A stretch of DNA of 64,000 nt from Pseudomonas paralcaligenes (GTDB lineage Bacteria; Pseudomonadota; Gammaproteobacteria; Pseudomonadales; Pseudomonadaceae). Made by a program: the position numbers and the translations under genes. The notes beneath the pieces are model-generated. The model ran no database searches and had not been told where the DNA came from. It saw nothing but the letters and a program-made list of their open reading frames with translations. Positions within the stretch are counted from its first letter, which is position 1, and the number at the start of each line of letters is the position of its first letter. The stretch is from contig NZ_BPFX01000001.1 of the NCBI RefSeq assembly GCF_019655855.1, positions 1-64,000 on the forward strand. Reading direction: 5' to 3'. Of this stretch, positions 1 through 64,000 are shown piece by piece.

Positions 1-2
1 CT

Positions 3-1052
3 ATGTCCCTGAGCATCCCCCACCCGCTGGCCATGACCGACTCGCCGAGCAACCTCGGCGTGCTGTCGGCCGCCGCCAGCGGCCTGGACCGCTTCATCGG
101 CCAGCAGGGCGGCGACGCGGACCGGGTGTTCGGCGTGGCCGGAATCGACCCCGACCTGCTGCTGCACCCGACCCTGAGCCTCAGCCTGAGCAACTACTGC
201 AAGGTGCTGGAGGAAGCGGCGGCGCAATCCGGCTGCGACAACTTCGGGCTGCGCTACGGCCAGCAGTTCCAGCCGCGCGCCCTCGGCCTGCTGGGCTACG
301 TCGGGCTGTGCTCGGACAGCCTGGAACAGGCACTGCAGAACTTCGCCCGGGCCTTTCCCTACCACCAGCACGACACCCTGATCCGCCTGGCGGACATCGG
401 CGAGTGCTACCGCTTCGACTACCAGGTGCGCCACCCGGCGATCCTCGACAAGCGCCAGGACGCCGAGCTGACCATGGGCATGGCCCTCAACCTGGTACGC
501 CACGTGCTCGGCGCGAACTGGGCGCCGCGCGCCGTGCTGTTCGAGCACGCCCGCCCGGAAGGCTGGCGCGAGCACCTGGCCGCGTTCGACGCGCCGGTGC
601 TGTTCGACCAGCCGTGCAACGCCCTGCTGATTCCCAAGCGCGACCTGGCCGGCCAGGCGATGCCCGAGCGCGACCCGGTGCTGCTGATGCTGGTGCAGGA
701 TGCCATCCAGCGGCTCGGCGGCCAGCAGCACCGCCAGTGCCTGGTCGACCAGGCGCGCGGCCTGGTGCGCGACGCCCTGCCACTCGGCGAGCCGGCGCTG
801 GAACAGATCGCCGCCGGCCTCGGCCTGACCCCGGCCGCTCTGCAGCGCCGCCTGCGCGAGCAGAACCTGAGCTACTCCGCACTGATCGACCAGGTGCGCC
901 GCGAACTGGCCCTGCACTACCTGCGCCGGCGCCTGCCGGTCAGCGAACTGGCGCCGCTGCTCGGCTACTCCGAGACCAGCGCCTTCTCCCGCGCCTTCCG
1001 CCGCTGGTTCGACGCCAGTCCGCGGCAATGGCTGCAGACCGCCACCGCCTGA
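3..1052 (+). CDS. AraC family transcriptional regulator (OruR/ArgR-like architecture)
   Basis: The 349-residue protein has the two-part build of the AraC regulators with an arabinose-binding-like N-terminal domain (PF12625-type, about residues 25-215) and a C-terminal double helix-turn-helix of about 100 residues ending in the conserved run YSETSAFSRAFRRW. It should bind DNA in the cytoplasm and respond to a small metabolite; the ligand cannot be told from sequence. The start at base 3 lies at the window edge; an internal ATG at 33 (MTDSPSN) is an alternative, and the true start could lie upstream of the window. The next gene starts 43 bp downstream on the same strand and may be co-transcribed. 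Confidence 0.85.
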   Translation: MSLSIPHPLAMTDSPSNLGVLSAAASGLDRFIGQQGGDADRVFGVAGIDPDLLLHPTLSLSLSNYCKVLEEAAAQSGCDNFGLRYGQQFQPRALGLLGYVGLCSDSLEQALQNFARAFPYHQHDTLIRLADIGECYRFDYQVRHPAILDKRQDAELTMGMALNLVRHVLGANWAPRAVLFEHARPEGWREHLAAFDAPVLFDQPCNALLIPKRDLAGQAMPERDPVLLMLVQDAIQRLGGQQHRQCLVDQARGLVRDALPLGEPALEQIAAGLGLTPAALQRRLREQNLSYSALIDQVRRELALHYLRRRLPVSELAPLLGYSETSAFSRAFRRWFDASPRQWLQTATA

Positions 1053-1095
1053 GCGCGCCGGGGTACACTGGCCGCCCAACCCGACGACCGACACC

Positions 1096-1599
1096 ATGAC
1101 GTCCTACCTGATCCGCGACGCCGGCGAAGCCGACCTCGAGGGCATCCTGCCCATCTACAACGACGCCGTGCAGCACGGCACCGCCATCTGGAACGAAACC
1201 CTGGTGGACCTCGCCAACCGCCGCGCCTGGCTGGCCGAGCGCAACGCCGCCGGCTTCCCGGTGCTGGTGGCGGTGGACGCGGCCGGCGGCGTGCTCGGCT
1301 ATTCCAGCTACGGCACCTGGCGCGCCTTCGACGGCTTCCGCCACACGGTCGAGCACTCGGTCTACGTACGCGCCGACCAGCAGGGCAAGGGCCTGGGCAA
1401 GGCGCTGCTGCAGGCGCTGATAGAACGCGCCCGCGCCGCCGGCCTGCACGTGATGGTGGCCGCCATCGAGCGCGAGAACGCCGCCTCCGTCGCCCTGCAC
1501 CAGCGGCTCGGCTTCGCCGTCACCGGGCAGATGCCCCAGGTCGGCCGCAAGTTCGGCCGCTGGCTGGACCTGACCTTCATGCAGCTGGTCCTGGAGTGA
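1096..1599 (+). CDS. GNAT N-acetyltransferase, phosphinothricin/methionine-sulfoximine type (MddA-like)
   Basis: This 167-residue enzyme is a single GNAT domain. The acetyl-CoA pyrophosphate-binding loop QQGKGLG is at residues 95-101, and it is followed by the helix LLQALIERARAAGLHVMV and the ENAAS...HQRLGF signature of the phosphinothricin acetyltransferase subfamily. From memory it closely resembles P. aeruginosa PA4866, which acetylates methionine sulfoximine and methionine sulfone, so detoxification of methionine analogues is the likely role. That substrate is inferred from the family. The size is normal for the family. Confidence 0.85.
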   Translation: MTSYLIRDAGEADLEGILPIYNDAVQHGTAIWNETLVDLANRRAWLAERNAAGFPVLVAVDAAGGVLGYSSYGTWRAFDGFRHTVEHSVYVRADQQGKGLGKALLQALIERARAAGLHVMVAAIERENAASVALHQRLGFAVTGQMPQVGRKFGRWLDLTFMQLVLE

Positions 1600-1609
1600 G
1601 AACCTGCTC

Positions 1610-1720
1610 AAAGTCTGCTGCGCGTCGGAAAAGCTGCGTTGAAAGCGACTTCGGAAAGCAGCTTGCTGCTAACGCGCTTTAGCGCGGCCCGAAGGGTGAG
1701 CGGAGCGAGTCATGCTCATT
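1610..1720. repeat. Degenerate extragenic repeat remnant
   Basis: The gap 1600-1895 holds no convincing gene. It contains a GC hairpin (GCGCTTTAGCGC followed by GGCCCGAAGGG) whose pattern recurs near 19200 (AGCGCTTGCGCT then GGCCCGAAGGG), so it is probably the remains of a dispersed Pseudomonas intergenic repeat. A short open frame at 1729-1944 overlaps the next gene and has no coding character. Confidence 0.4.
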
Positions 1721-1895
1721 GACCACCCGTGAATTCCGCGTCCTCAGCCACTCTGCTTTTCTCCAGCCCGCGAGACCTTGAACAGGCCGGGAATACTTCC
1801 CGTTCCCGCATGGCTGTGAGCGCCGTCACGGTAAGTCCGCCGCGACGCCACTACCCTGAGTCATCTCATCCTTGGACGACAGGAGCTCGGTCCCC

Positions 1896-2300
1896 ATGGC
1901 CTCGCCTTCTCTCTCCCGTTCCAGGGGCATGCCGTTCGCCCTGATCGGTGCGTTGCTGCTACTGGCAGCCGCTCATACCTTTTCCCAGCGCCTCGACTTC
2001 CTGCAGACGGCCAAGTCCGCCTCGGGCCAGGTCAGCGCCCTCGACGCCAACGGCTCGCAGCCGCTGATCGATTTCGTCGACGAGCGCGGCAACACCGTCT
2101 CCTACGCCCAGTCCGGGCTGGTCTTCGGCTACCAGCTGGGCATGCCGGTGAACGTGCGCTACCTGCCGGATTCCCCGGTCAGCAGCGCGGTCATCGACGA
2201 CGCCGGCGCGCTCTGGGGCAGCACCCTGCTGCTCGGCCTGCTTGGCGCCAGCATGGCCCTGGCGGGCGTGCCGCCCCTGCGCATCCGCCGCTGGCCCTGA
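1896..2300 (+). CDS. DUF3592-type small membrane protein
   Basis: A 134-residue protein with a membrane segment near the N-terminus (about residues 8-28) and another at the C-terminus (TLLLGLLGASMALAGVP). Between them is an extracytoplasmic beta-rich domain of the DUF3592 kind, with the typical run VNVRYLPDSPVSSAV. The function of the family is not known. The ATG at 1896 was chosen because AGGAG lies about ten bases upstream; a TTG at 1872 is also open but has no such site. The gene is convergent with the transporter gene that follows. Confidence 0.7.
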   Translation: MASPSLSRSRGMPFALIGALLLLAAAHTFSQRLDFLQTAKSASGQVSALDANGSQPLIDFVDERGNTVSYAQSGLVFGYQLGMPVNVRYLPDSPVSSAVIDDAGALWGSTLLLGLLGASMALAGVPPLRIRRWP

Positions 2301-2303
2301 GCG

Positions 2304-3194
2304 TCACTTGCCGTAGCCGGCCGCGAACAGCACGGCCAGCACCAGCGGCATCACGACCACGCTGCCCAGGTTGCCGATCAGCACCAGCGCCGCGACCTTG
2401 TGCGGCTCCTGGCGGTACTGCTCGGCGACCATGTAGTTGAGCACCGCCGGCGGCAGCGCGGCGAACAGCCAGAGGGTGGCCAGCTGCACGCCCTGCAGGT
2501 CCAGCAGATGGGCCAGCGGCCAGGCCAGCAGCAGACCGCTCGCCGGACAGGCCACGGCGCCGAGCAGGCCGATGCGCCACGCGCCGAAATCCACGTCGAG
2601 CATGCGCACGCCGAGAGCGAACAGCATCAGCGGGATGCTGATCTCGCCGAGCATGCGGCAGGCCTCCAGCAGCCAGCCCGGCAGCGGCACGCCACCCAGG
2701 TTGATGGCCAGACCGGCGACGCTGGCGATCACCACCGGCACCCGCAGCAGGCGCCACAGCGGCGCGTGGCGGTCAAGCATGTGCAGGCCCACCGAGAAGT
2801 GCAGCAGCATCTCCACCACGAACAGCACCACCGCCGCCGACAACGCCTGCTCGCCGAACGCCAGCACCATCAGTGGCAGGCCCATGTTGCCGGCGTTGCT
2901 GAACATCATCGGCGGCAGGAAGGTGCGGAAGTCCAACCGGAACAGGCGCGCCAGCGGCCACAGCAGCAGGCCCGAGCCCAGCACCACCCCGGCGCCGGCC
3001 AGCGCCAGCCCGGCGTAGTCCTGCAGCGGCGCCTGGCGCTCGGCCAGCACCACGAACACCAGCAGAGGCACGAACAGCTCCATGTTCAACGTGTTGAGCT
3101 GGCGGATGTCCGGGCTGCGGAAACGGCCATAGAGAGCCCCGCACCCGGCGATGAGGGACACCGGCAGCAAGGTGGCGAGGATGGAGGACAGCAT
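2304..3194 (-). CDS. AEC (auxin efflux carrier) family transporter
   Basis: The 296-residue protein is hydrophobic throughout, with about eight to ten predicted membrane segments. It carries AEC-family features, including the FSNAGNMGLPLMVLAFG motif in the first half and the proline-rich LPPAVLNYMVAEQY segment in the second. Family members move small organic acids such as malonate or malate across the inner membrane; no metabolic gene sits beside this one to fix the substrate. Its length fits the family (about 290-320 residues). Confidence 0.85.
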   Translation of the reverse strand: MLSSILATLLPVSLIAGCGALYGRFRSPDIRQLNTLNMELFVPLLVFVVLAERQAPLQDYAGLALAGAGVVLGSGLLLWPLARLFRLDFRTFLPPMMFSNAGNMGLPLMVLAFGEQALSAAVVLFVVEMLLHFSVGLHMLDRHAPLWRLLRVPVVIASVAGLAINLGGVPLPGWLLEACRMLGEISIPLMLFALGVRMLDVDFGAWRIGLLGAVACPASGLLLAWPLAHLLDLQGVQLATLWLFAALPPAVLNYMVAEQYRQEPHKVAALVLIGNLGSVVVMPLVLAVLFAAGYGK

Positions 3195-3435
3195 GGAGGC
3201 TCCGGCGGGCGAAAAACTTCGTTAGCTTCGCAAGTATCACCCCGTCCCGGCAATGTCCCACGAGCCGACCGCACGTCGATCCAACTCCGCCAATCGACGA
3301 ACGGACGCCCGCGCCAGACCTCCGCGGTTATCCTCGGACCGCTCTAGAAAGCCACTTCCGCCATGGCGAGGCGCCCCAGAGTGCCCGCCCCGATCACCTC
3401 GCTTCTGCCAGCGACAGCATCATGGGGAATCCGCT

Positions 3436-4158
3436 ATGCATGTCCGAAGACTCCTGCTGGGCAGCCTCGCGCTGCTCGCCTGCGCCAGCGCGCAGGCCTA
3501 CGTGATGGAGCGCGAACTCGCCGGCTACGACCTGCGCCTCGCCACCCAGCCGACCCGCAGCATGGCCCAGGGCCTGATCCAGCCCAGCGCCAGCGGCACC
3601 TTCCACGGCGGCCTGGACCTCAGCCGCGAGGACGGCTGGTACTTCGGCGGCTGGGCGCCGAGCATGGGACTGCTCGACGGCGGCCAGCCGCAACTGGACG
3701 CCTACGTCGGCCTGCGGCGCCCGCTGGACGACCGCCTCGGCTACGAAGTGGGGCTGATCCGCTACAGCCGCCTCGGCGTCGACGGCCTCGATCACAACCA
3801 GTACTACGCCGGCCTGACCCTGCTGGAGAGCCGCTTCGGCCTCGCCGTCGCCGACCGCCCGGGGCGCCAGGACGGCAACCTGCTGCTGGACCTCGCCCTG
3901 CCCCGCCCGCTCGACCTGGGCATGACCCTGCAGTACGGCGCGCATCGCCTGGACAACCCGGTCAGGCTGGGTTCCGGCGCCCAGGTGCGCTCCTTCGGCG
4001 ACTGGTCGCTGAACCTGACGCGGGCCTGGGGCGGCAACGCGCTGAAGCTTTCCTACGGCGGCTCCTCGCTGGGCGGCGAACGCTGCGCCGCCTACTCGGG
4101 CAACAACGGCCAGTGCGAGGGCCTGCTGATGATCCGCGCGGAACGACCGCTGCTGTGA
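3436..4158 (+). CDS. TorF-family putative outer-membrane porin
   Basis: The 240-residue protein opens with a signal peptide (MHVRRLLLGSLALLACASAQA) and continues with alternating beta strands typical of the TIGR02001/TorF group (GGLDLSREDGWYFGGWAP, YVGLRRPLDDRLGYEVGLIRY, QYYAGLTLL). It probably forms a small beta-barrel in the outer membrane, but no substrate is established for the family. The frame is open back to 3253, but only the ATG at 3436 gives a signal peptide, so that start is preferred. The 241 bp upstream hold no further gene. Confidence 0.75.
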   Translation: MHVRRLLLGSLALLACASAQAYVMERELAGYDLRLATQPTRSMAQGLIQPSASGTFHGGLDLSREDGWYFGGWAPSMGLLDGGQPQLDAYVGLRRPLDDRLGYEVGLIRYSRLGVDGLDHNQYYAGLTLLESRFGLAVADRPGRQDGNLLLDLALPRPLDLGMTLQYGAHRLDNPVRLGSGAQVRSFGDWSLNLTRAWGGNALKLSYGGSSLGGERCAAYSGNNGQCEGLLMIRAERPLL

Positions 4159-4165
4159 CGCCGGC

Positions 4166-4432
4166 TCAGCGCAGCTGGCTGTCCTTGCTGCCGCGCCGGT
4201 TGTAGCCGCTGAACGCCGCCTGCTCCCTGTCGTGCTCGGCCTGGCACTTCACGCACAGGCGCACGCCGGGCACCGCCTCACGGCGGGCCTGGGGGATCGG
4301 CGCATCGCACTCCTCGCAGCGGCTCAGGCTCTCGCCCCGGGGCAGCTGGCTGCGGGCGCGGGCCACCGCGTCCTCGATGCTGCTGTCGATCTGCTCCTGT
4401 ACCGCATCGTCGTTGGTCCAGCCTCCGGCCAT
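4166..4432 (-). CDS. DksA/TraR-type zinc-finger protein (YbiI-like)
   Basis: The 88-residue protein has a complete four-cysteine zinc finger, C39-x2-C42-x17-C60-x2-C63, in a DksA/TraR context (SRCEECDAPIPQARREAVPG). It lacks the long coiled coil of DksA, which matches E. coli YbiI in size and layout. It may bind RNA polymerase's secondary channel as other members do, but this is inference. The frame stays open far upstream; the internal ATG at 4432 is chosen because the domain begins there and the upstream translation is antisense to the solute-binding protein gene. Confidence 0.85.
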   Translation of the reverse strand: MAGGWTNDDAVQEQIDSSIEDAVARARSQLPRGESLSRCEECDAPIPQARREAVPGVRLCVKCQAEHDREQAAFSGYNRRGSKDSQLR

Positions 4433-4540
4433 GATGACCTCCGGATAGGGGATGTGATCCTGAAGATATGGGCGCCCGCCGCGCCGAATGCAAGCGCGCC
4501 GCCGGACTATGCTGGAAGGAACAGCGAAAGGAGTCCGTCG

Positions 4541-5278
4541 ATGCCCTGCTCTCGTCTGCTCGCGGCCCTCGTGCTGGGCTGCTGCGCGCTGCTGGCGCGC
4601 GCCGAAACCCTGGTCGCCATCGACAACGCCAACCCGCCATTCATGTATCTGCACGACGGCCAGGCCCGGGGACTGTATCCCGCGATGCTGGAGGCGGTGT
4701 TCGCCCGCCTCGGCGAGCCCCTGAGCCTGCAGGCCATGCCCTGGAAGCGCGCCCTGCTCAAGGGCGCCGCCGGCGAGGTGGGCATCGGCGGCATCTACCG
4801 CAACGCCGAGCGGCTGCGGGTCTTCGACTATTCCGACCCCATCTACGAGGAGCGCCTGCTGCTCTACGTGCGGCGCGACCGGGCGTTCGACTTCCGCGGC
4901 ATCGAGGACCTGCACGGCCGCCGGATCGGCGTGATCCGCGGCTGGAGCTACACCGACGACTTCGACCGGGCGGTGCGGGAGGGACGCATCGACGCCCAGC
5001 CGGGCAGCTCCGACGAGGCCAACCTGCGCAAGCTGGCGTCTGGCCGGCTGGACGCCGTGGTCGTCATCGAGATGGCCGCCAGGCGGCTGCTGGAACAGGA
5101 CGGGCTGGACGAACTCCAGCCACTGCCCCAACCGCTGAGCATCAACCCCACCTACCTCGTGTTCGCCAAGCAGGCCCGGCGCCAGGACCTGCTGCTGCGC
5201 TTCGACCAGGCGCTGCGGGAGATGCACGAGGACGGCTCGCTGCAGCGCCTGATCGACGAGGCGACCGCTATTCCTTGA
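4541..5278 (+). CDS. Periplasmic solute-binding protein (amino-acid type SBP domain)
   Basis: This 245-residue protein has an N-terminal signal peptide ([21 protein letters not shown]) and a bacterial extracellular solute-binding fold of family 3: [28 protein letters not shown] near the start, the hinge run [15 protein letters not shown], and [18 protein letters not shown] in the second lobe. It has no permease or ATPase neighbours, so it may be an orphan or a sensory binding protein. The ATG at 4541 follows AAAGGAG by seven bases. Its 3' end overlaps the convergent decarboxylase gene by 11 bp. Confidence 0.8.
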
Positions 5279-6131
5279 CGTTCATGTACTCGCGCGCCCA
5301 GACGATGTAGTCCTCGGGCTGGGTGTACTTGTGCGTCAGCTCGGTGGCGTTGAGGTCGCTGGCGGCAATCCCGCGCTGCTCGCGCAGGCAGTCGTAGGTG
5401 GCCTTGATCGCGGCGAAGTAGGCGGCGTGGCCATCGACCACGATGCGCACGCCGAGGCTGGCCAGGCGGGCATCGTCACGCAGCAGCGGGTTGCCGTAGC
5501 TGACCAGCATCAGCGGCACATTGAGGTTCTCGGCGATCAGCTCCAGGTGGGCGAAGTCGCGCACGCCCACCATGCAGATGGCGTCGGCGCCCGCCTCCTG
5601 GTAGGCGCGGGTGCGGTGGATCACCTCGTCGACCTCCAGCACGCCGGCATGGGTACGGGCGATGATCGACAGCGCCGGGTCCATGCGCGCTTCCAGCGCC
5701 GCGCGGATCTTGCCGACGCCCTCGGCGACGCCGATCAGGTCGGTCGACTTGCGCCCGAACTGGGCCGGCAGCAGCGTGTCCTCGAGAGTCAGGGCGGCGA
5801 TCCCGGCGCGCTCCAGTTCGGTCACCGTGCGCATCACGTTGAGCGCGTTGCCGTAGCCGTGGTCGGCGTCGGCGATCACCGGCAGCCGCGCGACCCGGCC
5901 GATGCGGGAAGCCTGCTCGACGAACTCGCTGAGGGTGATCAGGGCGAAATCGGGCGCGGCCAGAACTTGTAGTGAAGCTACAGAGCCGCCCAGGATGCCG
6001 ACCTCGAAGCCTAGGTCGGAGGCGATCCGCGCGGACATGGGGTCGAACACCGACGCGGTGTGATAGCAGGCGTTCGAGTCGAGAAGCGCGCGGAACTGCG
6101 CGCGAAGATCGTGATGTGAAGCTCTGTGCAT
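5268..6131 (-). CDS. Oxaloacetate decarboxylase, PEP mutase/isocitrate lyase superfamily
   Basis: The 287-residue cytoplasmic enzyme follows, almost residue for residue, P. aeruginosa PA4872, which decarboxylates oxaloacetate to pyruvate without biotin. Visible features are the Mg-binding [12 protein letters not shown] segment (residues 88-99), the LEDTLLP loop and His235 in the run DGHAAYFAA, which replaces the general residue of other superfamily members. The ATG at 6131 gives the exact family length and start (MHRASHH); the longer open frame to 6224 runs through the promoter. Codons 50-56 (TCT GTA GCT TCA CTA CAA GTT) all end in A or T, unlike the rest of the gene, and coincide with an inverted repeat described separately. 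Confidence 0.93.
5968..5982. promoter_or_regulatory. Intragenic inverted repeat, candidate downstream operator
   Basis: TGTAG-TGAAG-CTACA is a perfect 5-bp inverted repeat with a 5-bp spacer, inside the decarboxylase coding sequence. It matches the intergenic repeat at 6178-6192 in both arms and spacing, and the centres are 210 bp apart. The codons across it are unusually A/T-ending for this gene. Confidence 0.6.
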
Positions 6132-6177
6132 GAAAGGCGCCACGGCTGGTTCGTCGTACTTTTGGCCGGACCAATTA

Positions 6178-6192
6178 TGTAGCAAAACTACA
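6178..6192. promoter_or_regulatory. Intergenic inverted repeat, candidate upstream operator over the decarboxylase promoter
   Basis: TGTAG-CAAAA-CTACA is a perfect 5-bp inverted repeat with a 5-bp spacer. On the minus strand it lies between a possible -35 (TTGGCT) and a possible -10 (TACATA or CATAAT) of the decarboxylase promoter, where a bound protein would block RNA polymerase. The form resembles the TGTAR-N5-YTACA motif described for HexR-type (RpiR family) regulators, but the regulator here is not known. Confidence 0.6.
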
Positions 6193-6301
6193 AAACCAGC
6201 CAAGTACCCCCGGCCCTTCTTCATGCACGGCGCATACCGGGACGCCCTTCACAAGCCTGCCCACCTGTCGCTGCGGGTGCTGGATTCCTTCGATTCTATT
6301 T

Positions 6302-6316
6302 TGTTATGTTATTACA
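6302..6316 (+). promoter_or_regulatory. Zur-box-like sequence upstream of the TonB receptor
   Basis: TGTTATGTTATTACA matches the gammaproteobacterial Zur consensus TGTTATA-NN-ATAACA at 11 of 13 fixed positions. It lies 18 bp before the receptor start codon, just ahead of the AGGAAAG ribosome site, so a bound repressor would cover the promoter. This suggests zinc-starvation control of the receptor and the gene after it. Confidence 0.5.
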
Positions 6317-6334
6317 TCTATATAGGAAAGCAGC

Positions 6335-8419
6335 ATGAAAAAGCTCATCTACAGATCGATAGGAATATCCTCCCTGGTCATGCAGGGCGCCATGGCGCAG
6401 GACGCCGTGCAGCTGGAGAGCGTGACCATCAGCGGCGACCGCTACGAAAGCGCTACCGGTCCCGTCGACAGCTACCGCGCCACCCGCTCGGCCACCGCCA
6501 CCCGCAGCGACGTCGATATCCGCGACACGCCGCAGAGCATCGAGGTGGTGCCGGCGCAGGTGCTGGAGGATCTCAACACCACGCGCATCGATCGCGCGCT
6601 GGATTTCGCCGGCGGCGTGTCGCGGCAGAACAACTTCGGCGGCCTGACCTTCCTCAACTACAGCGTGCGCGGCTTCACCACCGGCGAGCTGTACCGCAAC
6701 GGCTTCGCCATCAACCGGGGCAGCTACAGCGCGCCGGACGCCTCCGGCATCGAGCGCATCGAAGTACTCAAGGGGCCCTCGGCCAGCCTCTACGGTCGCG
6801 GCGACCCCGGCGGGCTGGTCAATATCGTCGGCAAGAAGCCCCAGGCCGAGTCGTTCAGCCGGCTCAACCTGAGCGCCGGCAGCTGGGACCGCTACCGCGC
6901 CAGCCTGGACGCCAACACCCCGCTGAGCGAGGACGGCAGCCTGCTGTCGCGGATCAACCTGGCGGTCGAGGACAACGGCAGCTTCCGCGACCACGTGGGC
7001 AACCGCCGCCAGGTGGTCACGCCCTCGCTGAGCTGGCAGCTCGACGCGGACACCCTGCTGCAGCTCGACGCCGAGTTCGCCCGCACCGAATCCGTGTTCG
7101 ACCGCGGCCTGCCGGCGGTCAACGGCGAGCTGGGCGCGGTGCGCCGCTCCGCCTTCTTCGGCGAGCCCAACGACGGCGACATCCGTAACGACAACCAGAC
7201 CTTGGACCTGGCCCTGGAACGCCACCTCGACGAAGGCTGGAAGCTGCGCCTGGCCAGCCACTACACCCAGGGCCACCTGCGCGGCGACAGCTCCGAGCCG
7301 CAGCGGCTGGTCGGCGACACCCTCACCCGCTTCTACCGCCAGCGCGACTTCGAGTGGAACGACAGCATCACCCAGGCCGAGCTGCACGGCAGCTTCGAGC
7401 TGGCCGGCTGGCAGCACCAGAGCCTGATCGGCCTGGAATACGAGAACTACCGCAACAGCCAGAAGTATCCCCAGAGCGAGACCCTGGCCAGCTACGGGCT
7501 GAACATTCGCAAGCCGGTCTACGGCACGCCCAAGCCGCCGATCACCCGTCCCAACGACTTCCACGAGCGCACCGAGAGCTACGCCCTCAACCTACAGGAC
7601 CAGATCGCCTTCACCGACCGCCTGCGCGGGCTGCTCGGCGTGCGCCTGGAGCGGGTCGAGCAGCGCTCGCTGAACCGCGCCAGCGGCGTCGCCAACGAAC
7701 AACGCAAGGACGTCGCCACCCCGCGCATCGGCCTGCTCTACCAACTCGTCCCCGAGGTCGGCCTGTTCGCCAACGCCGGCACCTCGTTCAAGCCCAACGC
7801 CATCGGCAGCCGCGGCGAGGTCTACCAGCCCGAGAAGGGCCTGGGCTACGAGACCGGGCTCAAGCTGGACCTGCTCGACGGCCGCCTAGGCGGCAACGTG
7901 GCGCTGTTCCACATCGACAAGGAGAACGTCGTCACCACCGACACCCTCGGCGACAGCCTGGCGGCCGGCGAGGCGCGCAGCCGCGGGCTGGACCTTCAGT
8001 TCAGCGGCCAGCTGAGCGATGCCCTGCGCCTGATCGGCGCCTACGCCTACATCGACGCCGAGGTGACCAAGGGCGACACCGCCCTCCCGGCCGGCAGCGA
8101 CCTGCTCGGCATCCCCCGCCACAGCGGCAGCCTGCTGGCCGTCTACGAGTTCCAGCACGGCGCGCTGCGCGGCTCGGACATCGGCGCCGCCGTCACCCAC
8201 GTCGGCGAACGCTCCGGCCAGGCCGGCAGCGACTTCCGCCTGCCGGCCTACGAGACCCTCGACCTGCTGGCCCACTACAAGGCCAGCGAGCAGGTCACCC
8301 TGGGCGTCAACCTCAACAACGTGTTCGACCGCAAGTACTACGAACGCGCCTACAACAGCGTCTGGGTACTGCCCGGCGAACCCCGCAACCTCAGTTTCAG
8401 CCTGACCCTCGACCTCTGA
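6335..8419 (+). CDS. TonB-dependent outer-membrane receptor (siderophore/metal type)
   Basis: The 694-residue protein has a signal peptide (about residues 1-21), an N-terminal plug domain (DIRDTPQSIEVVPAQVLED, then IERIEVLKGPSASLYGRGDPGGLVNIVGK, about residues 60-165) and a C-terminal 22-strand beta-barrel ending in YERAYNSVWVLPGEPRNLSFSLTLDL. There is no N-terminal signalling (STN) domain, so it is a plain transducer. It takes up a chelated ligand across the outer membrane using TonB energy. The Zur-like box upstream and the DUF4198 gene 16 bp downstream suggest a metal such as zinc or nickel; that is inference. Confidence 0.9.
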   Translation: MKKLIYRSIGISSLVMQGAMAQDAVQLESVTISGDRYESATGPVDSYRATRSATATRSDVDIRDTPQSIEVVPAQVLEDLNTTRIDRALDFAGGVSRQNNFGGLTFLNYSVRGFTTGELYRNGFAINRGSYSAPDASGIERIEVLKGPSASLYGRGDPGGLVNIVGKKPQAESFSRLNLSAGSWDRYRASLDANTPLSEDGSLLSRINLAVEDNGSFRDHVGNRRQVVTPSLSWQLDADTLLQLDAEFARTESVFDRGLPAVNGELGAVRRSAFFGEPNDGDIRNDNQTLDLALERHLDEGWKLRLASHYTQGHLRGDSSEPQRLVGDTLTRFYRQRDFEWNDSITQAELHGSFELAGWQHQSLIGLEYENYRNSQKYPQSETLASYGLNIRKPVYGTPKPPITRPNDFHERTESYALNLQDQIAFTDRLRGLLGVRLERVEQRSLNRASGVANEQRKDVATPRIGLLYQLVPEVGLFANAGTSFKPNAIGSRGEVYQPEKGLGYETGLKLDLLDGRLGGNVALFHIDKENVVTTDTLGDSLAAGEARSRGLDLQFSGQLSDALRLIGAYAYIDAEVTKGDTALPAGSDLLGIPRHSGSLLAVYEFQHGALRGSDIGAAVTHVGERSGQAGSDFRLPAYETLDLLAHYKASEQVTLGVNLNNVFDRKYYERAYNSVWVLPGEPRNLSFSLTLDL

Positions 8420-8435
8420 CCGAAAGGACCTCTCG

Positions 8436-9155
8436 ATGCGTACTCCCCTCCCCCTGCTGCTCGCCGGCCTGATCCTCTGCGGACAGGCCTCCGCCCACGG
8501 TCTGTGGACCGAACAGCGCCGCGGCAACCATGAAGTGATCTACGGCCACGGCGCCGAGGACGACGCCTTCAAGGCGCACAAGGTCAGCGGCGCCTGGGCC
8601 TACGACGCCAGCGGCCGGACCATCCCGGTCGGCGTCCAGCGCCTGGACGACCACGCCCGCCTGCAGCCCCTGCGCGCGCCCGCGGTGCTGGCAGTGGCCC
8701 TGGACAACGGCGCCTGGTCGCAGAAGCCGGACAAGAGCTGGGTCAACCAGGGCCGCAGCCAGGTGCCGGACTCCACCCATTCCCTGCACACCTACAAGTA
8801 CAGCCTGGCGATCCTCCAGGCCGGCGCCAGGCTGCCGGAGCTGGACAAGCTGCGCCTGGCCATCGTGCCGCAGAGCGACCCGACCGCCGTCGGCCCGGGC
8901 AAGCCGCTGCGCATCCGGGTGCTGGCCGAGGGCAAGCCGGCCAAGGGAGTGAAGCTGATCGGCGACTACCGCGGCATGCCCCACGAGGTCAGTGCCACCA
9001 CCGACGCCGAGGGCTATGCCGAAGTGACGGTGCGCAACGAGGGCCTGAACGTGATCGCCGCCCAGCTCTACCTGCCGGTGAAGGGCGACGCCGATATCGA
9101 GGAACTGGGCCTGTTCAGCTCGCTGACCTTCCTCGGCAGCGAGCACCACGAATAA
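8436..9155 (+). CDS. DUF4198 periplasmic protein (NikM/CbiK-like)
   Basis: The 239-residue protein starts with a signal peptide (MRTPLPLLLAGLILCGQASA) followed at once by HGLWTEQRRGNHEVIYGHG, a histidine-rich N-terminus common in DUF4198 proteins. The C-terminal half is an Ig-like beta domain (PLRIRVLAEGKPAKGVKLIGDYRG). Such proteins often accompany nickel, cobalt or zinc uptake genes and are thought to handle metal in the periplasm. The close spacing to the TonB receptor (16 bp) points to one operon. Its precise role is not established. Confidence 0.8.
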   Translation: MRTPLPLLLAGLILCGQASAHGLWTEQRRGNHEVIYGHGAEDDAFKAHKVSGAWAYDASGRTIPVGVQRLDDHARLQPLRAPAVLAVALDNGAWSQKPDKSWVNQGRSQVPDSTHSLHTYKYSLAILQAGARLPELDKLRLAIVPQSDPTAVGPGKPLRIRVLAEGKPAKGVKLIGDYRGMPHEVSATTDAEGYAEVTVRNEGLNVIAAQLYLPVKGDADIEELGLFSSLTFLGSEHHE

Positions 9156-9159
9156 TCTC

Positions 9160-9897
9160 TCAGAACCGCTCCGCCCGCGGCAGCCAGCGCTGGCGGATGC
9201 GCTCCAGGCTGCCGTCGCGGCGCATGGCCTCCAGCTCCCGCTGCCAACGCATGACCCGGCCGGGCGCCGTGCGCGCGGAGAAGGCGATGTAGTAGTCGGA
9301 CTGCATGAACACCATGTGCCCCTGCACCTCGTCCGGCGTCAGTCCGCCGCCGGCCAGCTCCTCGCGCAGAGACAGGTCCTCGGTGGCGATCAGCTTGACC
9401 CGACCGTGCTTGAGCATGCTCACCATCAGCCGGGGGCTCGCCACCCCGTGCAGGTTGGTGAAGCCCATGCGCTCCAGGGTCTCGTAGGTGTACCACTGCT
9501 TGGGCAGCGCCAGGGTGCCGGCGCGCCGGGCGGCCTCCAGGCTCTCGATGCGCAGGCCGCTGTCCTTCAGCGAATAGAAGCGGGTGGTGCCCTGCAGGAT
9601 CGGGCCGACCCACTGGAAAACCGATTCGCGCTCGGGGGTGCGCACCACCATGAACAGCCCGACATCCGGCTCGTGGCGGGCCAGGTAGTAGCCGCGCGTC
9701 CAGGGGATCAGCTCGATATGGGCATCACTGCCAGTACGCCGAGACAGTTCGCGAACCAGATCCACCGCGTAGCCGTCCGGCTCTCCGTCGCGCAGGAAGC
9801 TGGTGGGCGGCGCCTCCTCGGTGTACAGGCGCAGCTCGCCCACCGCCAGGCCAGGCAGCAGGGCCAGCATCAGCCAGGCGAACAACCGGGCAGGCAT
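9160..9897 (-). CDS. Periplasmic substrate-binding domain protein
   Basis: A 245-residue secreted protein with a signal peptide of about 20 residues and a family-3 solute-binding fold: LRLYTEEAPPTSFLRDGEPDGYAVDLVRELSRRTG at the mature start, GTLALPKQWYTYETLERMGF at the hinge, and a C-terminal SLERIRQRWL helix typical of amino-acid-binding proteins. It is encoded alone, convergent with the DUF4198 gene and with no transporter partner, so it could be an orphan binding protein. The ligand is unknown. Confidence 0.8.
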   Translation of the reverse strand: MPARLFAWLMLALLPGLAVGELRLYTEEAPPTSFLRDGEPDGYAVDLVRELSRRTGSDAHIELIPWTRGYYLARHEPDVGLFMVVRTPERESVFQWVGPILQGTTRFYSLKDSGLRIESLEAARRAGTLALPKQWYTYETLERMGFTNLHGVASPRLMVSMLKHGRVKLIATEDLSLREELAGGGLTPDEVQGHMVFMQSDYYIAFSARTAPGRVMRWQRELEAMRRDGSLERIRQRWLPRAERF

Positions 9898-10030
9898 CGC
9901 ATTCTCCGTCGGGTCCTGCGAGTCATCCTAGGACTTGCGTCGAAAGGCGTCGAGCACGACAGGCCGACCTGCGGCATGCAACGACCGACGCACTGACATA
10001 GAATGCGCGGCCGTTTTTCCGGAGCGCATC

Positions 10031-11293
10031 ATGAATTCCCGTCCCGCCAATGCCCTGGGCATCGACTTCGGCACCTCCAACTCCACCGTCGGCTGGTGGC
10101 GCCCGGGCGTGGAACCGCTGCTGGAACTGGAGGACGGCAAGATCACCCTGCCCTCGGTGATCTTCTTCAACACCGAGGAGCGCCGCCCGGTCTACGGCCG
10201 CCAGGCGCTGGGCGAGTACCTGGAGGGCTACGAGGGACGCCTGATGCGCGCCCTCAAGAGCCTGCTCGGCTCCAAGCTGCTGAAGAGCGAGACCACCGTG
10301 CTGGGCAGCGCCCTGCCGTTCCGCGACCTGCTCGGCTTCTTCATCGGCGAGCTGAAACGTCGTGCCGAGCGCCAGGCCGGCCGCGAATTCGAACAGGTGG
10401 TGCTGGGCCGCCCGGTGTTCTTCGTCGACGACGACCCGCAGGCCGACGCCGAGGCCGCCAACACCCTGCTGGCGGTGGCGCACAAGCTGGGCTTCAAGGA
10501 CGTCTCCTTCCAGTTCGAGCCGATCGCCGCGGCCTTCGACTACGAGCGCAGCGTGACCCGCGAGGAACTGGTGCTGATCGTCGACATCGGCGGCGGCACC
10601 TCGGACTTCTCCCTGGTGCGCCTGGCGCCGGAGCGCCGCGAGAAGGCCGAGCGCCAGGACGACATCCTGGCCACCGGCGGCGTGCACATCGGTGGCACCG
10701 ACTTCGACAAGCAGCTCAGCCTGGACGGCGTCATGCCGCTGTTCGGCTACGGCAGCCGGATGAAGAGCGACGCGCTGATGCCCACCAGCCACCACCTCAA
10801 CCTCGCCACCTGGCACACCATCAACGCGGTGTACGCGCAGAAGGCCCAGCTGGCGCTGAAGAACATGCGCTACGACATCGTCGATCCCACCGGCATCGAC
10901 CGCCTGCTGCGCCTCACCGAGCAGCGCGCCGGCCACTGGCTGGCGATGCAGGTGGAAGAATCGAAGATCGCCCTGACCGAGCGAGACGCCCACCGAATCG
11001 ACCTGGCGCGGATCGAGGACGGCTTAGAAGCGAACCTCGACCGGCCGCTGTTCGAGCAGGCCATCGACGGGCTGCTGGAGCGCATCCGCGCCGGCGTCGA
11101 CGAACTGCTGGTCCGCGCCGGCGTGAGCCACGAGCAGGTCGACACCCTGTTCTTCACCGGCGGCTCCAGCGGCGTGCCGGCCCTGCGCCGCTGCGTCGCC
11201 GACTTGCTGCCCAACGCCCGCATCGCCGAGGGCGACACCTTCGGCAGCATCGGCAGCGGCCTGGCCATCGAGGCCGCGCGCCGCTACGGCTGA
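10031..11293 (+). CDS. yegD: Hsp70-family chaperone-like ATPase (YegD type)
   Basis: The 420-residue protein keeps the Hsp70 actin-like ATPase: the phosphate-1 loop GIDFGTSNSTVGWW (residues 9-22), phosphate-2 VDIGGGTSDFSLV (about residues 184-196) and the adenosine motif FFTGGSSGVPALRR (about residues 373-386). It stops where DnaK's substrate-binding domain would begin, so it is the short YegD type rather than DnaK (about 640 residues). Its clients are unknown. The ATG at 10031 is preferred to the longer frame from 9935, because the ATPase fold begins immediately after it. Confidence 0.88.
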   Translation: MNSRPANALGIDFGTSNSTVGWWRPGVEPLLELEDGKITLPSVIFFNTEERRPVYGRQALGEYLEGYEGRLMRALKSLLGSKLLKSETTVLGSALPFRDLLGFFIGELKRRAERQAGREFEQVVLGRPVFFVDDDPQADAEAANTLLAVAHKLGFKDVSFQFEPIAAAFDYERSVTREELVLIVDIGGGTSDFSLVRLAPERREKAERQDDILATGGVHIGGTDFDKQLSLDGVMPLFGYGSRMKSDALMPTSHHLNLATWHTINAVYAQKAQLALKNMRYDIVDPTGIDRLLRLTEQRAGHWLAMQVEESKIALTERDAHRIDLARIEDGLEANLDRPLFEQAIDGLLERIRAGVDELLVRAGVSHEQVDTLFFTGGSSGVPALRRCVADLLPNARIAEGDTFGSIGSGLAIEAARRYG

Positions 11294-11392
11294 CCATCAC
11301 CCCTTCACCAGCCCTAGGCCATTGGTGACGGCGGTCGCTGCAAGGCAGCCGCCACCTCGGTAAGGTGGGCCTTTCTTCCGCCGGAGACCGTC

Positions 11393-11596
11393 ATGCGCAA
11401 CGCACTGCTTCTCGCCAGCCTGCTCGCCCTCGCCGCCTGCGACGGCGGCGCGGCCACCGCCACCACCGCCAAGCTGCAGGCCGACAAGGCGCAGCAGGCC
11501 CAGCAACAGATGGAGCAGCTCAAGCAGCAGATCGATCAGGTCAACGCGCAGAGCCAGCAGCGCCTGCAACAGATGGAACAGCAGAGCGAACAGTGA
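11393..11596 (+). CDS. Small coiled-coil lipoprotein
   Basis: This 67-residue protein has a lipoprotein signal ending in the lipobox LAAC (Cys at residue 19) and a mature part dominated by glutamine-rich heptads (KAQQAQQQMEQLKQQIDQVN), which should form a coiled coil. GGAG stands eight bases before the ATG. It is likely anchored in an envelope membrane; the function is unknown and the family is not recognised. It ends just before the inverted-repeat element at 11606-11783. Confidence 0.65.
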   Translation: MRNALLLASLLALAACDGGAATATTAKLQADKAQQAQQQMEQLKQQIDQVNAQSQQRLQQMEQQSEQ

Positions 11597-11605
11597 AACG
11601 AAAAA

Positions 11606-11783
11606 GGCCGGGCAATGCCCTAATGCTGCTCACTTATGGCTGCCCTCGTGGGAGCGGCTGGGCGGCATTCCGATTGGCCGCGAAGCTGTGCTGTCTGCCT
11701 CATTCGCGGACAAGTCCGCTCCTACAGGGTTGGCCCAACAACTGGTCGCGTCTGATTAAACAGCATTAGGGCATTACCCGGCC
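11606..11783. repeat. REP-pair element with 23-bp terminal inverted repeats
   Basis: The ends 11606-11628 and 11761-11783 (GGCCGGG...CTAATGCTG and its complement) match at 22 of 23 positions. The interior holds a REP-type pair (GTGGGAGCGG at 11648, GTCCGCTCCTAC near 11735). The stretch 11648-11683 is nearly identical to the core of the unrelated-ended element at 47996-48115. The element separates two convergent genes. No direct repeat flanks it. Confidence 0.75.
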
Positions 11784-11833
11784 TTTCCATAGGGGTGAGC
11801 GGGGCCTCCCAGGCCACGCGCACGCGACCAGTC

Positions 11834-12895
11834 CTAGGCAGCCCGGCGCAGCAGGAACACCCCGGCCAGGGCGCAGATCGCCGCCGGCACGGCCACCGCC
11901 AGCAGCGGCGAGAAGCCGAACACCAGGCTGGATGGTCCCAGCAGGTCCTGGGCGATGCGGAACACGAAGCCCACCAGCACGCCGGTGAACACCCGCTGGC
12001 CGAGGGTCACCGAGCGCAGCGGGCCGAAGATGAAGGAAATCGCCATCAGCACCAGCGCCGCGGTCACCAGCGGCTGCAGCACCTTGGTCCAGAACGCCAG
12101 CCAGTAGGTGCCGTTGTTCAGGCCCTGCTCCGCCAGGTAGTGGATGTAGCGCCACAGGCCGGTCACCGACAGCGCCTCCGGCTCCAGCACCACGGTGCCG
12201 AGCAGCTGCGGGTTGAGTTCGATGTCCCAGCGCTCGGCGGGCGCCTCCACCACCTCGGTGCTGTTCTCGTGGAAGCGGGTGGTCTGCACGCCCTCCAGCT
12301 GCCAGTGATCGCCCTGGTACTCGGCGCGACGGGCGAAGCTGGCAGACTGCAGCCGGCGCTCGCCGTCGAACTGGTAGCGGGTCACGCCGACCAGCCTGCC
12401 GTTGGGCTGCACGGCGTTGATGTGCACGTATTCCTGGCCCTGGCGATGCCACAGGCCGTGCTTGGAACTCTGCGCCTCGCCGCCGCCCTGGGCCAGAGCG
12501 CGGTGGGCCTGGGCCTGGTTCTCGCTCCACGGCGCCAGGTACTCGCCGATCAGCACGCCGGCCAGCATCAGCACCAGCATCGGCTTCATCACCGCCCAGA
12601 CGATGCGCCCGACCGACACGCCGGCGGCGCGCATGATGGTCAGTTCGCTGTTGCTGGCCAGGCTGCCGAGGCCGATCAGGCAGCCGATCAGCGCCGCCAT
12701 GGGCAGCATCTCGTAGGCCCGCCGCGGCAGGGTCATGATCACGTAGGTCAGGGCCTGGAGAGTGCCGTAGCTGTCGCTGAGGTCGCCCAGCTCGTCGATG
12801 AAGGCGAACAGCAGGGCCAGCCCGACGATGATGCCGAGCACCGAGACGATGGCGAAGAAGACGCTGGTGCCGATGTAGCGATCGAGCTTATGCAT
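11834..12895 (-). CDS. lptG: LPS export ABC transporter permease LptG
   Basis: The 353-residue inner-membrane protein is a YjgQ-family permease: three membrane segments in the first 115 residues, a periplasmic beta-jellyroll in the middle, and three more segments in the last 90. The motif SNSELTIMRAAGVSVGRI after the second segment is diagnostic. With LptF and LptB it extracts lipopolysaccharide from the inner membrane and passes it to the LptCA bridge. Its start overlaps the end of lptF by 8 bp, indicating translational coupling. Confidence 0.95.
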   Translation of the reverse strand: MHKLDRYIGTSVFFAIVSVLGIIVGLALLFAFIDELGDLSDSYGTLQALTYVIMTLPRRAYEMLPMAALIGCLIGLGSLASNSELTIMRAAGVSVGRIVWAVMKPMLVLMLAGVLIGEYLAPWSENQAQAHRALAQGGGEAQSSKHGLWHRQGQEYVHINAVQPNGRLVGVTRYQFDGERRLQSASFARRAEYQGDHWQLEGVQTTRFHENSTEVVEAPAERWDIELNPQLLGTVVLEPEALSVTGLWRYIHYLAEQGLNNGTYWLAFWTKVLQPLVTAALVLMAISFIFGPLRSVTLGQRVFTGVLVGFVFRIAQDLLGPSSLVFGFSPLLAVAVPAAICALAGVFLLRRAA

Positions 12896-14009
12896 GGGCC
12901 ACCTCCTGCGCCGCGCGGCGGCTGGCCAGCCTGAGCTTCAGAGGTTGCCAGAGGAACAGGCCGGCGCCGATCAGCAGGAACAGCACGTGCACCCACCACA
13001 GCCCCAGCTGCATGGGGATCTTGCCCTTGTCCAGCTGGCCGCGCGCGCCGATCAGCAGCGCCAGGTAGGCCATGTACAGGAGGATCGCCGGCAGCAGCTT
13101 GAGGAAGCGGCCCTGGCGCGGGTTGACCTTGGCCAGCGGCACCGCCAGCAGGGTGACGACGAACACCAGCAGCGGGATCGACAGCCGCCACTGCAGCTCG
13201 GCCTGATGGCGGGGCTGGTCGCTGCCGATCAGCTCGCGGGTGGGAATCGCCTCGCGCTCGCCGATCTCGGCGCTGACGCTGGGCTTGGGCAGCAGCACGC
13301 CGTGGGTCTCGTACTGGGTCGCGCGATAGTCGGCCTCGCCGGGGTTGCCGTCGTAGCGGTAGCCGTTCTCCAGGATCAGGTAGCGGCTGCCGTCGGACTG
13401 GATCACCTGGCTGCCCTTCTCGGCCACCAGCACGGTGATGCCGCGCTGGCTGCCGTCCTTGGCGCTCGGCCGCTTCTCGGTGATGAACACGCCTTCCAGC
13501 TGGCCGCGGTCCTCGGACAGGCCCTCGGTGTAGGTCATCCGCGAGCCGTCCTTCATGGCCTGGAAGCGGCCCGGCACCAGGGTGTCGAACTCGGTCAGGG
13601 CGTCCTGCTGGTTGAAGATGCGGGCCACCTCGGCCACGCCCTGGGGCGCCAGGCCCAGGCTCAGCCAGGCGACGATCGCGGCGACGATGGCGGCCGGCGC
13701 CATGGTGTAGCCAAGCAGGCGGCGGTTGCTCATGCCGGTGGCGGACAGCACGGTCATCTCGCTGTCCAGGTACAGCCGGCCGTAGGCCAGCAGGATGCCG
13801 AGGAACAGTCCCAGCGGCAGGATCAGCTGGAGGAAGCCGGGCATGCGGTAGCCCATGATCATGAACAGCACGCCTGGGTCCAGCACGCCCTGTGCGGCCT
13901 GGGCCAGGTACTTGATGAAACGCCCGCTCATGATGATCACCAGCAGCACGGCACTCACCGCGCCCAGGGTGACCAGCACCTCGCGGGACAGATAACGGAA
14001 GACGATCAA
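12888..14009 (-). CDS. lptF: LPS export ABC transporter permease LptF
   Basis: The 373-residue partner of LptG has the same layout: N-terminal membrane segments with YLDSEMTVLSATGMSNRRLLGYT, a periplasmic jellyroll (about residues 125-260) and a C-terminal membrane part. The chosen start is a TTG at 14009, giving the known family N-terminus (IVFRYLSREVL) with GGAG seven bases upstream; an ATG at 14045 would add 12 unrelated residues. Non-ATG starts are common for Pseudomonas lptF. The gene diverges from pepA, with 139 bp between the starts. Confidence 0.93.
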   Translation of the reverse strand: MIVFRYLSREVLVTLGAVSAVLLVIIMSGRFIKYLAQAAQGVLDPGVLFMIMGYRMPGFLQLILPLGLFLGILLAYGRLYLDSEMTVLSATGMSNRRLLGYTMAPAAIVAAIVAWLSLGLAPQGVAEVARIFNQQDALTEFDTLVPGRFQAMKDGSRMTYTEGLSEDRGQLEGVFITEKRPSAKDGSQRGITVLVAEKGSQVIQSDGSRYLILENGYRYDGNPGEADYRATQYETHGVLLPKPSVSAEIGEREAIPTRELIGSDQPRHQAELQWRLSIPLLVFVVTLLAVPLAKVNPRQGRFLKLLPAILLYMAYLALLIGARGQLDKGKIPMQLGLWWVHVLFLLIGAGLFLWQPLKLRLASRRAAQEVAHA

Positions 14010-14073
14010 ACCGGACGCTCCAGGGTTGTCAGGCTCAGGCGGCAACGCTCACACTAGCCGCTCTCGATGGCAC

Positions 14074-14091
14074 GGCCCGCCTCGGCGGGCC
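14074..14091. repeat. Perfect 8-bp inverted repeat between lptF and pepA
   Basis: GGCCCGCC-TC-GGCGGGCC is a strong GC palindrome in the divergent promoter region. The adjoining A-run is on the wrong side for an intrinsic terminator in either direction, so it may be a protein-binding site or only a structural feature. Confidence 0.4.
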
Positions 14092-14103
14092 TCGAAAAAA
14101 TAG

Positions 14104-15636
<1,533 letters not shown>

Positions 15637-15646
15637 CGCCGGCCCC

Positions 15647-15700
15647 GTAGCCCGGATGCCAGTCCGGGGGCGACACTGCCCCGGACTGCATCCGGGCTAC
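15647..15700. repeat. Extragenic palindrome after pepA
   Basis: Two arms of about 22 bp starting GTAGCCCGGATGC and ending CCGGGCTAC are nearly perfect complements, forming a long hairpin of a dispersed Pseudomonas intergenic repeat. It could slow RNA decay or attenuate read-through into holC. Confidence 0.7.
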
Positions 15701-15712
15701 GACTGATTCCCC

Positions 15713-15780
15713 TGTAGGAGCGAACTCTGCTCGCGAACACAGGCAACCCGAAAGCTTCGCGAGCACAGCTCGCTCCTACA
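15713..15780. repeat. REP-type inverted pair before holC
   Basis: The arms TGTAGGAGCGA...GCTCGCGAA and TTCGCGAGC...CGCTCCTACA face each other around a short loop. This is the classical Pseudomonas REP doublet, distinct from the palindrome just upstream. Confidence 0.75.
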
Positions 15781-15809
15781 ATGACCATTTCCCCAGCGCC
15801 GACAGCCCC

Positions 15810-16229
15810 ATGATCCGCATCGAGTTCTACGTGCTCTCCTCCGCCACTCCGGAAGGCCGCCTGCGCGCGGCCTGCCAGCTGGCGGCCAAGGCCTGGAAGG
15901 CCGGCCTGCCAGTGTTCCTGCGCGGCAGCGACGAGGCCCAGTGCGAGGAGCTGGACCGGCTGCTGTGGAGCTTCCGCCAGGAAGCCTTCGTGCCGCACGA
16001 CCTGCACCAGGCCGACCCGCAGGCGCCGGTGGTGATCGGTCTCGACCAGGAGCCGGCGCTGGCCGGCGGCGTGCTGCTCAACCTGCACCCACAGTTGTCG
16101 CCCCATCTCCCCCGCTTCAGCCGGGTGATCGAGATCGTCAACCAGGAGCCGGCGCTGCTGGCCCAGTGCCGCGAGAACTTCCGCCAGTACCGCAAGCTCG
16201 GCCACGACCCGCAGCGCGTGGAACTCTGA
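15810..16229 (+). CDS. holC: DNA polymerase III chi subunit
   Basis: The 139-residue protein has the HolC fold: an N-terminal strand IEFYVLSS, the segment AAKAWKAGLPVFLRGSDEAQCEELDRLLWSF, and the C-terminal RENFRQYRKLGHD helix. Chi, with psi, links the clamp loader to single-stranded DNA-binding protein during replication. Its position directly after pepA is the usual arrangement in Pseudomonas and other gammaproteobacteria. Two extragenic repeats separate it from pepA, so it may have its own promoter. Confidence 0.93.
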   Translation: MIRIEFYVLSSATPEGRLRAACQLAAKAWKAGLPVFLRGSDEAQCEELDRLLWSFRQEAFVPHDLHQADPQAPVVIGLDQEPALAGGVLLNLHPQLSPHLPRFSRVIEIVNQEPALLAQCRENFRQYRKLGHDPQRVEL

Positions 16230-16311
16230 AGGAAAGCAAGGTCGAAATAGGCCTGTACTGCGCGTAGAATCCCACGCCTCGTCCCCACTCCGCCGCCGCA
16301 ACGCCACGCCC

Positions 16312-16791
16312 ATGGACAGCTCCAAACCACCAAAGCGCGATCTCCTGCTGGATGATCTGGAAGCCATCCGCCAGCTGCTGGAGAAGGACCAGCTGGAACC
16401 GCCGCTGCTGACCGAAAGCCTGGATGACGACCTGCAGATTCCCCTGCTCTCGGACATCATCCAGCCTGGCCCGGGCAGTTCGCCGACCACCACCATCCCG
16501 GCCAGCCCGCCGGTGACGAGCATGCCGCTGTCCTACCCGGCGCAGCCCGCCGTCGCGCCACCCGCTGCCGGCGCCGCACCCGCCAAACCAGCCGCACCCG
16601 CCGCCCCGTCCATCGGCGCCGCCGTGCAGCAGAGCCTGCTGACCTCCGGCAAACTGGACGCCGAGCTGCGCGCCGCCGCCCAGCTGATCCTGCAGGACGT
16701 GATCGACGACTTCGTGCCGCAGATCGAGGCCGAGCTCAAGCGCCGTCTCGACGCCCGCCTGGACCGCCTGCTCAAGTCGCCACGCGGCTGA
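16312..16791 (+). CDS. Conserved hypothetical protein usually found between holC and valS
   Basis: The 159-residue protein has an acidic N-terminus (DLLLDDLEAIRQLLEKDQLEPPLL), an alanine/proline-rich linker (about residues 60-105) and a C-terminal helical region (ELRAAAQLILQDVIDDFVPQIEAELKRRLDARLDRLL) that may be a coiled coil. It corresponds in position and sequence style to P. aeruginosa PA3833. Function is unknown; the location suggests a link to replication or translation genes. Here valS does not follow, and a strong terminator closes the unit. Confidence 0.75.
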   Translation: MDSSKPPKRDLLLDDLEAIRQLLEKDQLEPPLLTESLDDDLQIPLLSDIIQPGPGSSPTTTIPASPPVTSMPLSYPAQPAVAPPAAGAAPAKPAAPAAPSIGAAVQQSLLTSGKLDAELRAAAQLILQDVIDDFVPQIEAELKRRLDARLDRLLKSPRG

Positions 16792-16804
16792 TCGCGCAAA
16801 TGAA

Positions 16805-16837
16805 AACGCCGTTTCCCCTCGGCGGGGAAACGGCGTT
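16805..16837. terminator. Bidirectional intrinsic terminator
   Basis: A perfect 14-bp stem (16805-16818 with 16824-16837, starting AACGCCG) closes a 5-base loop. A T-rich stretch follows on the plus strand and AAATGAAAA precedes it, giving Ts on the minus strand. It ends both the holC unit and the convergent SDR gene. Confidence 0.85.
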
Positions 16838-16861
16838 CTTCCATCCGCGAATCGCGAACGA

Positions 16862-17671
16862 TCAGGCAGCGCCCATCTTGGCGCGCATCTTCTCGCACAT
16901 CTTGGTCATCTCGTCGTATATCAGCTGCGGGTTCTGCCGCTTGATCGCCCAGGCCATGCGGCCCTGCTCGTGGGGCAGGATCATGAACTCGCCCTTGGCC
17001 ACTTCCTGGTACACGTAGTCGGCGATGTCGGCCGCACTGATCGGGCTGCCCTCGAGCAGCTTGCCGACCTGCTGCTTCATCTCAGGGGTCGGGCCACGGA
17101 AGGAATCCAGCAGGTTGGTCTGGAAGAACGACGGGCAGACTACATGGACGCCCACGCCAACCGGCTTGAGCTCGATCAGCAGGCTTTCCGACAGCGCCAC
17201 CACGCCGGCCTTGGCCACGTTGTAGTTGCTCATGGCCGGGCCCTGCATCAGGGCCGCCATGGAGGCGATGTTGATGATCCGCCCGCCGCTGGCTTCCAGC
17301 ATCGGCAGGAAGGCCTTGCAGCCCTTGATCACGCCCATCAGGTTGATCGACAGCTGCCAGTCCCAGTCTTCCAGGCTGAGGTCGGCGAACATGCCGCCGG
17401 CCGCCACGCCGGCGTTGTTGACCAGCACGTCCAGCCCACCGAAGCGCTCGTCGCAGGCCTGGGCCACAGCGGTGAGCTGGCTGTAGTCGCGCACGTCACA
17501 GCGCAGGGTGAAGCCGTCGCCCCCCGCCTCTCGCACTAGCTTCAGGGTTTCCGCCAGGCCCTGCTCGTTCACGTCGCACAGCGCCAGGCGCCAGCCCTCG
17601 CGGGCCCAGCGCAGGGCGATCTCGCGTCCCAGGCCCGAGCCGGCGCCGGTAATCATCATGCGTTTTTGCAT
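16862..17671 (-). CDS. SDR family oxidoreductase
   Basis: The 269-residue protein is a classical short-chain dehydrogenase: cofactor motif TGAGSGLG (residues 8-15), NNAG, the catalytic Ser in NIASMAAL and YNVAK holding the Tyr and Lys. The C-terminal extension (MILPHEQGRMAWAIKRQNPQLIYDEMTKMCEKM) is found in a group of Pseudomonas SDRs of unknown substrate. The start at 17671 has AAGG nine bases upstream; the 15 extra residues of the longer frame look like leader sequence. It is a single-gene unit. Confidence 0.88.
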   Translation of the reverse strand: MQKRMMITGAGSGLGREIALRWAREGWRLALCDVNEQGLAETLKLVREAGGDGFTLRCDVRDYSQLTAVAQACDERFGGLDVLVNNAGVAAGGMFADLSLEDWDWQLSINLMGVIKGCKAFLPMLEASGGRIINIASMAALMQGPAMSNYNVAKAGVVALSESLLIELKPVGVGVHVVCPSFFQTNLLDSFRGPTPEMKQQVGKLLEGSPISAADIADYVYQEVAKGEFMILPHEQGRMAWAIKRQNPQLIYDEMTKMCEKMRAKMGAA

Positions 17672-17771
17672 ACTGCTGCCTTTGTTCTGTGGTGAGGTTG
17701 GGGCGAGTGTAGCCAAGGCGCCCCGCGCCGCGACGCAGCATCAGGCGGCTGAATGACCACTCACAAGCGCA

Positions 17772-18146
17772 TCAGCGGCCGGCACGCAGGCGCCACAGCA
17801 GCCAGATATAGATAGGCAGGTTGATCGCCAGCACCACGGCGCCCAGCCAGAGCTGGATCTGCGGCGTCAGCCCGGCCGGGTAGATCAGCGGGATCAGGTA
17901 GTGCTCGACGAACCCGCCGTCGTAGCCAGCCTCCCCCGCCGCCAGGCGCAACCGGTTCTCCAGCGGCGTGAGCGGGCACTGCAGGTGCAGCCACTCCACG
18001 GTCACGCCCCAGATCGCCGCCGGCAGGTGCAGCAGGGCCAGGCGCGGCCAGCGTAGCAAAGCGAGTGCGCCGCAGACCACGAACAGGATGAACGAAAAGT
18101 GCAGCAGCACGACCGCGTCGGCCGCCAATCGAAGAATCATTTTCAT
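17772..18146 (-). CDS. DUF2784 membrane protein
   Basis: A 124-residue protein with three to four membrane segments and the DUF2784 pattern: LHFSFILFVVCGALALL at the N-terminus, WGVTVEWLHLQCPLTPLENRLR in the middle and YLIPLIYP before the last segment. The conserved Cys-Pro-Leu-Thr motif is intact. The function of this widespread family is unknown. Its start lies in the AT-rich region shared with the bacterioferritin promoter. Confidence 0.8.
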   Translation of the reverse strand: MKMILRLAADAVVLLHFSFILFVVCGALALLRWPRLALLHLPAAIWGVTVEWLHLQCPLTPLENRLRLAAGEAGYDGGFVEHYLIPLIYPAGLTPQIQLWLGAVVLAINLPIYIWLLWRLRAGR

Positions 18147-18271
18147 TCACTCCGCAGTTCATCGCGAATATATCTATCGGCGCTGTTTGCCGTAAATGGC
18201 GACACTGATCCGCCACCCCGACAATTACTTCAATATATCAATTACTTAGCGCCAAACGCAGAAGCTAAACA

Positions 18272-18301
18272 TTCTTATTTATATTAATTTTTATATATAA
18301 T
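18272..18301 (+). promoter_or_regulatory. Probable bacterioferritin promoter in an AT-rich island
   Basis: TATAAT at 18296-18301 with TTCTTA 18 bp upstream forms a near-consensus sigma-70 promoter. The surrounding 18220-18325 is much richer in A and T than the rest of the window, as often seen at iron-regulated promoters. No clear Fur box was found. Confidence 0.5.
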
Positions 18302-18381
18302 TCAATAACTTATATTTGACCAAGTGCAACTTGGAGCGCAAACTTCGCCATCATCACTCACAACTCCGGGCGGACTCCCTC

Positions 18382-18852
18382 ATGAAAGGCGACAAGAAGG
18401 TCATTCAGCATCTCAACAAGATCCTTGGCAACGAGCTGGTGGCGATCAACCAGTACTTCCTGCATGCCCGCATGTATGAAGACTGGGGCCTGAACCGGCT
18501 CGGCGAGCACGAGTACAAGGAATCCATCGACGAGATGAAGCACGCCGACAAACTGGTCAAGCGCATCCTGTTCCTCGAAGGCATTCCCAACCTGCAGGAT
18601 CTCGGCAAGCTGATGATCGGCGAGAACACCAAGGAAATGCTGGCCAGCGACCTGCGCCTGGAAATGCAGGCCGTGCCGGACCTGAAGGACGCCATCGCCT
18701 ACTGCGAGGCCGTCGGCGACTACGGCAGCCGCGAACTGCTGGAAGACATCCTCGAATCCGAGGAAGAGCACATCGACTGGCTGGAGACCCAGCTGGGCCT
18801 GATCGACAAGGTCGGCCTGGAGAACTACCTGCAGTCGCAGATGGACGAATAA
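18382..18852 (+). CDS. bfrB: Bacterioferritin
   Basis: The 156-residue protein keeps every bacterioferritin ligand: ferroxidase residues Glu18, Glu51, His54, Glu94, Glu127 and His130, and the haem-binding Met52. From memory it closely matches P. aeruginosa BfrB. Twenty-four subunits form a shell that oxidises and stores iron in the cytoplasm. The ATG at 18382 ([13 protein letters not shown]) is the family start; the longer frame from 18316 begins within the leader. A strong terminator follows. Confidence 0.95.
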
Positions 18853-18883
18853 GGCCGCGAACCTCCGCCCTCGCGCCAGACGA

Positions 18884-18922
18884 AACGCCGCGATCCCCGC
18901 CGGGGGTCGCGGCGTTTTTCAT
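18884..18922 (+). terminator. Intrinsic terminator of bacterioferritin
   Basis: The stem AACGCCGCGA / TCGCGGCGTT plus CCCC/GGGG closes at 18884-18916 and runs into TTTTTCAT. That U-tract (18915-18922) is duplicated on the far side of the mobile element that begins at 18923. Confidence 0.9.
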
Positions 18923-19055
18923 GGTTCTGTCCACGCTGGTTGTTGCATACCTTGTGGGAGCGGATTTATCCGCGAATGTCGCGGCCTATGGGATGCCGCC
19001 CAGCCGCTCCCACAAACGCATGATTGCGCCGCCAACATCTAACGAGGACATAGCC
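18923..19055. mobile_element. MITE-like REP-pair element, copy 1
   Basis: The right end is ACATAGCC; the left end GGTTCTGT is a decayed form of GGCTATGT. The interior has GTGGGAGCGG...CCGCTCCCAC, a REP pair. Both sides carry TTTTTCAT (18915-18922 and 19056-19063), a perfect 8-bp direct repeat consistent with target duplication. No coding capacity. Confidence 0.75.
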
Positions 19056-19063
19056 TTTTTCAT

Positions 19064-19281
19064 GGCTATGTCCCCGATAGAGGTTGTCGTGCCCTGAGTC
19101 TTTCTGGATCCCCGCCTGCGCGGGGATGACGAGGTAGGGGTGGAATTTCTTCCGAAACCGTCATTCCCGCGAAGGCGGGACAGCAGCTGTATCGCTGAAC
19201 AGCGCTTGCGCTGGCCCGAAGGGGAATAATCCAGGGGCAGGCAGTTGTAGCATCTGCAACACACGTAACGGGGACCATGGC
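19064..19281. repeat. Second, longer palindromic element of the same end type
   Basis: It opens with GGCTATGTCCCCGATA and closes with a diverged complement (TAACGGGGACCATGGC). Inside, instead of the REP pair, are two facing copies of a different repeat (GGATCCCCGCCTGCGCGGGGATGACG-like at about 19107 and GTCATTCCCGCGAAGGCGGGA at about 19162). With copy 1 it fills the whole 437-bp gap 18853-19289; no gene is seen there. Confidence 0.55.
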
Positions 19282-19289
19282 GTAGTCCT

Positions 19290-19820
19290 TCAGTCCAGCA
19301 GGGATTGCAGCAACACCCTCCCTTCGGGCCAGTCGCCCAGGCCGCTGTCGCTGTTGATGTGCCCGCGGGCGCCGATGTTGTGCCAGCGGCTGCCCCAGCG
19401 CGTGGCGGCGCCATGGGCGTGCTCCAGGCTGCCGTAGGGATCATCGCTGCTCGCCACCACCAGGCTGGGGAAGGCCAGCGGCAGATCGGGCACGGGCACG
19501 AAGCCCTGGATGTTCAGCTCGGCCGCCGGGCCTTCCGGGTCGGGCGGCGCCACCAGCATCGCGGCGCGGATGCGCTGGCGGGTCTGCGCGGCCCAGTGGG
19601 CGACCAGCCCGCAGCCAAGGCTATGCGCCACCAGCACGGTGTGCGGCCCGCTGGCGGCCACCGCCTGCTCCAGGGTCGCCACCCACTCCTCGCACACCGG
19701 ATTCCACCAGTCGCTCTGCTCGACCCGGCGGAAACGCGGGTCCCGGCGCTGCCACAGGCTCTGCCAGTGGTCGGGACCGGAGTCGCCATAGCCGGGGATG
19801 ATCAGGAAGGTGCAGTCCAT
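19290..19820 (-). CDS. RBBP9/YdeN family alpha/beta hydrolase
   Basis: The 176-residue protein has the compact hydrolase fold of the RBBP9/YdeN group: N-terminal FLIIPGYGDSGPDHWQSLW, nucleophile Ser67 in VAHSLGC, Asp126 or Asp127 in ASSDDPYGS and His154 in GARGHINSDSG. All three catalytic positions are present, so it should be an active serine hydrolase, though natural substrates are not known. Its start precedes the hypothetical operon by about 65 bp, so it may have its own promoter. Confidence 0.85.
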   Translation of the reverse strand: MDCTFLIIPGYGDSGPDHWQSLWQRRDPRFRRVEQSDWWNPVCEEWVATLEQAVAASGPHTVLVAHSLGCGLVAHWAAQTRQRIRAAMLVAPPDPEGPAAELNIQGFVPVPDLPLAFPSLVVASSDDPYGSLEHAHGAATRWGSRWHNIGARGHINSDSGLGDWPEGRVLLQSLLD

Positions 19821-19885
19821 GGTGCGTTCGCTCGTGCGGGAAGCCGATGCTCAACCATGCCCGAGGACGGCGGGCGCCTCAAGCC

Positions 19886-20326
19886 TCAGCCCGCCGTGGA
19901 CTGGAAGTAATGGACACGCCAGCGTCCTGCCCCGTCGCGACGCAGTTCGATGCTGATCAGGCAGGCGCCCTCGAAGCGGGCGACGAGGCTGGGCATGTCC
20001 AGCTCGCGGTCATGCAGCCAGCGGCGCAGGCGGTTGCCGTTGGACTGCGGCGGGTGCAGCCAGACCCGCGCCAACGGCTCGCGCGAGCACAGCTGGCGCC
20101 CGGCCAGCACAGCGAAGTCGTCCAGATTGCGGCCCGTGAGGCCGTCCTGCTTCAGGGTCAGCTCGTAGGCCTGCTCCATCCGGTCGTCGCGCAGCAGTTG
20201 CAGGAATTCCTCCGCCACCGCCCAGGCCGCTGCATTGTCGTAGGGCGCCTTGAGCCAGGCGTAGGTGGCCGCACCGCCCGCCAGCAGCACGCCGAGCCCG
20301 AGGGCCGCGAGCGTGCGCCGCCTCAC
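19886..20326 (-). CDS. Hypothetical membrane-anchored protein, third gene of DUF4349 operon
   Basis: A 146-residue protein with an N-terminal membrane anchor or uncleaved signal (residues 5-24) and a compact alpha/beta domain containing AAWAVAEEFLQLLRDDRMEQAYELTLKQ, a DUF4878/SnoaL-like start. Only weak similarity to known families is visible, so the function is unknown. Its ATG overlaps the stop codon of the preceding gene (ATGA at 20323-20326), so the two are translationally coupled. Confidence 0.65.
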   Translation of the reverse strand: MRRRTLAALGLGVLLAGGAATYAWLKAPYDNAAAWAVAEEFLQLLRDDRMEQAYELTLKQDGLTGRNLDDFAVLAGRQLCSREPLARVWLHPPQSNGNRLRRWLHDRELDMPSLVARFEGACLISIELRRDGAGRWRVHYFQSTAG

Positions 20327-20598
20327 AGGTCCACCCCGTCGACATCACGGAACAGCCGGCCGAACTGGCGCAGCAGCCAGAGCACGGCATTCACCGGCAG
20401 CTCGACCAGCAGTTCCAGCACGTCGAGCCAGGGGCTCTGCACGTCCCGTCCGCGGGGCCACAGCCAGTACGCCAGCAGGAAGCACAGCGCCATGCCGACC
20501 AGCCACGGCAGCAACGAATCGCCGGTCAGGCCGTATACCAGGCAGGCGATGCCAGCCGTGAAGGCCAGCGACGACGACAGCATGCGAAGCAGTTCCAT
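20323..20598 (-). CDS. Small membrane protein, second gene of DUF4349 operon
   Basis: The 91-residue protein has two hydrophobic segments (about residues 8-25 and 29-46) and a possible third amphipathic one (LLVELPVNAVLWLLRQFGRLF). It lies 7 bp after the DUF4349 lipoprotein gene and overlaps the next gene by 4 bp, so it belongs to a three-gene operon. No family is recognised with confidence. Confidence 0.65.
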   Translation of the reverse strand: MELLRMLSSSLAFTAGIACLVYGLTGDSLLPWLVGMALCFLLAYWLWPRGRDVQSPWLDVLELLVELPVNAVLWLLRQFGRLFRDVDGVDL

Positions 20599-20605
20599 GC
20601 TCAGT

Positions 20606-21319
20606 TCACTCGCGGATCACGAACAGCTTCACCACCACCCACTCCACGCCCTTGTACAGGTAGCCCAGCGGGCCGTAGATGGTCGGTTGCTGTGGTGGCG
20701 TCTGCTGGAGCAGCGTCAGGCGGATGACGGACATGTGGATCTGGTCGTTGAGGATGCGCATGCGGGCTTCCATCGCGTCGATTTCCGTCTGGACGCGGTT
20801 CAGCTCCGTTTCGATCTGCAGGATGTCCTTGACGTCCCTGGCCTTGCCCAGCAGGTCGCGGAAGCGGTCGCGCAGGGCCAGGTTGGTCTTGAGCCGGGTA
20901 TCCAGATCGACATACTGCTCGGTGACGTCCTTGCCCTTGACGCTGCGCGACAACACCTTGCCGCTCTGTTCTATCTCGCTCACGGTACTGTCGAAGAGCT
21001 TGTCGGGCACGCGGTAGACGAGGTTGTAATTCAGCCCCCGATAGTCGCTCTTCTCCTCGACGTATCCGCCAAGAGCGACGATGCGGGCGTTGAGCTCCGC
21101 GACCGTCTTGTCGACATCGACCACTTCCACGGAGAGATCGGCGCTCCATGCCAGCAGGCGTCCCTCGGGCCGACCAACGGACGACACCTGCTCTGCGGGA
21201 ATGAATGCAGGCTCGGCGGCCGCCCTCGGCGATTCGAAGCTCTTGTTGGAGCAGCCGCCCAGCGGGGTCAGGCACAGCGCCAGGACAACGGCGCCCCAGC
21301 GGGTAACGGGGGTATTCAT
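20606..21319 (-). CDS. DUF4349 lipoprotein
   Basis: The 237-residue protein starts with a lipoprotein signal ending in the lipobox LGGC (Cys at about residue 23). The mature part shows the DUF4349 plan: a beta-alpha ferredoxin-like region (LSVEVVDVDKTVAELNARIVALGGYVEEKS), a second (LVYRVPDKLFDSTVSEIEQSGKVLSRSVKGKDVTEQYVDLDTRL), then a long coiled coil and a C-terminal membrane segment. The function is unknown, probably in the envelope. The ATG at 21319 is used because the signal peptide starts there; the upstream open frame runs through a mobile element. Confidence 0.8.
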   Translation of the reverse strand: MNTPVTRWGAVVLALCLTPLGGCSNKSFESPRAAAEPAFIPAEQVSSVGRPEGRLLAWSADLSVEVVDVDKTVAELNARIVALGGYVEEKSDYRGLNYNLVYRVPDKLFDSTVSEIEQSGKVLSRSVKGKDVTEQYVDLDTRLKTNLALRDRFRDLLGKARDVKDILQIETELNRVQTEIDAMEARMRILNDQIHMSVIRLTLLQQTPPQQPTIYGPLGYLYKGVEWVVVKLFVIRE

Positions 21320-21382
21320 CCTTGAGAGTTCCTCGGTTCGTCCATGTGCATGGCCGGCGATCATACCGCCGCCCACAAAAAA

Positions 21383-21502
21383 GGCTATGTACTCGTTAGT
21401 TGTTGCACGCCTTGTGGGAGCGGATTTATCCGCGAATTTCGCGGCCAAGGCCGCTCCCACAAGAGCAGAATTACGCCACCAACATATAACGGGTACATAG
21501 CC
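21383..21502. mobile_element. MITE-like REP-pair element, copy 2 (best preserved)
   Basis: This 120-bp element begins GGCTATGTAC and ends GTACATAGCC, with complementary arms of roughly 28 bp. The core is the REP pair GTGGGAGCGGATTTATCC...GGCCGCTCCCAC. The 8-bp sequence ACAAAAAA abuts both ends (21375-21382 and 21503-21510). The right-hand copy is the U-tract, on the minus strand, of the actP terminator. Confidence 0.85.
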
Positions 21503-21530
21503 ACAAAAAAGGGCAGCCCGAAGGCTGCCC
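21503..21530 (-). terminator. Intrinsic terminator of yjcH-actP
   Basis: Read on the minus strand, GGGCAGCC-TTCG-GGCTGCCC is followed by TTTTTTGT. It sits 24 bp after the actP stop codon. Confidence 0.88.
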
Positions 21531-21553
21531 CAGTCACGCATGGGAAACCGCTG

Positions 21554-23212
21554 TCAGTGAGCCGAAGCGCCGCTGGCGCCGAGGCCGGTCTGCGAACGGA
21601 CGAACTGCGGGTAGAAGCGTGCGCGCTCCTCGTCGGCGGCGCTGGACTTGTCGGTGATCGAGAAGAACCAGATACCGATGAAGGCCACCGCGATGGAGAA
21701 CAGCGCCGGGTACTCGTAGGGGTAGACCGGAGTGGCGTTGCCGAGGATCTGCACCCAGATGGTCGGGCCGAGCACCATCAGCACCACCGCCGTGATCAGG
21801 CCCAGCCAGCCGCCGATCATAGCGCCGCGGGTGGTCAGCTTCTTCCAGTACATGGAGAGGATCAGCACCGGGAAGTTGCAGCTGGCGGCGATGGAGAAGG
21901 CCAGGCCGACCATGAAGGCGATGTTCTGCTTCTCGAACAGGATGCCCAGGCCGATCGCCAGCACACCGAGGATCACGGTGGTGATCTTCGATACGCGCAG
22001 CTCGTCCTTCTCGTTGGCCTTACCCTTCTTGATCACGCTGGCGTACAGGTCGTGGGACACCGCCGAGGCGCCGGACAGGGTCAGGCCGGCGACCACCGCA
22101 AGGATGGTAGCGAAGGCCACGGCCGAGATGAAGCCGAGGAACAGGCTGCCGCCCACGGCATCGGCCAGGTGCACCGCCGCCATGTTGTTGCCGCCGATCA
22201 GGGCGCCGGCGGCGTCCTTGAAGTCCGGGTTGGTGCCGACCAGCAGGATCGCGCCGAAGCCGATGATGAAGGTCAGGATGTAGAAGTAGCCGATGAAGCC
22301 GGTGGCGTAGAACACCGATTTGCGGGCTTCCTTGGCGTCGGAGACGGTGAAGAAGCGCATCAGGATGTGCGGCAGGCCGGCGGTGCCGAACATCAGCGCC
22401 AGGCCCAGGGAGATGGCCGAGATCGGGTCCTTCACCAGGCCGCCGGGGCTCATGATGGCCTCGCCTTTCGGGTGCGCCTTGACCGCTTCGCTGAACAGGG
22501 TGCCGAAGTCGAAGCCGACGTGCTTCATCACCATCAGCGCCATGAAGGAGGCACCGGACAGCAGCAGCACGGCCTTGATGATCTGCACCCAGGTGGTGGC
22601 CAGCATGCCGCCGAACAGCACGTAGCAGACCATCAGGATGCCGACCAGCACCACCGCGACGTGGTAGTCGAGACCGAACAGCAACTCGATCAGCTTGCCG
22701 GCGCCGACCATCTGCGCGATCAGGTAGAAGGCCACCACCACCAGCGAGCCGCAGGCGGACAGGGTGCGGATTTCCTTCTGCTTGAGGCGGAACGAAGCCA
22801 CGTCGGCGAACGTGTACTTGCCGAGGTTGCGCAGGCGTTCGGCGATCAGGAACAGGATCACCGGCCAGCCGACCAGGAAGCCGATCGAGTAGATCAGGCC
22901 GTCGTAGCCGGAGGCGAACACCAGGGCGGAAATGCCCAGGAAGGACGCCGCCGACATGTAGTCGCCGGCGATCGCCAGGCCGTTCTGGAAGCCGGTGATG
23001 CCGCCGCCGGCGGTGTAGAAGTCGGCGGCCGACTTGCTGCGCTTGGAAGCCCAGTAGGTGATGTAGAGGGTGAAGCCGACGAAGGCGACGAACATGACGA
23101 TGGCCGCCATGTTCAGCGGCTGACGCTGCACGTCGCCTTCGAGAGCACCGGCAGCCCAGAGTGCCGGGGCAGCGACCATCAGGCCGACGGCGGTGAGGAG
23201 ACGCGCGATCAT
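21554..23212 (-). CDS. actP: Cation/acetate symporter
   Basis: The 552-residue inner-membrane protein belongs to the sodium:solute symporter family, with an N-terminal cleavable signal (about residues 1-20) and about 13 membrane segments. ActP-specific runs include [35 protein letters not shown] and [27 protein letters not shown]. It imports acetate and other short-chain acids. It overlaps yjcH by 4 bp, the usual pair, and the start agrees with the family length. Confidence 0.96.
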
Positions 23213-23520
23213 TTCTGCACCTCGTCCAGGACTTCCTGGGTCATGCGGTCGAATTCGCCGTTGGCGCGCTTGACGTAGATGCCGGTCAGCACGAAGGCCG
23301 AGAGGATCAGGCCGACGCCCAGCGGAATGCCCAGGGTCATCGGCGAGTCGTCGCTGATGCGGGTGCCGAGCAACTGCGGGTCGAAGGCGATCAGCAGGAT
23401 GAAGGCCACGTAGAGGCCGAGCATGATGGCAGATAGGGTCCAGGCGAAGCGGTCGCGCTTGGCGACCAGTTCCTGGAAGCGCGGATTCTGCTCAATCCGC
23501 TTGTAGACGCTGTCGTTCAT
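23209..23520 (-). CDS. yjcH: DUF485 small membrane protein YjcH
   Basis: The 103-residue protein has two membrane segments and the DUF485 pattern ([55 protein letters not shown]). It is always next to actP and is presumed to assist or stabilise the symporter. The ATG at 23520 gives the family N-terminus; the seven residues encoded further upstream are leader. Two GAC-N4-GTC repeats lie 70-110 bp upstream. Confidence 0.9.
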
Positions 23521-23589
23521 TGTTGTTGTCCTCCACAGCACGAGTTACGGTGAGGTCACTCTGCGAGCGGCGGACGTGGCGAGACAGAC

Positions 23590-23628
23590 GACCTTAGTCG
23601 TAACACCCCGCCTCTCTCGACCAAAGTC
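23590..23628 (-). promoter_or_regulatory. Paired GAC-N4-GTC repeats upstream of yjcH-actP
   Basis: GACCTTAGTC (23590-23599) and GACCAAAGTC (23619-23628) are two short palindrome-like sites 29 bp apart in the actP leader. Acetate-uptake genes in Pseudomonas are under LuxR-type response regulators of the CrbR/ErdR group; these repeats are candidates for such sites. The assignment is inference. Confidence 0.4.
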
Positions 23629-23780
23629 TTAGCGGGTCGCTCGACGTCACAAAGAAAATCGATTCCTGACAATCAATAAAGCGAATCTATCGAAACCATC
23701 GGCAAGGGCGATTTCACGCCTGCCCGGCCGACGCCTTAAGGTGCACCCAAGAGAACAATTCTCATTAACCGAGGTGCACC

Positions 23781-24005
23781 ATGCTCAAGACCGTAACCTT
23801 CACCCTCATGCACTTCTGCATCGCCTTCGGCGTCGCCTACGCCCTGACCGGCAGCATCGCGGTGGGCGGCCTCGTGGCGGCGGTCGAACCGCTGTGCAAC
23901 TCGGTGGGTTTCTACTTCCACGAGAAGCTCTGGAAGCGCTTCGAGAAACCGGGCAAGACCGGCAACGGGATTCCCCGCCACGCCTGGTTGCACCACCACG
24001 CCTGA
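23781..24005 (+). CDS. DUF2061 small membrane protein
   Basis: A 74-residue protein with the DUF2061 pattern: KTVTFTLMHFCIAFGVAYALTGSIAVGGLVAAVEPLCNSVGFYFHEKLWKR. Two membrane segments are joined by a short turn, and the Glu-Pro and His-Glu-Lys residues of the family are present. Function is unknown. GAGGTG lies just before the ATG. A GC hairpin (24007-24026) after the stop may end transcription, though it lacks a T-run. Confidence 0.8.
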   Translation: MLKTVTFTLMHFCIAFGVAYALTGSIAVGGLVAAVEPLCNSVGFYFHEKLWKRFEKPGKTGNGIPRHAWLHHHA

Positions 24006-24118
24006 GCGCCCCTGGAACGGGGCGCCCAGGGGCCTTCCCCGGCCACCAGAAAAGCTCAACGGCCGCATTGCGCTTCCGCTAAGATGCGGGGCTTTGCCAC
24101 CTCGCACTCGCAGCCGAC

Positions 24119-25672
24119 ATGACCTCCAGCCCGCGCGCCCTGCTCCTGCCGTACCTGTTCGCCCTCACCCTCGCCCTCTCGGCGCTCGCCGCCATCTGGT
24201 ACGGCATCGGTCGCCCGGTGGTCCTCGACGATGTGGCGACGCCCACCCACAAGCTGCAGTGCGCCTCCTACACCCCGTTCGGCAAGGACCAGTCGCCCTT
24301 CGACAAGCCGCTGCAGATCCGCCCCGAGCAGGTGGACATCGACTTCGCCCAGCTGGCCAAGCGCTTCGAATGCGTGCGCACCTACTCCCAGACCGGCCTC
24401 GAGGCGCTGCCCGAGCTGGCCCGCAAGCACGGCCTGAAGCTGCTGGCCGGCGCCTGGGTGAGCAGCAACCCGGTGGACACCCAGCTGGAGATCGACGCGC
24501 TGATCGCCAATGCCAAGGCCAACCCGGACGTGATCGAAGCGGTGATCGTCGGCAACGAGGCCCTGCTGCGCAAGGAAGTCACCGCCGCCCGCCTGGTCGA
24601 GCTGATCGGGCAGGTCAAGGCGCAGGTCGAGCAACCGGTGACCTATGCGGACGTCTGGGAGTTCTGGTTGCAGTACCCGGAAGTGGCGCCGGCCGTGGAC
24701 TTCCTCACCATCCACCTGCTGCCCTACTGGGAAGACGATCCCACCGGCATCGACGCCGCGCTGAACCAGGTCGCCAACGTGCGCCGCACCTTCGGCACCG
24801 CCTACGCGCCCAAGGACATCCTGATCGGCGAGACCGGCTGGCCCAGCGAGGGCCGCCAGCGTGAGACGGCCGTGCCGAGCCGGGTCAACGAGGCATTGTT
24901 CATCCGTGGCTTCGTCAAGATGGCCGAGGAAAACGGCTGGCGCTACAACCTGATCGAAGCCTTCGACCAGCCCTGGAAGCGCGAGAGCGAAGGCGCCGTG
25001 GGCGGCTACTGGGGGCTGTTCGACGCCGACCGCCAGGACAAGGGCATCCTCGCCGGCCCCGTATCCAACCTGCCGCACTGGCCGCTGTGGCTGGGCGCGA
25101 GCGGCCTGCTGCTGCTCGCCGCGCTGGGCCTCGCCGGCCGCCCGGCCTCGACCCGTGCCGCCCTGCTGCTGCCACCGACGGCCGCGCTCGGCGCCGCCTG
25201 CGCCCTGGGCTGGAGCGAACTGGCCCTGATCGGCAGCCGCTTCTGGGGCGAATGGCTGTGGGCCGCCGCCCTGCTCGGTCTGAATCTGCTGGTGCTGGCG
25301 CACGCCGTGCTGGCCCTGTCGACACGCGGCGGCTGGCGCGAGCGCGCCTTCGCCTGGCTGGAGGCCCGTGGCGGCTGGTGGCTGGCGGCGGCCGGTTTCG
25401 CCGGCGCGGTGCTGATGCTCGGCCTGGTGTTCGACTCGCGCTACCGCAGCTTCCCCAGCGTGGCCCTGCTGCTGCCGGCGCTGGTCTACCTGTGCAGCCC
25501 GGTGCGCGGGCCGCGCCGGGAACTGGCGCTGCTGGCCATCATCATCGGCGCCGGCATCGCCCCTCAGCTGTACCAGGAAGGTCTCTACAACCTGCAGGCC
25601 ATCGGCTGGGCGCTGACCAGCGCGCTGCTGGTCGCGGCTCTGTGGCGCAGCCTGCGCGTCTCGCGGGGCTGA
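24119..25672 (+). CDS. GH17-domain membrane protein (beta-glucan synthesis/remodelling)
   Basis: The 517-residue protein has an N-terminal membrane anchor (residues 10-30), a glycoside hydrolase family 17-like domain (about residues 40-315) and eight or so membrane segments in the last 190 residues. The catalytic glutamates are visible in VGNEALL (acid/base) and GETGWPSEG (nucleophile). Pseudomonas proteins of this build are annotated as beta-1,3/1,6-glucan transferases linked to cyclic or branched glucan synthesis in the periplasm. No glycosyltransferase gene lies beside it here. Confidence 0.8.
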   Translation: MTSSPRALLLPYLFALTLALSALAAIWYGIGRPVVLDDVATPTHKLQCASYTPFGKDQSPFDKPLQIRPEQVDIDFAQLAKRFECVRTYSQTGLEALPELARKHGLKLLAGAWVSSNPVDTQLEIDALIANAKANPDVIEAVIVGNEALLRKEVTAARLVELIGQVKAQVEQPVTYADVWEFWLQYPEVAPAVDFLTIHLLPYWEDDPTGIDAALNQVANVRRTFGTAYAPKDILIGETGWPSEGRQRETAVPSRVNEALFIRGFVKMAEENGWRYNLIEAFDQPWKRESEGAVGGYWGLFDADRQDKGILAGPVSNLPHWPLWLGASGLLLLAALGLAGRPASTRAALLLPPTAALGAACALGWSELALIGSRFWGEWLWAAALLGLNLLVLAHAVLALSTRGGWRERAFAWLEARGGWWLAAAGFAGAVLMLGLVFDSRYRSFPSVALLLPALVYLCSPVRGPRRELALLAIIIGAGIAPQLYQEGLYNLQAIGWALTSALLVAALWRSLRVSRG

Positions 25673-25678
25673 GGCGGA

Positions 25679-26047
25679 TCAGGCCGGGCGCGGCGCGCGC
25701 ACCAGCCTGAGACCGGCCAGCACCAGGGCGAACACGGCCATGCTGGCGCTGTACAGCACCAGGGCGGGGATGCCGAAGAACAGCGCCAGCCCGCCGAGGG
25801 CCTTGCCGGCCCTACCCGGCACGACGAAGGCCACGATGGCCAGCACCAGCGCGATCCAGGCGATCACCCGGAAATGGATCAGGTAACCCAGCCCGGCGCG
25901 CACCTGGCACTCCCAGCGCGCGGCCTGCTCCACGCAGGCGCCCACCCACTGGCCATCCTCCATCAGGGCGAAGCGCACGCCGTAGCTGGCCGCCAGCCAC
26001 AGCGGCACTACCAGCAACAGCAGCAGAACAGGAAAATGGCGGGACAT
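25679..26047 (-). CDS. Hypothetical membrane protein
   Basis: The 122-residue protein has three membrane segments (about residues 5-20, 58-75 and 85-112) and a short periplasmic loop with two cysteines (GACVEQAARWECQV). No family is recognised. The ATG at 26047 puts the first membrane segment right after the start; the frame continues upstream only through sequence antisense to the next gene. It is convergent with the GH17 gene. Confidence 0.6.
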   Translation of the reverse strand: MSRHFPVLLLLLVVPLWLAASYGVRFALMEDGQWVGACVEQAARWECQVRAGLGYLIHFRVIAWIALVLAIVAFVVPGRAGKALGGLALFFGIPALVLYSASMAVFALVLAGLRLVRAPRPA

Positions 26048-26129
26048 CTTGGCGCTCCGGCGGTCCGAAAAGGCGCCCAGCTTAATCCGCCCATCCCCGA
26101 GCGCAATACCGGACACTAGAATTCCCCCC

Positions 26130-26696
26130 ATGAACGCCCGCCGCCTGTTACTCGCCCTGGTCCTGCTGACGCTGATCGCGCTCGGCTGGCAGTGGCTGCG
26201 CCCGCAGACGCCGATGCCCCAGGTGACCTCCACGGGCGGTGTCATCCGCCTCGACGGCCACACCATCACGCCCCTGCAGCCGTTCCAGCTGGAGGCCCTG
26301 GTGCTGGGCCGCGAGGACTACCGCTTCGACCGCGGCGCCAAGGTCTCGCCCACCGACCTGGCGCTGGGCTGGGGACCGATGGCCGACCCACAGGTGCTGG
26401 CGCGCATCGACATCCGTCAGGGCAACCGCTGGTACTACTGGCGCACGGCCGACTTTCCCATCCCCCGCCGCGACATCGAGACCCACAGTGCCAACATGCA
26501 CTTGATCCCGGCCAACCAGGCCGTGGCCCACACCCTCAAGCGCATCAGGCCCGGCCAGCGCATCACCCTGTCCGGGCAGCTGGTGCGGGTGGACGGCGAC
26601 GACGGCTTCCGCTGGCAAAGCTCCCTGACCCGCGACGACGTGGGCGAAGGCGCCTGCGAGCTGATCTTGCTGGAGAGCCTGAGCGCGCTGGACTAG
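26130..26696 (+). CDS. Hypothetical signal-anchored protein
   Basis: This 188-residue protein has one N-terminal membrane segment (LLLALVLLTLIALGWQWL) and a soluble domain with an aromatic, positively charged motif (QGNRWYYWRTADFPIPRRDIETHSANMHLIPA) and a beta-rich C-terminus (ITLSGQLVRVDGDDGFRWQSS). The second part resembles proteins that bind small ligands in the periplasm, but no function is assigned. The ATG at 26130 is preferred; the first 27 codons of the longer frame are non-coding in character. Confidence 0.65.
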   Translation: MNARRLLLALVLLTLIALGWQWLRPQTPMPQVTSTGGVIRLDGHTITPLQPFQLEALVLGREDYRFDRGAKVSPTDLALGWGPMADPQVLARIDIRQGNRWYYWRTADFPIPRRDIETHSANMHLIPANQAVAHTLKRIRPGQRITLSGQLVRVDGDDGFRWQSSLTRDDVGEGACELILLESLSALD

Positions 26697-26806
26697 CCGC
26701 GTCGGGGTCCGTATATAGGCTTGCAAAGCCAAACGGCACTCGCAACGCTTGCACTTGTCATAAGCCCGGTATTCACTTCAGCAGTCCTTCGCCAAGGAAT
26801 CTGGCC

Positions 26807-28105
26807 ATGTCCCGTCTCCCACTCCTCGCTGCCCTGCTCGGCGGCCTGCTCTCCGGTGCGCCGGCGCTGGCCGCCGACATCGATGCCGCGGCCTACGGCT
26901 ACCCGTTGGCCAACCCCTTCGAGGCCACCATCGCCACCACGCCGCCGGAGCTGCGCTCGCAGCTGCCCACCGACGACGACATCGACCAGGCCGACTACGA
27001 GCTGAAGCTGCGCCCCGAGCGCGAATTCGAGCTGCCGGACAACTTCTGGCCGGTGAAGAAGCTGCGCTACCGCCTGGCCCGCCAGGACGGCAACGCGCCG
27101 CTGATCTTCATCATCTCCGGCACCGGCGCCAGCTACGCCAGCGGCAAGACGGAAGACCTCAAGCGCCTGTTCTACGGCGCCGGCTACCACGTCGTGCAGC
27201 TGTCCTCGCCGACCAGCTACGACTTCATGAGCGCCGCCTCGCGCACCGCCACCCCCGGCCTGTCCAAGCAGGATGCCGAAGACCTGTACCGGGTGATGAT
27301 GGCCGTGCGCGCGCAGCACCCGGACCTGGAAATCAGCGAGTACCACCTCACCGGCTACAGCCTGGGCGCGCTAAATGCGGCCTTCGTCAGCGAACTGGAC
27401 GAGCGCCTGCGCAGCTTCAACTTCAAGCGCGTGCTGCTGCTCAACCCGCCGGTCAACCTGTACACCTCGGTGACCAACCTCGACCGCCTGGTGCAGACCC
27501 GGGTCGCCGGCGTCGACAATAGCACCACCTACTTCGAGCTGATCCTGACCAAGCTCACCCGCTACTTCGAGGAACAGGGCCACATCGACCTCAACGACGC
27601 CCTGCTCTACGACTTCCAGCAGTCCGGGCAGAAGCTCAGCGACGAACAGCTCGCCATGCTGATCGGCAGCTCGTTCCGCTTCTCGGTATCGGACATGGCT
27701 TTCACCGCCGACCTGATCAACCGCCGCGGCCTGATCACCCCGCCGCGCTACCCGATCAGCGAGGGCACCAGCCTGACGCCGTTCTTCAAGCGCGCGCTGC
27801 AATGCGACTTCGACTGCTACATCGTCGAGCAGCTGATGCCCTACTGGCGCGAGAAATTCGACGGTGGCAGCCTGCCGCAACTGGTCGACGAGGTCAGCCT
27901 GTACGCCCTCGAGGACTACCTGAAGAAGAGTCCCAAGGTGGCGGTGATGCACAACGCCGACGACCTGATCCTCGGCCCCGGCGACCTCGGCTTCCTGCGC
28001 CGCACCTTCGGCGAGCGCCTGACCCTCTACCCGCGCGGCGGGCACTGCGGCAATCTCAACTACCGCGTCAACGGCGACGCCATGCTGGAGTTCTTCCGTG
28101 GCTAG
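26807..28105 (+). CDS. Secreted alpha/beta-hydrolase-like protein upstream of mlaA
   Basis: The 432-residue protein carries a signal peptide (to about residue 22) and an alpha/beta hydrolase core: PLIFIISGTGASYASGKTEDLKRLFYGAGYHVVQL, nucleophile elbow TGYSLGALNA, Asp in MHNADDLILGPGDL and His in YPRGGHCGNL. It is likely a periplasmic serine hydrolase or lipase. Its stop overlaps the mlaA start by 8 bp. The same gene precedes mlaA/vacJ in P. aeruginosa (as I recall, PA2799-PA2800), suggesting a role in phospholipid handling; that role is inference. Confidence 0.75.
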   Translation: MSRLPLLAALLGGLLSGAPALAADIDAAAYGYPLANPFEATIATTPPELRSQLPTDDDIDQADYELKLRPEREFELPDNFWPVKKLRYRLARQDGNAPLIFIISGTGASYASGKTEDLKRLFYGAGYHVVQLSSPTSYDFMSAASRTATPGLSKQDAEDLYRVMMAVRAQHPDLEISEYHLTGYSLGALNAAFVSELDERLRSFNFKRVLLLNPPVNLYTSVTNLDRLVQTRVAGVDNSTTYFELILTKLTRYFEEQGHIDLNDALLYDFQQSGQKLSDEQLAMLIGSSFRFSVSDMAFTADLINRRGLITPPRYPISEGTSLTPFFKRALQCDFDCYIVEQLMPYWREKFDGGSLPQLVDEVSLYALEDYLKKSPKVAVMHNADDLILGPGDLGFLRRTFGERLTLYPRGGHCGNLNYRVNGDAMLEFFRG

Positions 28106-28868
28106 AAAATGGACCTTCACGCTCGCCCTGCTGCTCGCCACCGGCCTGGCCCGGGCCGAACCCACCGTGGACGAGGACGGCTTCACCAACCCGCTGGACC
28201 AGCTGGAATTCAACCCCTACCTGGACCAGCGCGAGTTCGAGCGCTCCACCATGGGCGCGCTGGCCGTCTACGACCCCTGGGAGTCCTGGAACCGCCGGGT
28301 CTACCACTTCAACTACCGCTTCGACGAGTGGGTGTTCCTGCCGGTGGTGCGCGGCTACCGCTACGTCACCCCGAGCTTCGTGCGCACCGGGGTGAGCAAC
28401 TTCTTCGGCAACCTGGGCGACGTGCCCAACCTGCTCAACAGCCTGCTGCAGTTCAAGGGCAAGCGCTCGATGCAGACCACCGGGCGCCTGCTGGTCAACA
28501 CCACCATCGGCATCGCCGGCCTGTGGGACCCGGCCACGCGCATGGGCCTGCCCCGGCAGAGCGAGGACTTCGGCCAGACCCTGGGCTTCTACGGCGTGCC
28601 GGACGGCCCCTACGTCATGCTGCCGCTGCTGGGCCCGTCCAACCTGCGCGACACCGGCGGGCGGGTATTCGACTTCGTGGCCGAGAACCAGATCAACTAC
28701 CTCAACGTCGCCGAGATCAGCAGCGATCACCCGGAGATCACTGTCCTGCGGGCGGTGGACACGCGCTACAGCACCAACTTCCGCTACGGCCAGCTGAACA
28801 GCCCGTTCGAGTACGAGAAGGTGCGCTACGTCTACCGCGAGGCGCGCAAGCTGCAGGTCGCCGAGTGA
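28098..28868 (+). CDS. mlaA: Outer-membrane lipid asymmetry protein MlaA (VacJ)
   Basis: The 256-residue protein has a signal peptide ending ARA at about residue 20 and the MlaA core: DPWESWNRRVYHFNYRFDEWVFLPVVRGYRYVTP, GVSNFFGNLGDVPNLLNSLLQ and the GFYGVPDGPYVMLPLLGPS loop. MlaA removes phospholipids from the outer leaflet and hands them to MlaC. E. coli MlaA is a lipoprotein, but here no cysteine is present near the cleavage site, so this form is probably not lipidated. The start is a GTG inside the stop of the previous gene. Confidence 0.92.
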   Translation: MARKWTFTLALLLATGLARAEPTVDEDGFTNPLDQLEFNPYLDQREFERSTMGALAVYDPWESWNRRVYHFNYRFDEWVFLPVVRGYRYVTPSFVRTGVSNFFGNLGDVPNLLNSLLQFKGKRSMQTTGRLLVNTTIGIAGLWDPATRMGLPRQSEDFGQTLGFYGVPDGPYVMLPLLGPSNLRDTGGRVFDFVAENQINYLNVAEISSDHPEITVLRAVDTRYSTNFRYGQLNSPFEYEKVRYVYREARKLQVAE

Positions 28869-28895
28869 CGCCCCTCTCCCCTCGGGAAAGGGGCG
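28869..28895. repeat. Short GC hairpin after mlaA
   Basis: CGCCCCTCTCC and GAAAGGGGCG form an imperfect stem with no T-run. The following GGGGTGAGGGT matches the repeat family seen at 53685-53785. Confidence 0.4.
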
Positions 28896-28950
28896 GGGTG
28901 AGGGTCTTGCAGGCAACCCCGAGCCCCTCCTCAAGCCTTATTGAGTCGCG

Positions 28951-30156
28951 CTAGCGCGACGACAGCACCGGCGCCTCATCTATCGCCACCTCGGTATGGC
29001 CGAGGAAACGGCACAGGGCGCCCTTCTGCGCCATTGCATCCTGATAGCCGAGTTCGATCAGCTCCCGGCAGTAACCGGGTTCGAACAGCAGGTAGCTGAG
29101 CACGCCGGCGCCGCTGGCGCGGGTCGCGCCGGGGCCGCGCAGAAAGAAGCGCATGGAGCGCGGCAGCTCGTGGCGATGGCGCGCGGCAATCTGGTCCAGC
29201 GGCTGGCTGGGCGAGATCACCAGCACCTCCACCGGCTTCAGCCCCAGGCCGCGCGGATGCAGGCCGGAAGGCACCAGACGGCTCATGTGATTGAGGCGCT
29301 CCAGGGTCTCGATGTCGCCTTCCAAGCTGTCGATGAACGTGCTGTTGAGCATGTGTCCACCGATCTGCGCCAGGGTCGGCGGCAGGCCGCTGCGCGGGCG
29401 CACCACCTGCTGGTTGACGTCCTTGCCGACCGGGTTGCCGCTCACCCCCACCACCAGCACGCGGTTGGCGCCCAGGTGCAGCGCGGGGCTGATCGGCGCC
29501 GACTGGCGCACCGCGCCGTCGCCAAAGTATTCACGGTGGACCTTCACCGGCGGGAAGATCAGCGGAATCGCCGCGCTGGCCAGCAGGTGCTCCAGCTTCA
29601 GGCGGGTCGGCACGCCCACGCGGCGATGGCGGAACCAGGGGTCGATGGTGGCGCGGCCCTGGTAGAAGGTCACCGCCTGGCCGCTCTCGTAGCCGAAGGC
29701 GGTCACCGCCACCGCGCGCAGCTGGCGCATGCGCACCGCCGCGGCGATGCCGGAAAAATCCAGCTCGCGGGCCAGCAGGCCGCCCAGCGGCGAGCTGTCG
29801 AGCAGCGCCACCGGCAGGTCCTTGCCCAGCCCCAGGAGGCTATGGCCGAGGAAGCGGCTGGCCTGGCGCAGCACGCCCGGCCAGTCGCTGCGGTACACGT
29901 CGGCGCAGTGAAAGGCCTGCCAGACCTCGTTCAGCCGGCGCACCGCGCTGGCGAAGTGCAACGCGCCGCAGGCCAGCCCCACGGCGTTGATGGCGCCGGC
30001 CGAGGTGCCGACGATGACCGGAAAGGGATTGCGGCACGACTCGCCCAGCAGATCGGCGATCGCCCCCAGCACGCCCACCTGATAGGCCGCCCGTGCTCCG
30101 CCCCCGGAAAGGATCAGACCGGTGATGGGCCTGGCGACATCCACTGATTCGGTCAT
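28951..30156 (-). CDS. Patatin-like phospholipase
   Basis: The 401-residue protein has the patatin domain with all landmarks: oxyanion loop SGGGARAAYQVGVL (residues 17-30), nucleophile Ser52 in GTSAG and the catalytic Asp213 in DGA. A C-terminal part of about 150 residues (from LGANRVLVVGVSGNPVGKDV on) belongs to the bacterial subgroup. It has no secretion signal, so it probably hydrolyses membrane lipids from the cytoplasmic side. It is encoded 35 bp downstream of the acyltransferase gene and could be in its operon. Confidence 0.87.
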   Translation of the reverse strand: MTESVDVARPITGLILSGGGARAAYQVGVLGAIADLLGESCRNPFPVIVGTSAGAINAVGLACGALHFASAVRRLNEVWQAFHCADVYRSDWPGVLRQASRFLGHSLLGLGKDLPVALLDSSPLGGLLARELDFSGIAAAVRMRQLRAVAVTAFGYESGQAVTFYQGRATIDPWFRHRRVGVPTRLKLEHLLASAAIPLIFPPVKVHREYFGDGAVRQSAPISPALHLGANRVLVVGVSGNPVGKDVNQQVVRPRSGLPPTLAQIGGHMLNSTFIDSLEGDIETLERLNHMSRLVPSGLHPRGLGLKPVEVLVISPSQPLDQIAARHRHELPRSMRFFLRGPGATRASGAGVLSYLLFEPGYCRELIELGYQDAMAQKGALCRFLGHTEVAIDEAPVLSSR

Positions 30157-30191
30157 GGGCGTTTTCCACTCTTTATCGTGAGTCTAGGAGG

Positions 30192-31127
30192 CTATTTCCC
30201 GCGCTTGCGATACAGACGCGGCTCGCCCGCCGGCCGGGTCTTGAAGCGGCGGTGCGCCCAGAGATACTGCGCGGGGCACTGGCTGACCGCCTGTTCGATC
30301 CAGCGATTGATGCGCAGGCAGTCGGCCTCCTCGCTTTCGCCGGGGAAGTCCGCCAGCGGCGGATGGATCACCAGCCGGTAGCCGGAACCGTCGGCCAGGC
30401 GCTCCTGGGTGAAGGGCACCACCCGCGCCTTGCCCAGGCGGGCGAACTTGGTGGTGGCGGTGACGGTGGCCGCCGGAATGCCGAACAGCGGCACGAAGAT
30501 GCTCTGCTTGCGGCCGTAGTCCTGGTCCGGCGCGTACCAGATCGCGCGGCCGGCGCGCAGCACCTTGAGCATGGCGCGGATGTCCTCGCGCTCGATGGCG
30601 GTGGCGTCGCGGTTGTGCCGCTCGCGGCCGCGGCGCTGGATATAGTCGAACAGCGGGTTCTTGTGCTCGCGGTACATGCCGTCGATGGTGTGTACCTGGC
30701 CGAGCAGCGCCGCGCCGATCTCCAGGGTGGTGAAGTGCAGCGCCATCAGGATCACGCCCTGCCCCTCCTGCTGGGCCTGCCGCAGGTGTTCCAGCCCCTC
30801 GATGTGGGCCAGCCGGGCCAGGCGCTTCTTCGGCCACCACCAGCTCATGGCCATCTCGAAGAAGGCGATGCCGGTGGACGCGAAGTTCTCCTTCAACAGC
30901 CGCGCGCGCTCGGCCTCGCTCCTGTCGGGAAAGCACAGCTCCAGGTTGCGCGCCGCGATGGCCGGACGAGAGCCTGCGGTGTGGTACATCAGCGCGCCGA
31001 GCCAGCGGCCGAACACCAGCAGCACCCGGTACGGCAACTGCACCAGCAACCACAGCAGCCCCAGGCCCAGCCACAGCAGCCAGAAACGCGGGTGAAGGAA
31101 GTGGGCGCGAAATTGCGGGCGGTCCAT
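30192..31127 (-). CDS. Lipid A lauroyl acyltransferase (LpxL/HtrB family)
   Basis: The 311-residue inner-membrane enzyme has one N-terminal membrane helix (WLLWLGLGLLWLLVQLP) and the lysophospholipid-acyltransferase-like domain with the HX4E catalytic motif HFTTLE (about residue 131) and MYREHKNPLFDYIQRRGRERHN. It adds a secondary acyl chain to lipid A. In P. aeruginosa one of two HtrB paralogues lies next to minC, as here, on the opposite strand. Which position it acylates cannot be told from sequence. Confidence 0.9.
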   Translation of the reverse strand: MDRPQFRAHFLHPRFWLLWLGLGLLWLLVQLPYRVLLVFGRWLGALMYHTAGSRPAIAARNLELCFPDRSEAERARLLKENFASTGIAFFEMAMSWWWPKKRLARLAHIEGLEHLRQAQQEGQGVILMALHFTTLEIGAALLGQVHTIDGMYREHKNPLFDYIQRRGRERHNRDATAIEREDIRAMLKVLRAGRAIWYAPDQDYGRKQSIFVPLFGIPAATVTATTKFARLGKARVVPFTQERLADGSGYRLVIHPPLADFPGESEEADCLRINRWIEQAVSQCPAQYLWAHRRFKTRPAGEPRLYRKRGK

Positions 31128-31237
31128 TGTGATTCCGGGCAGGCGACAAAGCCCGCCATTCTACAGCAGCGCTCGCGGCTTGCGGCGCTGCGGCCTTCTC
31201 GTTATAAGTCGTGCCCATTCAATGCAGTGGGCAGACC

Positions 31238-31969
31238 ATGAGCCAAGCCGACCTCCTCGACCAAGACCCCGTGTTCCAGCTCAAGGGCAGCATGCTCGCC
31301 ATCACCATCCTGGAACTGGCGCACAACGACCCGGAGCGCCTGGACCGGCAGCTGGCCGAAAAGGTGGCCCAGGCCCCCAATTTCTTCCAGAACACGCCGC
31401 TGGTGCTGGCCCTGGACAAGCTGCCGGAAGGCGAAGGCGACCTCGATCTGGGCAAACTGATGGAGGTCTGCCGGCAGCACGGCCTGCGTACCCTGGCCAT
31501 CCGCGCCAGCCGCGAGACCGACATCGCCGCCGCCGAAACCCTCGACATCCCGGTCCTGCCGCCTTCCGGCGCCCGGGAGAAGCTGATCGAGCCGGTGGAA
31601 GCACGCAAGAAGGAAACGAAACCGGCCGAACCGCAGTACAAGCCCACCCGGATCATCACCACGCCGGTGCGCGGCGGCCAGCAGATCTACGCCCAGGGCG
31701 GCGACCTGGTGGTGATGGCGCCGGTCAGTGCCGGCGCGGAACTTCTCGCCGATGGCAACATCCATGTGTACGGTCCGTTGCGCGGACGTGCCCTGGCCGG
31801 CGTGAAGGGCGATGCCAGGGCGCGGATATTCTGCCAGCAGATGGGCGCCGAGATGCTCTCCGTCGCCGGTCAGTACAAGACCGCCGAGGACCTGCGCCGC
31901 GACCCTCTGTGGGGCCAATCGGTACAGGTCAGCCTGTCGGGAGACGTGTTGAACATCACCCGCCTTTAA
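31238..31969 (+). CDS. minC: Septum-site inhibitor MinC
   Basis: The 243-residue protein has the MinC N-domain (residues 8-105, [15 protein letters not shown]), a flexible charged linker (about 110-140) and the C-terminal beta-helix with [44 protein letters not shown], which binds MinD and FtsZ. It blocks FtsZ assembly away from midcell. The ATG at 31238 gives the family start; a GTG at 31211 is in frame but is not needed. There are 99 bp between minC and minD, with an AT-rich stretch, so minDE may also have its own promoter. Confidence 0.95.
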
Positions 31970-32068
31970 CGGATACTGCGGCCAATTTTCAAGGACCAAA
32001 AAAGCCTTCGGAAGCCCGTATTTCGGCTCAGAAAAGCTTTTATTTTCAAATATTTGGGGTAAATCACC

Positions 32069-32881
32069 TTGGCCAAGATCCTCGTAGTCACTTCCGGCAA
32101 GGGCGGCGTGGGCAAAACCACCACCAGCGCCGCCATCGGTACCGGCCTCGCCCTGCGTGGCCACAAGACCGTCATCGTCGACTTCGACGTGGGCCTGCGT
32201 AACCTGGACCTGATCATGGGTTGCGAGCGCCGCGTGGTGTACGACTTCGTCAACGTGATCAACGGCGAAGCGACCCTGACCCAGGCCCTGATCAAGGACA
32301 AGCGCCTCGAGAACCTCTACGTGCTGGCCGCCAGCCAGACCCGCGACAAGGACGCCCTGACCAAGGAAGGCGTCGGCCGCGTGATCGACGAACTGGCACA
32401 GAACTTCGAATACGTGATCTGCGACTCCCCGGCCGGCATCGAGACCGGTGCCCACCTGGCTATGTACTACGCCGACGAAGCCATCGTCGTGACCAACCCG
32501 GAAGTTTCCTCGGTCCGCGACTCCGACCGCATGCTGGGCCTGCTGGCCAGTAAGTCGCGCCGCGCCGAGCAGGGCCAGGAGCCGATCAAGGAACGCCTGC
32601 TGCTGACCCGCTACAACCCGGAGCGCGTCACCAAGGGCGAGATGCTCGGCGTGGAAGACGTCGAGGAAATCCTCGCCATCAACCTGCTGGGCGTGATCCC
32701 GGAATCCCAGGCCGTGCTGAAGGCGTCCAACCAGGGCGTGCCGGTCATCCTCGACGAGCAGAGCGACGCCGGCCAGGCCTACGGCGACGCTGTCGATCGC
32801 CTGTTGGGCAAGGACGTGCCCCACCGCTTCCTCGATGTCCAGAAGAAAGGGCTCATGCAACGCCTGTTTGGAGCGCGCTAA
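32069..32881 (+). CDS. minD: Septum-site ATPase MinD
   Basis: The 270-residue ATPase has the deviant Walker A KGGVGKT at residues 11-17, switch motifs [14 protein letters not shown] and CDSPAGIE, and the C-terminal membrane-targeting amphipathic helix [12 protein letters not shown]. It recruits MinC to the membrane and oscillates with MinE. The start is a TTG at 32069 (family N-terminus [12 protein letters not shown]) with TTGGGGT nine bases upstream; no ATG occurs in this frame nearby. Use of TTG may keep MinD level low. Confidence 0.95.
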
Positions 32882-33135
32882 TGAACATTTTCGACTTCTT
32901 TCGTGAACGCAAGAAGGAAACCCCTGCGTCGATCGCGAAAGAGCGTCTGTCGATCATCGTCGCCCACGAGCGCGGCCAGCGCAGCCAGCCGGACTACCTG
33001 CCGGCGCTGCAGAAGGAACTGGTCGAGGTGATCCGCAAGTACGTCAAGATCGAGCAGGATCAGGTGCAGGTGGCGCTGGAGAACCAGGGCAGCTGCTCCA
33101 TCCTCGAACTCAACATCACCTTGCCCGATCGCTGA
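32881..33135 (+). CDS. minE: Cell division topological specificity factor MinE
   Basis: The 84-residue protein has the N-terminal anti-MinCD helix ([30 protein letters not shown]) and a C-terminal dimerisation domain ([23 protein letters not shown]). It stimulates MinD ATPase and sets the oscillation. Its ATG overlaps the minD stop (TAATG), so translation is coupled. Length is normal for Pseudomonas MinE. Confidence 0.95.
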
Positions 33136-33191
33136 TCGGGTTGCGGTGAGCGACGGCGGCTACGGCCGCCGTTGTCATTTGTGGAAAAGCC

Positions 33192-33827
33192 ATGCCGCTG
33201 TCGAACATCCACATCATCCACCAGGACGACGCCCTGCTGGTGATCAACAAGCCCACCCTGCTGCTCTCGGTGCCCGGCCGCGCCGAGGACAACCGCGACT
33301 GCCTGATCACCCGCCTGCAGGAGAACGGCTACCCCGAGGCGCGGATCGTCCACCGCCTGGACTGGGAGACCTCCGGCCTCATCGTCCTGGCCCGCGACCC
33401 GGACAGCCACCGCGAGCTGTCGCGCCAGTTCCACGACCGTGAGACCGAGAAGGCCTACACCGCCCTGTGCTGGGGCCAGCCGGAACTCGACAGCGGCAGC
33501 GTCGACCTGCCCCTGCGCTACGACCCGCCGACCAAGCCGCGCCACGTGGTGGACCATGAGCAGGGCAAGCACGCCCTGACCTTCTGGCGCGTAGTCGAGC
33601 GCTGCGGCCACTACTGCCGGGTGGAGCTGACGCCCATCACCGGCCGCTCGCACCAGTTGCGCGTGCACATGCTCTCCATCGGCCACCCGCTGCTCGGCGA
33701 CCGCCTCTACGCCCACGACGAAGCCCTGGCCGCCCACGAGCGCCTGTGCCTGCACGCCAGCATGCTCGCCCTGACCCACCCGCAGAGCAGCCAACGCCTG
33801 CGCTTCGACTGCCCGGCGCCGTTCTGA
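33192..33827 (+). CDS. rluA: rRNA/tRNA pseudouridine synthase RluA family
   Basis: The 211-residue enzyme has the RluA catalytic motif HRLDWETSG with Asp57 as nucleophile, the preceding NKPTLLLSVPGR segment and GRSHQLRVHMLSIGHPLLGD near the end. It lacks an S4 domain, as RluA proper does, which fits modification of 23S rRNA U746 and tRNA U32. It follows minE by 56 bp and is followed, after 2 bp, by the methyltransferase gene. This order is conserved in Pseudomonas. Confidence 0.92.
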   Translation: MPLSNIHIIHQDDALLVINKPTLLLSVPGRAEDNRDCLITRLQENGYPEARIVHRLDWETSGLIVLARDPDSHRELSRQFHDRETEKAYTALCWGQPELDSGSVDLPLRYDPPTKPRHVVDHEQGKHALTFWRVVERCGHYCRVELTPITGRSHQLRVHMLSIGHPLLGDRLYAHDEALAAHERLCLHASMLALTHPQSSQRLRFDCPAPF

Positions 33828-33829
33828 GC

Positions 33830-34396
33830 GTGGCCGACTTCGACGCCGCCACCCGCGGCGCGCCCGCCCATCCCACGCTGCTGGAAGCCCTGCGTCACTG
33901 GAACGGCGCGCCGGGCTTCGCCCTGGACCTGGGCTGCGGCATGGGCCGCGACAGCCTCGAACTGCTGCGCCAGGGCTGGCGGGTGCAGGCCATCGACAAC
34001 CGCCAGGCCGCCCTCGACGGGCTGGGCGAGCAGGCGAGCGAATATGGCGAACGGCTCGAACTGCGCTGCGGCGCCTTCCAGGCGCTGGAGCTGCCCGCAG
34101 CCGAGCTGATCAACGCCAGCTTCGCCCTGCCCTTCTGCCCGTCGGAGGACTTTCCCAGGCTGTGGCGCAGCATCGGGCAGGCGCTGGTGCCAGGAGGCCT
34201 GTTCGCCGGCCACTTCTTCGGTGAGCGCGACCAGTGGCAGACACGCGACCTGACCCTGCACACCCGCGCTGAACTCGAACGGCTGCTCGACGGCTGGGAG
34301 CCGTTGCAGTTCGAGGAACACGAGTGGGACGGCAAGACCGCCACCGGACACGCCAAGCACTGGCACCTGTTCGCCGTGGTCGCCCGCAGGCGCTGA
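33830..34396 (+). CDS. Class I SAM-dependent methyltransferase
   Basis: The 188-residue protein has the SAM-binding motif LDLGCGMGRD (residues 32-41), the acidic loop end QAIDNRQAAL and the motif ELINASFALPFC in the position of motif IV. It looks like the TehB/thiopurine-type small methyltransferases, but the substrate is unknown. The start is a GTG at 33830, 2 bp after the rluA stop; the longer frame from 33746 would overlap rluA by 82 bp and add a low-complexity leader. Confidence 0.8.
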   Translation: MADFDAATRGAPAHPTLLEALRHWNGAPGFALDLGCGMGRDSLELLRQGWRVQAIDNRQAALDGLGEQASEYGERLELRCGAFQALELPAAELINASFALPFCPSEDFPRLWRSIGQALVPGGLFAGHFFGERDQWQTRDLTLHTRAELERLLDGWEPLQFEEHEWDGKTATGHAKHWHLFAVVARRR

Positions 34397-34452
34397 GCCC
34401 TTTCACGACGACAGTGCGATAAACTCGGGGCCATCGCCGTCCGGAGTCCGTC

Positions 34453-35742
34453 ATGCGAGCAGAACTGAACCAGGGCCTGATCGATTTTCTCAAGGCCTCG
34501 CCCACGCCCTTCCACGCCACCCGCAGCCTGGCGCAGCGCCTGCACAGCGCCGGCTTCCGCCCGCTGGACGAACGCGAGCCCTGGCACACCGAGCCCGGCG
34601 GCCGCTACTACGTGACCCGCAACGACTCCTCGATCATCGCCTTCCGCCTCGGCAACCGCCCGCCGCTTGAAGGCGGCCTGCGCCTGGTCGGCGCCCACAC
34701 CGACAGCCCCTGCCTGCGGGTCAAGCCACAGCCGGAGCTGCAGCGTCAGGGCTTCTTCCAACTGGGCGTGGAGGTCTACGGTGGAGCCCTGCTGGCGCCC
34801 TGGTTCGACCGCGACCTGTCCCTGGCCGGGCGGGTGACCTTCCGCGAGAGCGGCCGGGTCAAGAGCCAGCTGATCGACTTCGAGCAGCCCATCGCCGTCA
34901 TCCCCAACCTGGCCATCCACCTCAACCGCGAGGCCAACCAGGGCTGGCCGATCAACGCCCAGACCGAGCTGCCGCCGATCCTCGCCCAGATCAGTGGCGA
35001 CGAGCGCGCCGACTTCCGCGCCCTGCTCGCCGACCGCCTGGCCAGCGAGCACGGCATCGCCGCCGACGCGGTGCTGGATTACGAACTGAGCTTCTACGAC
35101 ACCCAGAGCGCCGCCGTCATCGGCCTCAACCAGGACTTCATCGCCGGCGCCCGCCTGGACAACCTGCTGTCCTGCTACGCCGGCCTGCAGGCGCTGCTCG
35201 CGGCCGGGGGCGACGAGAGCTGCGTGCTGGTATGCACCGACCACGAGGAAATCGGCTCCTGCTCGGCCTGCGGCGCCGACGGCCCGTTCCTCGAACAGGT
35301 GCTGCGTCGCGTGCTGCCGGAGGGCGACGCCTTCGTCCGGGTCATCCAGAAGTCGCTGCTGGTGTCCGCCGACAACGCCCACGGCGTGCATCCCAACTAT
35401 GCCGACAAGCACGACGCCAACCACGGCCCGAAGCTCAACGCCGGCCCGGTGATCAAGGTCAACAGCAACCAGCGCTACGCCACCAACAGCGAGACAGCCG
35501 GTTTCTTCCGCCACCTGTGCCTGGCAGAGGAAGTGCCGGTGCAGAGCTTCGTGGTACGCAGCGACATGGGCTGCGGCTCGACCATCGGCCCGATCACCGC
35601 CAGCCAGCTGGGCGTGAACACCGTGGACATCGGCCTGCCGACCTTCGCCATGCACTCCATCCGCGAACTGGCCGGCAGCCATGACCTGGCCCATCTGGTG
35701 CGGGTGCTGACCGCCTTCTACGCCAGCGCCGAACTGGCCTGA
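34453..35742 (+). CDS. apeB: M18 family aminopeptidase
   Basis: The 429-residue metalloenzyme shows the M18 metal ligands and catalytic residues in order: [12 protein letters not shown] (first His/Asp), GARLDNLLS (bridging Asp), DHEEIGS (general base and Glu), [12 protein letters not shown] and the terminal MHSIRE. It removes acidic or broad N-terminal residues from peptides and forms a large tetrahedral complex. GGAG lies before the ATG. The rluA-methyltransferase-apeB order agrees with P. aeruginosa. Confidence 0.93.
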
Positions 35743-35779
35743 GCCCCTCTCCCAAGAGAAGCTGGGAAAGAACCGCCCT

Positions 35780-36496
35780 TCAATCCGGCACTTCGACGCT
35801 GACCCGCACGGCGTCGTGGCGCCAGTACTCCACGTCGCAGTCGATGATCCGCCCGTGCTGGTCGCGGTTGACCCGGGTGATGCGCAGCCCCGGGCTGCCC
35901 GGCGCGGCCTTGAGGTTGAGGGCCGCCTCGGCCGGCAGCACGGTGGGCAGGATGTCGAAGGCCACCCTGCCATAGCGGATGTCGTAGCGGCTGGCATACA
36001 GCTCGGTCAGCGAGGCCGTCAGGTCATGGTCGAGGATGCCGGGAAAATAAGCCGGGTTCAGGTAGTGCTCGACGTAGAGCACCAGCCGCCCGTCAATGCG
36101 CCGCACCCGCCGGATCTGCAGCACCGCCGACAGCGCCGGCAGCTCCAGGCGCGCGCAGATATCCACCGGCGCCGGCATCGACCGTGCGCTCAACAGCTCG
36201 GTCGAGGGCAGGCGACCCTGCTCACGCGCCATCGCATGGAAATGGCTGCGTCCCAGCGGGTTGTAGGCCAGGCGCCGGGGCGAGACGAACCAGCCGCGGC
36301 GCTCCTCGCGATAGATGCGGCCCTCGGCCTCCAGCTGGCCCAGCGCCTCGCGCAGGGTGATGCGGGTGGTCTCGAACAGCTCGCTGAGGCGGCGCTCGGC
36401 CGGCAGCTTGCCGCCCTCCGGCAGCAGGCCGTACTCGATCTGTTCGAGCAGCGCGCGGCCGATGGCGGTGACGGTACGGGGCGCTTCTTCGCGCAT
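35780..36496 (-). CDS. GntR/HutC family (UTRA) transcriptional regulator
   Basis: The 238-residue regulator has an N-terminal winged helix (residues 10-72, LPAERRLSELFETTRITLREALGQLEAEGRIYREERRGWFV) and a C-terminal UTRA ligand-binding domain (about 95-235). It is divergent from the ABC importer genes and should control them. The shared intergenic region holds two sites close to TGGTCTAGACCA, the palindrome used by several HutC-type regulators. The effector is unknown, perhaps the imported compound or its phosphorylated form. Confidence 0.9.
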   Translation of the reverse strand: MREEAPRTVTAIGRALLEQIEYGLLPEGGKLPAERRLSELFETTRITLREALGQLEAEGRIYREERRGWFVSPRRLAYNPLGRSHFHAMAREQGRLPSTELLSARSMPAPVDICARLELPALSAVLQIRRVRRIDGRLVLYVEHYLNPAYFPGILDHDLTASLTELYASRYDIRYGRVAFDILPTVLPAEAALNLKAAPGSPGLRITRVNRDQHGRIIDCDVEYWRHDAVRVSVEVPD

Positions 36497-36510
36497 CAGG
36501 CTTCTCCCAT

Positions 36511-36524
36511 CTGGACTAGACCAG
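36511..36524. promoter_or_regulatory. Candidate GntR/UTRA operator next to the regulator gene
   Basis: CTGGACTAGACCAG is a palindrome with a CTAG centre, differing by one base from TGGTCTAGACCA. It starts 15 bp before the regulator's start codon, suggesting autoregulation. Confidence 0.6.
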
Positions 36525-36707
36525 CACCGGAACCCTGCCCGGATGTGGCCATGCTAGGCAGCCCAGATGACTGCCGGATGACAGCCGCGGCTTGCGGGCC
36601 TGGTGTCGGTAGACGGCGGACCAACCGAACAGCTCCTGCGCCTCGCACGCCGGCCTGGCCGCCATGAAAACGTCACATAAGGCTTCTAGATTGAGCCGCA
36701 GCCGCAC

Positions 36708-36719
36708 TGATCTAGACCA
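36708..36719. promoter_or_regulatory. Candidate GntR/UTRA operator next to the importer gene
   Basis: TGATCTAGACCA matches TGGTCTAGACCA at 11 of 12 positions and lies 21 bp before the binding-protein start. A weaker look-alike, TTCTAGATTGA, is at about 36684. Confidence 0.6.
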
Positions 36720-36739
36720 ACCCGACTAAGGAGCTCCAC

Positions 36740-37795
36740 ATGAAACGCCTGCTGCTGGCTTCACTGCTGGGATCGGCCATCGTTCTGGGCAACCAGGCCA
36801 TGGCCAGCGAAGACCTGAAGGCGCTGGAACAGGCCGCCCGCGCCGAGGGCGAAGTCAACAGCGTCGGCATGCCCGACAGCTGGGCCAACTGGAAGGACAC
36901 CTGGGCCGACCTGAACAGGCTGTACGGCCTGAAGCACATGGACACCGACATGAGCTCGGCCCAGGAAATCGCCAAGTTCGAGGCCGAGAAGGACAACGCC
37001 AGCGCCGACATCGGCGACGTCGGCGCCGCCTTCGGTCCCATCGCCGTGCAGAAGGGCGTGACCCAGCCCTACAAGCCGAGCACCTGGGAGCAGATCCCGG
37101 CCTGGGCCAAGGACCAGGACGGCCACTGGATGCTGGCCTATACCGGCTCCATCGCCTTCATCGTCAACAAGCAGCTGGTCAAGGAGGCCCCCAGGTCCTG
37201 GGCCGATCTCAAACAAGGCAGCTACCGGGTCGCCATCGGCGATGTCAGCGCCGCCGCCCAGGCCGTCAACGGCGTGCTCGCCGCGGCCATCGCCAACGGC
37301 GGCGACGAGAAGAACATCCAGCCGGGCCTGGACTTCTTCGCCGAGATCGCCAAGCAGGGCCGTCTGTCGCTGTCCAACCCGAACATCCAGACCCTGGAGA
37401 AGGGCGAGGTGGAAGTCGGCGTGGTGTGGGACTTCAACGGCCTGTCCTACCGCGCCCAGATCGACCCGAGCCGCTTCGAGGTGCTGATCCCGTCCGACGG
37501 CTCGGTGATCTCCGGCTACACCACCGTCATCAACAAGTACGCCCGGCATCCGAACGCCGCCAAGCTGGCGCGCGAGTACATCCTCAGCGACGCCGGCCAG
37601 ATCAACCTGGCCAAGGGCAACGCCCGGCCGATCCGCGCCGAGCACCTGACCCTGCCGGCCGAGGTTCAGGCCCAGCTGCTGCCCAACGAGCAGTACGCCA
37701 AGGTCCAGCCGATCAGGGATGCCGCCGCCTGGGAGGCGACCTCCAAGGCCCTGCCGCAGCTGTGGCAGGAACACGTGATCATCGAAATGCAGTGA
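36740..37795 (+). CDS. ABC importer periplasmic binding protein (Fe/polyamine/phosphonate class)
   Basis: The 351-residue protein has a signal peptide (cleavage after AMA, about residue 22) and a family-1/PotD-type binding fold: EGEVNSVGMPDSWANWKDTWADLNRLYGL, FIVNKQLVKEAPRSWADLKQGSYRVAIGD and KGEVEVGVVWDFNGLSYRAQI. GGAG stands seven bases before the ATG. It opens the operon with two permeases, an ATPase and a HAD phosphatase. Related systems carry polyamines, iron or aminoalkylphosphonates; the substrate here is not determined. Confidence 0.87.
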   Translation: MKRLLLASLLGSAIVLGNQAMASEDLKALEQAARAEGEVNSVGMPDSWANWKDTWADLNRLYGLKHMDTDMSSAQEIAKFEAEKDNASADIGDVGAAFGPIAVQKGVTQPYKPSTWEQIPAWAKDQDGHWMLAYTGSIAFIVNKQLVKEAPRSWADLKQGSYRVAIGDVSAAAQAVNGVLAAAIANGGDEKNIQPGLDFFAEIAKQGRLSLSNPNIQTLEKGEVEVGVVWDFNGLSYRAQIDPSRFEVLIPSDGSVISGYTTVINKYARHPNAAKLAREYILSDAGQINLAKGNARPIRAEHLTLPAEVQAQLLPNEQYAKVQPIRDAAAWEATSKALPQLWQEHVIIEMQ

Positions 37796-37899
37796 ACGCG
37801 ACGCGGAGCCCGCACAGGCTCCGCTTTCATCGTGGTCATGCGCTGACGCACACTGGCCCGGCGCACCCCGCGACAACCCCTGTACAAGGAGCCGCTCAC

Positions 37900-38742
37900 G
37901 TGAGAGTCGCACTGCGCGGCAAGTGGCTGGCGCTGCTCTGCCTGCTGCCCTTCGCCGTTTTCTTCTTCGCCTTCCAGGTCGCCCCGCTGCTGTGGGTCGC
38001 GGTGCACAGCCTGATCGTCGGCGACGCCTGGAGCCTGGCCAACTTCGATAAGATCCTCGCCTCGCGCTTCTACCGGCAGGCCATCGGGCACAGCCTGGAG
38101 ATCGCCTTCTGGTCGAGCCTGTTCGGCATCGCCATCGCCATCCTCGGCAGCTACTCCCTGCGCCAGGTGGACTCGAAACTGCGCGACTTCGTCATGGCCT
38201 TCTCCAACATGACCAGCAACTTCGCCGGGGTGCCGCTGGCCTTCGCCTTCATCATCCTGCTCGGCTTCAACGGCGCGCTGACCCTGCTGCTCAAGCAGGC
38301 CGGGCTGATCGAGGGCTTCAACCTCTACTCCAAGACCGGCCTGATCGTGCTCTACACCTATTTCCAGATTCCACTGGGCGTGCTGCTGCTCTACCCCGCC
38401 TTCGACGCCCTGCGCGAGGACTGGCGCGAATCGGCCCAGCTGCTCGGCGCCGGCCCCTGGCAGTTCTGGCGCCACATCGGCCTGCCGGTGCTGACCCCGG
38501 CGCTGCTCGGCACCTTCGTCATCCTGCTGGCCAACGCCCTGGGCGCCTATGCCACCGTGTACTACCTGACCACCGGCAACTTCAACGTGCTGCCGATCCG
38601 CATCGCCGGCCTGGTGGCCGGCGACATCAGCCTCGACCCGAACCTGGCCAGCGCCCTGGCGATGGTGCTGGTCGGCCTGATGGCGCTGATCACCGTGGTG
38701 CACCAGTGGCTGCTGCGCAGGAGCTACCACGATGCGCGCTGA
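37900..38742 (+). CDS. ABC importer permease 1
   Basis: The 280-residue inner-membrane protein has six membrane segments and the EAA-type loop (EDWRESAQLLGAGPWQFWRHIGLPVLTPALL) that contacts the ATPase. It belongs to the PotB/PhnU-like permeases. The GTG at 37900 follows AAGGAG by eight bases, which decides the start over the longer open frame. It overlaps permease 2 by 11 bp. Confidence 0.9.
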   Translation: MRVALRGKWLALLCLLPFAVFFFAFQVAPLLWVAVHSLIVGDAWSLANFDKILASRFYRQAIGHSLEIAFWSSLFGIAIAILGSYSLRQVDSKLRDFVMAFSNMTSNFAGVPLAFAFIILLGFNGALTLLLKQAGLIEGFNLYSKTGLIVLYTYFQIPLGVLLLYPAFDALREDWRESAQLLGAGPWQFWRHIGLPVLTPALLGTFVILLANALGAYATVYYLTTGNFNVLPIRIAGLVAGDISLDPNLASALAMVLVGLMALITVVHQWLLRRSYHDAR

Positions 38743-39532
38743 AGCCAGGCCCGCCGCCCTCTACCACCGCGTGGTGGTCTGGCTGCTGTTCGCCATCCTG
38801 CTGCTGCCGCTGGCGGCCACCCTGCTCTATTCGCTGTCCACCAGCTGGTCGGCGACCATCCTGCCGGACGGCCTGACCCTCAAGTGGTACCTGGCGCTGT
38901 GGAGCGACGCGCGCTTCCTCGCCGCCTTCGGCCAGTCGCTGCTGGTGTGCGTCGGCGCACTGCTGCTGGCGGTGCTGCTGATCCTGCCGCTGCTGTTCGT
39001 GGTGCACTACCACTTCCCCAGGCTCGACCGGCTGATGAACATCCTCATCTTGCTGCCGTTCGCGGTGCCGCCGGTGGTGTCCTCGGTAGGCCTGCTGCAG
39101 CTCTACGGCTCCGGCCCGCTGGCGATGGTCGGCACACCGTGGATCCTGATCGGCTGCTACTTCACCGTGGCCCTGCCGTTCATGTACCGTGCGATCACCA
39201 ACAACCTGCAGGCGATCAACCTGCGCGACCTGGTGGATGCCGCCCACCTGCTCGGCGCCAGCACCTGGAAGGCCGCGCTTCTGGTGGTGCTGCCCAACCT
39301 GCGCAACGGCCTGATGGTGTCGCTGTTCCTCTCGTTCAGCTTCCTGTTCGGCGAGTTCGTGTTCGCCAACCTGCTGGTCGGCACCCGCTACGAGACCCTG
39401 CAGGTGTACCTGAACAACATGCGCAACAGCAGCGGCCACTTCAACAGCGCCCTGGTGATTTCCTACTTCTTCTTCGTACTACTGTTCACCTGGGCGGCCA
39501 CCCGCCTGAACAAGGACAAGACACAGGCATGA
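38732..39532 (+). CDS. ABC importer permease 2
   Basis: The 266-residue partner permease has six membrane segments and its own EAA loop (LRDLVDAAHLLGASTWKAALLVVLPNLRNGLM). It resembles PotC/PhnV. Both ends overlap neighbouring genes (11 bp with permease 1, 4 bp with the ATPase gene), marking one tightly coupled operon. Confidence 0.9.
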   Translation: MRAEARPAALYHRVVVWLLFAILLLPLAATLLYSLSTSWSATILPDGLTLKWYLALWSDARFLAAFGQSLLVCVGALLLAVLLILPLLFVVHYHFPRLDRLMNILILLPFAVPPVVSSVGLLQLYGSGPLAMVGTPWILIGCYFTVALPFMYRAITNNLQAINLRDLVDAAHLLGASTWKAALLVVLPNLRNGLMVSLFLSFSFLFGEFVFANLLVGTRYETLQVYLNNMRNSSGHFNSALVISYFFFVLLFTWAATRLNKDKTQA

Positions 39533-40518
39533 GCTACCTTTCCATCCGCAATCTGCACAAACGCTACGGCGCCACGCCGGTGTTCCAGGACATCCACTGC
39601 GAGATCGGGCGTGGCGAGTTCGTCACCCTGCTCGGCCCCTCCGGCTGCGGCAAGTCCACCCTGCTGCGCTGCATCGCCGGCCTGACCGGGGTCGATGGCG
39701 GGCAGATCCTCCTCGACGGCCAGGACCTGGTGCCGCTGTCGCCGCAGAAGCGCGGCGTCGGCATGGTGTTCCAGAGCTACGCCCTGTTTCCCAACATGAC
39801 GGTCGCGCAGAACGTCGCCTTCGGCCTGCGCATGCAGAAGGTCGGCAAGGACGAGAGCGCCCGGCGGGTCGGCGAGGTGCTGCGCCTGGTGGAGCTGAAC
39901 GACTACGCCACGCGCTACCCGCACCAGCTCTCCGGCGGCCAGTGCCAGCGCGTGGCCCTGGCCCGCTCGCTGGTCACCCGCCCGCGCCTGCTGCTGCTCG
40001 ACGAGCCGCTGTCGGCCCTCGACGCGCGCATCCGCAAGCACCTGCGCGAGCAGATCCGCACCATCCAGCAGGAGCTGGGGCTGACCACCCTGTTCGTCAC
40101 CCATGACCAGGAAGAGGCGCTGACCATGAGCGACCGCATCTTCCTGATGAACGCCGGGCGGATCGTCCAGAGCGGCGACGCCGAATCCCTCTATACCGAG
40201 CCCGTCGACGCCTTCGCCGCCGGCTTCATCGGCAACTACAACCTGCTCGACGCCGAGGCCGCCAGCCGCCTGCTGCTGCGCCCGGTGGGCGGCCGCATCG
40301 CCATCCGTCCCGAGGCCATCCGCTTGGAGGACAGCGGCGCCATCGCCGCCGAAGTGCTCGGCCACAGCCTGCTCGGCAACGTCATCCGCTACCGGGTACA
40401 GGCCAACGGCGTGGAATTGCTGGTGGACGTGCTCAATCGCTCGCAAGGCTCGCTGATCGACAGGGGCCAGTGCGTCGGCCTGTCCATCGACAGCGCTTCG
40501 ATCCGGGAGGTGGCCTGA
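39529..40518 (+). CDS. ABC importer ATP-binding protein
   Basis: The 329-residue ATPase has Walker A GPSGCGKST (residues 36-44), Q-loop GMVFQSYALFPN, signature LSGGQCQRVALARSL, Walker B LLLLDEP, D-loop SALDA and switch His in FVTHDQEEA. The last 90 residues form a TOBE-type regulatory domain (IAIRPEAIRLEDSGAIAAEVLGHSLLGNVIRYRV), as in PotA/FbpC. It powers the importer encoded just upstream. Confidence 0.93.
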   Translation: MSYLSIRNLHKRYGATPVFQDIHCEIGRGEFVTLLGPSGCGKSTLLRCIAGLTGVDGGQILLDGQDLVPLSPQKRGVGMVFQSYALFPNMTVAQNVAFGLRMQKVGKDESARRVGEVLRLVELNDYATRYPHQLSGGQCQRVALARSLVTRPRLLLLDEPLSALDARIRKHLREQIRTIQQELGLTTLFVTHDQEEALTMSDRIFLMNAGRIVQSGDAESLYTEPVDAFAAGFIGNYNLLDAEAASRLLLRPVGGRIAIRPEAIRLEDSGAIAAEVLGHSLLGNVIRYRVQANGVELLVDVLNRSQGSLIDRGQCVGLSIDSASIREVA

Positions 40519-41171
40519 TGGCCCTGGCGATCTTCGACCTCGACGAAACCCTGATCCATGGCGACTGCGCCTCGCTCTGGGCGCAGCACATGGCCGACCT
40601 CCAGTGGGTCGACCGCGATTCCTTCGTGCCCCGCGAGCAGGAGCTGATGGCGCTGTACTCCCGCGGCGAGCTGGCGATGGAGGACTACATGGCCTTCACC
40701 CTGGCACCGCTGGTGGGACGCACGCCGGAGGAGGTGGAATTCATCGTCGGCCCCTTCGTCGAGGACGTGATCGAGCCGATCATCTTCAGCGACGCCATGC
40801 GCTGCCTGGCGGCCCACCGCGCCGCCGGCGACCGCCTGCTGATCGTCTCCGCCTCGGCGCATTTCCTGGTGAGCGCCATCGCCGAACGACTCGGCGTGGC
40901 GGAAGTGCTGGCCATCGACTGCGAACTGCAGCATGGCGGCTACAGCGGCAACCTCTCAGGCGTCCCTACCTACCGCGAAGGCAAGGTCACGCGACTGCGG
41001 GCCTGGCTGGAGAGCGAGGGCGAATCGCTCGACGGCGCGCACTTCTACTCCGACTCGCACAACGACCTGCCGCTGCTGCAGCTCGTCCCGCACCCCCACA
41101 CCGTCAACCCGGACCCGACCCTGCGCGCTCACGCCGAGCAGGCCGGCTGGGATATCCTGCACTGGAACTGA
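40518..41171 (+). CDS. HAD-IB family phosphatase, last gene of the ABC operon
   Basis: The 217-residue enzyme has the HAD nucleophile motif FDLDET (Asp7, Asp9), motif II LIVSASAHF, the conserved Lys in YREGKVTRLRAWL and motif IV YSDSHNDLPLL. It resembles the PSP-like HAD-IB group that removes phosphate from small metabolites. The ATG overlaps the ATPase stop (TGATG), so it is part of the transport operon. This suggests that the imported substrate is phosphorylated or becomes so; the compound is unknown. Confidence 0.87.
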   Translation: MALAIFDLDETLIHGDCASLWAQHMADLQWVDRDSFVPREQELMALYSRGELAMEDYMAFTLAPLVGRTPEEVEFIVGPFVEDVIEPIIFSDAMRCLAAHRAAGDRLLIVSASAHFLVSAIAERLGVAEVLAIDCELQHGGYSGNLSGVPTYREGKVTRLRAWLESEGESLDGAHFYSDSHNDLPLLQLVPHPHTVNPDPTLRAHAEQAGWDILHWN

Positions 41172-41210
41172 CCGACCTCCGAGCAACGCCCCCAAGGCAA
41201 GGATGCCAAC

Positions 41211-41597
41211 GTGAAATACCCCCTCCTCGCGCTCTGCCTGCTGGCCGCCCCCACGCTGCAGGCCCAGGTCTTCGTCTGCCCGCAGGCGCCACAGGCGGCC
41301 GGCGCCGACTGGCAGCGCTTCACGCCCGATACGCCCGCGCCCGACGGCGGGTGGCGATCCATCATCGAGCTGTACGCGGGCGACCCGCGCCAGGGAGCCG
41401 CGCTGATCGAGTCGGATTCGGTCAACGAGATCGGCGTCGCACCGCTGGACTGGACCCTCTCCGGCCAGCCGCCATACATGGCCTGCACCTTCGCCGACAA
41501 CGAGCTGCGCCTGGTCCACCCGCTGCCGGCCGGCCTGAGCTACTGCGTGGCCGACAACGAATTCGAGGACCTGCACGCGCAGCTGGAGTGCCGCTGA
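41211..41597 (+). CDS. Small secreted protein, STY0301-like
   Basis: The 128-residue protein has a signal peptide (to about residue 19) and a mature domain with four cysteines (FVCPQAP, YMACTF, LSYCVAD, LECR) likely to form disulfides. The pattern CP...GW...Y...GxP...DN..L is found in small STY0301-type secreted proteins of unknown function. The start is a GTG with AAGGA upstream. It may be the last gene of the ABC operon (39 bp gap) or separate. Confidence 0.65.
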   Translation: MKYPLLALCLLAAPTLQAQVFVCPQAPQAAGADWQRFTPDTPAPDGGWRSIIELYAGDPRQGAALIESDSVNEIGVAPLDWTLSGQPPYMACTFADNELRLVHPLPAGLSYCVADNEFEDLHAQLECR

Positions 41598-41601
41598 GGC
41601 C

Positions 41602-42564
41602 TCAGCCCAGGCTCTCGTCGACCAGCAGCACCAGCTTGCCGGCCACGCCATTACCAGCCAGCTCGGCGAAGGCCTGCTCGGCGTCCGCAGCCGGGAAGGC
41701 CCGCTCGAGCCGGGGCTGCAGCCGCCCTTCCTCGAACAGCGGCCAGACATGGCGCTGCAGGTCGGCCATCAGCTCGGCCTTGAACTGTTCGTCGCGATTG
41801 CGCAGGGTCGAGCCGATCAGCTGGATGCGCTTGCCCAGCACCAGGGCCATGTCCAGCTGCGCCTTGCTGCCGCCCATCAGACCGATGTTCACCCAGCGAC
41901 CGTCGCGCGCCAGCAGCTGCAGGTTGATCTCGGCGTAGTTCGCCCCCACCGGGTCGAGGATCACATCGAACGGCCCGAAGTCGCGCAGGCTCTCCAGCCC
42001 CTCGCCACGCAGCGCGCCACCCTGGGCGCCGAGTTCCTCGCAGTAGGCCAGGCGCTGCGCCGAACCGACGCTGACCCAGCACGGGTTGCCGAAGGCCTTG
42101 CACAGCTGGATCGCTGCCGAGCCCACGCCGCTGGCCCCGGCGTGCAGCAGCACCTTTTCGCCGGGCTTGAGCGCGGCCAGCTGGAACAGGTTGAGCCAGG
42201 CGGTGGCGTACACCTCCGGCAGCGCCGCCGCCTCGGCCAGGGACAGCCCCGCCGGCACCGGCAGCGCGTGGCGCGCGTCGACCACCACCTCCTCGGCCAT
42301 GCCGCCGCCGGCGAGCAGGCAGCAGACCCGGTCGCCCACCTGCCACGAGCTGCCGGCGCCGACCTCGGCGATCACCCCCGAGCATTCGAGGCCGAGGATG
42401 TCGCTGGCGCCCGGTGGTGGCGGGTAATGCCCGGCACGCTGTAACAGGTCGGCCCGGTTCAGTCCCGCCGCGGCCACGCGAATGCGGACCTGTCCCACAT
42501 CGCAGGCAGGAGACGGTCTTTCGACCCACTCCAACTGCCCTTCGACGCCTTGCAATGCCTTCAT
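41602..42564 (-). CDS. NAD(P)H quinone oxidoreductase (PIG3-type, zinc-independent MDR)
   Basis: The 320-residue protein is a medium-chain reductase without the zinc-binding cysteines: GLNRADLLQRAGHYPPPPGASDILGLECSGVIAEVG at the N-terminus, the nucleotide motif HAGASGVGSAAIQLCKAFG in the middle and GSTLRNRDEQFKAEL in the PIG3 C-terminus. It is likely a cytoplasmic NADPH-dependent quinone reductase. It is convergent with the STY0301-like gene and divergent from the protease gene. Confidence 0.9.
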   Translation of the reverse strand: MKALQGVEGQLEWVERPSPACDVGQVRIRVAAAGLNRADLLQRAGHYPPPPGASDILGLECSGVIAEVGAGSSWQVGDRVCCLLAGGGMAEEVVVDARHALPVPAGLSLAEAAALPEVYATAWLNLFQLAALKPGEKVLLHAGASGVGSAAIQLCKAFGNPCWVSVGSAQRLAYCEELGAQGGALRGEGLESLRDFGPFDVILDPVGANYAEINLQLLARDGRWVNIGLMGGSKAQLDMALVLGKRIQLIGSTLRNRDEQFKAELMADLQRHVWPLFEEGRLQPRLERAFPAADAEQAFAELAGNGVAGKLVLLVDESLG

Positions 42565-42719
42565 GCTGCCTCCATAGTGAGTGAGCCCCCCGGTACAGAC
42601 AGTACGCGGCTTCGCGCCTGATGCCGGGCTTTTGCGTTTTGTCGCCGGAACCGAACGGAACCTGGCGCTCCACTAGACGGCCTAATATGCGTTATCACTT
42701 GCCCTCGCGTCGAACCAAC

Positions 42720-44798
42720 ATGCATCGTCTCTTCTCCGCTACAGCCCTGGCCCTGCTACTCGGCCTGCACTCCCTGCCGGCCGCCGCCAAGGCCGCCGCG
42801 GAAAACTGGACCTACCTGCAGCCCGACCGCGAGCAGGTGATCGCCAGCCTCAACGTGGTCGAGCTGCTCAAGCGCCACCACTACAACAAGCCCCCGCTGA
42901 ACGACGAGCGCTCGGTGAAGATCTACGAGGGCTATCTCAAGATGCTCGACCCGGCGCGCAGCTACTTCACCGCCGCCGACATCGCCCAGTTCGACCGCTG
43001 GAAGACCAGGTTCGACGACTTCCTCAAGAGCGGCGACCTGGAGCCGGGCTTCGGCATCTACCGGGTCTACCTGCAACGCGCCGAAGAGCGGCTCGACCAG
43101 GTCGAGGCCATGCTCGAAGGCGGCGTCGACAAGATCGACTTCACCCTCGACGAGAGCCTGCTGGTGGACCGCGAGAAGGCCCCCTGGGCCAAGGACAAGG
43201 CCGAGCTGGACGACCTCTGGCGCAAGCGTGTCAAGGACGAGGTCCTGCGCCTGAAGATCGCCGGCAAGGAACCCAAGGACATCCAGGAACTGCTGCTCAA
43301 GCGCTACAAGAACCAGCGCAAGCGCCTGGAGCAGACCCGTGGCGAGGACGTGTTCCAGGCCTACATCAACGCCTTCGCCCAGACCTACGACCCGCACACC
43401 AACTACCTGTCGCCGGACAACGCCGAGAACTTCGACATCAACATGAGCCTGTCGCTGGAAGGCATCGGTGCCGTGCTGCAGACCGACAGCGAATACGTCA
43501 AGGTGGTGCGCCTGGTACCTGCCGGCCCGGCCGAGAAGAGCAAGCAGGTCGCCCCCGCCGACAAGATCATCGGCGTCGCCCAGGGCGACAAGGAAATGGT
43601 CGACGTGATCGGCTGGCGCCTGGACGAAGTGGTCAAGCTGATCCGCGGTCCGAAGGGCTCCAAGGTGCGCCTGGAAGTGATCCCGGCTAGCAACGCGCCG
43701 AGCGACCAGACCAGCAAGGTGGTCACCATCGTCCGCGAGGCCGTGAAGCTGGAAGAGCAGGCCGCGCAGAAATCCGTGCTCAAGCTGCAGCACGACGGCC
43801 GTGACTACAAGCTCGGGGTGATCAAGATCCCGGCCTTCTATCTGGACTTCAAGGCCTACCGCGCCCACGACCCCAACTACAAGAGCACCACCCGCGACGT
43901 GAAGCGCCTGCTGGGTGAGCTGAAGGACGAGAAGGTTGACGGCGTGGTCATCGACCTGCGCGACAACGGCGGTGGCTCCCTGCAGGAAGCCACCGAGCTG
44001 ACGGGCCTGTTCATCAACCAGGGCCCCACCGTGCTGGTGCGCAACAGCGACGGTCGCGTCCAGGTGCTGGCCGACGAGGACCCCGGCGTGTTCTACGACG
44101 GCCCGCTGGCCGTGCTGGTGGACCGCCTCTCGGCCTCCGCCTCGGAGATTTTCGCCGGTGCCATGCAGGACTACCACCGGGCGCTGATCCTCGGCGGCCA
44201 GACCTTCGGCAAGGGCACCGTGCAGTCCATCCAGGAACTCAACCATGGCGAGCTGAAGCTGACCATGGCCAAGTTCTACCGCGTCTCCGGCCAGAGCACC
44301 CAGCACCAGGGCGTCCTGCCGGACATCGCCTACCCCGATATCGTGGACACCAAGCAGATCGGCGAGAGTGCCCTGCCGGAAGCCATGCCGTGGGACAGCA
44401 TCAAGCCGGCGGTCAACCCGGAGATCGATCCCTACAAGCCGTTCCTGGCCCAGCTGAAATCACGCCACGAGTCGCGCACCGCGGAGAATCCGGACTTCGT
44501 CTTCGCCCGCGAACGGCTCGACCTGACCCAGAAGCTGATGGCCGAGACCACCGTCAGCCTCAACGAGCAGGCCCGCCGCGCCCGGCATGCCGAGATCGAG
44601 GCCAAGCAACTGGCGCTGGAAAACGCCAGGCGCAAGGCCAAAGGCGAAGAGCTGCTCAAGGAAATCAAGGAAGACGACGAGGACGTGACTCCGGTCGAGC
44701 CCGAGAAGACCAAGCCGGAAGACGATGCCTACCTGACCGAGAGCGGCCGCATCCTGCTCGACTACCTCGGCATGGAAGCCACCGTGGCCAAGCAATAG
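42720..44798 (+). CDS. prc: Carboxy-terminal processing (tail-specific) protease Prc/AlgO
   Basis: The 692-residue periplasmic protease has a signal peptide (to about residue 26), an N-terminal helical domain, a PDZ domain (about residues 235-330, NMSLSLEGIGAVLQ...GDKEMVDVIGWRLDEVVKLIRGPKGS) and the S41 catalytic core. Catalytic Ser473 is in RLSASASEIFA and Lys498 in FGKGTVQ, with Asp484 between them, equivalent to Ser430, Asp441 and Lys455 in E. coli. In P. aeruginosa, AlgO promotes alginate production by degrading MucA. The ATG at 42720 is the signal-peptide start. Confidence 0.94.
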   Translation: MHRLFSATALALLLGLHSLPAAAKAAAENWTYLQPDREQVIASLNVVELLKRHHYNKPPLNDERSVKIYEGYLKMLDPARSYFTAADIAQFDRWKTRFDDFLKSGDLEPGFGIYRVYLQRAEERLDQVEAMLEGGVDKIDFTLDESLLVDREKAPWAKDKAELDDLWRKRVKDEVLRLKIAGKEPKDIQELLLKRYKNQRKRLEQTRGEDVFQAYINAFAQTYDPHTNYLSPDNAENFDINMSLSLEGIGAVLQTDSEYVKVVRLVPAGPAEKSKQVAPADKIIGVAQGDKEMVDVIGWRLDEVVKLIRGPKGSKVRLEVIPASNAPSDQTSKVVTIVREAVKLEEQAAQKSVLKLQHDGRDYKLGVIKIPAFYLDFKAYRAHDPNYKSTTRDVKRLLGELKDEKVDGVVIDLRDNGGGSLQEATELTGLFINQGPTVLVRNSDGRVQVLADEDPGVFYDGPLAVLVDRLSASASEIFAGAMQDYHRALILGGQTFGKGTVQSIQELNHGELKLTMAKFYRVSGQSTQHQGVLPDIAYPDIVDTKQIGESALPEAMPWDSIKPAVNPEIDPYKPFLAQLKSRHESRTAENPDFVFARERLDLTQKLMAETTVSLNEQARRARHAEIEAKQLALENARRKAKGEELLKEIKEDDEDVTPVEPEKTKPEDDAYLTESGRILLDYLGMEATVAKQ

Positions 44799-44896
44799 CG
44801 CGTGTCACCGATGACGCGGCTCGCCGCGGCCAATTGAGACATGCCGAGCAATAAGACGAGGCGTAATCAAACGGTCATCGCTCTGTCGTGAAATAG

Positions 44897-44930
44897 GGGG
44901 GCCGGTAGCGATACCGGCCCCCTTGTTTTG
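44897..44930 (+). terminator. Intrinsic terminator of prc
   Basis: An 11-bp stem (44897-44907 with 44912-44922, GGGGGCCGGTA) with a GCGA loop is followed by TTGTTTTG. It closes the protease transcript just before the EAL-protein gene. Confidence 0.85.
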
Positions 44931-44940
44931 ACGCCGAGAG

Positions 44941-46707
44941 ATGTCCATGACCGTCACCGAGCAGTTGAGCGCGCTGGAATCCATCCTCGCTCACGGCGAC
45001 CTTCACAGCCTGTTCCAGCCCATCGTCAGCCTGTCCGAGCGACGCATCCTGGGCTACGAGGCGCTGACCCGCGGCCCCTCCAACAGCTCGCTGCACGCCC
45101 CCATCGCCCTGTTCACCGTGGCCCGCAACGCGGGGCGCCTGAGCGAGCTGGAACTGCTGGCGCGCAAGAGCGCCTGCCGCCGCTACAGCGACCTCCAGCT
45201 GGACGGCAAGCTGTTCCTCAACGTCTCACCGGAATCCCTGCTGGAAGCCAGCCACCAGCCGGGGCGTACCCTGAGGCTGTTGCAGGAATTCGGCATCCCG
45301 CCCGGCCAGGTGGTGATCGAACTCACCGAGCAGGCTCCCATCGAGGACTTGCAACTGCTCGACACCGCCCTGCACCACTACCGCGCCATGGGCTTCTCCA
45401 TCGCCCTGGACGACCTCGGCGCCGGCTACTCCAGCCTGCGCCTCTGGTCCGAGCTGCGCCCGGACTATGTGAAGATCGACCGCCACTTCATCGACGGCAT
45501 CCACCAGGACGCGGTCAAGCGCGAGTTCGTCGACTCCATCCTGAAGATGGCCAAGGCCTCCCGCGCCCAGGTGATCGCCGAGGGCATCGAACTGGTCGAG
45601 GAACTGGCGACCCTCACCGAGATGGGCGTCGACCTGGTCCAGGGCTACCTGCTGTGCCGCCCCCAGGAACAGCCGCCACGGGACGCCCAGAAACTCCTGC
45701 CACGGCTCGACAGCTCGCCGCCCGCGCTCGGCGAGGACAGCGGCGATCTCTCCGCGCTGCTCAACGAACAACCCGCGGTCGGCCAGGACACGCCCATCGC
45801 CGAAGTGCTCGAAGCCTTCCGCGCCCAGGCCAACCTGAACTCCCTGGCGGTGCTGGACGAACAGCGCCAGCCGGTCGGCATCGTCCACCGCCACTCGCTG
45901 TCCGACGCCCTGCTGAAACCCTTCGCCACCGACCTGTTCGCGCGCAAGCCGATTAGCCGGCTGATGAGCAGCGACTTCCTCGCGGTGGACATCGGCCAAT
46001 CGCTGCAGCAGGTCAGCCGCCTGCTGACCAGCCGGGCGCGCCAGCGCATGGAGGAAGACTTCATCATCATCCAGCAGGGTCGCTACCGCGGCCTTGGCCG
46101 GGTGATCGACGTGCTCAAGCTGATCACCGAGCTGAAGATCCAGCAGGCCCGCCACGCCAACCCGCTGACCCTGCTGCCGGGCAACGTGCCGATCCAGCAG
46201 TGTCTAGGCCGCCTGCTGCAACAGGGCCGCGAAGCGCTGGTGTGCTACGTGGATATCGACAGCTTCAAGCCGTTCAACGACCTCTACGGCTACGCCCGGG
46301 GCGACGAGGTGCTGCTGTGCCTGGCCCAGTGCCTGAACGAGCGGGTCGACCCCAACCGTGACTTCGTCGGCCACATCGGCGGCGACGACTTCCTGCTGGT
46401 GCTCGGCCCGGACAACTGGCGCGAACGTCTCAATCAGCTGCTGGAGGATTTCCAGGCCCAGTGCCGGCGCTTCTATCGGGAAGAGCACCTGCGCGCGGGC
46501 TGCTTCGTCAGCCACAACCGCCAGGGCAATCGCGAGGAGTTCCCGCTGCTGTCACTGTCGATCGGCGTGGTACACCTGCACCCGCAGAGCTGCGCCCAGC
46601 TGGATGCCAGCCAACTCGCCAGCCTGGCGTCCCAGGCCAAGCATCACGCCAAGGCCATCCCCGGCTACAGCCTGCACATCCTCGACACGCTCAGCCTTTC
46701 GGCCTGA
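44941..46707 (+). CDS. EAL-CBS-GGDEF cyclic di-GMP signalling protein
   Basis: The 588-residue cytoplasmic protein has an N-terminal EAL domain (about residues 12-250) with intact EAL in GYEALTRG, NVSPESLLE and DDLGAGYSS. A CBS pair follows (about 275-390), then a C-terminal GGDEF-like domain with GGDDF in place of GGDEF and no RxxD I-site. It probably hydrolyses c-di-GMP, with CBS and the altered GGDEF domain as regulators. No membrane segments are present. The same domain order is found in P. aeruginosa PA3258. Confidence 0.88.
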   Translation: MSMTVTEQLSALESILAHGDLHSLFQPIVSLSERRILGYEALTRGPSNSSLHAPIALFTVARNAGRLSELELLARKSACRRYSDLQLDGKLFLNVSPESLLEASHQPGRTLRLLQEFGIPPGQVVIELTEQAPIEDLQLLDTALHHYRAMGFSIALDDLGAGYSSLRLWSELRPDYVKIDRHFIDGIHQDAVKREFVDSILKMAKASRAQVIAEGIELVEELATLTEMGVDLVQGYLLCRPQEQPPRDAQKLLPRLDSSPPALGEDSGDLSALLNEQPAVGQDTPIAEVLEAFRAQANLNSLAVLDEQRQPVGIVHRHSLSDALLKPFATDLFARKPISRLMSSDFLAVDIGQSLQQVSRLLTSRARQRMEEDFIIIQQGRYRGLGRVIDVLKLITELKIQQARHANPLTLLPGNVPIQQCLGRLLQQGREALVCYVDIDSFKPFNDLYGYARGDEVLLCLAQCLNERVDPNRDFVGHIGGDDFLLVLGPDNWRERLNQLLEDFQAQCRRFYREEHLRAGCFVSHNRQGNREEFPLLSLSIGVVHLHPQSCAQLDASQLASLASQAKHHAKAIPGYSLHILDTLSLSA

Positions 46708-47170
46708 AGCCGAGCGACTCCGCCCGCCGGGCGAAACGCTCGGCCAACGCCGCATCGGGCGCGAGACCATCACCGCCGTCCCGGTAGAGCTGCGCCAGAC
46801 GCTGCGCGGCGAGGGGATGGCCCAGTTCCGCCGCCCTCTCCCACCAGCGCGCGGCTTCGGCGGCATCCGGCGCCTGGCGGCTGTCGCCGGCCAGGCACTG
46901 CACGCCGACCTGGTAGGCCGCCTTGCCATCGCCGCCCTCGGCAGCCAGGCGCAGCAGACGCAGGCCCTCCTCGCGGGCGCCGAAGCCCTGCCCACGGAAC
47001 AGCAGGAGATGACCATAGAAACTCTGGGCGGGCACATGCCCCTGCGCGGCCATCCGGGCGAACTGGCCCTGCATCCAGGCCCACGCACGGGGCTGGCGCA
47101 CCATCCAGCTCCAGCGGAACAGGCGCCGCGCCACCCAGTAGCCGATCCATGCACGCAGGCGCCAGAGCAT
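46691..47170 (-). CDS. Sel1-repeat protein with N-terminal membrane anchor
   Basis: The 159-residue protein has an N-terminal hydrophobic, arginine-rich segment (MLWRLRAWIGYWVARRLFRW) and three Sel1-like repeats (AAEGGDGKAAYQVGVQCLAG; EAARWWERAAELGHPLAAQRLAQLYRDG; AERFARRAESLG). Such repeats usually mediate protein contacts at the inner membrane. It shares its end with the EAL gene (17-bp convergent overlap) and its start abuts the upstream gene in the same operon. Partners are unknown. Confidence 0.75.
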   Translation of the reverse strand: MLWRLRAWIGYWVARRLFRWSWMVRQPRAWAWMQGQFARMAAQGHVPAQSFYGHLLLFRGQGFGAREEGLRLLRLAAEGGDGKAAYQVGVQCLAGDSRQAPDAAEAARWWERAAELGHPLAAQRLAQLYRDGGDGLAPDAALAERFARRAESLGFRPKG

Positions 47171-47535
47171 CAGGGCTCCTCGGGGTAGCTGAACTCGAAC
47201 ACGCGGGCCACCTCGGCCGCGTGCCAGGAGGCGGCGGCGATGCCATCGGAGGGGCCGGCAAAGCGCCCCAGCCTGGCCACGCACTCGAAGAAACCGGTAC
47301 GCGGCAGGCGACTGGCGCCCTGGCTGATCACCAGGGCGCTGCGCAGCGGACGCTCGGCACGCGCGTCGAGCGCGGCCAAGTGCTCCAGTGCGGCGGTCAG
47401 GGTCTGCATGGCCGGGGTCGGCAGCTGCAGGCGCTCGACCAGGGCGCGGTAGGTCAGCAGGTGTCGCTGCCGGCGAGCGTCTTCCAGCTCTCCGAGCAGT
47501 GCCTGCCAGTGCTGCCTGTGGATACGCACACTCAA
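47170..47535 (-). CDS. Hypothetical winged-helix-like protein in XRE cassette
   Basis: The 121-residue protein has a predicted helix-turn-helix-like start (LTYRALVERLQLPTPAMQTLTAALEHLAALD) and a conserved-looking RPLRSALVISQGASRLPRTGFFECVARLG core. The pattern recalls small uncharacterised proteins annotated near XRE regulators, but no function is known to me. It overlaps the upstream regulator by 4 bp and the downstream gene by one base, so the three are translated together. Confidence 0.65.
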   Translation of the reverse strand: MSVRIHRQHWQALLGELEDARRQRHLLTYRALVERLQLPTPAMQTLTAALEHLAALDARAERPLRSALVISQGASRLPRTGFFECVARLGRFAGPSDGIAAASWHAAEVARVFEFSYPEEP

Positions 47536-47852
47536 GACGACCGCTCCCAGTCGACCACTTCCAGCACGCGCGCCAGCGAGCGCAGGATCGCCCCGTCGGG
47601 CTCACGCTCGCCGGTTTCGATCAGATTCAGATAGTGCGGGCTGATGCCCACGGCGCGGGCCAGGTCGGCCTGGGACAGGCCCTTGGCCTCGCGCAGGCTG
47701 GCCAGCCGATCGAGCCGGGAAACGGCCGCCGGCGCCTCCGCGACATCGGCTGCCGAAGCCTGGTTCGCAGCCTTCAGCAGCGCCTGGTATTCGGCCCACG
47801 GCAGCACCGCATACTCGGCCTCGCCGTCGCGCATGATCACTTGCACACTCAT
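47532..47852 (-). CDS. XRE-family regulator, antitoxin-like
   Basis: The 106-residue protein has an N-terminal Phd/HicB-like strand region (SVQVIMRDGEAEYAVLPWAEYQALLKAA) and a C-terminal XRE helix-turn-helix (SLREAKGLSQADLARAVGISPHYLNLIETGEREPDGAILRSLARVL). This is the build of type II antitoxin-like regulators. It heads a three-gene unit with an unknown protein and a Sel1 protein; whether the middle gene is a toxin cannot be told from sequence. Confidence 0.8.
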   Translation of the reverse strand: MSVQVIMRDGEAEYAVLPWAEYQALLKAANQASAADVAEAPAAVSRLDRLASLREAKGLSQADLARAVGISPHYLNLIETGEREPDGAILRSLARVLEVVDWERSS

Positions 47853-47995
47853 TACAGCTCTCCGTGGAAAGCAGTGCCGAAACGCTCGGCACCTCCCTTG
47901 CAGGCGCCCATCTTATCAGCCCGGACAGGCCAAGAGCGTGACCCATGCTGACCTGTCAGACAAGAGTCGGGAACGGCCATCGTGGCCGATGGAAA

Positions 47996-48115
47996 GGCTA
48001 TGTACCGTTACGCGCTGGTGGCGCAATCCTGCGTTTGTGGGAGCGGCTGGGCGCATTCCGATTGGCCGCGAAATTCGCGGATGAATCCGCTCCCACAAGA
48101 TACGGCGACATAGCC
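47996..48115. mobile_element. MITE-like REP-pair element, copy 3
   Basis: This 120-bp element starts GGCTATGT and ends ACATAGCC, with the REP pair GTGGGAGCGG...CCGCTCCCAC inside. GATGGAAA abuts both ends (47988-47995 and 48116-48123). The right-hand copy is the U-tract of the ykvA terminator on the minus strand. The interior is in the opposite orientation to copies 1 and 2. Confidence 0.85.
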
Positions 48116-48140
48116 GATGGAAAGACCGCAGGCGGCGGTC
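48116..48140 (-). terminator. Terminator overlapping the end of the YkvA-type gene
   Basis: On the minus strand GACCGC-CGCCT-GCGGTC (48124-48140) is followed by TTTCCATC. The stem begins within the stop codon of the gene. The tail is the target duplication of the adjoining element. Confidence 0.65.
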
Positions 48141-48573
48141 AGCCGGGCTGGCGCTCCCGCGCGTCCGGCAGCGCCTCGACCCGCTGCAGCACCTCCGGCG
48201 CCTGGGCATCGCGCCAGGTGCGATAGGCATCCAGCTCCCCTTCCCAGGTACGCAGCACCCAGGCCAGCACCGCGAGATCGTCCAGCAGACCGACGCCCAG
48301 CAGCCAGTCGGGCACCAGGTCCAGCGGCATGACGAAGTACACCAGCGCAGCCACCACGGCCAGCAGCGCCTGGCCACTGACGGCGCGGTACTCGCCCCGC
48401 CACCAGGCGGCGCACAGTCCCTGCAGCAACTTGAGATCGCCGCGCAGGCGGGCGAAACGCGCGCCACGCTCACCCTTTCGGGTCACCGCCAGGAGCAGCG
48501 CGGGGAGTCGTCCACGCGCCAGCACACGCTGGGCGAGCCGGAAGTAACGCGCAGAATTGAAGGGTGGTTTCAT
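48139..48573 (-). CDS. YkvA-type DUF1232 membrane protein
   Basis: The 144-residue protein has the DUF1232 core LLAVVAALVYFVMPLDLVPDWLLGVGLLDDLAVLAWVL with two membrane segments and the conserved PxDxxPD motif. The basic N-terminus (RKGERGARFARLRGDLKLLQGL) is cytoplasmic. Family members are of unknown function. The ATG at 48573 has GGAG nearby; the longer frame to 48732 runs through the DnaA-box region. The order DUF1232 - FKBP isomerase - tRNAs - rdgC is as in P. aeruginosa. Confidence 0.8.
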   Translation of the reverse strand: MKPPFNSARYFRLAQRVLARGRLPALLLAVTRKGERGARFARLRGDLKLLQGLCAAWWRGEYRAVSGQALLAVVAALVYFVMPLDLVPDWLLGVGLLDDLAVLAWVLRTWEGELDAYRTWRDAQAPEVLQRVEALPDARERQPG

Positions 48574-48614
48574 GGTCGATCTCCGCGATGTCGCGTGCCT
48601 GCTGGGCCCCACGC

Positions 48615-48641
48615 GGTTATCCACCGGATCTGTGGATAACC
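48615..48641. promoter_or_regulatory. Symmetrical pair of DnaA boxes
   Basis: Perfect 10-bp arms GGTTATCCAC and GTGGATAACC are separated by 7 bp. The right arm contains an exact DnaA box (TGTGGATAA, 48631-48639) and the left arm one matching 8 of 9 bases (TTATCCACC, 48617-48625). They lie in the 353-bp gap 48574-48926, upstream of the YkvA gene, which otherwise holds only the isomerase terminator. Confidence 0.65.
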
Positions 48642-48884
48642 TTGTGAACAGTTGTTTGATGACTCGATCAAACGCCCGTCCCATGCGGTTTCCCCACAGA
48701 TCGGGCAAATTTTGCTCACCACAAAAAATCAATATAAATCATGCAGTTATGATCGCCACACAGTTCGCGTTCGTGGTAACGCGGCGGGCGGAGCCGGTAA
48801 CCGGAGCGATGTGCATAACCGTAACACCATGGGGCCCGCCGCTCTCCATTCAGACCGACGGGTCGCATGCCGGTTCTACAAATG

Positions 48885-48911
48885 AAAACGCCCCGGCTAG
48901 CGGGGCGTTTT
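48885..48911 (-). terminator. Intrinsic terminator of the FKBP isomerase gene
   Basis: AAAACGCCCCG and CGGGGCGTTTT form an 11-bp stem with a 5-base loop; the terminal A/T pairs give a T-run on either strand. It lies 15 bp after the isomerase stop codon. Confidence 0.85.
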
Positions 48912-48926
48912 CTCGGAGCGGGACCG

Positions 48927-49646
48927 TTACTGGGCGGCGCCAGCGGCGGCGGCCGGGTCCTTGATGCCAAGCAGTTCCAGCTCGAACACCAGCACCGAGT
49001 TGGCCGGGATCGCCGGGCTCGGGCTCTGGGCACCGTAGGCCAGTTCGCTGGGGATGTAGAGCTTGTACTTCTCGCCAACGTGCATCAGTTGCAGGCCTTC
49101 GACCCAACCCGGGATCACGCCGCTGACCGGCAGATCGATGGGGCTGCCACGCTCCACGGAGCTGTCGAACACGGTGCCGTCGGTCAGCTTGCCCTCGTAG
49201 TGCACGGTGACCACGTCGGTGGGCTTGGGCTGGGCGCCGTCGGCCTTCTTGAGCACTTCATACTGCAGGCCGGAAGCGGTGGTGACCACGCCATCCTTCT
49301 TGCCGTTTTCTTCGAGGAATTTCTTGCCGGCCTGGGCCGACTCCTCGTTCAGCTTGACCATGCGCTCCTCGGCGCGCTTCTGCAGGAAGGTGAAGGCCTC
49401 GGCCAGCTCCTCGTCCTTCAGCTTCTGCTCCTTCTTGCCGATGGCATCGTCGATGCCCATGGCGACGGCCTTGGAGTCCAGATCGGACAGGCCTTCCTGG
49501 GACAGGCTCTTGCCCATGTTCAGGCCGATACCGTAGGAAGCCTTCTGCGCCGGGGTCTTGAGTTCCACTTCGCTGGTCTGCGCGTCGCAACCGGCCAGAA
49601 CCAGGCCGACCAGGGCAACCGCCGCAGCAAGACGATGTTGTTTCAT
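48927..49646 (-). CDS. FKBP-type peptidyl-prolyl isomerase, lipoprotein
   Basis: The 239-residue protein has a lipoprotein signal with lipobox LAGC (Cys20), an N-terminal helical dimerisation domain (about residues 28-115, SYGIGLNMGKSLSQEGLSDLD) and a C-terminal FKBP domain (about 120-225) with VHYEGKLTDGTVFDSS, VIPGWVEGL and LVFELELLGI. This is the FkpA/FklB/Mip layout. It should help fold proteins in the periplasm while anchored to a membrane. The ATG at 49646 is the lipoprotein start. Confidence 0.93.
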   Translation of the reverse strand: MKQHRLAAAVALVGLVLAGCDAQTSEVELKTPAQKASYGIGLNMGKSLSQEGLSDLDSKAVAMGIDDAIGKKEQKLKDEELAEAFTFLQKRAEERMVKLNEESAQAGKKFLEENGKKDGVVTTASGLQYEVLKKADGAQPKPTDVVTVHYEGKLTDGTVFDSSVERGSPIDLPVSGVIPGWVEGLQLMHVGEKYKLYIPSELAYGAQSPSPAIPANSVLVFELELLGIKDPAAAAGAAQ

Positions 49647-49811
49647 GCTTGTTCCTTGTAGAAGCCACGTATGGGCAGAAAGAGAGCGCGAGCTTAGCAG
49701 CCTGCACCGAGCACTGGCTACGGCACAGTAGGAACGGCAAAAAGCCGAGAAGTTCAGCCGCCCCTGATCGCAATGGGCAAGGCCAGGTGCCGGGCGAAGC
49801 AAATCGCGGGC

Positions 49812-49837
49812 AAAAAAAAACGACCTTTCGGTCGTTT
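49812..49837 (-). terminator. Terminator of the tRNA operon
   Basis: On the minus strand AAACGACC-GAAA-GGTCGTTT is followed by a run of Ts (the plus-strand A-run before 49818). It lies about 40 bp after the tRNA-Asp 3' end. Confidence 0.88.
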
Positions 49838-49878
49838 CTTTCAAGCCTCGGTCTTCAGTCTAACCAAGGCTTTATGTA

Positions 49879-49955
49879 TGGCGCAGCGGACGGGACTCGA
49901 ACCCGCGACCCCCGGCGTGACAGGCCGGTATTCTAACCGACTGAACTACCGCTGC
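49879..49955 (-). tRNA. tRNA-Asp (GTC)
   Basis: Read on the minus strand, the 77-nt sequence begins GCAGCGGTAGTTCAG, carries anticodon GTC in CCTGTCACGCC, has the T-loop GGTTCGAGTCC, and ends in encoded GCCA. Acceptor arms GCAGCGG and CCGCTGC pair perfectly. It is 20 nt downstream of tRNA-Val. Confidence 0.95.
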
Positions 49956-49975
49956 GCGTAACCTCGTGAGCGAGA

Positions 49976-50051
49976 TGGTGGGTGATGACGGGATCGAACC
50001 GCCGACCCTCTGCTTGTAAGGCAGATGCTCTCCCGGCTGAGCTAATCACCC
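49976..50051 (-). tRNA. tRNA-Val (TAC)
   Basis: The 76-nt minus-strand sequence begins GGGTGATTAGCTCAG, has anticodon TAC in CCTTACAAGC, the T-loop GGTTCGATCCC and encoded ACCA at the 3' end. The acceptor stem pairs perfectly. It is the first gene of the two-tRNA unit. Confidence 0.95.
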
Positions 50052-50210
50052 TTCACTCTCGAAGTGGGGCGCATTCTAGGGAGACCCTTTCCCCTTGGCA
50101 AGCCTTTTTTGAAAAAAATTTTCGAGCACTTCCAAAGGCTTAGCTTCGGGTTGGCCAATCGGCCCCGGCGGAGAATAATGCGCACTTCGTGTTCAAGGAG
50201 TGTTTCCCCC

Positions 50211-51131
50211 ATGTGGTTCCGCAACCTGCTCGTTTACCGCCTGACCCAGGACGTGCCCTTCGACGCCGAGGCCCTTGAAGCGGCGCTGGCCGCCAAGGCC
50301 GCGCGCCCCTGCGCCAGCCAGGAGCTGACCACCTACGGTTTCATGGCGCCGTTCGGCAAGGGCGCCGACGCCCCGCTGGTGCATGTCAGCGGCGACTTCC
50401 TGCTGATCGCCGCGCGCAAGGAGGAACGCATTCTCCCCGGCAGCGTGGTGCGCGACGCGCTCAAGGACAAGGTCGACGAGATCGAGACGCAGCAGATGCG
50501 CAAGGTCTACAAGAAGGAGCGCGACCAGCTGAAGGACGAGATCGTGCAGGCCTTCCTGCCGCGCGCCTTCATCCGCCGCTCCAGCACCTTCGCCGCCATC
50601 GCGCCCAAGCTCGGCCTGATCGTGGTCGACAGCGCCAGCGCCAAGAAGGCCGAGGACCTGCTGTCCACCCTGCGCGAAGCCATCGGCTCGCTGCCGGTGC
50701 GCCCGCTGTCGGTGAAGATGGCGCCGACCGCCACTCTCACCGACTGGGTCAAGACCCAGGCCGCCGCGCCGGACTTCTTCGTGCTCGACGAATGCGAACT
50801 GCGCGACACCAGCGAGGACGGCGGTGTGGTGCGCTGCAAGCGCCAGGACCTGACCAGCGAGGAAATCCAGCTGCACCTGTCCGCCGGCAAGCTGGTCACC
50901 CAGCTCTCCCTGGCCTGGCAGGACAAGCTGTCCTTCGTGCTGGACGACAAGCTGACCATCAAGCGCCTGCGCTTCGAGGAACTGCTGCAGGACCAGGCCG
51001 CCCAGGACGGCGGCGATGATGCCCTGGGCCAGCTCGACGCCAGCTTCGTCCTCATGATGCTGACCCTGAGCGACTTCCTGCCGGCGCTGTTCGAAGCCTT
51101 GGGCGGCGAGGAAATTCCCCAGGGGATCTGA
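50211..51131 (+). CDS. rdgC: Recombination-associated protein RdgC
   Basis: The 306-residue protein matches Pseudomonas RdgC from [18 protein letters not shown] to the C-terminal [23 protein letters not shown]. RdgC is a ring-shaped, non-specific DNA-binding protein on the nucleoid that limits RecA filament formation. The ATG at 50211 fits the family N-terminus and length exactly. It is divergent from the tRNA genes. Confidence 0.95.
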
Positions 51132-51221
51132 CCGACCGGACAACTCCGGTAACCATTGCCAGGGCATGCCCGTCCCTCGGGCCTTGCCCTGTGCAGTCCA
51201 GTGTGCAGAATAGCGAACGAC

Positions 51222-51270
51222 GCGAGGACGACCTCGCCGCTCCATCCGAGTGACCATCCGGGACGGCCCG
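51222..51270 (+). ncRNA. Guanidine-II (mini-ykkC) riboswitch
   Basis: Two hairpins precede the gdx start: GCGAGG-ACGA-CCTCGC (51222-51237) and CGGG-ACGG-CCCG (51259-51270). Paired stem-loops with ACGR loops are the defining feature of the guanidine-II riboswitch, which turns on guanidinium exporters. The second hairpin ends 11 bp before the AAGGAG ribosome site, consistent with control of translation initiation. Confidence 0.88.
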
Positions 51271-51294
51271 CCCATCAGCGAAAGGAGCCTTCCC

Positions 51295-51609
51295 ATGTCC
51301 TGGATCATTCTGTTTTTCGCCGGCCTGTTCGAGGTCTGCTGGGCCATCGGCCTCAAGTACACCGACGGCTTCACCCGCCCCATACCCACCCTGCTCACCG
51401 TCGGCGCCATGATCGTCAGTATCGGTCTGCTCGGCCTGGCCATGAAGGAGCTGCCGCTGGGCACCGCCTATGCGATCTGGACCGGCGTCGGCGCGGTCGG
51501 CACGGTGATCGCCGGCATCCTGCTGTTCGGCGAGTCCATGGCCCTGATGCGCCTGGCCAGCGTGGCACTGATCGTCGCCGGGCTGGTCGGGCTCAAGCTG
51601 AGCCACTGA
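51295..51609 (+). CDS. gdx: Guanidinium exporter (SMR family, Gdx/SugE)
   Basis: The 104-residue inner-membrane protein has four membrane helices, the essential Glu13 (FAGLFEVCW) and the Gdx-type motif [21 protein letters not shown]. Small multidrug resistance proteins of this subtype export guanidinium in exchange for protons. The riboswitch upstream supports this function rather than broad drug export. The ATG at 51295 follows AAAGGAG by eight bases. Confidence 0.93.
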
Positions 51610-51613
51610 TGCC

Positions 51614-51667
51614 CGTAGGGTGCGCCGTGCGCACCAGCAGGCCCCGGTGCGCATGGCGCACCCTACG
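51614..51667. repeat. Extragenic palindrome after gdx
   Basis: The arms CGTAGGGTGCGCC...GTGCGCACC and GGTGCGCATGGCGCACCCTACG are near-complements around a short loop, a dispersed Pseudomonas repeat type. Confidence 0.65.
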
Positions 51668-51677
51668 ACAGCCATGA

Positions 51678-51703
51678 AAAAGCCCGCCGATCGGCGGGCT
51701 TTT
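51678..51703. terminator. Bidirectional terminator between gdx and the MFS-PlsC gene
   Basis: AAAAGCCCGCCGA (51678-51690) is the exact complement of the following TCGGCGGGCTTTT (51691-51703). The stem gives T-runs on both strands between two convergent genes. Confidence 0.88.
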
Positions 51704-51717
51704 CGTTCGACCTGGAC

Positions 51718-53589
51718 TCAGCGCAGGTCACCCCGCAGCCGCGTCACCTGCTCCTGCAGCACCAGTCGCCCGGTGTCCGCCGGCAATGGCTGGCCGGCCA
51801 CCAGGTCGATGCGCGACCAGAAGCGCCTGAACAGCCCCTTGTGCGGCGCGCGGCTGAAGAAGCTGCCCCACAGCCCCTGCAGCGCCATGGGAATCACCGG
51901 CGCCGGGTTGGCGGCGAGGATGCGCTCGATGCCCGCCTTGAACTCGTCGATCTCGCCGCTGGTGGTCAGCTTGCCTTCGGGGAAGATGCACACCACCTCG
52001 CCCTCCTCCAGGTAGCGGGCGATGCGGGTGAAAGCCCGCTCAAACACTTCCAGGTCCTCGTTACGGCCGGCGATCGGCACGGTGCCGGCGGTGCGGAAGA
52101 TGAAGTTCAGCACTGGCAGGTTGTAGATCTTGTAGTACATGACGAAGCGCACCGGCCGGCGCACCGCGCCGCCGATCAGCAGCGCATCGACGAAGGACAC
52201 GTGGTTGCACACCAGCACGGCGGCGCCCTCGTCCGGGATCGCCTCGAGGTTGTGGTGGCGCACCCGGTACATCGAATGGCTGAGCATCCAGATGAGGAAG
52301 CGCATGGTGAACTCGGGGACGATCTTGAAGATGTACAGGTTCACCGCGATGTTCATCAGCGAGATGGCCAGGAACAGCTGCGGGATGCTCAGCTTGGCGA
52401 CGCTGAGGAAGAGGATCGACACCAACGCCGCCGCCACCATGAACAGCGCGTTGAGGATGTTGTTGGCGGCAATCACCCGCGCCCGCTCGTGCTCCTCGGT
52501 GCGCGACTGGATCAGCGCGTACAGCGGCACGATATAGAAGCCGCCGAACACCCCCAGGCCGAGGATGGAGCCGAGCACCCACCAGGCCTCGCCCATCCTC
52601 AGCAGCCCCAGCCAATCGTGCGTCACCGCCGCCTGCGGGAAGCCGCTGGACGTGGCCCACAGCAGGATGCCGAACAGCGACAGGCCGAACGAGCCGAACG
52701 GTACCAGGCCGATCTCCACCTTGTGCCCGCTCATCCGCTCGCAGAGCATCGAGCCGAGCGCGATGCCCACCGAGAACACGGTGAGGATCAGCGTCACCAC
52801 GCTCTCGTCGCCGTGCAGCAGTTCCTTGGCGAAGGTCGGGATCTGCGTCAGGTAGATCGCGCCGAGGAACCAGAACCAGGAACTGCCGATCAGCGAGCGC
52901 GACACCGCCGGGCGCTGGCCGAGCCCCAGGCGCATGATCTGCCAGGACTGGCGGAAGATGTTCCAGTCCACCTGCAGTTGCGGCAGCGCCGCGGCGAAGC
53001 GCGGGATGCTGCGGCTGGCCAGGTAGCCGGCCACCGCGGTGACGACGATGGCGACGCCCACCGCCATGCGGTAGCCCTCGCCGGACATCAGCAGCCCCGC
53101 GCCGATGGTGCCGGCGAGGATGGCCAGGAAGGTGCCCATCTCCACCAGCGCGTTGCCGCCCACCAGCTCTTCCTCGCGCAACGCGGCCGGCAGGATCGAA
53201 TACTTCACCGGGCCGAACAGCGCCGAGTGAGTGCCCATCGCGAACAGCGCCGCCAGCATCAGGAACAGGTCGTCGAACAGGAAACCCGTGGCGCCGACCA
53301 CCATGATCACGATCTCGGCCAGCTTGATCGCGCGGATCAGCCGGTCCTTGTCGAACTTCTCGCCGAACTGGCCGCCGAGGGCGGAGAACAGGAAGAACGG
53401 CAGGATGAACAGCAGCGCGCAGAGGTTGACCAGCAGATCGCGGTCGGCGCTGACACTGAGCTTGAACAGGATGGCGAGGATCAGCGACTGCTTGAACACG
53501 TTGTCGTTGAACGCGCCGAGCAGTTGGGTAACGAAGAACGGCAGGAAGCGCCGGGTGCCGAGCAGGGCGAATTGCGAGTGTTGGGTCAT
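51718..53589 (-). CDS. MFS transporter fused to a PlsC-type acyltransferase
   Basis: The 623-residue protein joins an MFS/LplT-like transporter (about residues 1-410, FLPFFVTQLLGAFNDNVFKQSLILAIL) to a glycerophosphate acyltransferase domain (about 425-623) with the HX4D motif NHVSFVDA and the FPEGKLTTSGEI block. The fusion resembles Aas/LplT, which brings lysophospholipid in and re-acylates it, but there is no acyl-ACP synthetase domain. It likely recycles lysophospholipids at the inner membrane. The ATG at 53589 is the transporter start. Confidence 0.88.
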   Translation of the reverse strand: MTQHSQFALLGTRRFLPFFVTQLLGAFNDNVFKQSLILAILFKLSVSADRDLLVNLCALLFILPFFLFSALGGQFGEKFDKDRLIRAIKLAEIVIMVVGATGFLFDDLFLMLAALFAMGTHSALFGPVKYSILPAALREEELVGGNALVEMGTFLAILAGTIGAGLLMSGEGYRMAVGVAIVVTAVAGYLASRSIPRFAAALPQLQVDWNIFRQSWQIMRLGLGQRPAVSRSLIGSSWFWFLGAIYLTQIPTFAKELLHGDESVVTLILTVFSVGIALGSMLCERMSGHKVEIGLVPFGSFGLSLFGILLWATSSGFPQAAVTHDWLGLLRMGEAWWVLGSILGLGVFGGFYIVPLYALIQSRTEEHERARVIAANNILNALFMVAAALVSILFLSVAKLSIPQLFLAISLMNIAVNLYIFKIVPEFTMRFLIWMLSHSMYRVRHHNLEAIPDEGAAVLVCNHVSFVDALLIGGAVRRPVRFVMYYKIYNLPVLNFIFRTAGTVPIAGRNEDLEVFERAFTRIARYLEEGEVVCIFPEGKLTTSGEIDEFKAGIERILAANPAPVIPMALQGLWGSFFSRAPHKGLFRRFWSRIDLVAGQPLPADTGRLVLQEQVTRLRGDLR

Positions 53590-53674
53590 CGTCCTTGTAC
53601 CTGGTGGAGGCCGAGCGGGCCGTCCTTCATTTGACAGCATCCTCCCCCGACAAAGCCACACCCCAAGTCGCACT

Positions 53675-53783
53675 CCGTTCTCCCTCTTCCTCCGGGAGAG
53701 GGCTGGGGTGAGGGTGGAATAAACGACGCGGAGTAGCCTGAAATTCCCTCACCCCTTGCCCCTCTCCCAGAGGGAGAGGGGAA
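53675..53783. repeat. Facing polypyrimidine repeats
   Basis: TTCTCCCTCTTCCTCCGGGAGAGGG...GGGGTGAGGG and CCCTCACCCC...CTCTCCCAGAGGGAGAGG are two hairpin-forming copies in opposite orientation. The same motif with a single copy is found after mlaA. Confidence 0.6.
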
Positions 53784-54113
53784 TCAGATCGGCATCTGTC
53801 CCAGCCACCAGCGCAGCAGGAAGAACACCAGCAGGCCGCCGCCGATGGTCGCCAGCAGGTGGCGGGTCAGCGCTGCGATGGCGATGGTGATCAGCCCGGC
53901 CAGCAGGTAGGCGTTGTCCCAGGCCAGCGCCCAGGTCTTGCCGTCAGGCAGCAGCATGCCGGGTACCACGATGGCGGTGAGCACCGCCGTAGGCACGTAG
54001 TGCAGGCCCTGGCGCACCAACGGCGGGAAACGCAGATTGGGGAAGGCGAACAGGCTGTAGCGGGTGGCGAAGGTGATCACCAGCATGCCGAGGATCAGTA
54101 TCCAGTTTTCCAT
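53784..54113 (-). CDS. azlD: AzlD branched-chain amino acid exporter subunit
   Basis: The 109-residue protein has four membrane helices with the AzlD run MLVITFATRYSLFAFPNLRFPPLVRQGLHYVPTAVLTAIVVP. It works with AzlC to export branched-chain amino acids. It overlaps azlC at the stop/start junction (shared base 54113). Confidence 0.87.
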   Translation of the reverse strand: MENWILILGMLVITFATRYSLFAFPNLRFPPLVRQGLHYVPTAVLTAIVVPGMLLPDGKTWALAWDNAYLLAGLITIAIAALTRHLLATIGGGLLVFFLLRWWLGQMPI

Positions 54114-54823
54114 CAGAACACCTCATCCTGCAGCAGGCGGTAGCGACGTTCGAGCACCACGCCGACGACGATGCCGGCGCCGGCCGCGGCCATCAGGCCG
54201 AGCTTGTAGGGCAGCCCGTGGCAGGCCAGGGCCGTGCCGGCGGCCACCAGCGCCGCCGCCACCTGCGGACGGTTGCGCAGCATCGGCACGACGATGCCGA
54301 TGAAGGTGGCGAGCATGGCGAAGTCCAGCCCCCAGGCGCCGATGTTCGGCACCGCCCGGCCGAACACCAGGCCGATCAGGGTGCAGGCCAGCCAGTTGCC
54401 GTACATGGCCAGGCCGGCGCCGAGGAAGTACCAGTGCTTGTTCGGCGAGGCATCGGTTTCGGCATAGCGATGCTGGACCACGGCGAAGGCCTCGTCGGTC
54501 AGCCAGAAGGCCAGCGGCACCCGCCAGTGCTTGGGCAGGTGGCGGACGAAGGGTTGCAGGGTGGCGCTGTACAGGGCATGGCGCAGGTTGACCACCAGAG
54601 TCGTCAGCCACAGCACGGCCAGGGTCGCACCGCCGCCCAACAGGCTGATGGCGATGAACTGGGCCGAGCCAGCGAACACCAGCACCGACATGCCGATGGT
54701 CTGCCAGGGGGTGAGACCGGCGGCGCCGGCCAGGCTGCCGTAGATGATGCCGAACGGCATGGCGCCGAGCAGCATCGGCAGCATGTCGCGCAGGCCCTGC
54801 AGGAATTCGTGTCGACGGGTCAT
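54113..54823 (-). CDS. azlC: AzlC branched-chain amino acid exporter subunit
   Basis: The 236-residue protein has about eight membrane segments and the AzlC signature PMLLGAMPFGIIYGSLAGAAGL with FAGSAQFIAISLLGGG. Paired with AzlD it forms the LIV-E-type exporter. It sits 72 bp after the AraC-type regulator on the same strand, which probably controls it. Confidence 0.9.
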   Translation of the reverse strand: MTRRHEFLQGLRDMLPMLLGAMPFGIIYGSLAGAAGLTPWQTIGMSVLVFAGSAQFIAISLLGGGATLAVLWLTTLVVNLRHALYSATLQPFVRHLPKHWRVPLAFWLTDEAFAVVQHRYAETDASPNKHWYFLGAGLAMYGNWLACTLIGLVFGRAVPNIGAWGLDFAMLATFIGIVVPMLRNRPQVAAALVAAGTALACHGLPYKLGLMAAAGAGIVVGVVLERRYRLLQDEVF

Positions 54824-54895
54824 GGAGCCTCCTTGAGCGCAGGAGGCTAGTCGACGACCGGTTCCGCCGTCTTGAACGATATTGCGCCGTCGCCT

Positions 54896-55723
54896 TCAGA
54901 GACCGGCACAGGCTCGGCGGTACTCGCCAGGGCTGACCCCATAGCTCTGCTTGAACTGCCGGCTCAGGTGGCTCTGGTCGGCGAACCCCAGCTGCATCGC
55001 CACCTGCAGCGGCGCACAGCCGGAACGCAGCAGGGCCCGGGCCTGCTCCAGGCGGCGCTGCTTGAGCCAGGCATGCGGCGGCAGGCCGGTGGCACGGCGG
55101 AACACCCGGGCGAAGTGGAAGGGAGAAAGGTTGACCTGCGCGGCCAGCTCTTCCAGCGACGGCGGCTCGCCCAGGCGCGCAGCAAGAAGGTCCTTGGCCA
55201 GGGCCACGGCACGTGGCTCGTGGCCGGGCTCGGCCGGTTGGGGTAGCCGCGCGTGGCGCTGGAACAGCAGGAGAATCGCCTCGCGCCAGGCGGTCTGCTG
55301 CTGCAGGGCATTGGCATCGCTGTCGAGCAGGCGGTGCAGCTGGCCAAACGCCTGGTGCAACTCCACGTCCTGCAACACGCTGACGCCGAACGACGGCATG
55401 CCGCCGGCGGCCAGCCCGAGTTCCTCCAGCACCCCCTGCACCTGCGCCGGCGCCGGGTAGAAGCCGCGATACCACCAGCCCTGTTCGTGGGCCTTGGAGC
55501 CGGTGTGCACCTCGTCCGGGTTGATCAGCACCATGCTGCCGACCGGCGCCAGGTGGTCGCTGCCGCGATGACGGAAGCGCTGGGCGCCGCCCTCAATCAC
55601 GGTGAACACGAAGCCCTCGTGCACATGTGGTGAGAAGCGCTGCTCGATGTAGCGCGCATGCAGCAGCTCGACGCCGGTCAGCGCCCGGCTCTCCCAGAAG
55701 CGGGTGCGTTCGCCGCCGGCCAT
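54896..55723 (-). CDS. AraC-family regulator (cupin type), upstream of azlCD
   Basis: The 275-residue regulator has an N-terminal cupin (about residues 20-110, RFSPHVHEGFVFTVIEGGAQRFRHRG...VLINPDEVHTG) and a C-terminal AraC DNA-binding domain (about 165-270, LAAQVNLSPFHFARVFRRATGLPPHAWLKQRRLEQARALL...GFADQSHLSRQFKQSYG). Such regulators often control an adjacent amino-acid exporter. It is 3 bp downstream of the acetyltransferase gene. Confidence 0.9.
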   Translation of the reverse strand: MAGGERTRFWESRALTGVELLHARYIEQRFSPHVHEGFVFTVIEGGAQRFRHRGSDHLAPVGSMVLINPDEVHTGSKAHEQGWWYRGFYPAPAQVQGVLEELGLAAGGMPSFGVSVLQDVELHQAFGQLHRLLDSDANALQQQTAWREAILLLFQRHARLPQPAEPGHEPRAVALAKDLLAARLGEPPSLEELAAQVNLSPFHFARVFRRATGLPPHAWLKQRRLEQARALLRSGCAPLQVAMQLGFADQSHLSRQFKQSYGVSPGEYRRACAGL

Positions 55724-55726
55724 GCC

Positions 55727-56296
55727 TCAGGCGCCGAAGCGCGCCTCCAGGCCGGCCTTCACCTGCGGCCACTCGCGGTCGGTGATGCTGTACATCACGG
55801 TGTCGTCGAGGCGGCCGTCGGCCAGGCGCCGGTGGTTGCGCAGCACGCCCTCGCGCTGGGCGCCGAGCTTGGCGATGGCGCTCTGCGAACGCAGGTTGCT
55901 GGCGGCGGTCTTGAGCTGCACGCGCACCAGCTGCCACTCCTCGAAGGCGTGGCGCAGCATCAGGTACTTGATCATGCCGTTGAGGCCGGTGCCCTGCTGG
56001 CGGGTGTCCAGCCAGGTGGAGCCGATCTCGGCGGCCGGCAGCGCCGGGTTGAAATCGAAGAAGCGAGTGGTGCCGACCAGCTCGCCGGCCAGGCGGATGG
56101 CGAACACCACCGCCAGCTGCTCGCGCTGGTCGGACAGCGCGCTGCGGTACCAGTCCGGGCGCACGGTGCCGCTCATGTACTGCTGGGATTCGCGGTTGGC
56201 CTCGGCCAGTTCCAGCAGGCCCGGCAGGTCGCTCTCGACCAGGGGATCGAGGCGCAGGGCGCCCTGCTGAAGGGTGACGGGTTGGGGCTTGAACAT
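55727..56296 (-). CDS. GNAT acetyltransferase, RimJ/RimL-like
   Basis: The 189-residue protein is a GNAT of the RimJ/RimL type: LRLDPLVESDLPGLLELA near the start, EIGSTWLDTRQQGTGLNGMIKYLMLRHAFEEW containing the acetyl-CoA loop, and NLRSQSAIAKLGAQREGVLRNH. The substrate is unknown; proteins of this kind acetylate amino groups of small molecules or protein N-termini. The ATG at 56296 was preferred to the frame start 12 codons upstream. Confidence 0.87.
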   Translation of the reverse strand: MFKPQPVTLQQGALRLDPLVESDLPGLLELAEANRESQQYMSGTVRPDWYRSALSDQREQLAVVFAIRLAGELVGTTRFFDFNPALPAAEIGSTWLDTRQQGTGLNGMIKYLMLRHAFEEWQLVRVQLKTAASNLRSQSAIAKLGAQREGVLRNHRRLADGRLDDTVMYSITDREWPQVKAGLEARFGA

Positions 56297-56461
56297 GACG
56301 CGAACTCCGGTAAAGCGACCACGGCCGGCCACGCTATCAGGCGTTCATGAGCGACTCAAGCAGGCTGCGACCATGGTCGGCCTGACGAGTCGAACGCCGC
56401 ATGCGAGACTAATCTCACTATTCCATGGTCTTGCTGACCATGCCCCACACGCGGAGTTCGC

Positions 56462-59400
56462 ATGTCGCTGTCCGGCGGATTGATCGCCTTCGTCGCCCTG
56501 GCCTACATGGCCATCCTGTTCGCCATCGCCTTCTACGGCGACCGCCGCCGCACCCCGCTCAAGCCGCGCCTGCGTGCCTGGGTCTACAGCCTGTCGCTGG
56601 CCGTGTACTGCACCAGCTGGACCTTCTTCGGCGCGGTCGGCCAGGCCGCCGGGGAGCTGTGGTCGTTCCTGCCGATCTACCTCGGGCCGATCATCGTCCT
56701 GCTCTTCGCCCCCTGGGTGGTGGAGAAGATGGTGGCGATCAGCAAGCAGGAAAACATCACCTCCATCGCCGACTTCATCGCCGCGCGCTACGGCAAGTCG
56801 CAGAGCCTGGCCGTGGTGGTGGCGCTGATCTGCCTGGTCGGCGTGCTGCCCTACATCGCCCTGCAGCTCAAGGGCATCGTGCTCGGCGTCAACCTGCTGG
56901 TCGGCACCACGCCCAGCCCGACCCGCGGCCAGGACACGGCGCTGATCGTGTCGGTGATCCTCGCCCTGTTCACCATCCTGTTCGGCACCCGCAGCCTGGA
57001 CGTCACCGAACACCACCGCGGCATGGTGCTGGCCATCGCCTTCGAGTCGCTGGTCAAGCTGCTCGCCTTCCTCGCCGTCGGCGTGTTCGTCACCTGGGGC
57101 CTGTTCGGCGGCTTCGGCGACCTCTTCACCCGTGCCAGCCAGGCGCCGGCCCTCGAAGGCTTCTGGTCGCAGACCTTCAGCTGGCCGGCGATGCTGGTGC
57201 AGACCGGCCTGGCGATGACCGCCATCATCTGCCTGCCGCGCCAGTTCCACGTCGCCGTGGTGGAGAACATCGAGGCCAGCGACCTGCGCCAGGCACGCTG
57301 GGTATTCCCCATCTACCTGATCCTCGCCGCCCTGTTCGTGGTGCCCATCGCCCTGGCCGGGCAACTGCTGCTGTCGCCCGGCGTGCAGCCGGACTCCTTC
57401 GTGATCAGCCTGCCACTGGCCGAGGCGCACCCCGCGCTGGCCCTGCTGGCCTTCATCGGCGGCGCCTCGGCGGCCACCGGCATGGTCATCGTCGAGGCCG
57501 TGGCGCTGTCGACCATGGTCTGCAACGACATGCTGCTGCCGGCCCTGCTGCGCCGGCAGAACGCCGAGCGGCCGTTCGAGGCGTTCCGCCACTGGATGCT
57601 CAGCGCCCGGCGCGTGAGCATCGTGGTCATCCTGCTGCTGGCCTACGTCTGCTACCGCCTGCTTGGCACCAACGCCAGCCTGGCCACCATCGGCCAACTA
57701 TCGTTCGCCGCCATCAGCCAGCTGGCGCCGGCGATGATCGGCGCGCTGATCTGGAAGCAGGCCAACCGCCGCGGCGTGTTCGCCGGCCTGGCCGCCGGCT
57801 GCACCTTGTGGTTCTACACCCTGGTCCTGCCGCTGGTAGCCGGCGGCCTGCGCTGGTCGCTGGACAGCTTCCCGCTGCTGCCGGAACTGCTCTACTACCC
57901 CATCGGCATCGAGGTGGACCCGCTGACCCGTGGCGTGGTGCTGTCGCTGACCGGCAACTGGCTGCTGTTCGCCTCGGTGTCCTGGTTCTCCCGCTCGCGG
58001 GTGTCCGAGCACTGGCAGGCTGGCCGTTTCATCGGCCTGGACACCGGCGCCAAGCCCAGCGGGCGCAACCTGCTGGCGGTGCAGGTGGCCGACCTGATGG
58101 CGCTGGCCGCGCGCTTCGTCGGCGAGGAACGGGCGCGGCAGAGCTTCGTGCGTTTCTCCTACCAGCAGGACCGCCCGTTCACCCCCACGCAGAACGCCGA
58201 CGCCGAGTGGATCGCCCACACCGAGCGCCTGCTGGCCGGCGTGCTCGGCGCCTCCAGCACCCGCGCCGTGGTGCGGGCCGCCATCGAAGGCCGGGAGATG
58301 CAGGTCGAGGACGTGGTACGCATCGTCGACGAGGCCAGCGAGGTGCTGCAGTTCAACCGGGCGCTGCTGCAGGGGGCCATCGAGAACATCACCCAGGGCA
58401 TCAGCGTGGTCGACCAGAACCTGCGCCTGGTGGCCTGGAACCACCGCTACCTGGAACTGTTCGAGTACCCGGAAGGGCTGATCGGCGTCGGCCGGCCGAT
58501 CGCCGACATCATCCGCTACAACGCCGAACGCGGCCTGTGCGGCCCCGGCGACGTCGACGAGCACGTGGCCAAGCGCCTGTTCTGGATGCGCCAGGGCAAG
58601 GCCCATACCTCCGAGCGGCTGTTCCCCAACGGCCGGGTCATCGAGCTGATCGGCAACCCGATGCCCGGCGGCGGCTTCGTCATGAGCTTCACCGACATCA
58701 CCGCCTTCCGCCAGGCCGAGTCCGACCTCAAGGAAGTCAACGAGAGCCTCGAACAGCGCGTGCTCGAACGCACCCGCGAACTGTCCCAGCTCAACGAGGA
58801 GCTGGGCGAGGCCAAGGCCAACGCCGAATCGGCCAACCAGTCGAAGACCCGCTTCCTCGCCGCCGTCAGCCACGACCTGATGCAGCCGCTGAACGCCGCC
58901 CGACTGTTCTCCGCCTCCCTCGCCCACCAGCAGGAAGCCCTGCCGCGGGAGGCGCAGGAACTGGTGCGCCACCTGGACAGCTCGCTGCGCTCGGCCGAGG
59001 ACCTGATCACCGACCTGCTGGACATCTCGCGCCTGGAAAGCGGGCGCATCACCCCCGAGCGCAGCCACTTCCCCCTCGGCCAGCTGTTCGACGCCCTGGG
59101 CGCGGAATTCAAGGTGCTGGCCCACGAACAGGGCGTGGATTTCCGCCTGGTGCCGTGCCGCCTGCGCATCGACAGCGACCCCCGGCTGCTGCGCCGGGTG
59201 CTGCAGAACTTCCTCACCAACGCCTTCCGCTACGCCCGCGGCCACGTCCTGCTCGGCGCCCGCCGCGACGGCGAGTTCCTGCGCCTGGAAGTGTGGGACC
59301 GCGGCCCGGGCATTCCCGAGGACAAGCGCAAGGTGATCTTCGAGGAGTTCAAGCGCCTCGACAGCCACCAGACCCGCGCCGAGAAAGGCCTGGGCCTGGG

Positions 59401-59932
59401 CCTGGCCATCGCCGACGGCCTGTGCCGGGTGCTGGGGCACCATCTGGAGGTGCGCTCCTGGCCCGGCAAGGGCAGCGTGTTCAGCGTGCGCGTGCCGCTG
59501 GTGCGCGGCCCCGCCTCGGCGGTGGCGCAACCGGGCGTCGAGACCCCGACTCAGGCCCTGGGCGGCGCCCAGGTGCTGTGCATCGACAACGAGGACAGCA
59601 TCCTCGCCGGCATGCACAGCCTGCTGTCGCGCTGGGGCTGCCAGGTGTGGACGGCGCGCAACCGCCTGGAATGCGAACACCTGCTGGACGAGTCGGTGCG
59701 CCCGCAACTGGCGCTGGTCGACTACCACTTGGACGAGGGCGACACCGGCACCGAGCTGATGGCCTGGCTGCGCGCGCGCATGGGCCAGCCGCTGCCGGGC
59801 GTGGTGATCAGCGCCGATGCCCGGCCGGAGCTGGTCGCCGCGGTCCACGCCGCCGGCCTCGACTACCTGGCCAAGCCGGTCAAGCCGGCCGCCCTGCGCG
59901 CCCTGATCAGCCGCCACCTGCCCCTGAACTGA
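56462..59932 (+). CDS. Hybrid histidine kinase with sodium:solute symporter-like sensor domain
   Basis: The 1156-residue protein starts with a PutP-like symporter domain (about residues 1-500, 13 or so membrane helices), then a PAS domain (about 640-760, AIENITQGISVVDQNLRLVAWN), a coiled coil, a histidine kinase with His804 in FLAAVSHDLMQPLN and the N/G boxes (NFLTNAFRYA, DRGPGIP, GLGLGLAIADG), and a receiver with Asp1087 in ALVDYHLDE and Lys in LAKPVKP. This CbrA/NahK-like design suggests that it senses a transported or bound nutrient. No dedicated response regulator gene is adjacent. Confidence 0.93.
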   Translation: MSLSGGLIAFVALAYMAILFAIAFYGDRRRTPLKPRLRAWVYSLSLAVYCTSWTFFGAVGQAAGELWSFLPIYLGPIIVLLFAPWVVEKMVAISKQENITSIADFIAARYGKSQSLAVVVALICLVGVLPYIALQLKGIVLGVNLLVGTTPSPTRGQDTALIVSVILALFTILFGTRSLDVTEHHRGMVLAIAFESLVKLLAFLAVGVFVTWGLFGGFGDLFTRASQAPALEGFWSQTFSWPAMLVQTGLAMTAIICLPRQFHVAVVENIEASDLRQARWVFPIYLILAALFVVPIALAGQLLLSPGVQPDSFVISLPLAEAHPALALLAFIGGASAATGMVIVEAVALSTMVCNDMLLPALLRRQNAERPFEAFRHWMLSARRVSIVVILLLAYVCYRLLGTNASLATIGQLSFAAISQLAPAMIGALIWKQANRRGVFAGLAAGCTLWFYTLVLPLVAGGLRWSLDSFPLLPELLYYPIGIEVDPLTRGVVLSLTGNWLLFASVSWFSRSRVSEHWQAGRFIGLDTGAKPSGRNLLAVQVADLMALAARFVGEERARQSFVRFSYQQDRPFTPTQNADAEWIAHTERLLAGVLGASSTRAVVRAAIEGREMQVEDVVRIVDEASEVLQFNRALLQGAIENITQGISVVDQNLRLVAWNHRYLELFEYPEGLIGVGRPIADIIRYNAERGLCGPGDVDEHVAKRLFWMRQGKAHTSERLFPNGRVIELIGNPMPGGGFVMSFTDITAFRQAESDLKEVNESLEQRVLERTRELSQLNEELGEAKANAESANQSKTRFLAAVSHDLMQPLNAARLFSASLAHQQEALPREAQELVRHLDSSLRSAEDLITDLLDISRLESGRITPERSHFPLGQLFDALGAEFKVLAHEQGVDFRLVPCRLRIDSDPRLLRRVLQNFLTNAFRYARGHVLLGARRDGEFLRLEVWDRGPGIPEDKRKVIFEEFKRLDSHQTRAEKGLGLGLAIADGLCRVLGHHLEVRSWPGKGSVFSVRVPLVRGPASAVAQPGVETPTQALGGAQVLCIDNEDSILAGMHSLLSRWGCQVWTARNRLECEHLLDESVRPQLALVDYHLDEGDTGTELMAWLRARMGQPLPGVVISADARPELVAAVHAAGLDYLAKPVKPAALRALISRHLPLN

Positions 59933-59935
59933 CTG

Positions 59936-60006
59936 TAGGGCGGGTGAAACCCGCGAGCCTTGTGCTGCTCCCCTTCATATATGGAGTACGGGCTTCACCC
60001 GCTCTA
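59936..60006. repeat. Imperfect inverted repeat after the hybrid kinase
   Basis: GTAGGGCGGGTGAAACCCGCG and its partner CGGGCTTCACCCGCTCTAC form two facing copies of a common Pseudomonas intergenic repeat. No gene is seen in 59933-60127. Confidence 0.6.
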
Positions 60007-60127
60007 CCAATCCAATAACAGGATAGGTAGAAGCGGATTTTTGCGCTTTTTATCGCAACATAGTCGATAGATCATGCCTCCATCCCCGGCGGCGCATTCC
60101 AGCGCCACCGGCAACGGAGTTTTCACC

Positions 60128-60826
60128 ATGATCGAAGTACGCCCCTTCGCCACCCTGGGCCATGCCGACCACGGCTGGCTGAACGCCCGCCACCACTTCT
60201 CCTTCGCCGGCTACCACGACCCCGAGCGCGTCAACTGGGGCCGCCTGCGGGTGTGGAACGACGACGAGATCGCCGCCGGCAGCGGCTTCCCGCCGCATCC
60301 GCACAATGACATGGAGATCATCACCTACGTCCGCGAAGGCGCCATCAGCCATCGCGACAATCTGGGCAACCAGGGCCGCACCGAGGCGGGCGACGTGCAG
60401 GTGATGAGCGCCGGCACCGGCATCGCCCACTCGGAGTACAACCGGGAGGACGTGACCGCGCGCATCTTCCAGATCTGGATCCTCCCCGACCAGCAGGGCG
60501 AGGCGCCGTCCTGGGGCAGCAGGCCCTTTCCCAAGGGCGAGCGCGCCGGCCGCTTCGTGGTCCTGGCCAGTGGCCGCGCCGGCGACGAGGACGCCCTGCG
60601 CATCCGCGCCGACGCCCGTCTCGCCGCCGCCACCCTGGCCGCCGGGCAGAACGCCGAGTATCCGCTGGGCCATCTGCGCAAGGGCTACCTCGTGGCCGCC
60701 AAGGGTCGCATCGAGGTCAACGGCATGACGGCCGAGGCGCGCGACGGCGTGGCCGTGGCCGACGAGGACCTGGTGCGCGTCACCGCCCTCGAGGACAGTG
60801 AGGTGATCCTGGTCGACGTGGCTTGA
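60128..60826 (+). CDS. Pirin-like bicupin (YhhW/quercetinase type)
   Basis: The 232-residue protein has the pirin/YhhW metal site intact: His57 and His59 in FPPHPHNDME, His101 and Glu103 in GTGIAHSEYN. The C-terminal cupin is degenerate, as in the family. E. coli YhhW has quercetin 2,3-dioxygenase activity; the physiological role here is unknown. The ATG at 60128 opens the conserved N-terminus MIEVRPFATLGHADHGWL. Confidence 0.9.
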   Translation: MIEVRPFATLGHADHGWLNARHHFSFAGYHDPERVNWGRLRVWNDDEIAAGSGFPPHPHNDMEIITYVREGAISHRDNLGNQGRTEAGDVQVMSAGTGIAHSEYNREDVTARIFQIWILPDQQGEAPSWGSRPFPKGERAGRFVVLASGRAGDEDALRIRADARLAAATLAAGQNAEYPLGHLRKGYLVAAKGRIEVNGMTAEARDGVAVADEDLVRVTALEDSEVILVDVA

Positions 60827-60892
60827 TCCAGCGCAGCCGGAGGCACCCCGGCCAGTCTAGAATGGCGGCACCCAGCCCTCGCGGACACCGCC

Positions 60893-62146
60893 ATGCCACC
60901 AGCCGCCGAACTCGCCCTGGACCTCGCCACCGCGCTCGCCGTCGGCCTGCTGATCGGCGCCGAGCGCGGCTGGCGCGCCCGCGACGGTGACGACGACCAG
61001 CTGATCGCCGGGGTCCGCACCTTCGGCCTGGTCGGCCTGCTCGGTGGGCTGGCTGCCCTGCTCGGCGAGCGCTTCGGCGTCGCCGCCTGGGTCGGCCTGC
61101 TGATGCTGGTCGGCGCACTGGTCCTGGCCGGCTACCTGGGCGAGGCGCTGCGCAGCGGCGACCTGGGCCTGACCAGCGAGGTCGCGCTGATCCTCACCTT
61201 CGTCTTCGGCAGCCTGGTGTTCAGCCACGGCCGGGCGGTGGCCGCCGGCGGCGCGGTGGCGGTGGCCCTGCTGCTGAGTCTCAAGGAACCACTGCACCAG
61301 GGCCTGCGCCGGCTCTCGGCAGCGGAACTGTCCGGCGCGCTGAAACTGCTGTTCATCTCTCTGGTCCTGCTGCCGGTGCTGCCGGACCGGGGCTACGGCC
61401 CCTGGCAGGCCTTCAACCCCTACACCACCTGGTGGATGGTGGTGCTGATCGCCGCCATCGGCTTCGCCGCCTACGTCGCCGTACGCCTGGTCGGCACCCG
61501 CCACGGCCTGCTGGTCACCGCCCTGCTCGGCGGCATCGTCTCCTCCACCGCCATGACCATGACCCTGTCGCGCCTGCACCACAACCGCGCATTGCACGCC
61601 CTGCTCGCCTGCGCCCTGCTGGCCACCTCGGCGCTGATGTTCCCGCGGGTGCTGCTGGAAGTCGGCCTGGTCAATCGCGCGCTGCTGCCGGAACTGATCC
61701 TGCCGCTGTCGCTGGCGGCACTGGTGTACGCGGGCGGCGCGCTGGCCTGCTACCTGCGCGCCGGACGCGAGGCCACCGAAGGCCTGGAGCCGCCGCTGAA
61801 GAACCCCTTCGAGCTGGGCCCGGCGCTGCGCTTCGGCGCCCTGCTGGTGCTGATCCTGTTCCTCATCGAGGGCGCGCGGGAAACCTTCGGCGACGCCGGC
61901 ATCTATGGCGTATCGATCCTTTCCGGCATGACCGACGTGGACGCCATCACCCTGTCGCTGGCGCGCAGCGCCCACAGCGACCTGGCGCCGGAACTGGCGG
62001 TGCGCGGCATCTACCTGGCGGCGCTGAGCAACAGCCTGGTCAAGGCGCTGCTGATCGTGCTGATCGGCGGCCGCGCGCTAGCCCTGCACACCGTGCCGGT
62101 GATGCTGCTGGGCCTGTTGGTCGGCCTCGGCGCGCTACTGCTGTAG
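60893..62146 (+). CDS. MgtC/SapB-like and DUF4010 membrane protein
   Basis: The 417-residue protein has about a dozen membrane segments. The first 130 residues match the MgtC N-terminal region (DLATALAVGLLIGAERGW, VRTFGLVGLLGGLAALLG) and the rest the DUF4010 domain (GGIVSSTAMTMTLSR, LSGMTDVDAITLSLAR). It may be an inner-membrane transporter or regulator of cation homeostasis; function is not established. Its 3' end overlaps rmuC by 12 bp on the opposite strand. Confidence 0.85.
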   Translation: MPPAAELALDLATALAVGLLIGAERGWRARDGDDDQLIAGVRTFGLVGLLGGLAALLGERFGVAAWVGLLMLVGALVLAGYLGEALRSGDLGLTSEVALILTFVFGSLVFSHGRAVAAGGAVAVALLLSLKEPLHQGLRRLSAAELSGALKLLFISLVLLPVLPDRGYGPWQAFNPYTTWWMVVLIAAIGFAAYVAVRLVGTRHGLLVTALLGGIVSSTAMTMTLSRLHHNRALHALLACALLATSALMFPRVLLEVGLVNRALLPELILPLSLAALVYAGGALACYLRAGREATEGLEPPLKNPFELGPALRFGALLVLILFLIEGARETFGDAGIYGVSILSGMTDVDAITLSLARSAHSDLAPELAVRGIYLAALSNSLVKALLIVLIGGRALALHTVPVMLLGLLVGLGALLL

Positions 62147-63655
62147 CGGCTGCTCGTCGGCGTCGGCCTCGTCGAGCAGCGACAGGCCGGAGGGACGCTC
62201 GATCAGCTCGGGCGGCAGGCTCTTGCTGGCGCGGGCGCCGAGCAGCTTGAGGGTCTCGACCCGGTTGATCAGGTTGCCGCGGCCCTCGCAGAGCTTGTTG
62301 CGCGCGGCGTCGTAGGCCTTGTCCAGCTGCTTGAGGCGGTTGCCGACCTCGTCCAGGTCGGCGATGAAGGCGACGAACTTGTCGTACAGCTGCCCGGCGC
62401 GCTCGGCGATGTCGCGGGCGTTCTGGCTCTGCCGCTCCTGGCGCCAGAGGCTGTCGATCACCCGCAGGGTCGCCAGCAGGGTGGTCGGGCTGACGATCAC
62501 GATGTGCTGCTCGTAGGCCTCCTGGAACAGACCGGGATCGGCCTGCAGAGCGGCGGCGAAGGCGGCCTCGATGGGCACGAACAGCAACACGAAGTCCAGG
62601 CTGTGCAGGCCCTCCAGGCGCTGGTAGTCCTTCACCGAGAGGCCGCGCAGGTGGCTGCGCAGGCTCACCACGTGCTGCTTCAGGGCATGGGCGCGGACCG
62701 CCTCGTCCTCGGCGGCGATCATCGCCTGGTAGGCGGTCAGGCTGACCTTGGCATCGACGACCACCTGCTTGTCGCCAGGCAGCTGGATCAGCACGTCCGG
62801 CTGGAAGCGCACGCCATCGGCGCCCTTGAGGCTGACCTGAGTCTGGTACTCGCGCCCCTTCTCCAGGCCGGCGTGTTCCAGCACCCGCTCCAGCACCAGC
62901 TCGCCCCAGTTGCCCTGGGTCTTCTGGCCGCGCAGCGCCTGGGTCAGATTGGTGGCCTCCTCGCCCAGGCGCTGGTTGAGCTGTTGCAGACGCTCCAGTT
63001 CCTTGCCCAAGGAGAAGCGCTCGCGCGCCTCGTTCTGGTAGCTCTCCTCGACCCGCTTCTCGAAGGCCTGGATGCGCTCCTTGAGTGGGTCGAGCAGTTG
63101 GCCCAGGCGCTGCTGGCTGGTCTCGGCGAAGCGCTGCTCGCGCTCGTCGAAGATCTTCCCGGCCAGCTCGGCGAACTGCGCGCGCAGCTCGTCGCGGGCG
63201 GCCTGCAGGTCGCTCAGGCGCTGCTGGTGGTTTTCCTGCTGCTCGCGCAGCTCGGCGGACAGGGCGGCGCGCTGGCTCTCCAGTTCGCGCAGCTGACTCT
63301 CCTTGCGCTCGCGCTCGACGCTCCACGCCTGCGCTGCCGCCTGGGCGGACTCGCGCTCGCGGCCGAGCAGCTCGCTTTCCCGGCGCAGGGCAGCCAACTC
63401 GGCCTGCTGGCGGGTGCTCTCCTGCTGCTGATTGCGCAGATCGTCGAGGGCACCGTCGAGCTGGGCGCTCAGCCCCTCCTGGGCCAGGCGCGCCTGGCTC
63501 AGCCTTTCCTCCAGCAGCAGCCGCTCGGCGGCCTGCGCCGCCAGCCCGCGCTGCTGGCGCCAGAGCAGCAGCGCCAGCGGCACGGCGCCCAGCAAAAGGC
63601 CGAGCAGCAGGTTGGTCGGGTCGAGGACGAAAGGAAGAGGCACGGGCGGGCTCAC
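62135..63655 (-). CDS. rmuC: DNA recombination protein RmuC
   Basis: The 506-residue protein has an N-terminal membrane helix (LLLGLLLGAVPLALLLW), a long coiled coil (about residues 35-220) and a C-terminal endonuclease-like core (about 230-450: GNWGELVLERVLEHAGLEKGREY, FQPDVLIQLPGDKQVVVDAKVSL with the PD-(D/E)xK-type residues, VIVSPTTLLATLRVIDSLWR). RmuC limits inversion rearrangements and acts in genome stability. The start agrees with the membrane anchor. Confidence 0.93.
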   Translation of the reverse strand: MSPPVPLPFVLDPTNLLLGLLLGAVPLALLLWRQQRGLAAQAAERLLLEERLSQARLAQEGLSAQLDGALDDLRNQQQESTRQQAELAALRRESELLGRERESAQAAAQAWSVERERKESQLRELESQRAALSAELREQQENHQQRLSDLQAARDELRAQFAELAGKIFDEREQRFAETSQQRLGQLLDPLKERIQAFEKRVEESYQNEARERFSLGKELERLQQLNQRLGEEATNLTQALRGQKTQGNWGELVLERVLEHAGLEKGREYQTQVSLKGADGVRFQPDVLIQLPGDKQVVVDAKVSLTAYQAMIAAEDEAVRAHALKQHVVSLRSHLRGLSVKDYQRLEGLHSLDFVLLFVPIEAAFAAALQADPGLFQEAYEQHIVIVSPTTLLATLRVIDSLWRQERQSQNARDIAERAGQLYDKFVAFIADLDEVGNRLKQLDKAYDAARNKLCEGRGNLINRVETLKLLGARASKSLPPELIERPSGLSLLDEADADEQPLQQ

Positions 63656-63694
63656 TGTCGGTTCGGAATGCCCGGCAGTATACCCGCGCGGTCG

Positions 63695-64000
63695 TCAGGG
63701 GTTGAGGCGCTGCAGCAGGCGCGCGGCCTCTTGCGAGCCCTGGGCGGCGGCCAGTCCCAGCCAGTGACGCGCCTGCTGCGGCTGGCAGTGCAGACGCCCC
63801 AGTTCCAGCTGGGCACGCGCATCGCCGGCGCGCGCGGCCTGGCGCAGCAGCTCGAGGCCGATGCGACGATCACGGGCATTGCCGCAGTCGCGGCACAGCA
63901 ACTGGCCGAGCCGGCTCTGGGCAGCCACCACGCCCTGACGGGCCGGCTGCTTGAGCAGACGGCCGGCGAAGTGCTTGATGCTGGAGTGATGACCCAGTCG
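63695..64000 (-). CDS. Sel1/TPR-like repeat protein, 5' end beyond the window
   Basis: The 101 visible residues continue in frame to the last base, so the start lies outside. Two to three Sel1-like repeats are seen (SRLGQLLCRDCGNARDRRIGLELLRQAARAGDARAQLELGRLHCQ), ending QGSQEAARLLQRLNP. A CxxC pair is present near the first repeat (LLCRDC). Role unknown; such proteins usually mediate contacts. It precedes rmuC by 39 bp on the same strand. Confidence 0.75.
   Translation of the reverse strand, partial: RLGHHSSIKHFAGRLLKQPARQGVVAAQSRLGQLLCRDCGNARDRRIGLELLRQAARAGDARAQLELGRLHCQPQQARHWLGLAAAQGSQEAARLLQRLNP

Follow-up and report, generated by a model that had tools for sequence, protein, structure and literature searches.

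Most insertion sequences can damage genes. Transposon Tn7 instead inserts in the terminator region behind glmS (attTn7), a safe site, and its TnsD protein reads the glmS coding sequence; to our knowledge, Tn7 uses this one site only and has no general recognition of terminators. Group IIC introns are retroelements that work by reverse splicing, and we know of neither terminal inverted repeats nor 8-bp duplications in them. Their targeting of terminators is known. The structure of a group IIC intron RNP poised on a DNA stem-loop has been described (PMC10190682), and most insertion sequences are described as having loose targets (PMC6382973). A/T-rich 8-bp duplications are already known in the IS1595 family: ISApl4 inserts at A/T-rich sites of many kinds, 16 of the 35 listed being intragenic, and the word "terminator" is absent from the main text of that report (PMC12561309). 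No DDE insertion sequence that targets terminators turned up in the open PMC literature searched.

The element of Pseudomonas paralcaligenes described here is in all likelihood a MITE of an IS1595-family insertion sequence. By sequence comparison, a transposase encoded on contig C14 would move both and would prefer, and duplicate, the U-tract directly behind a terminator hairpin. Insertion directly behind terminator hairpins is also the habit of group IIC introns, but the P. paralcaligenes element is a DNA transposon of a DDE family. With ISApl4 the resident insertion sequence shares the IS1595 family likeness, namely a transposase matching PF12762 and NF033547, 8-bp duplications, and A/T-rich targets (PMC12561309). 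MITEAba12 is likewise a MITE that has A/T-rich targets and shares its ends with an insertion sequence resident alongside it, but its duplications are 9 bp long, its mover is ISAba12, and excerpts of the report give no sequence trend at the targets (PMC6382973). The repeats R0 and R2 of P. fluorescens are similar in being MITE-like, in their inverted-repeat ends, and in their enrichment between gene tails, and REP-like repeats (IR1_g) occur in the same genomes; they differ in that excerpts of the report describe no terminator-exact duplication and put the bias down to selection (PMC2718517).

Copies of the element in the window

The window is the stretch of 64,000 nucleotides of P. paralcaligenes DNA that was analyzed. 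Its MITE copy 2 (21383..21502) is 120 bp long, contains no gene, and has the matching ends GGCTATGTAC/GTACATAGCC and a REP-pair core, as described in an earlier sequence-only reading. The perfect 8-bp direct repeat claimed there was likewise borne out, ACAAAAAA being read on both flanks (21375..21382 and 21503..21510). The right repeat abuts the hairpin GGGCAGCCCGAAGGCTGCCC (21511..21530, minus strand), seen by consensus scan and by folding, and is the U-tract of a minus-strand terminator for which the scan gave 9 pairs and the tail TTTTTGT. This terminator lies 3' of a sodium:solute symporter gene (21554..23212, minus strand; PF00474), for which "actP" was the reader's own name. The consensus scan found 2 terminators in the ~3.5 kb around copies 1 and 2 versus 2.2 expected in shuffles, so that by itself it is no evidence. 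On the minus strand, the segment comprising hairpin, U-tract, and copy 2 gave a fold (-84.5 kcal/mol, z -9.6) in which the terminator hairpin comes first and a single long hairpin formed by the element comes next.

Copy 1 (18923..19055; 133 bp, REP-pair core) is flanked by TTTTTCAT at 18915..18922 and 19056..19063. The left duplication is the U-tract of a terminator 3' of a ferritin-like gene (18316-18852), with a hairpin at 18898..18914 on the plus strand according to the consensus scan. Copy 3 (47996..48115; 120 bp, REP-pair core) lies between two copies of GATGGAAA (47988..47995 and 48116..48123), the right one abutting the hairpin GACCGCAGGCGGCGGTC (48124-48140). This hairpin has 6 pairs and abuts the duplication as judged by eye, and its tail TTTCCATC is a poor U-tract. 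The sequence-only reading had placed three of three copies at terminator U-tracts. The 8-bp duplication held for all three, but because of the poor tail of copy 3 the terminators amount to two good ones and one weak one. By pattern, there was one REP unit per window copy, and a second, inverted unit was seen by eye. The window contained 16 end matches versus 3.65 expected.

A second element (19064..19281) begins where the right duplication of copy 1 ends, i.e. as an insertion into an already duplicated U-tract. It has the same left end as copy 1, a different core, and a degenerate right end (4 mismatches), and no duplication was seen outside that right end. Its core (19105-19180) holds another palindromic repeat, CCCCGCCTGCGCGGGG, and a relative of it, CATTCCCGCGAAGGCGGG. 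Arrays of this kind were also present at loci L010, L065, L072, and L156. Lone end-like sequences were noted at 30190 (GGCTATTTCC) and 32458 (GGCTATGTAC), with no partner seen.

A family of elements with common ends

The 16-base end, with at most 3 mismatches, was found 85 + 88 times (173) in the 5.47-Mb draft genome, versus 5 + 10 (15) for the reversed pattern. A perfect 8-bp duplication was present in 29 of the 66 end pairs among the matches listed and one with 1 mismatch in 4 more, so the genome-wide search for matching 8-bp flanks that the reading had suggested did find them. Chance flanks were ruled out by these two results. The 66 pairs were picked by their ends alone, some being overlapping pairings of the same ends, and they represent part of the copies: 40 of 224 candidate stretches that were scored, the first part of the 173 ends, and further stretches. 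The 33 duplicated rows correspond to 32 distinct sites having an 8-bp duplication with at most 1 mismatch; L013 (235 bp), in which one left end was paired a second time, was removed, and the insertion sequence itself (L061) was included. Window copies 1 and 3 scored below the end cut-offs and thus stand outside the 66 pairs and the 32 sites. The duplications were T-rich, with the common form TTTTTCAT/TTTTTTAT. Other paired family members measured up to 375-400 bp and had different cores in those seen. The elements are short, carry no transposase gene, and have ends and a duplication length as in the resident insertion sequence, in keeping with their designation as MITEs.

By definition, the mobile unit of the REPIN/RAYT system ends at the REP pair and has no target duplication, and we know of no such duplications left by RAYT movement. 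The window copies have a REP pair as their core. The 464 kb examined with a strict end filter also contained two REP loci (window ~11703 and L180) that had none of these ends within 150 bp. Both observations would suit a REPIN moved by a RAYT transposase, with merely incidental flanking repeats. However, the mobile unit runs to GGCTATGT..ACATAGCC with the 8-bp duplications outside, and does so also in elements with other cores and in the insertion sequence. Movement of the whole unit by RAYT was rejected on these grounds, and the REPIN reading is extremely improbable. The REP pair inside the MITE is a passenger; the MITE probably captured an existing pair.

The resident insertion sequence

Contig C14 carries two ends at a distance of 1,033 bp, and between them lies a gene for a 321-aa transposase, which matched NF033547 (E=1e-55) and PF12762 (2.4e-10), both above cut-off. 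The insertion sequence has GGCTATGTACCCGTTA at both ends and TTTTTTAT on each side and is located behind a G+C-rich hairpin. Ends starting with GG are a mark of the IS1595 family, and the C14 element combines terminal inverted repeats of this kind with 8-bp duplications. The sequence-only reading had called for another transposase, naming IS1595, ISL3, and IS66 as examples of families with 8-bp duplications, and had proposed to look for a complete insertion sequence sharing these ends. Both turned up on C14, and ISL3 and IS66 were dropped as movers once the transposase had been assigned to IS1595 by PF12762 and NF033547. A protein named ISAeme10 is 64% identical to the C14 transposase and a plasmid copy named ISAchd1 61%; these records are nearer than ISApl4 (IS1016 group). 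A relative with a solved structure was not found at E<=0.01.

Because both elements have the same ends, the C14 transposase very probably cuts and joins both. Judging by the ends and the duplication length, the 1,033-bp insertion sequence very probably moves the MITEs in trans. Transposase matches in the draft genome comprised the full one on C14 and one remnant beside it; further copies could be hidden as collapsed repeats because the genome is in 351 contigs. The remnant (G000:C14:247616-247740) consists of the 3' end of the transposase gene with its own terminal repeat and adjoins the intact insertion sequence.

Hairpins at insertion sites and at matched controls

Each site was taken as flank, duplication, and flank, with the duplication oriented T-rich, and was scored by its best stem among those that end at the duplication; exact abutment refers to such a stem. 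Among the matches listed, a stem that scored 18 or more and ended exactly at the duplication was seen at 24 of the 32 sites, and the other 8 had no hairpin above the cut-off. If A-T pairs were allowed to extend into the U-tract, flanking A-runs paired with it, and as a result the best stem ended anywhere from offset -5 to offset 0.

A plain preference for A/T-rich 8-mers might produce a similar picture, since U-tracts would be the commonest such sites in a G+C-rich genome. The T-rich duplications agree with this, as does ISApl4 with its A/T-rich duplications at many kinds of site, intragenic ones included (PMC12561309). As controls, 8-mers that scored at least as high as the sites in a site-derived matrix were taken from 464 kb of the P. 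paralcaligenes genome. With a stem score of at least 15, hairpins were present at 7 of 26 controls versus 16 of 16 sites at the median 8-mer score, and at 23 of 271 controls versus 21 of 24 sites at the lower-quartile score. Restriction of the controls to predicted intergenic DNA, using a simple third-position G+C gene caller, left 7 of 20 versus 16 of 16 at the median (p=3e-5). At the lower quartile, the excess of terminator tails among the sites, which had been set as a test beforehand, was 21 of 24 versus 22 of 112 sequence-matched intergenic controls (p=5e-10). In the set from the genomes G150 and G197, hairpins accompanied 11 of 12 insertion sites and 10 of 47 matched intergenic controls. 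Thus, the 8-mer alone does not account for the sites, and the hairpin counts as well. In the own genome and in the G150/G197 set, insertions directly behind terminator hairpins were more frequent than base composition would give; in other genomes, this was weaker. A pure A/T preference was rejected as the full explanation in view of the matched-control excess, and we regard it as unlikely. Part of the terminator preference is nevertheless plain A/T preference, as known for ISApl4, and this may explain the hairpin-less minority and the weaker bias in other genomes.

With regard to polarity, the hairpin lay only on the 5' side of the T-rich strand at 35 sites and only on the 3' side at 1, versus 147 and 67 for T-rich control 8-mers (p=9e-5), a result that is suggestive only, because this control is looser than the main test and not matched position by position. 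The 5' side is the arrangement of a working terminator.

Empty sites in relatives

The locus of copy 2 in the relatives G303, G391, and G390 reads ...GCCC ATAAAAAA GGGCAGCCCG..., i.e. one 8-mer and the hairpin with no element, which provided the empty site that the reading had proposed to look for. The comparison covered 29 relative loci; these three could be aligned by eye, and most other flanks had diverged. For copy 1, a hairpin and a T-run follow the gene in most of eight relatives, but the site could not be aligned exactly, and the locus of copy 3 was uninformative. With up to 2 mismatches, the end pattern occurred 0-5 times in the eight relatives whose symporter gene is nearest, close to its reversed control. 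Thus, the burst belongs to the lineage of the P. paralcaligenes genome. The idea of a non-autonomous transposon that selects intrinsic terminators gained support from the resident IS1595 element, the hairpin excess, and the empty site, with the reservation of the 8 hairpin-less sites among 32.

Autonomous relatives in other genomes

Homologues at E<=1e-60 were found in 16 of 398 Pseudomonas genomes drawn from the genus. In G150, which harbors a 72% identical insertion sequence, all 12 copies found have the same habit and lie beside a terminator-like hairpin; in 11 of them, the score exactly at the duplication is 15 or higher. In the remaining copy (L132), the duplications are mismatched, and a hairpin was seen by eye on one side. 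With the element turned to one sense, the hairpin was on the right in six copies and on the left in six, indicating no orientation rule. Eight of the copies are identical over 1,036 bp, and all eight are at hairpins.

These copies bear on the possibility that selection alone created the pattern, i.e. that insertion is wide and only harmless insertions behind terminators survive, the terminator being the "least worst location". The tail-to-tail bias of repeats in P. fluorescens has been put down to selection (PMC2718517), and some filtering must act, because all copies were found in genomes. However, an exact start of the duplication at the base of the hairpin is not what selection predicts. 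Intergenic sites that are just as T-rich but lack hairpins ought to do equally little harm, yet they are used far less. The eight base-identical copies in G150 point to a young burst on which selection has had little time to act, so that selection alone explains little. On account of the hairpin-exact duplications, the matched controls, and the identical copies, pure selection was rejected as the full explanation; its probability is low. Targeting of the U-tract by the transposase remains the preferred reading.

In G197, terminators were present at 2 of 3 copies. Hairpins accompanied 18 of 36 distinct bounded copies (score 15, 0-3 nt allowed). Outside the own genome, G150, and G197, the numbers were 11 of 28 bounded relatives at score 15 (0-3 nt) and 7 of 28 at score 18, implying that the preference is weaker there or not common to the whole clade. 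Compared with the own-genome control (39 of 271), 11 of 28 gave p=0.001, a value that is only indicative because the control has another genome's base composition. Hairpin-abutting copies included 2 of 4 distinct ones in Aeromonas and 1 of 2 in Azotobacter; the misses included 1 of 2 Aromatoleum copies, both Stutzerimonas copies, and several Pseudomonas copies. The input loci for the 36 copies were L081, L083-L112, L202-L231, L274, L312-L319, and L336-L345, from which duplicates and unbounded loci (decayed and contig-end copies) were dropped; some homologous copies, e.g. two of five in G267, stood outside this input. The loci L232-L273 and L275-L280 (31-38% identical) mostly had no boundary, and the bounded ones, L233, L235, L267, and L277, were left uncounted. 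L356 from Pseudomonas sp. 8AS (87% identical transposase) has TTTTTCTT behind a hairpin-like sequence and fell below the end cut-off and hence outside the 36 copies.

The third G197 copy (L086 1430-2465, 72% identical) differs from the usual terminator situation: its duplication lies in the loop of an inverted repeat with 15-bp arms. This loop insertion may be a hint that DNA structure itself is read.

Proposed mechanism

The transposase would make staggered cuts 8 bp apart, one at the base of the hairpin and one 8 nt into the U-tract, and gap repair would then give the hairpin a U-tract again. Because insertion duplicates the 8-bp U-tract, the hairpin would keep a U-tract and the neighboring genes would stay whole. 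Terminator function would be preserved after insertion, and element and insertion sequence probably spread without breaking genes or terminators.

As to recognition, our guess is that the transposase complex senses the structure of the terminator. One possibility is that it reads the hairpin after extrusion in DNA, much as DNA stem-loops are read by group IIC introns; another is that it reads the DNA opened by a terminating RNA polymerase, in which the RNA-DNA hybrid would be about as long as the 8-bp duplication. The hybrid behind the hairpin in a terminating polymerase measures ~8-9 bp. Both models are compatible with the sequence. More tentatively, and with doubts prevailing, this IS1595 lineage might be guided by transcription termination, capturing the opened 8-bp U-tract (or the extruded hairpin), with the duplication restoring the terminator. 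If true, this would make it the DNA-transposon counterpart of group IIC introns, a DDE transposon whose general safe-haven strategy is based on structure.

A terminator-reading insertion sequence would have a harmless home genome-wide, at sites that can be duplicated without evident loss. It would provide a mechanism for repeats that are biased toward gene tails, until now ascribed to selection. How a DDE transposase might sense a hairpin, or a polymerase in the act of terminating, would become accessible to experiment. A possible use would be as a tool for DNA insertion behind genes without disruption.

MITEs with related ends in other genomes

Two further MITEs with related ends were observed. 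One, L360, lies away from hairpins. The other, L347 from another Pseudomonas (G090), is 167 bp long and has the duplication AATAAAAA one base from a terminator-like hairpin.
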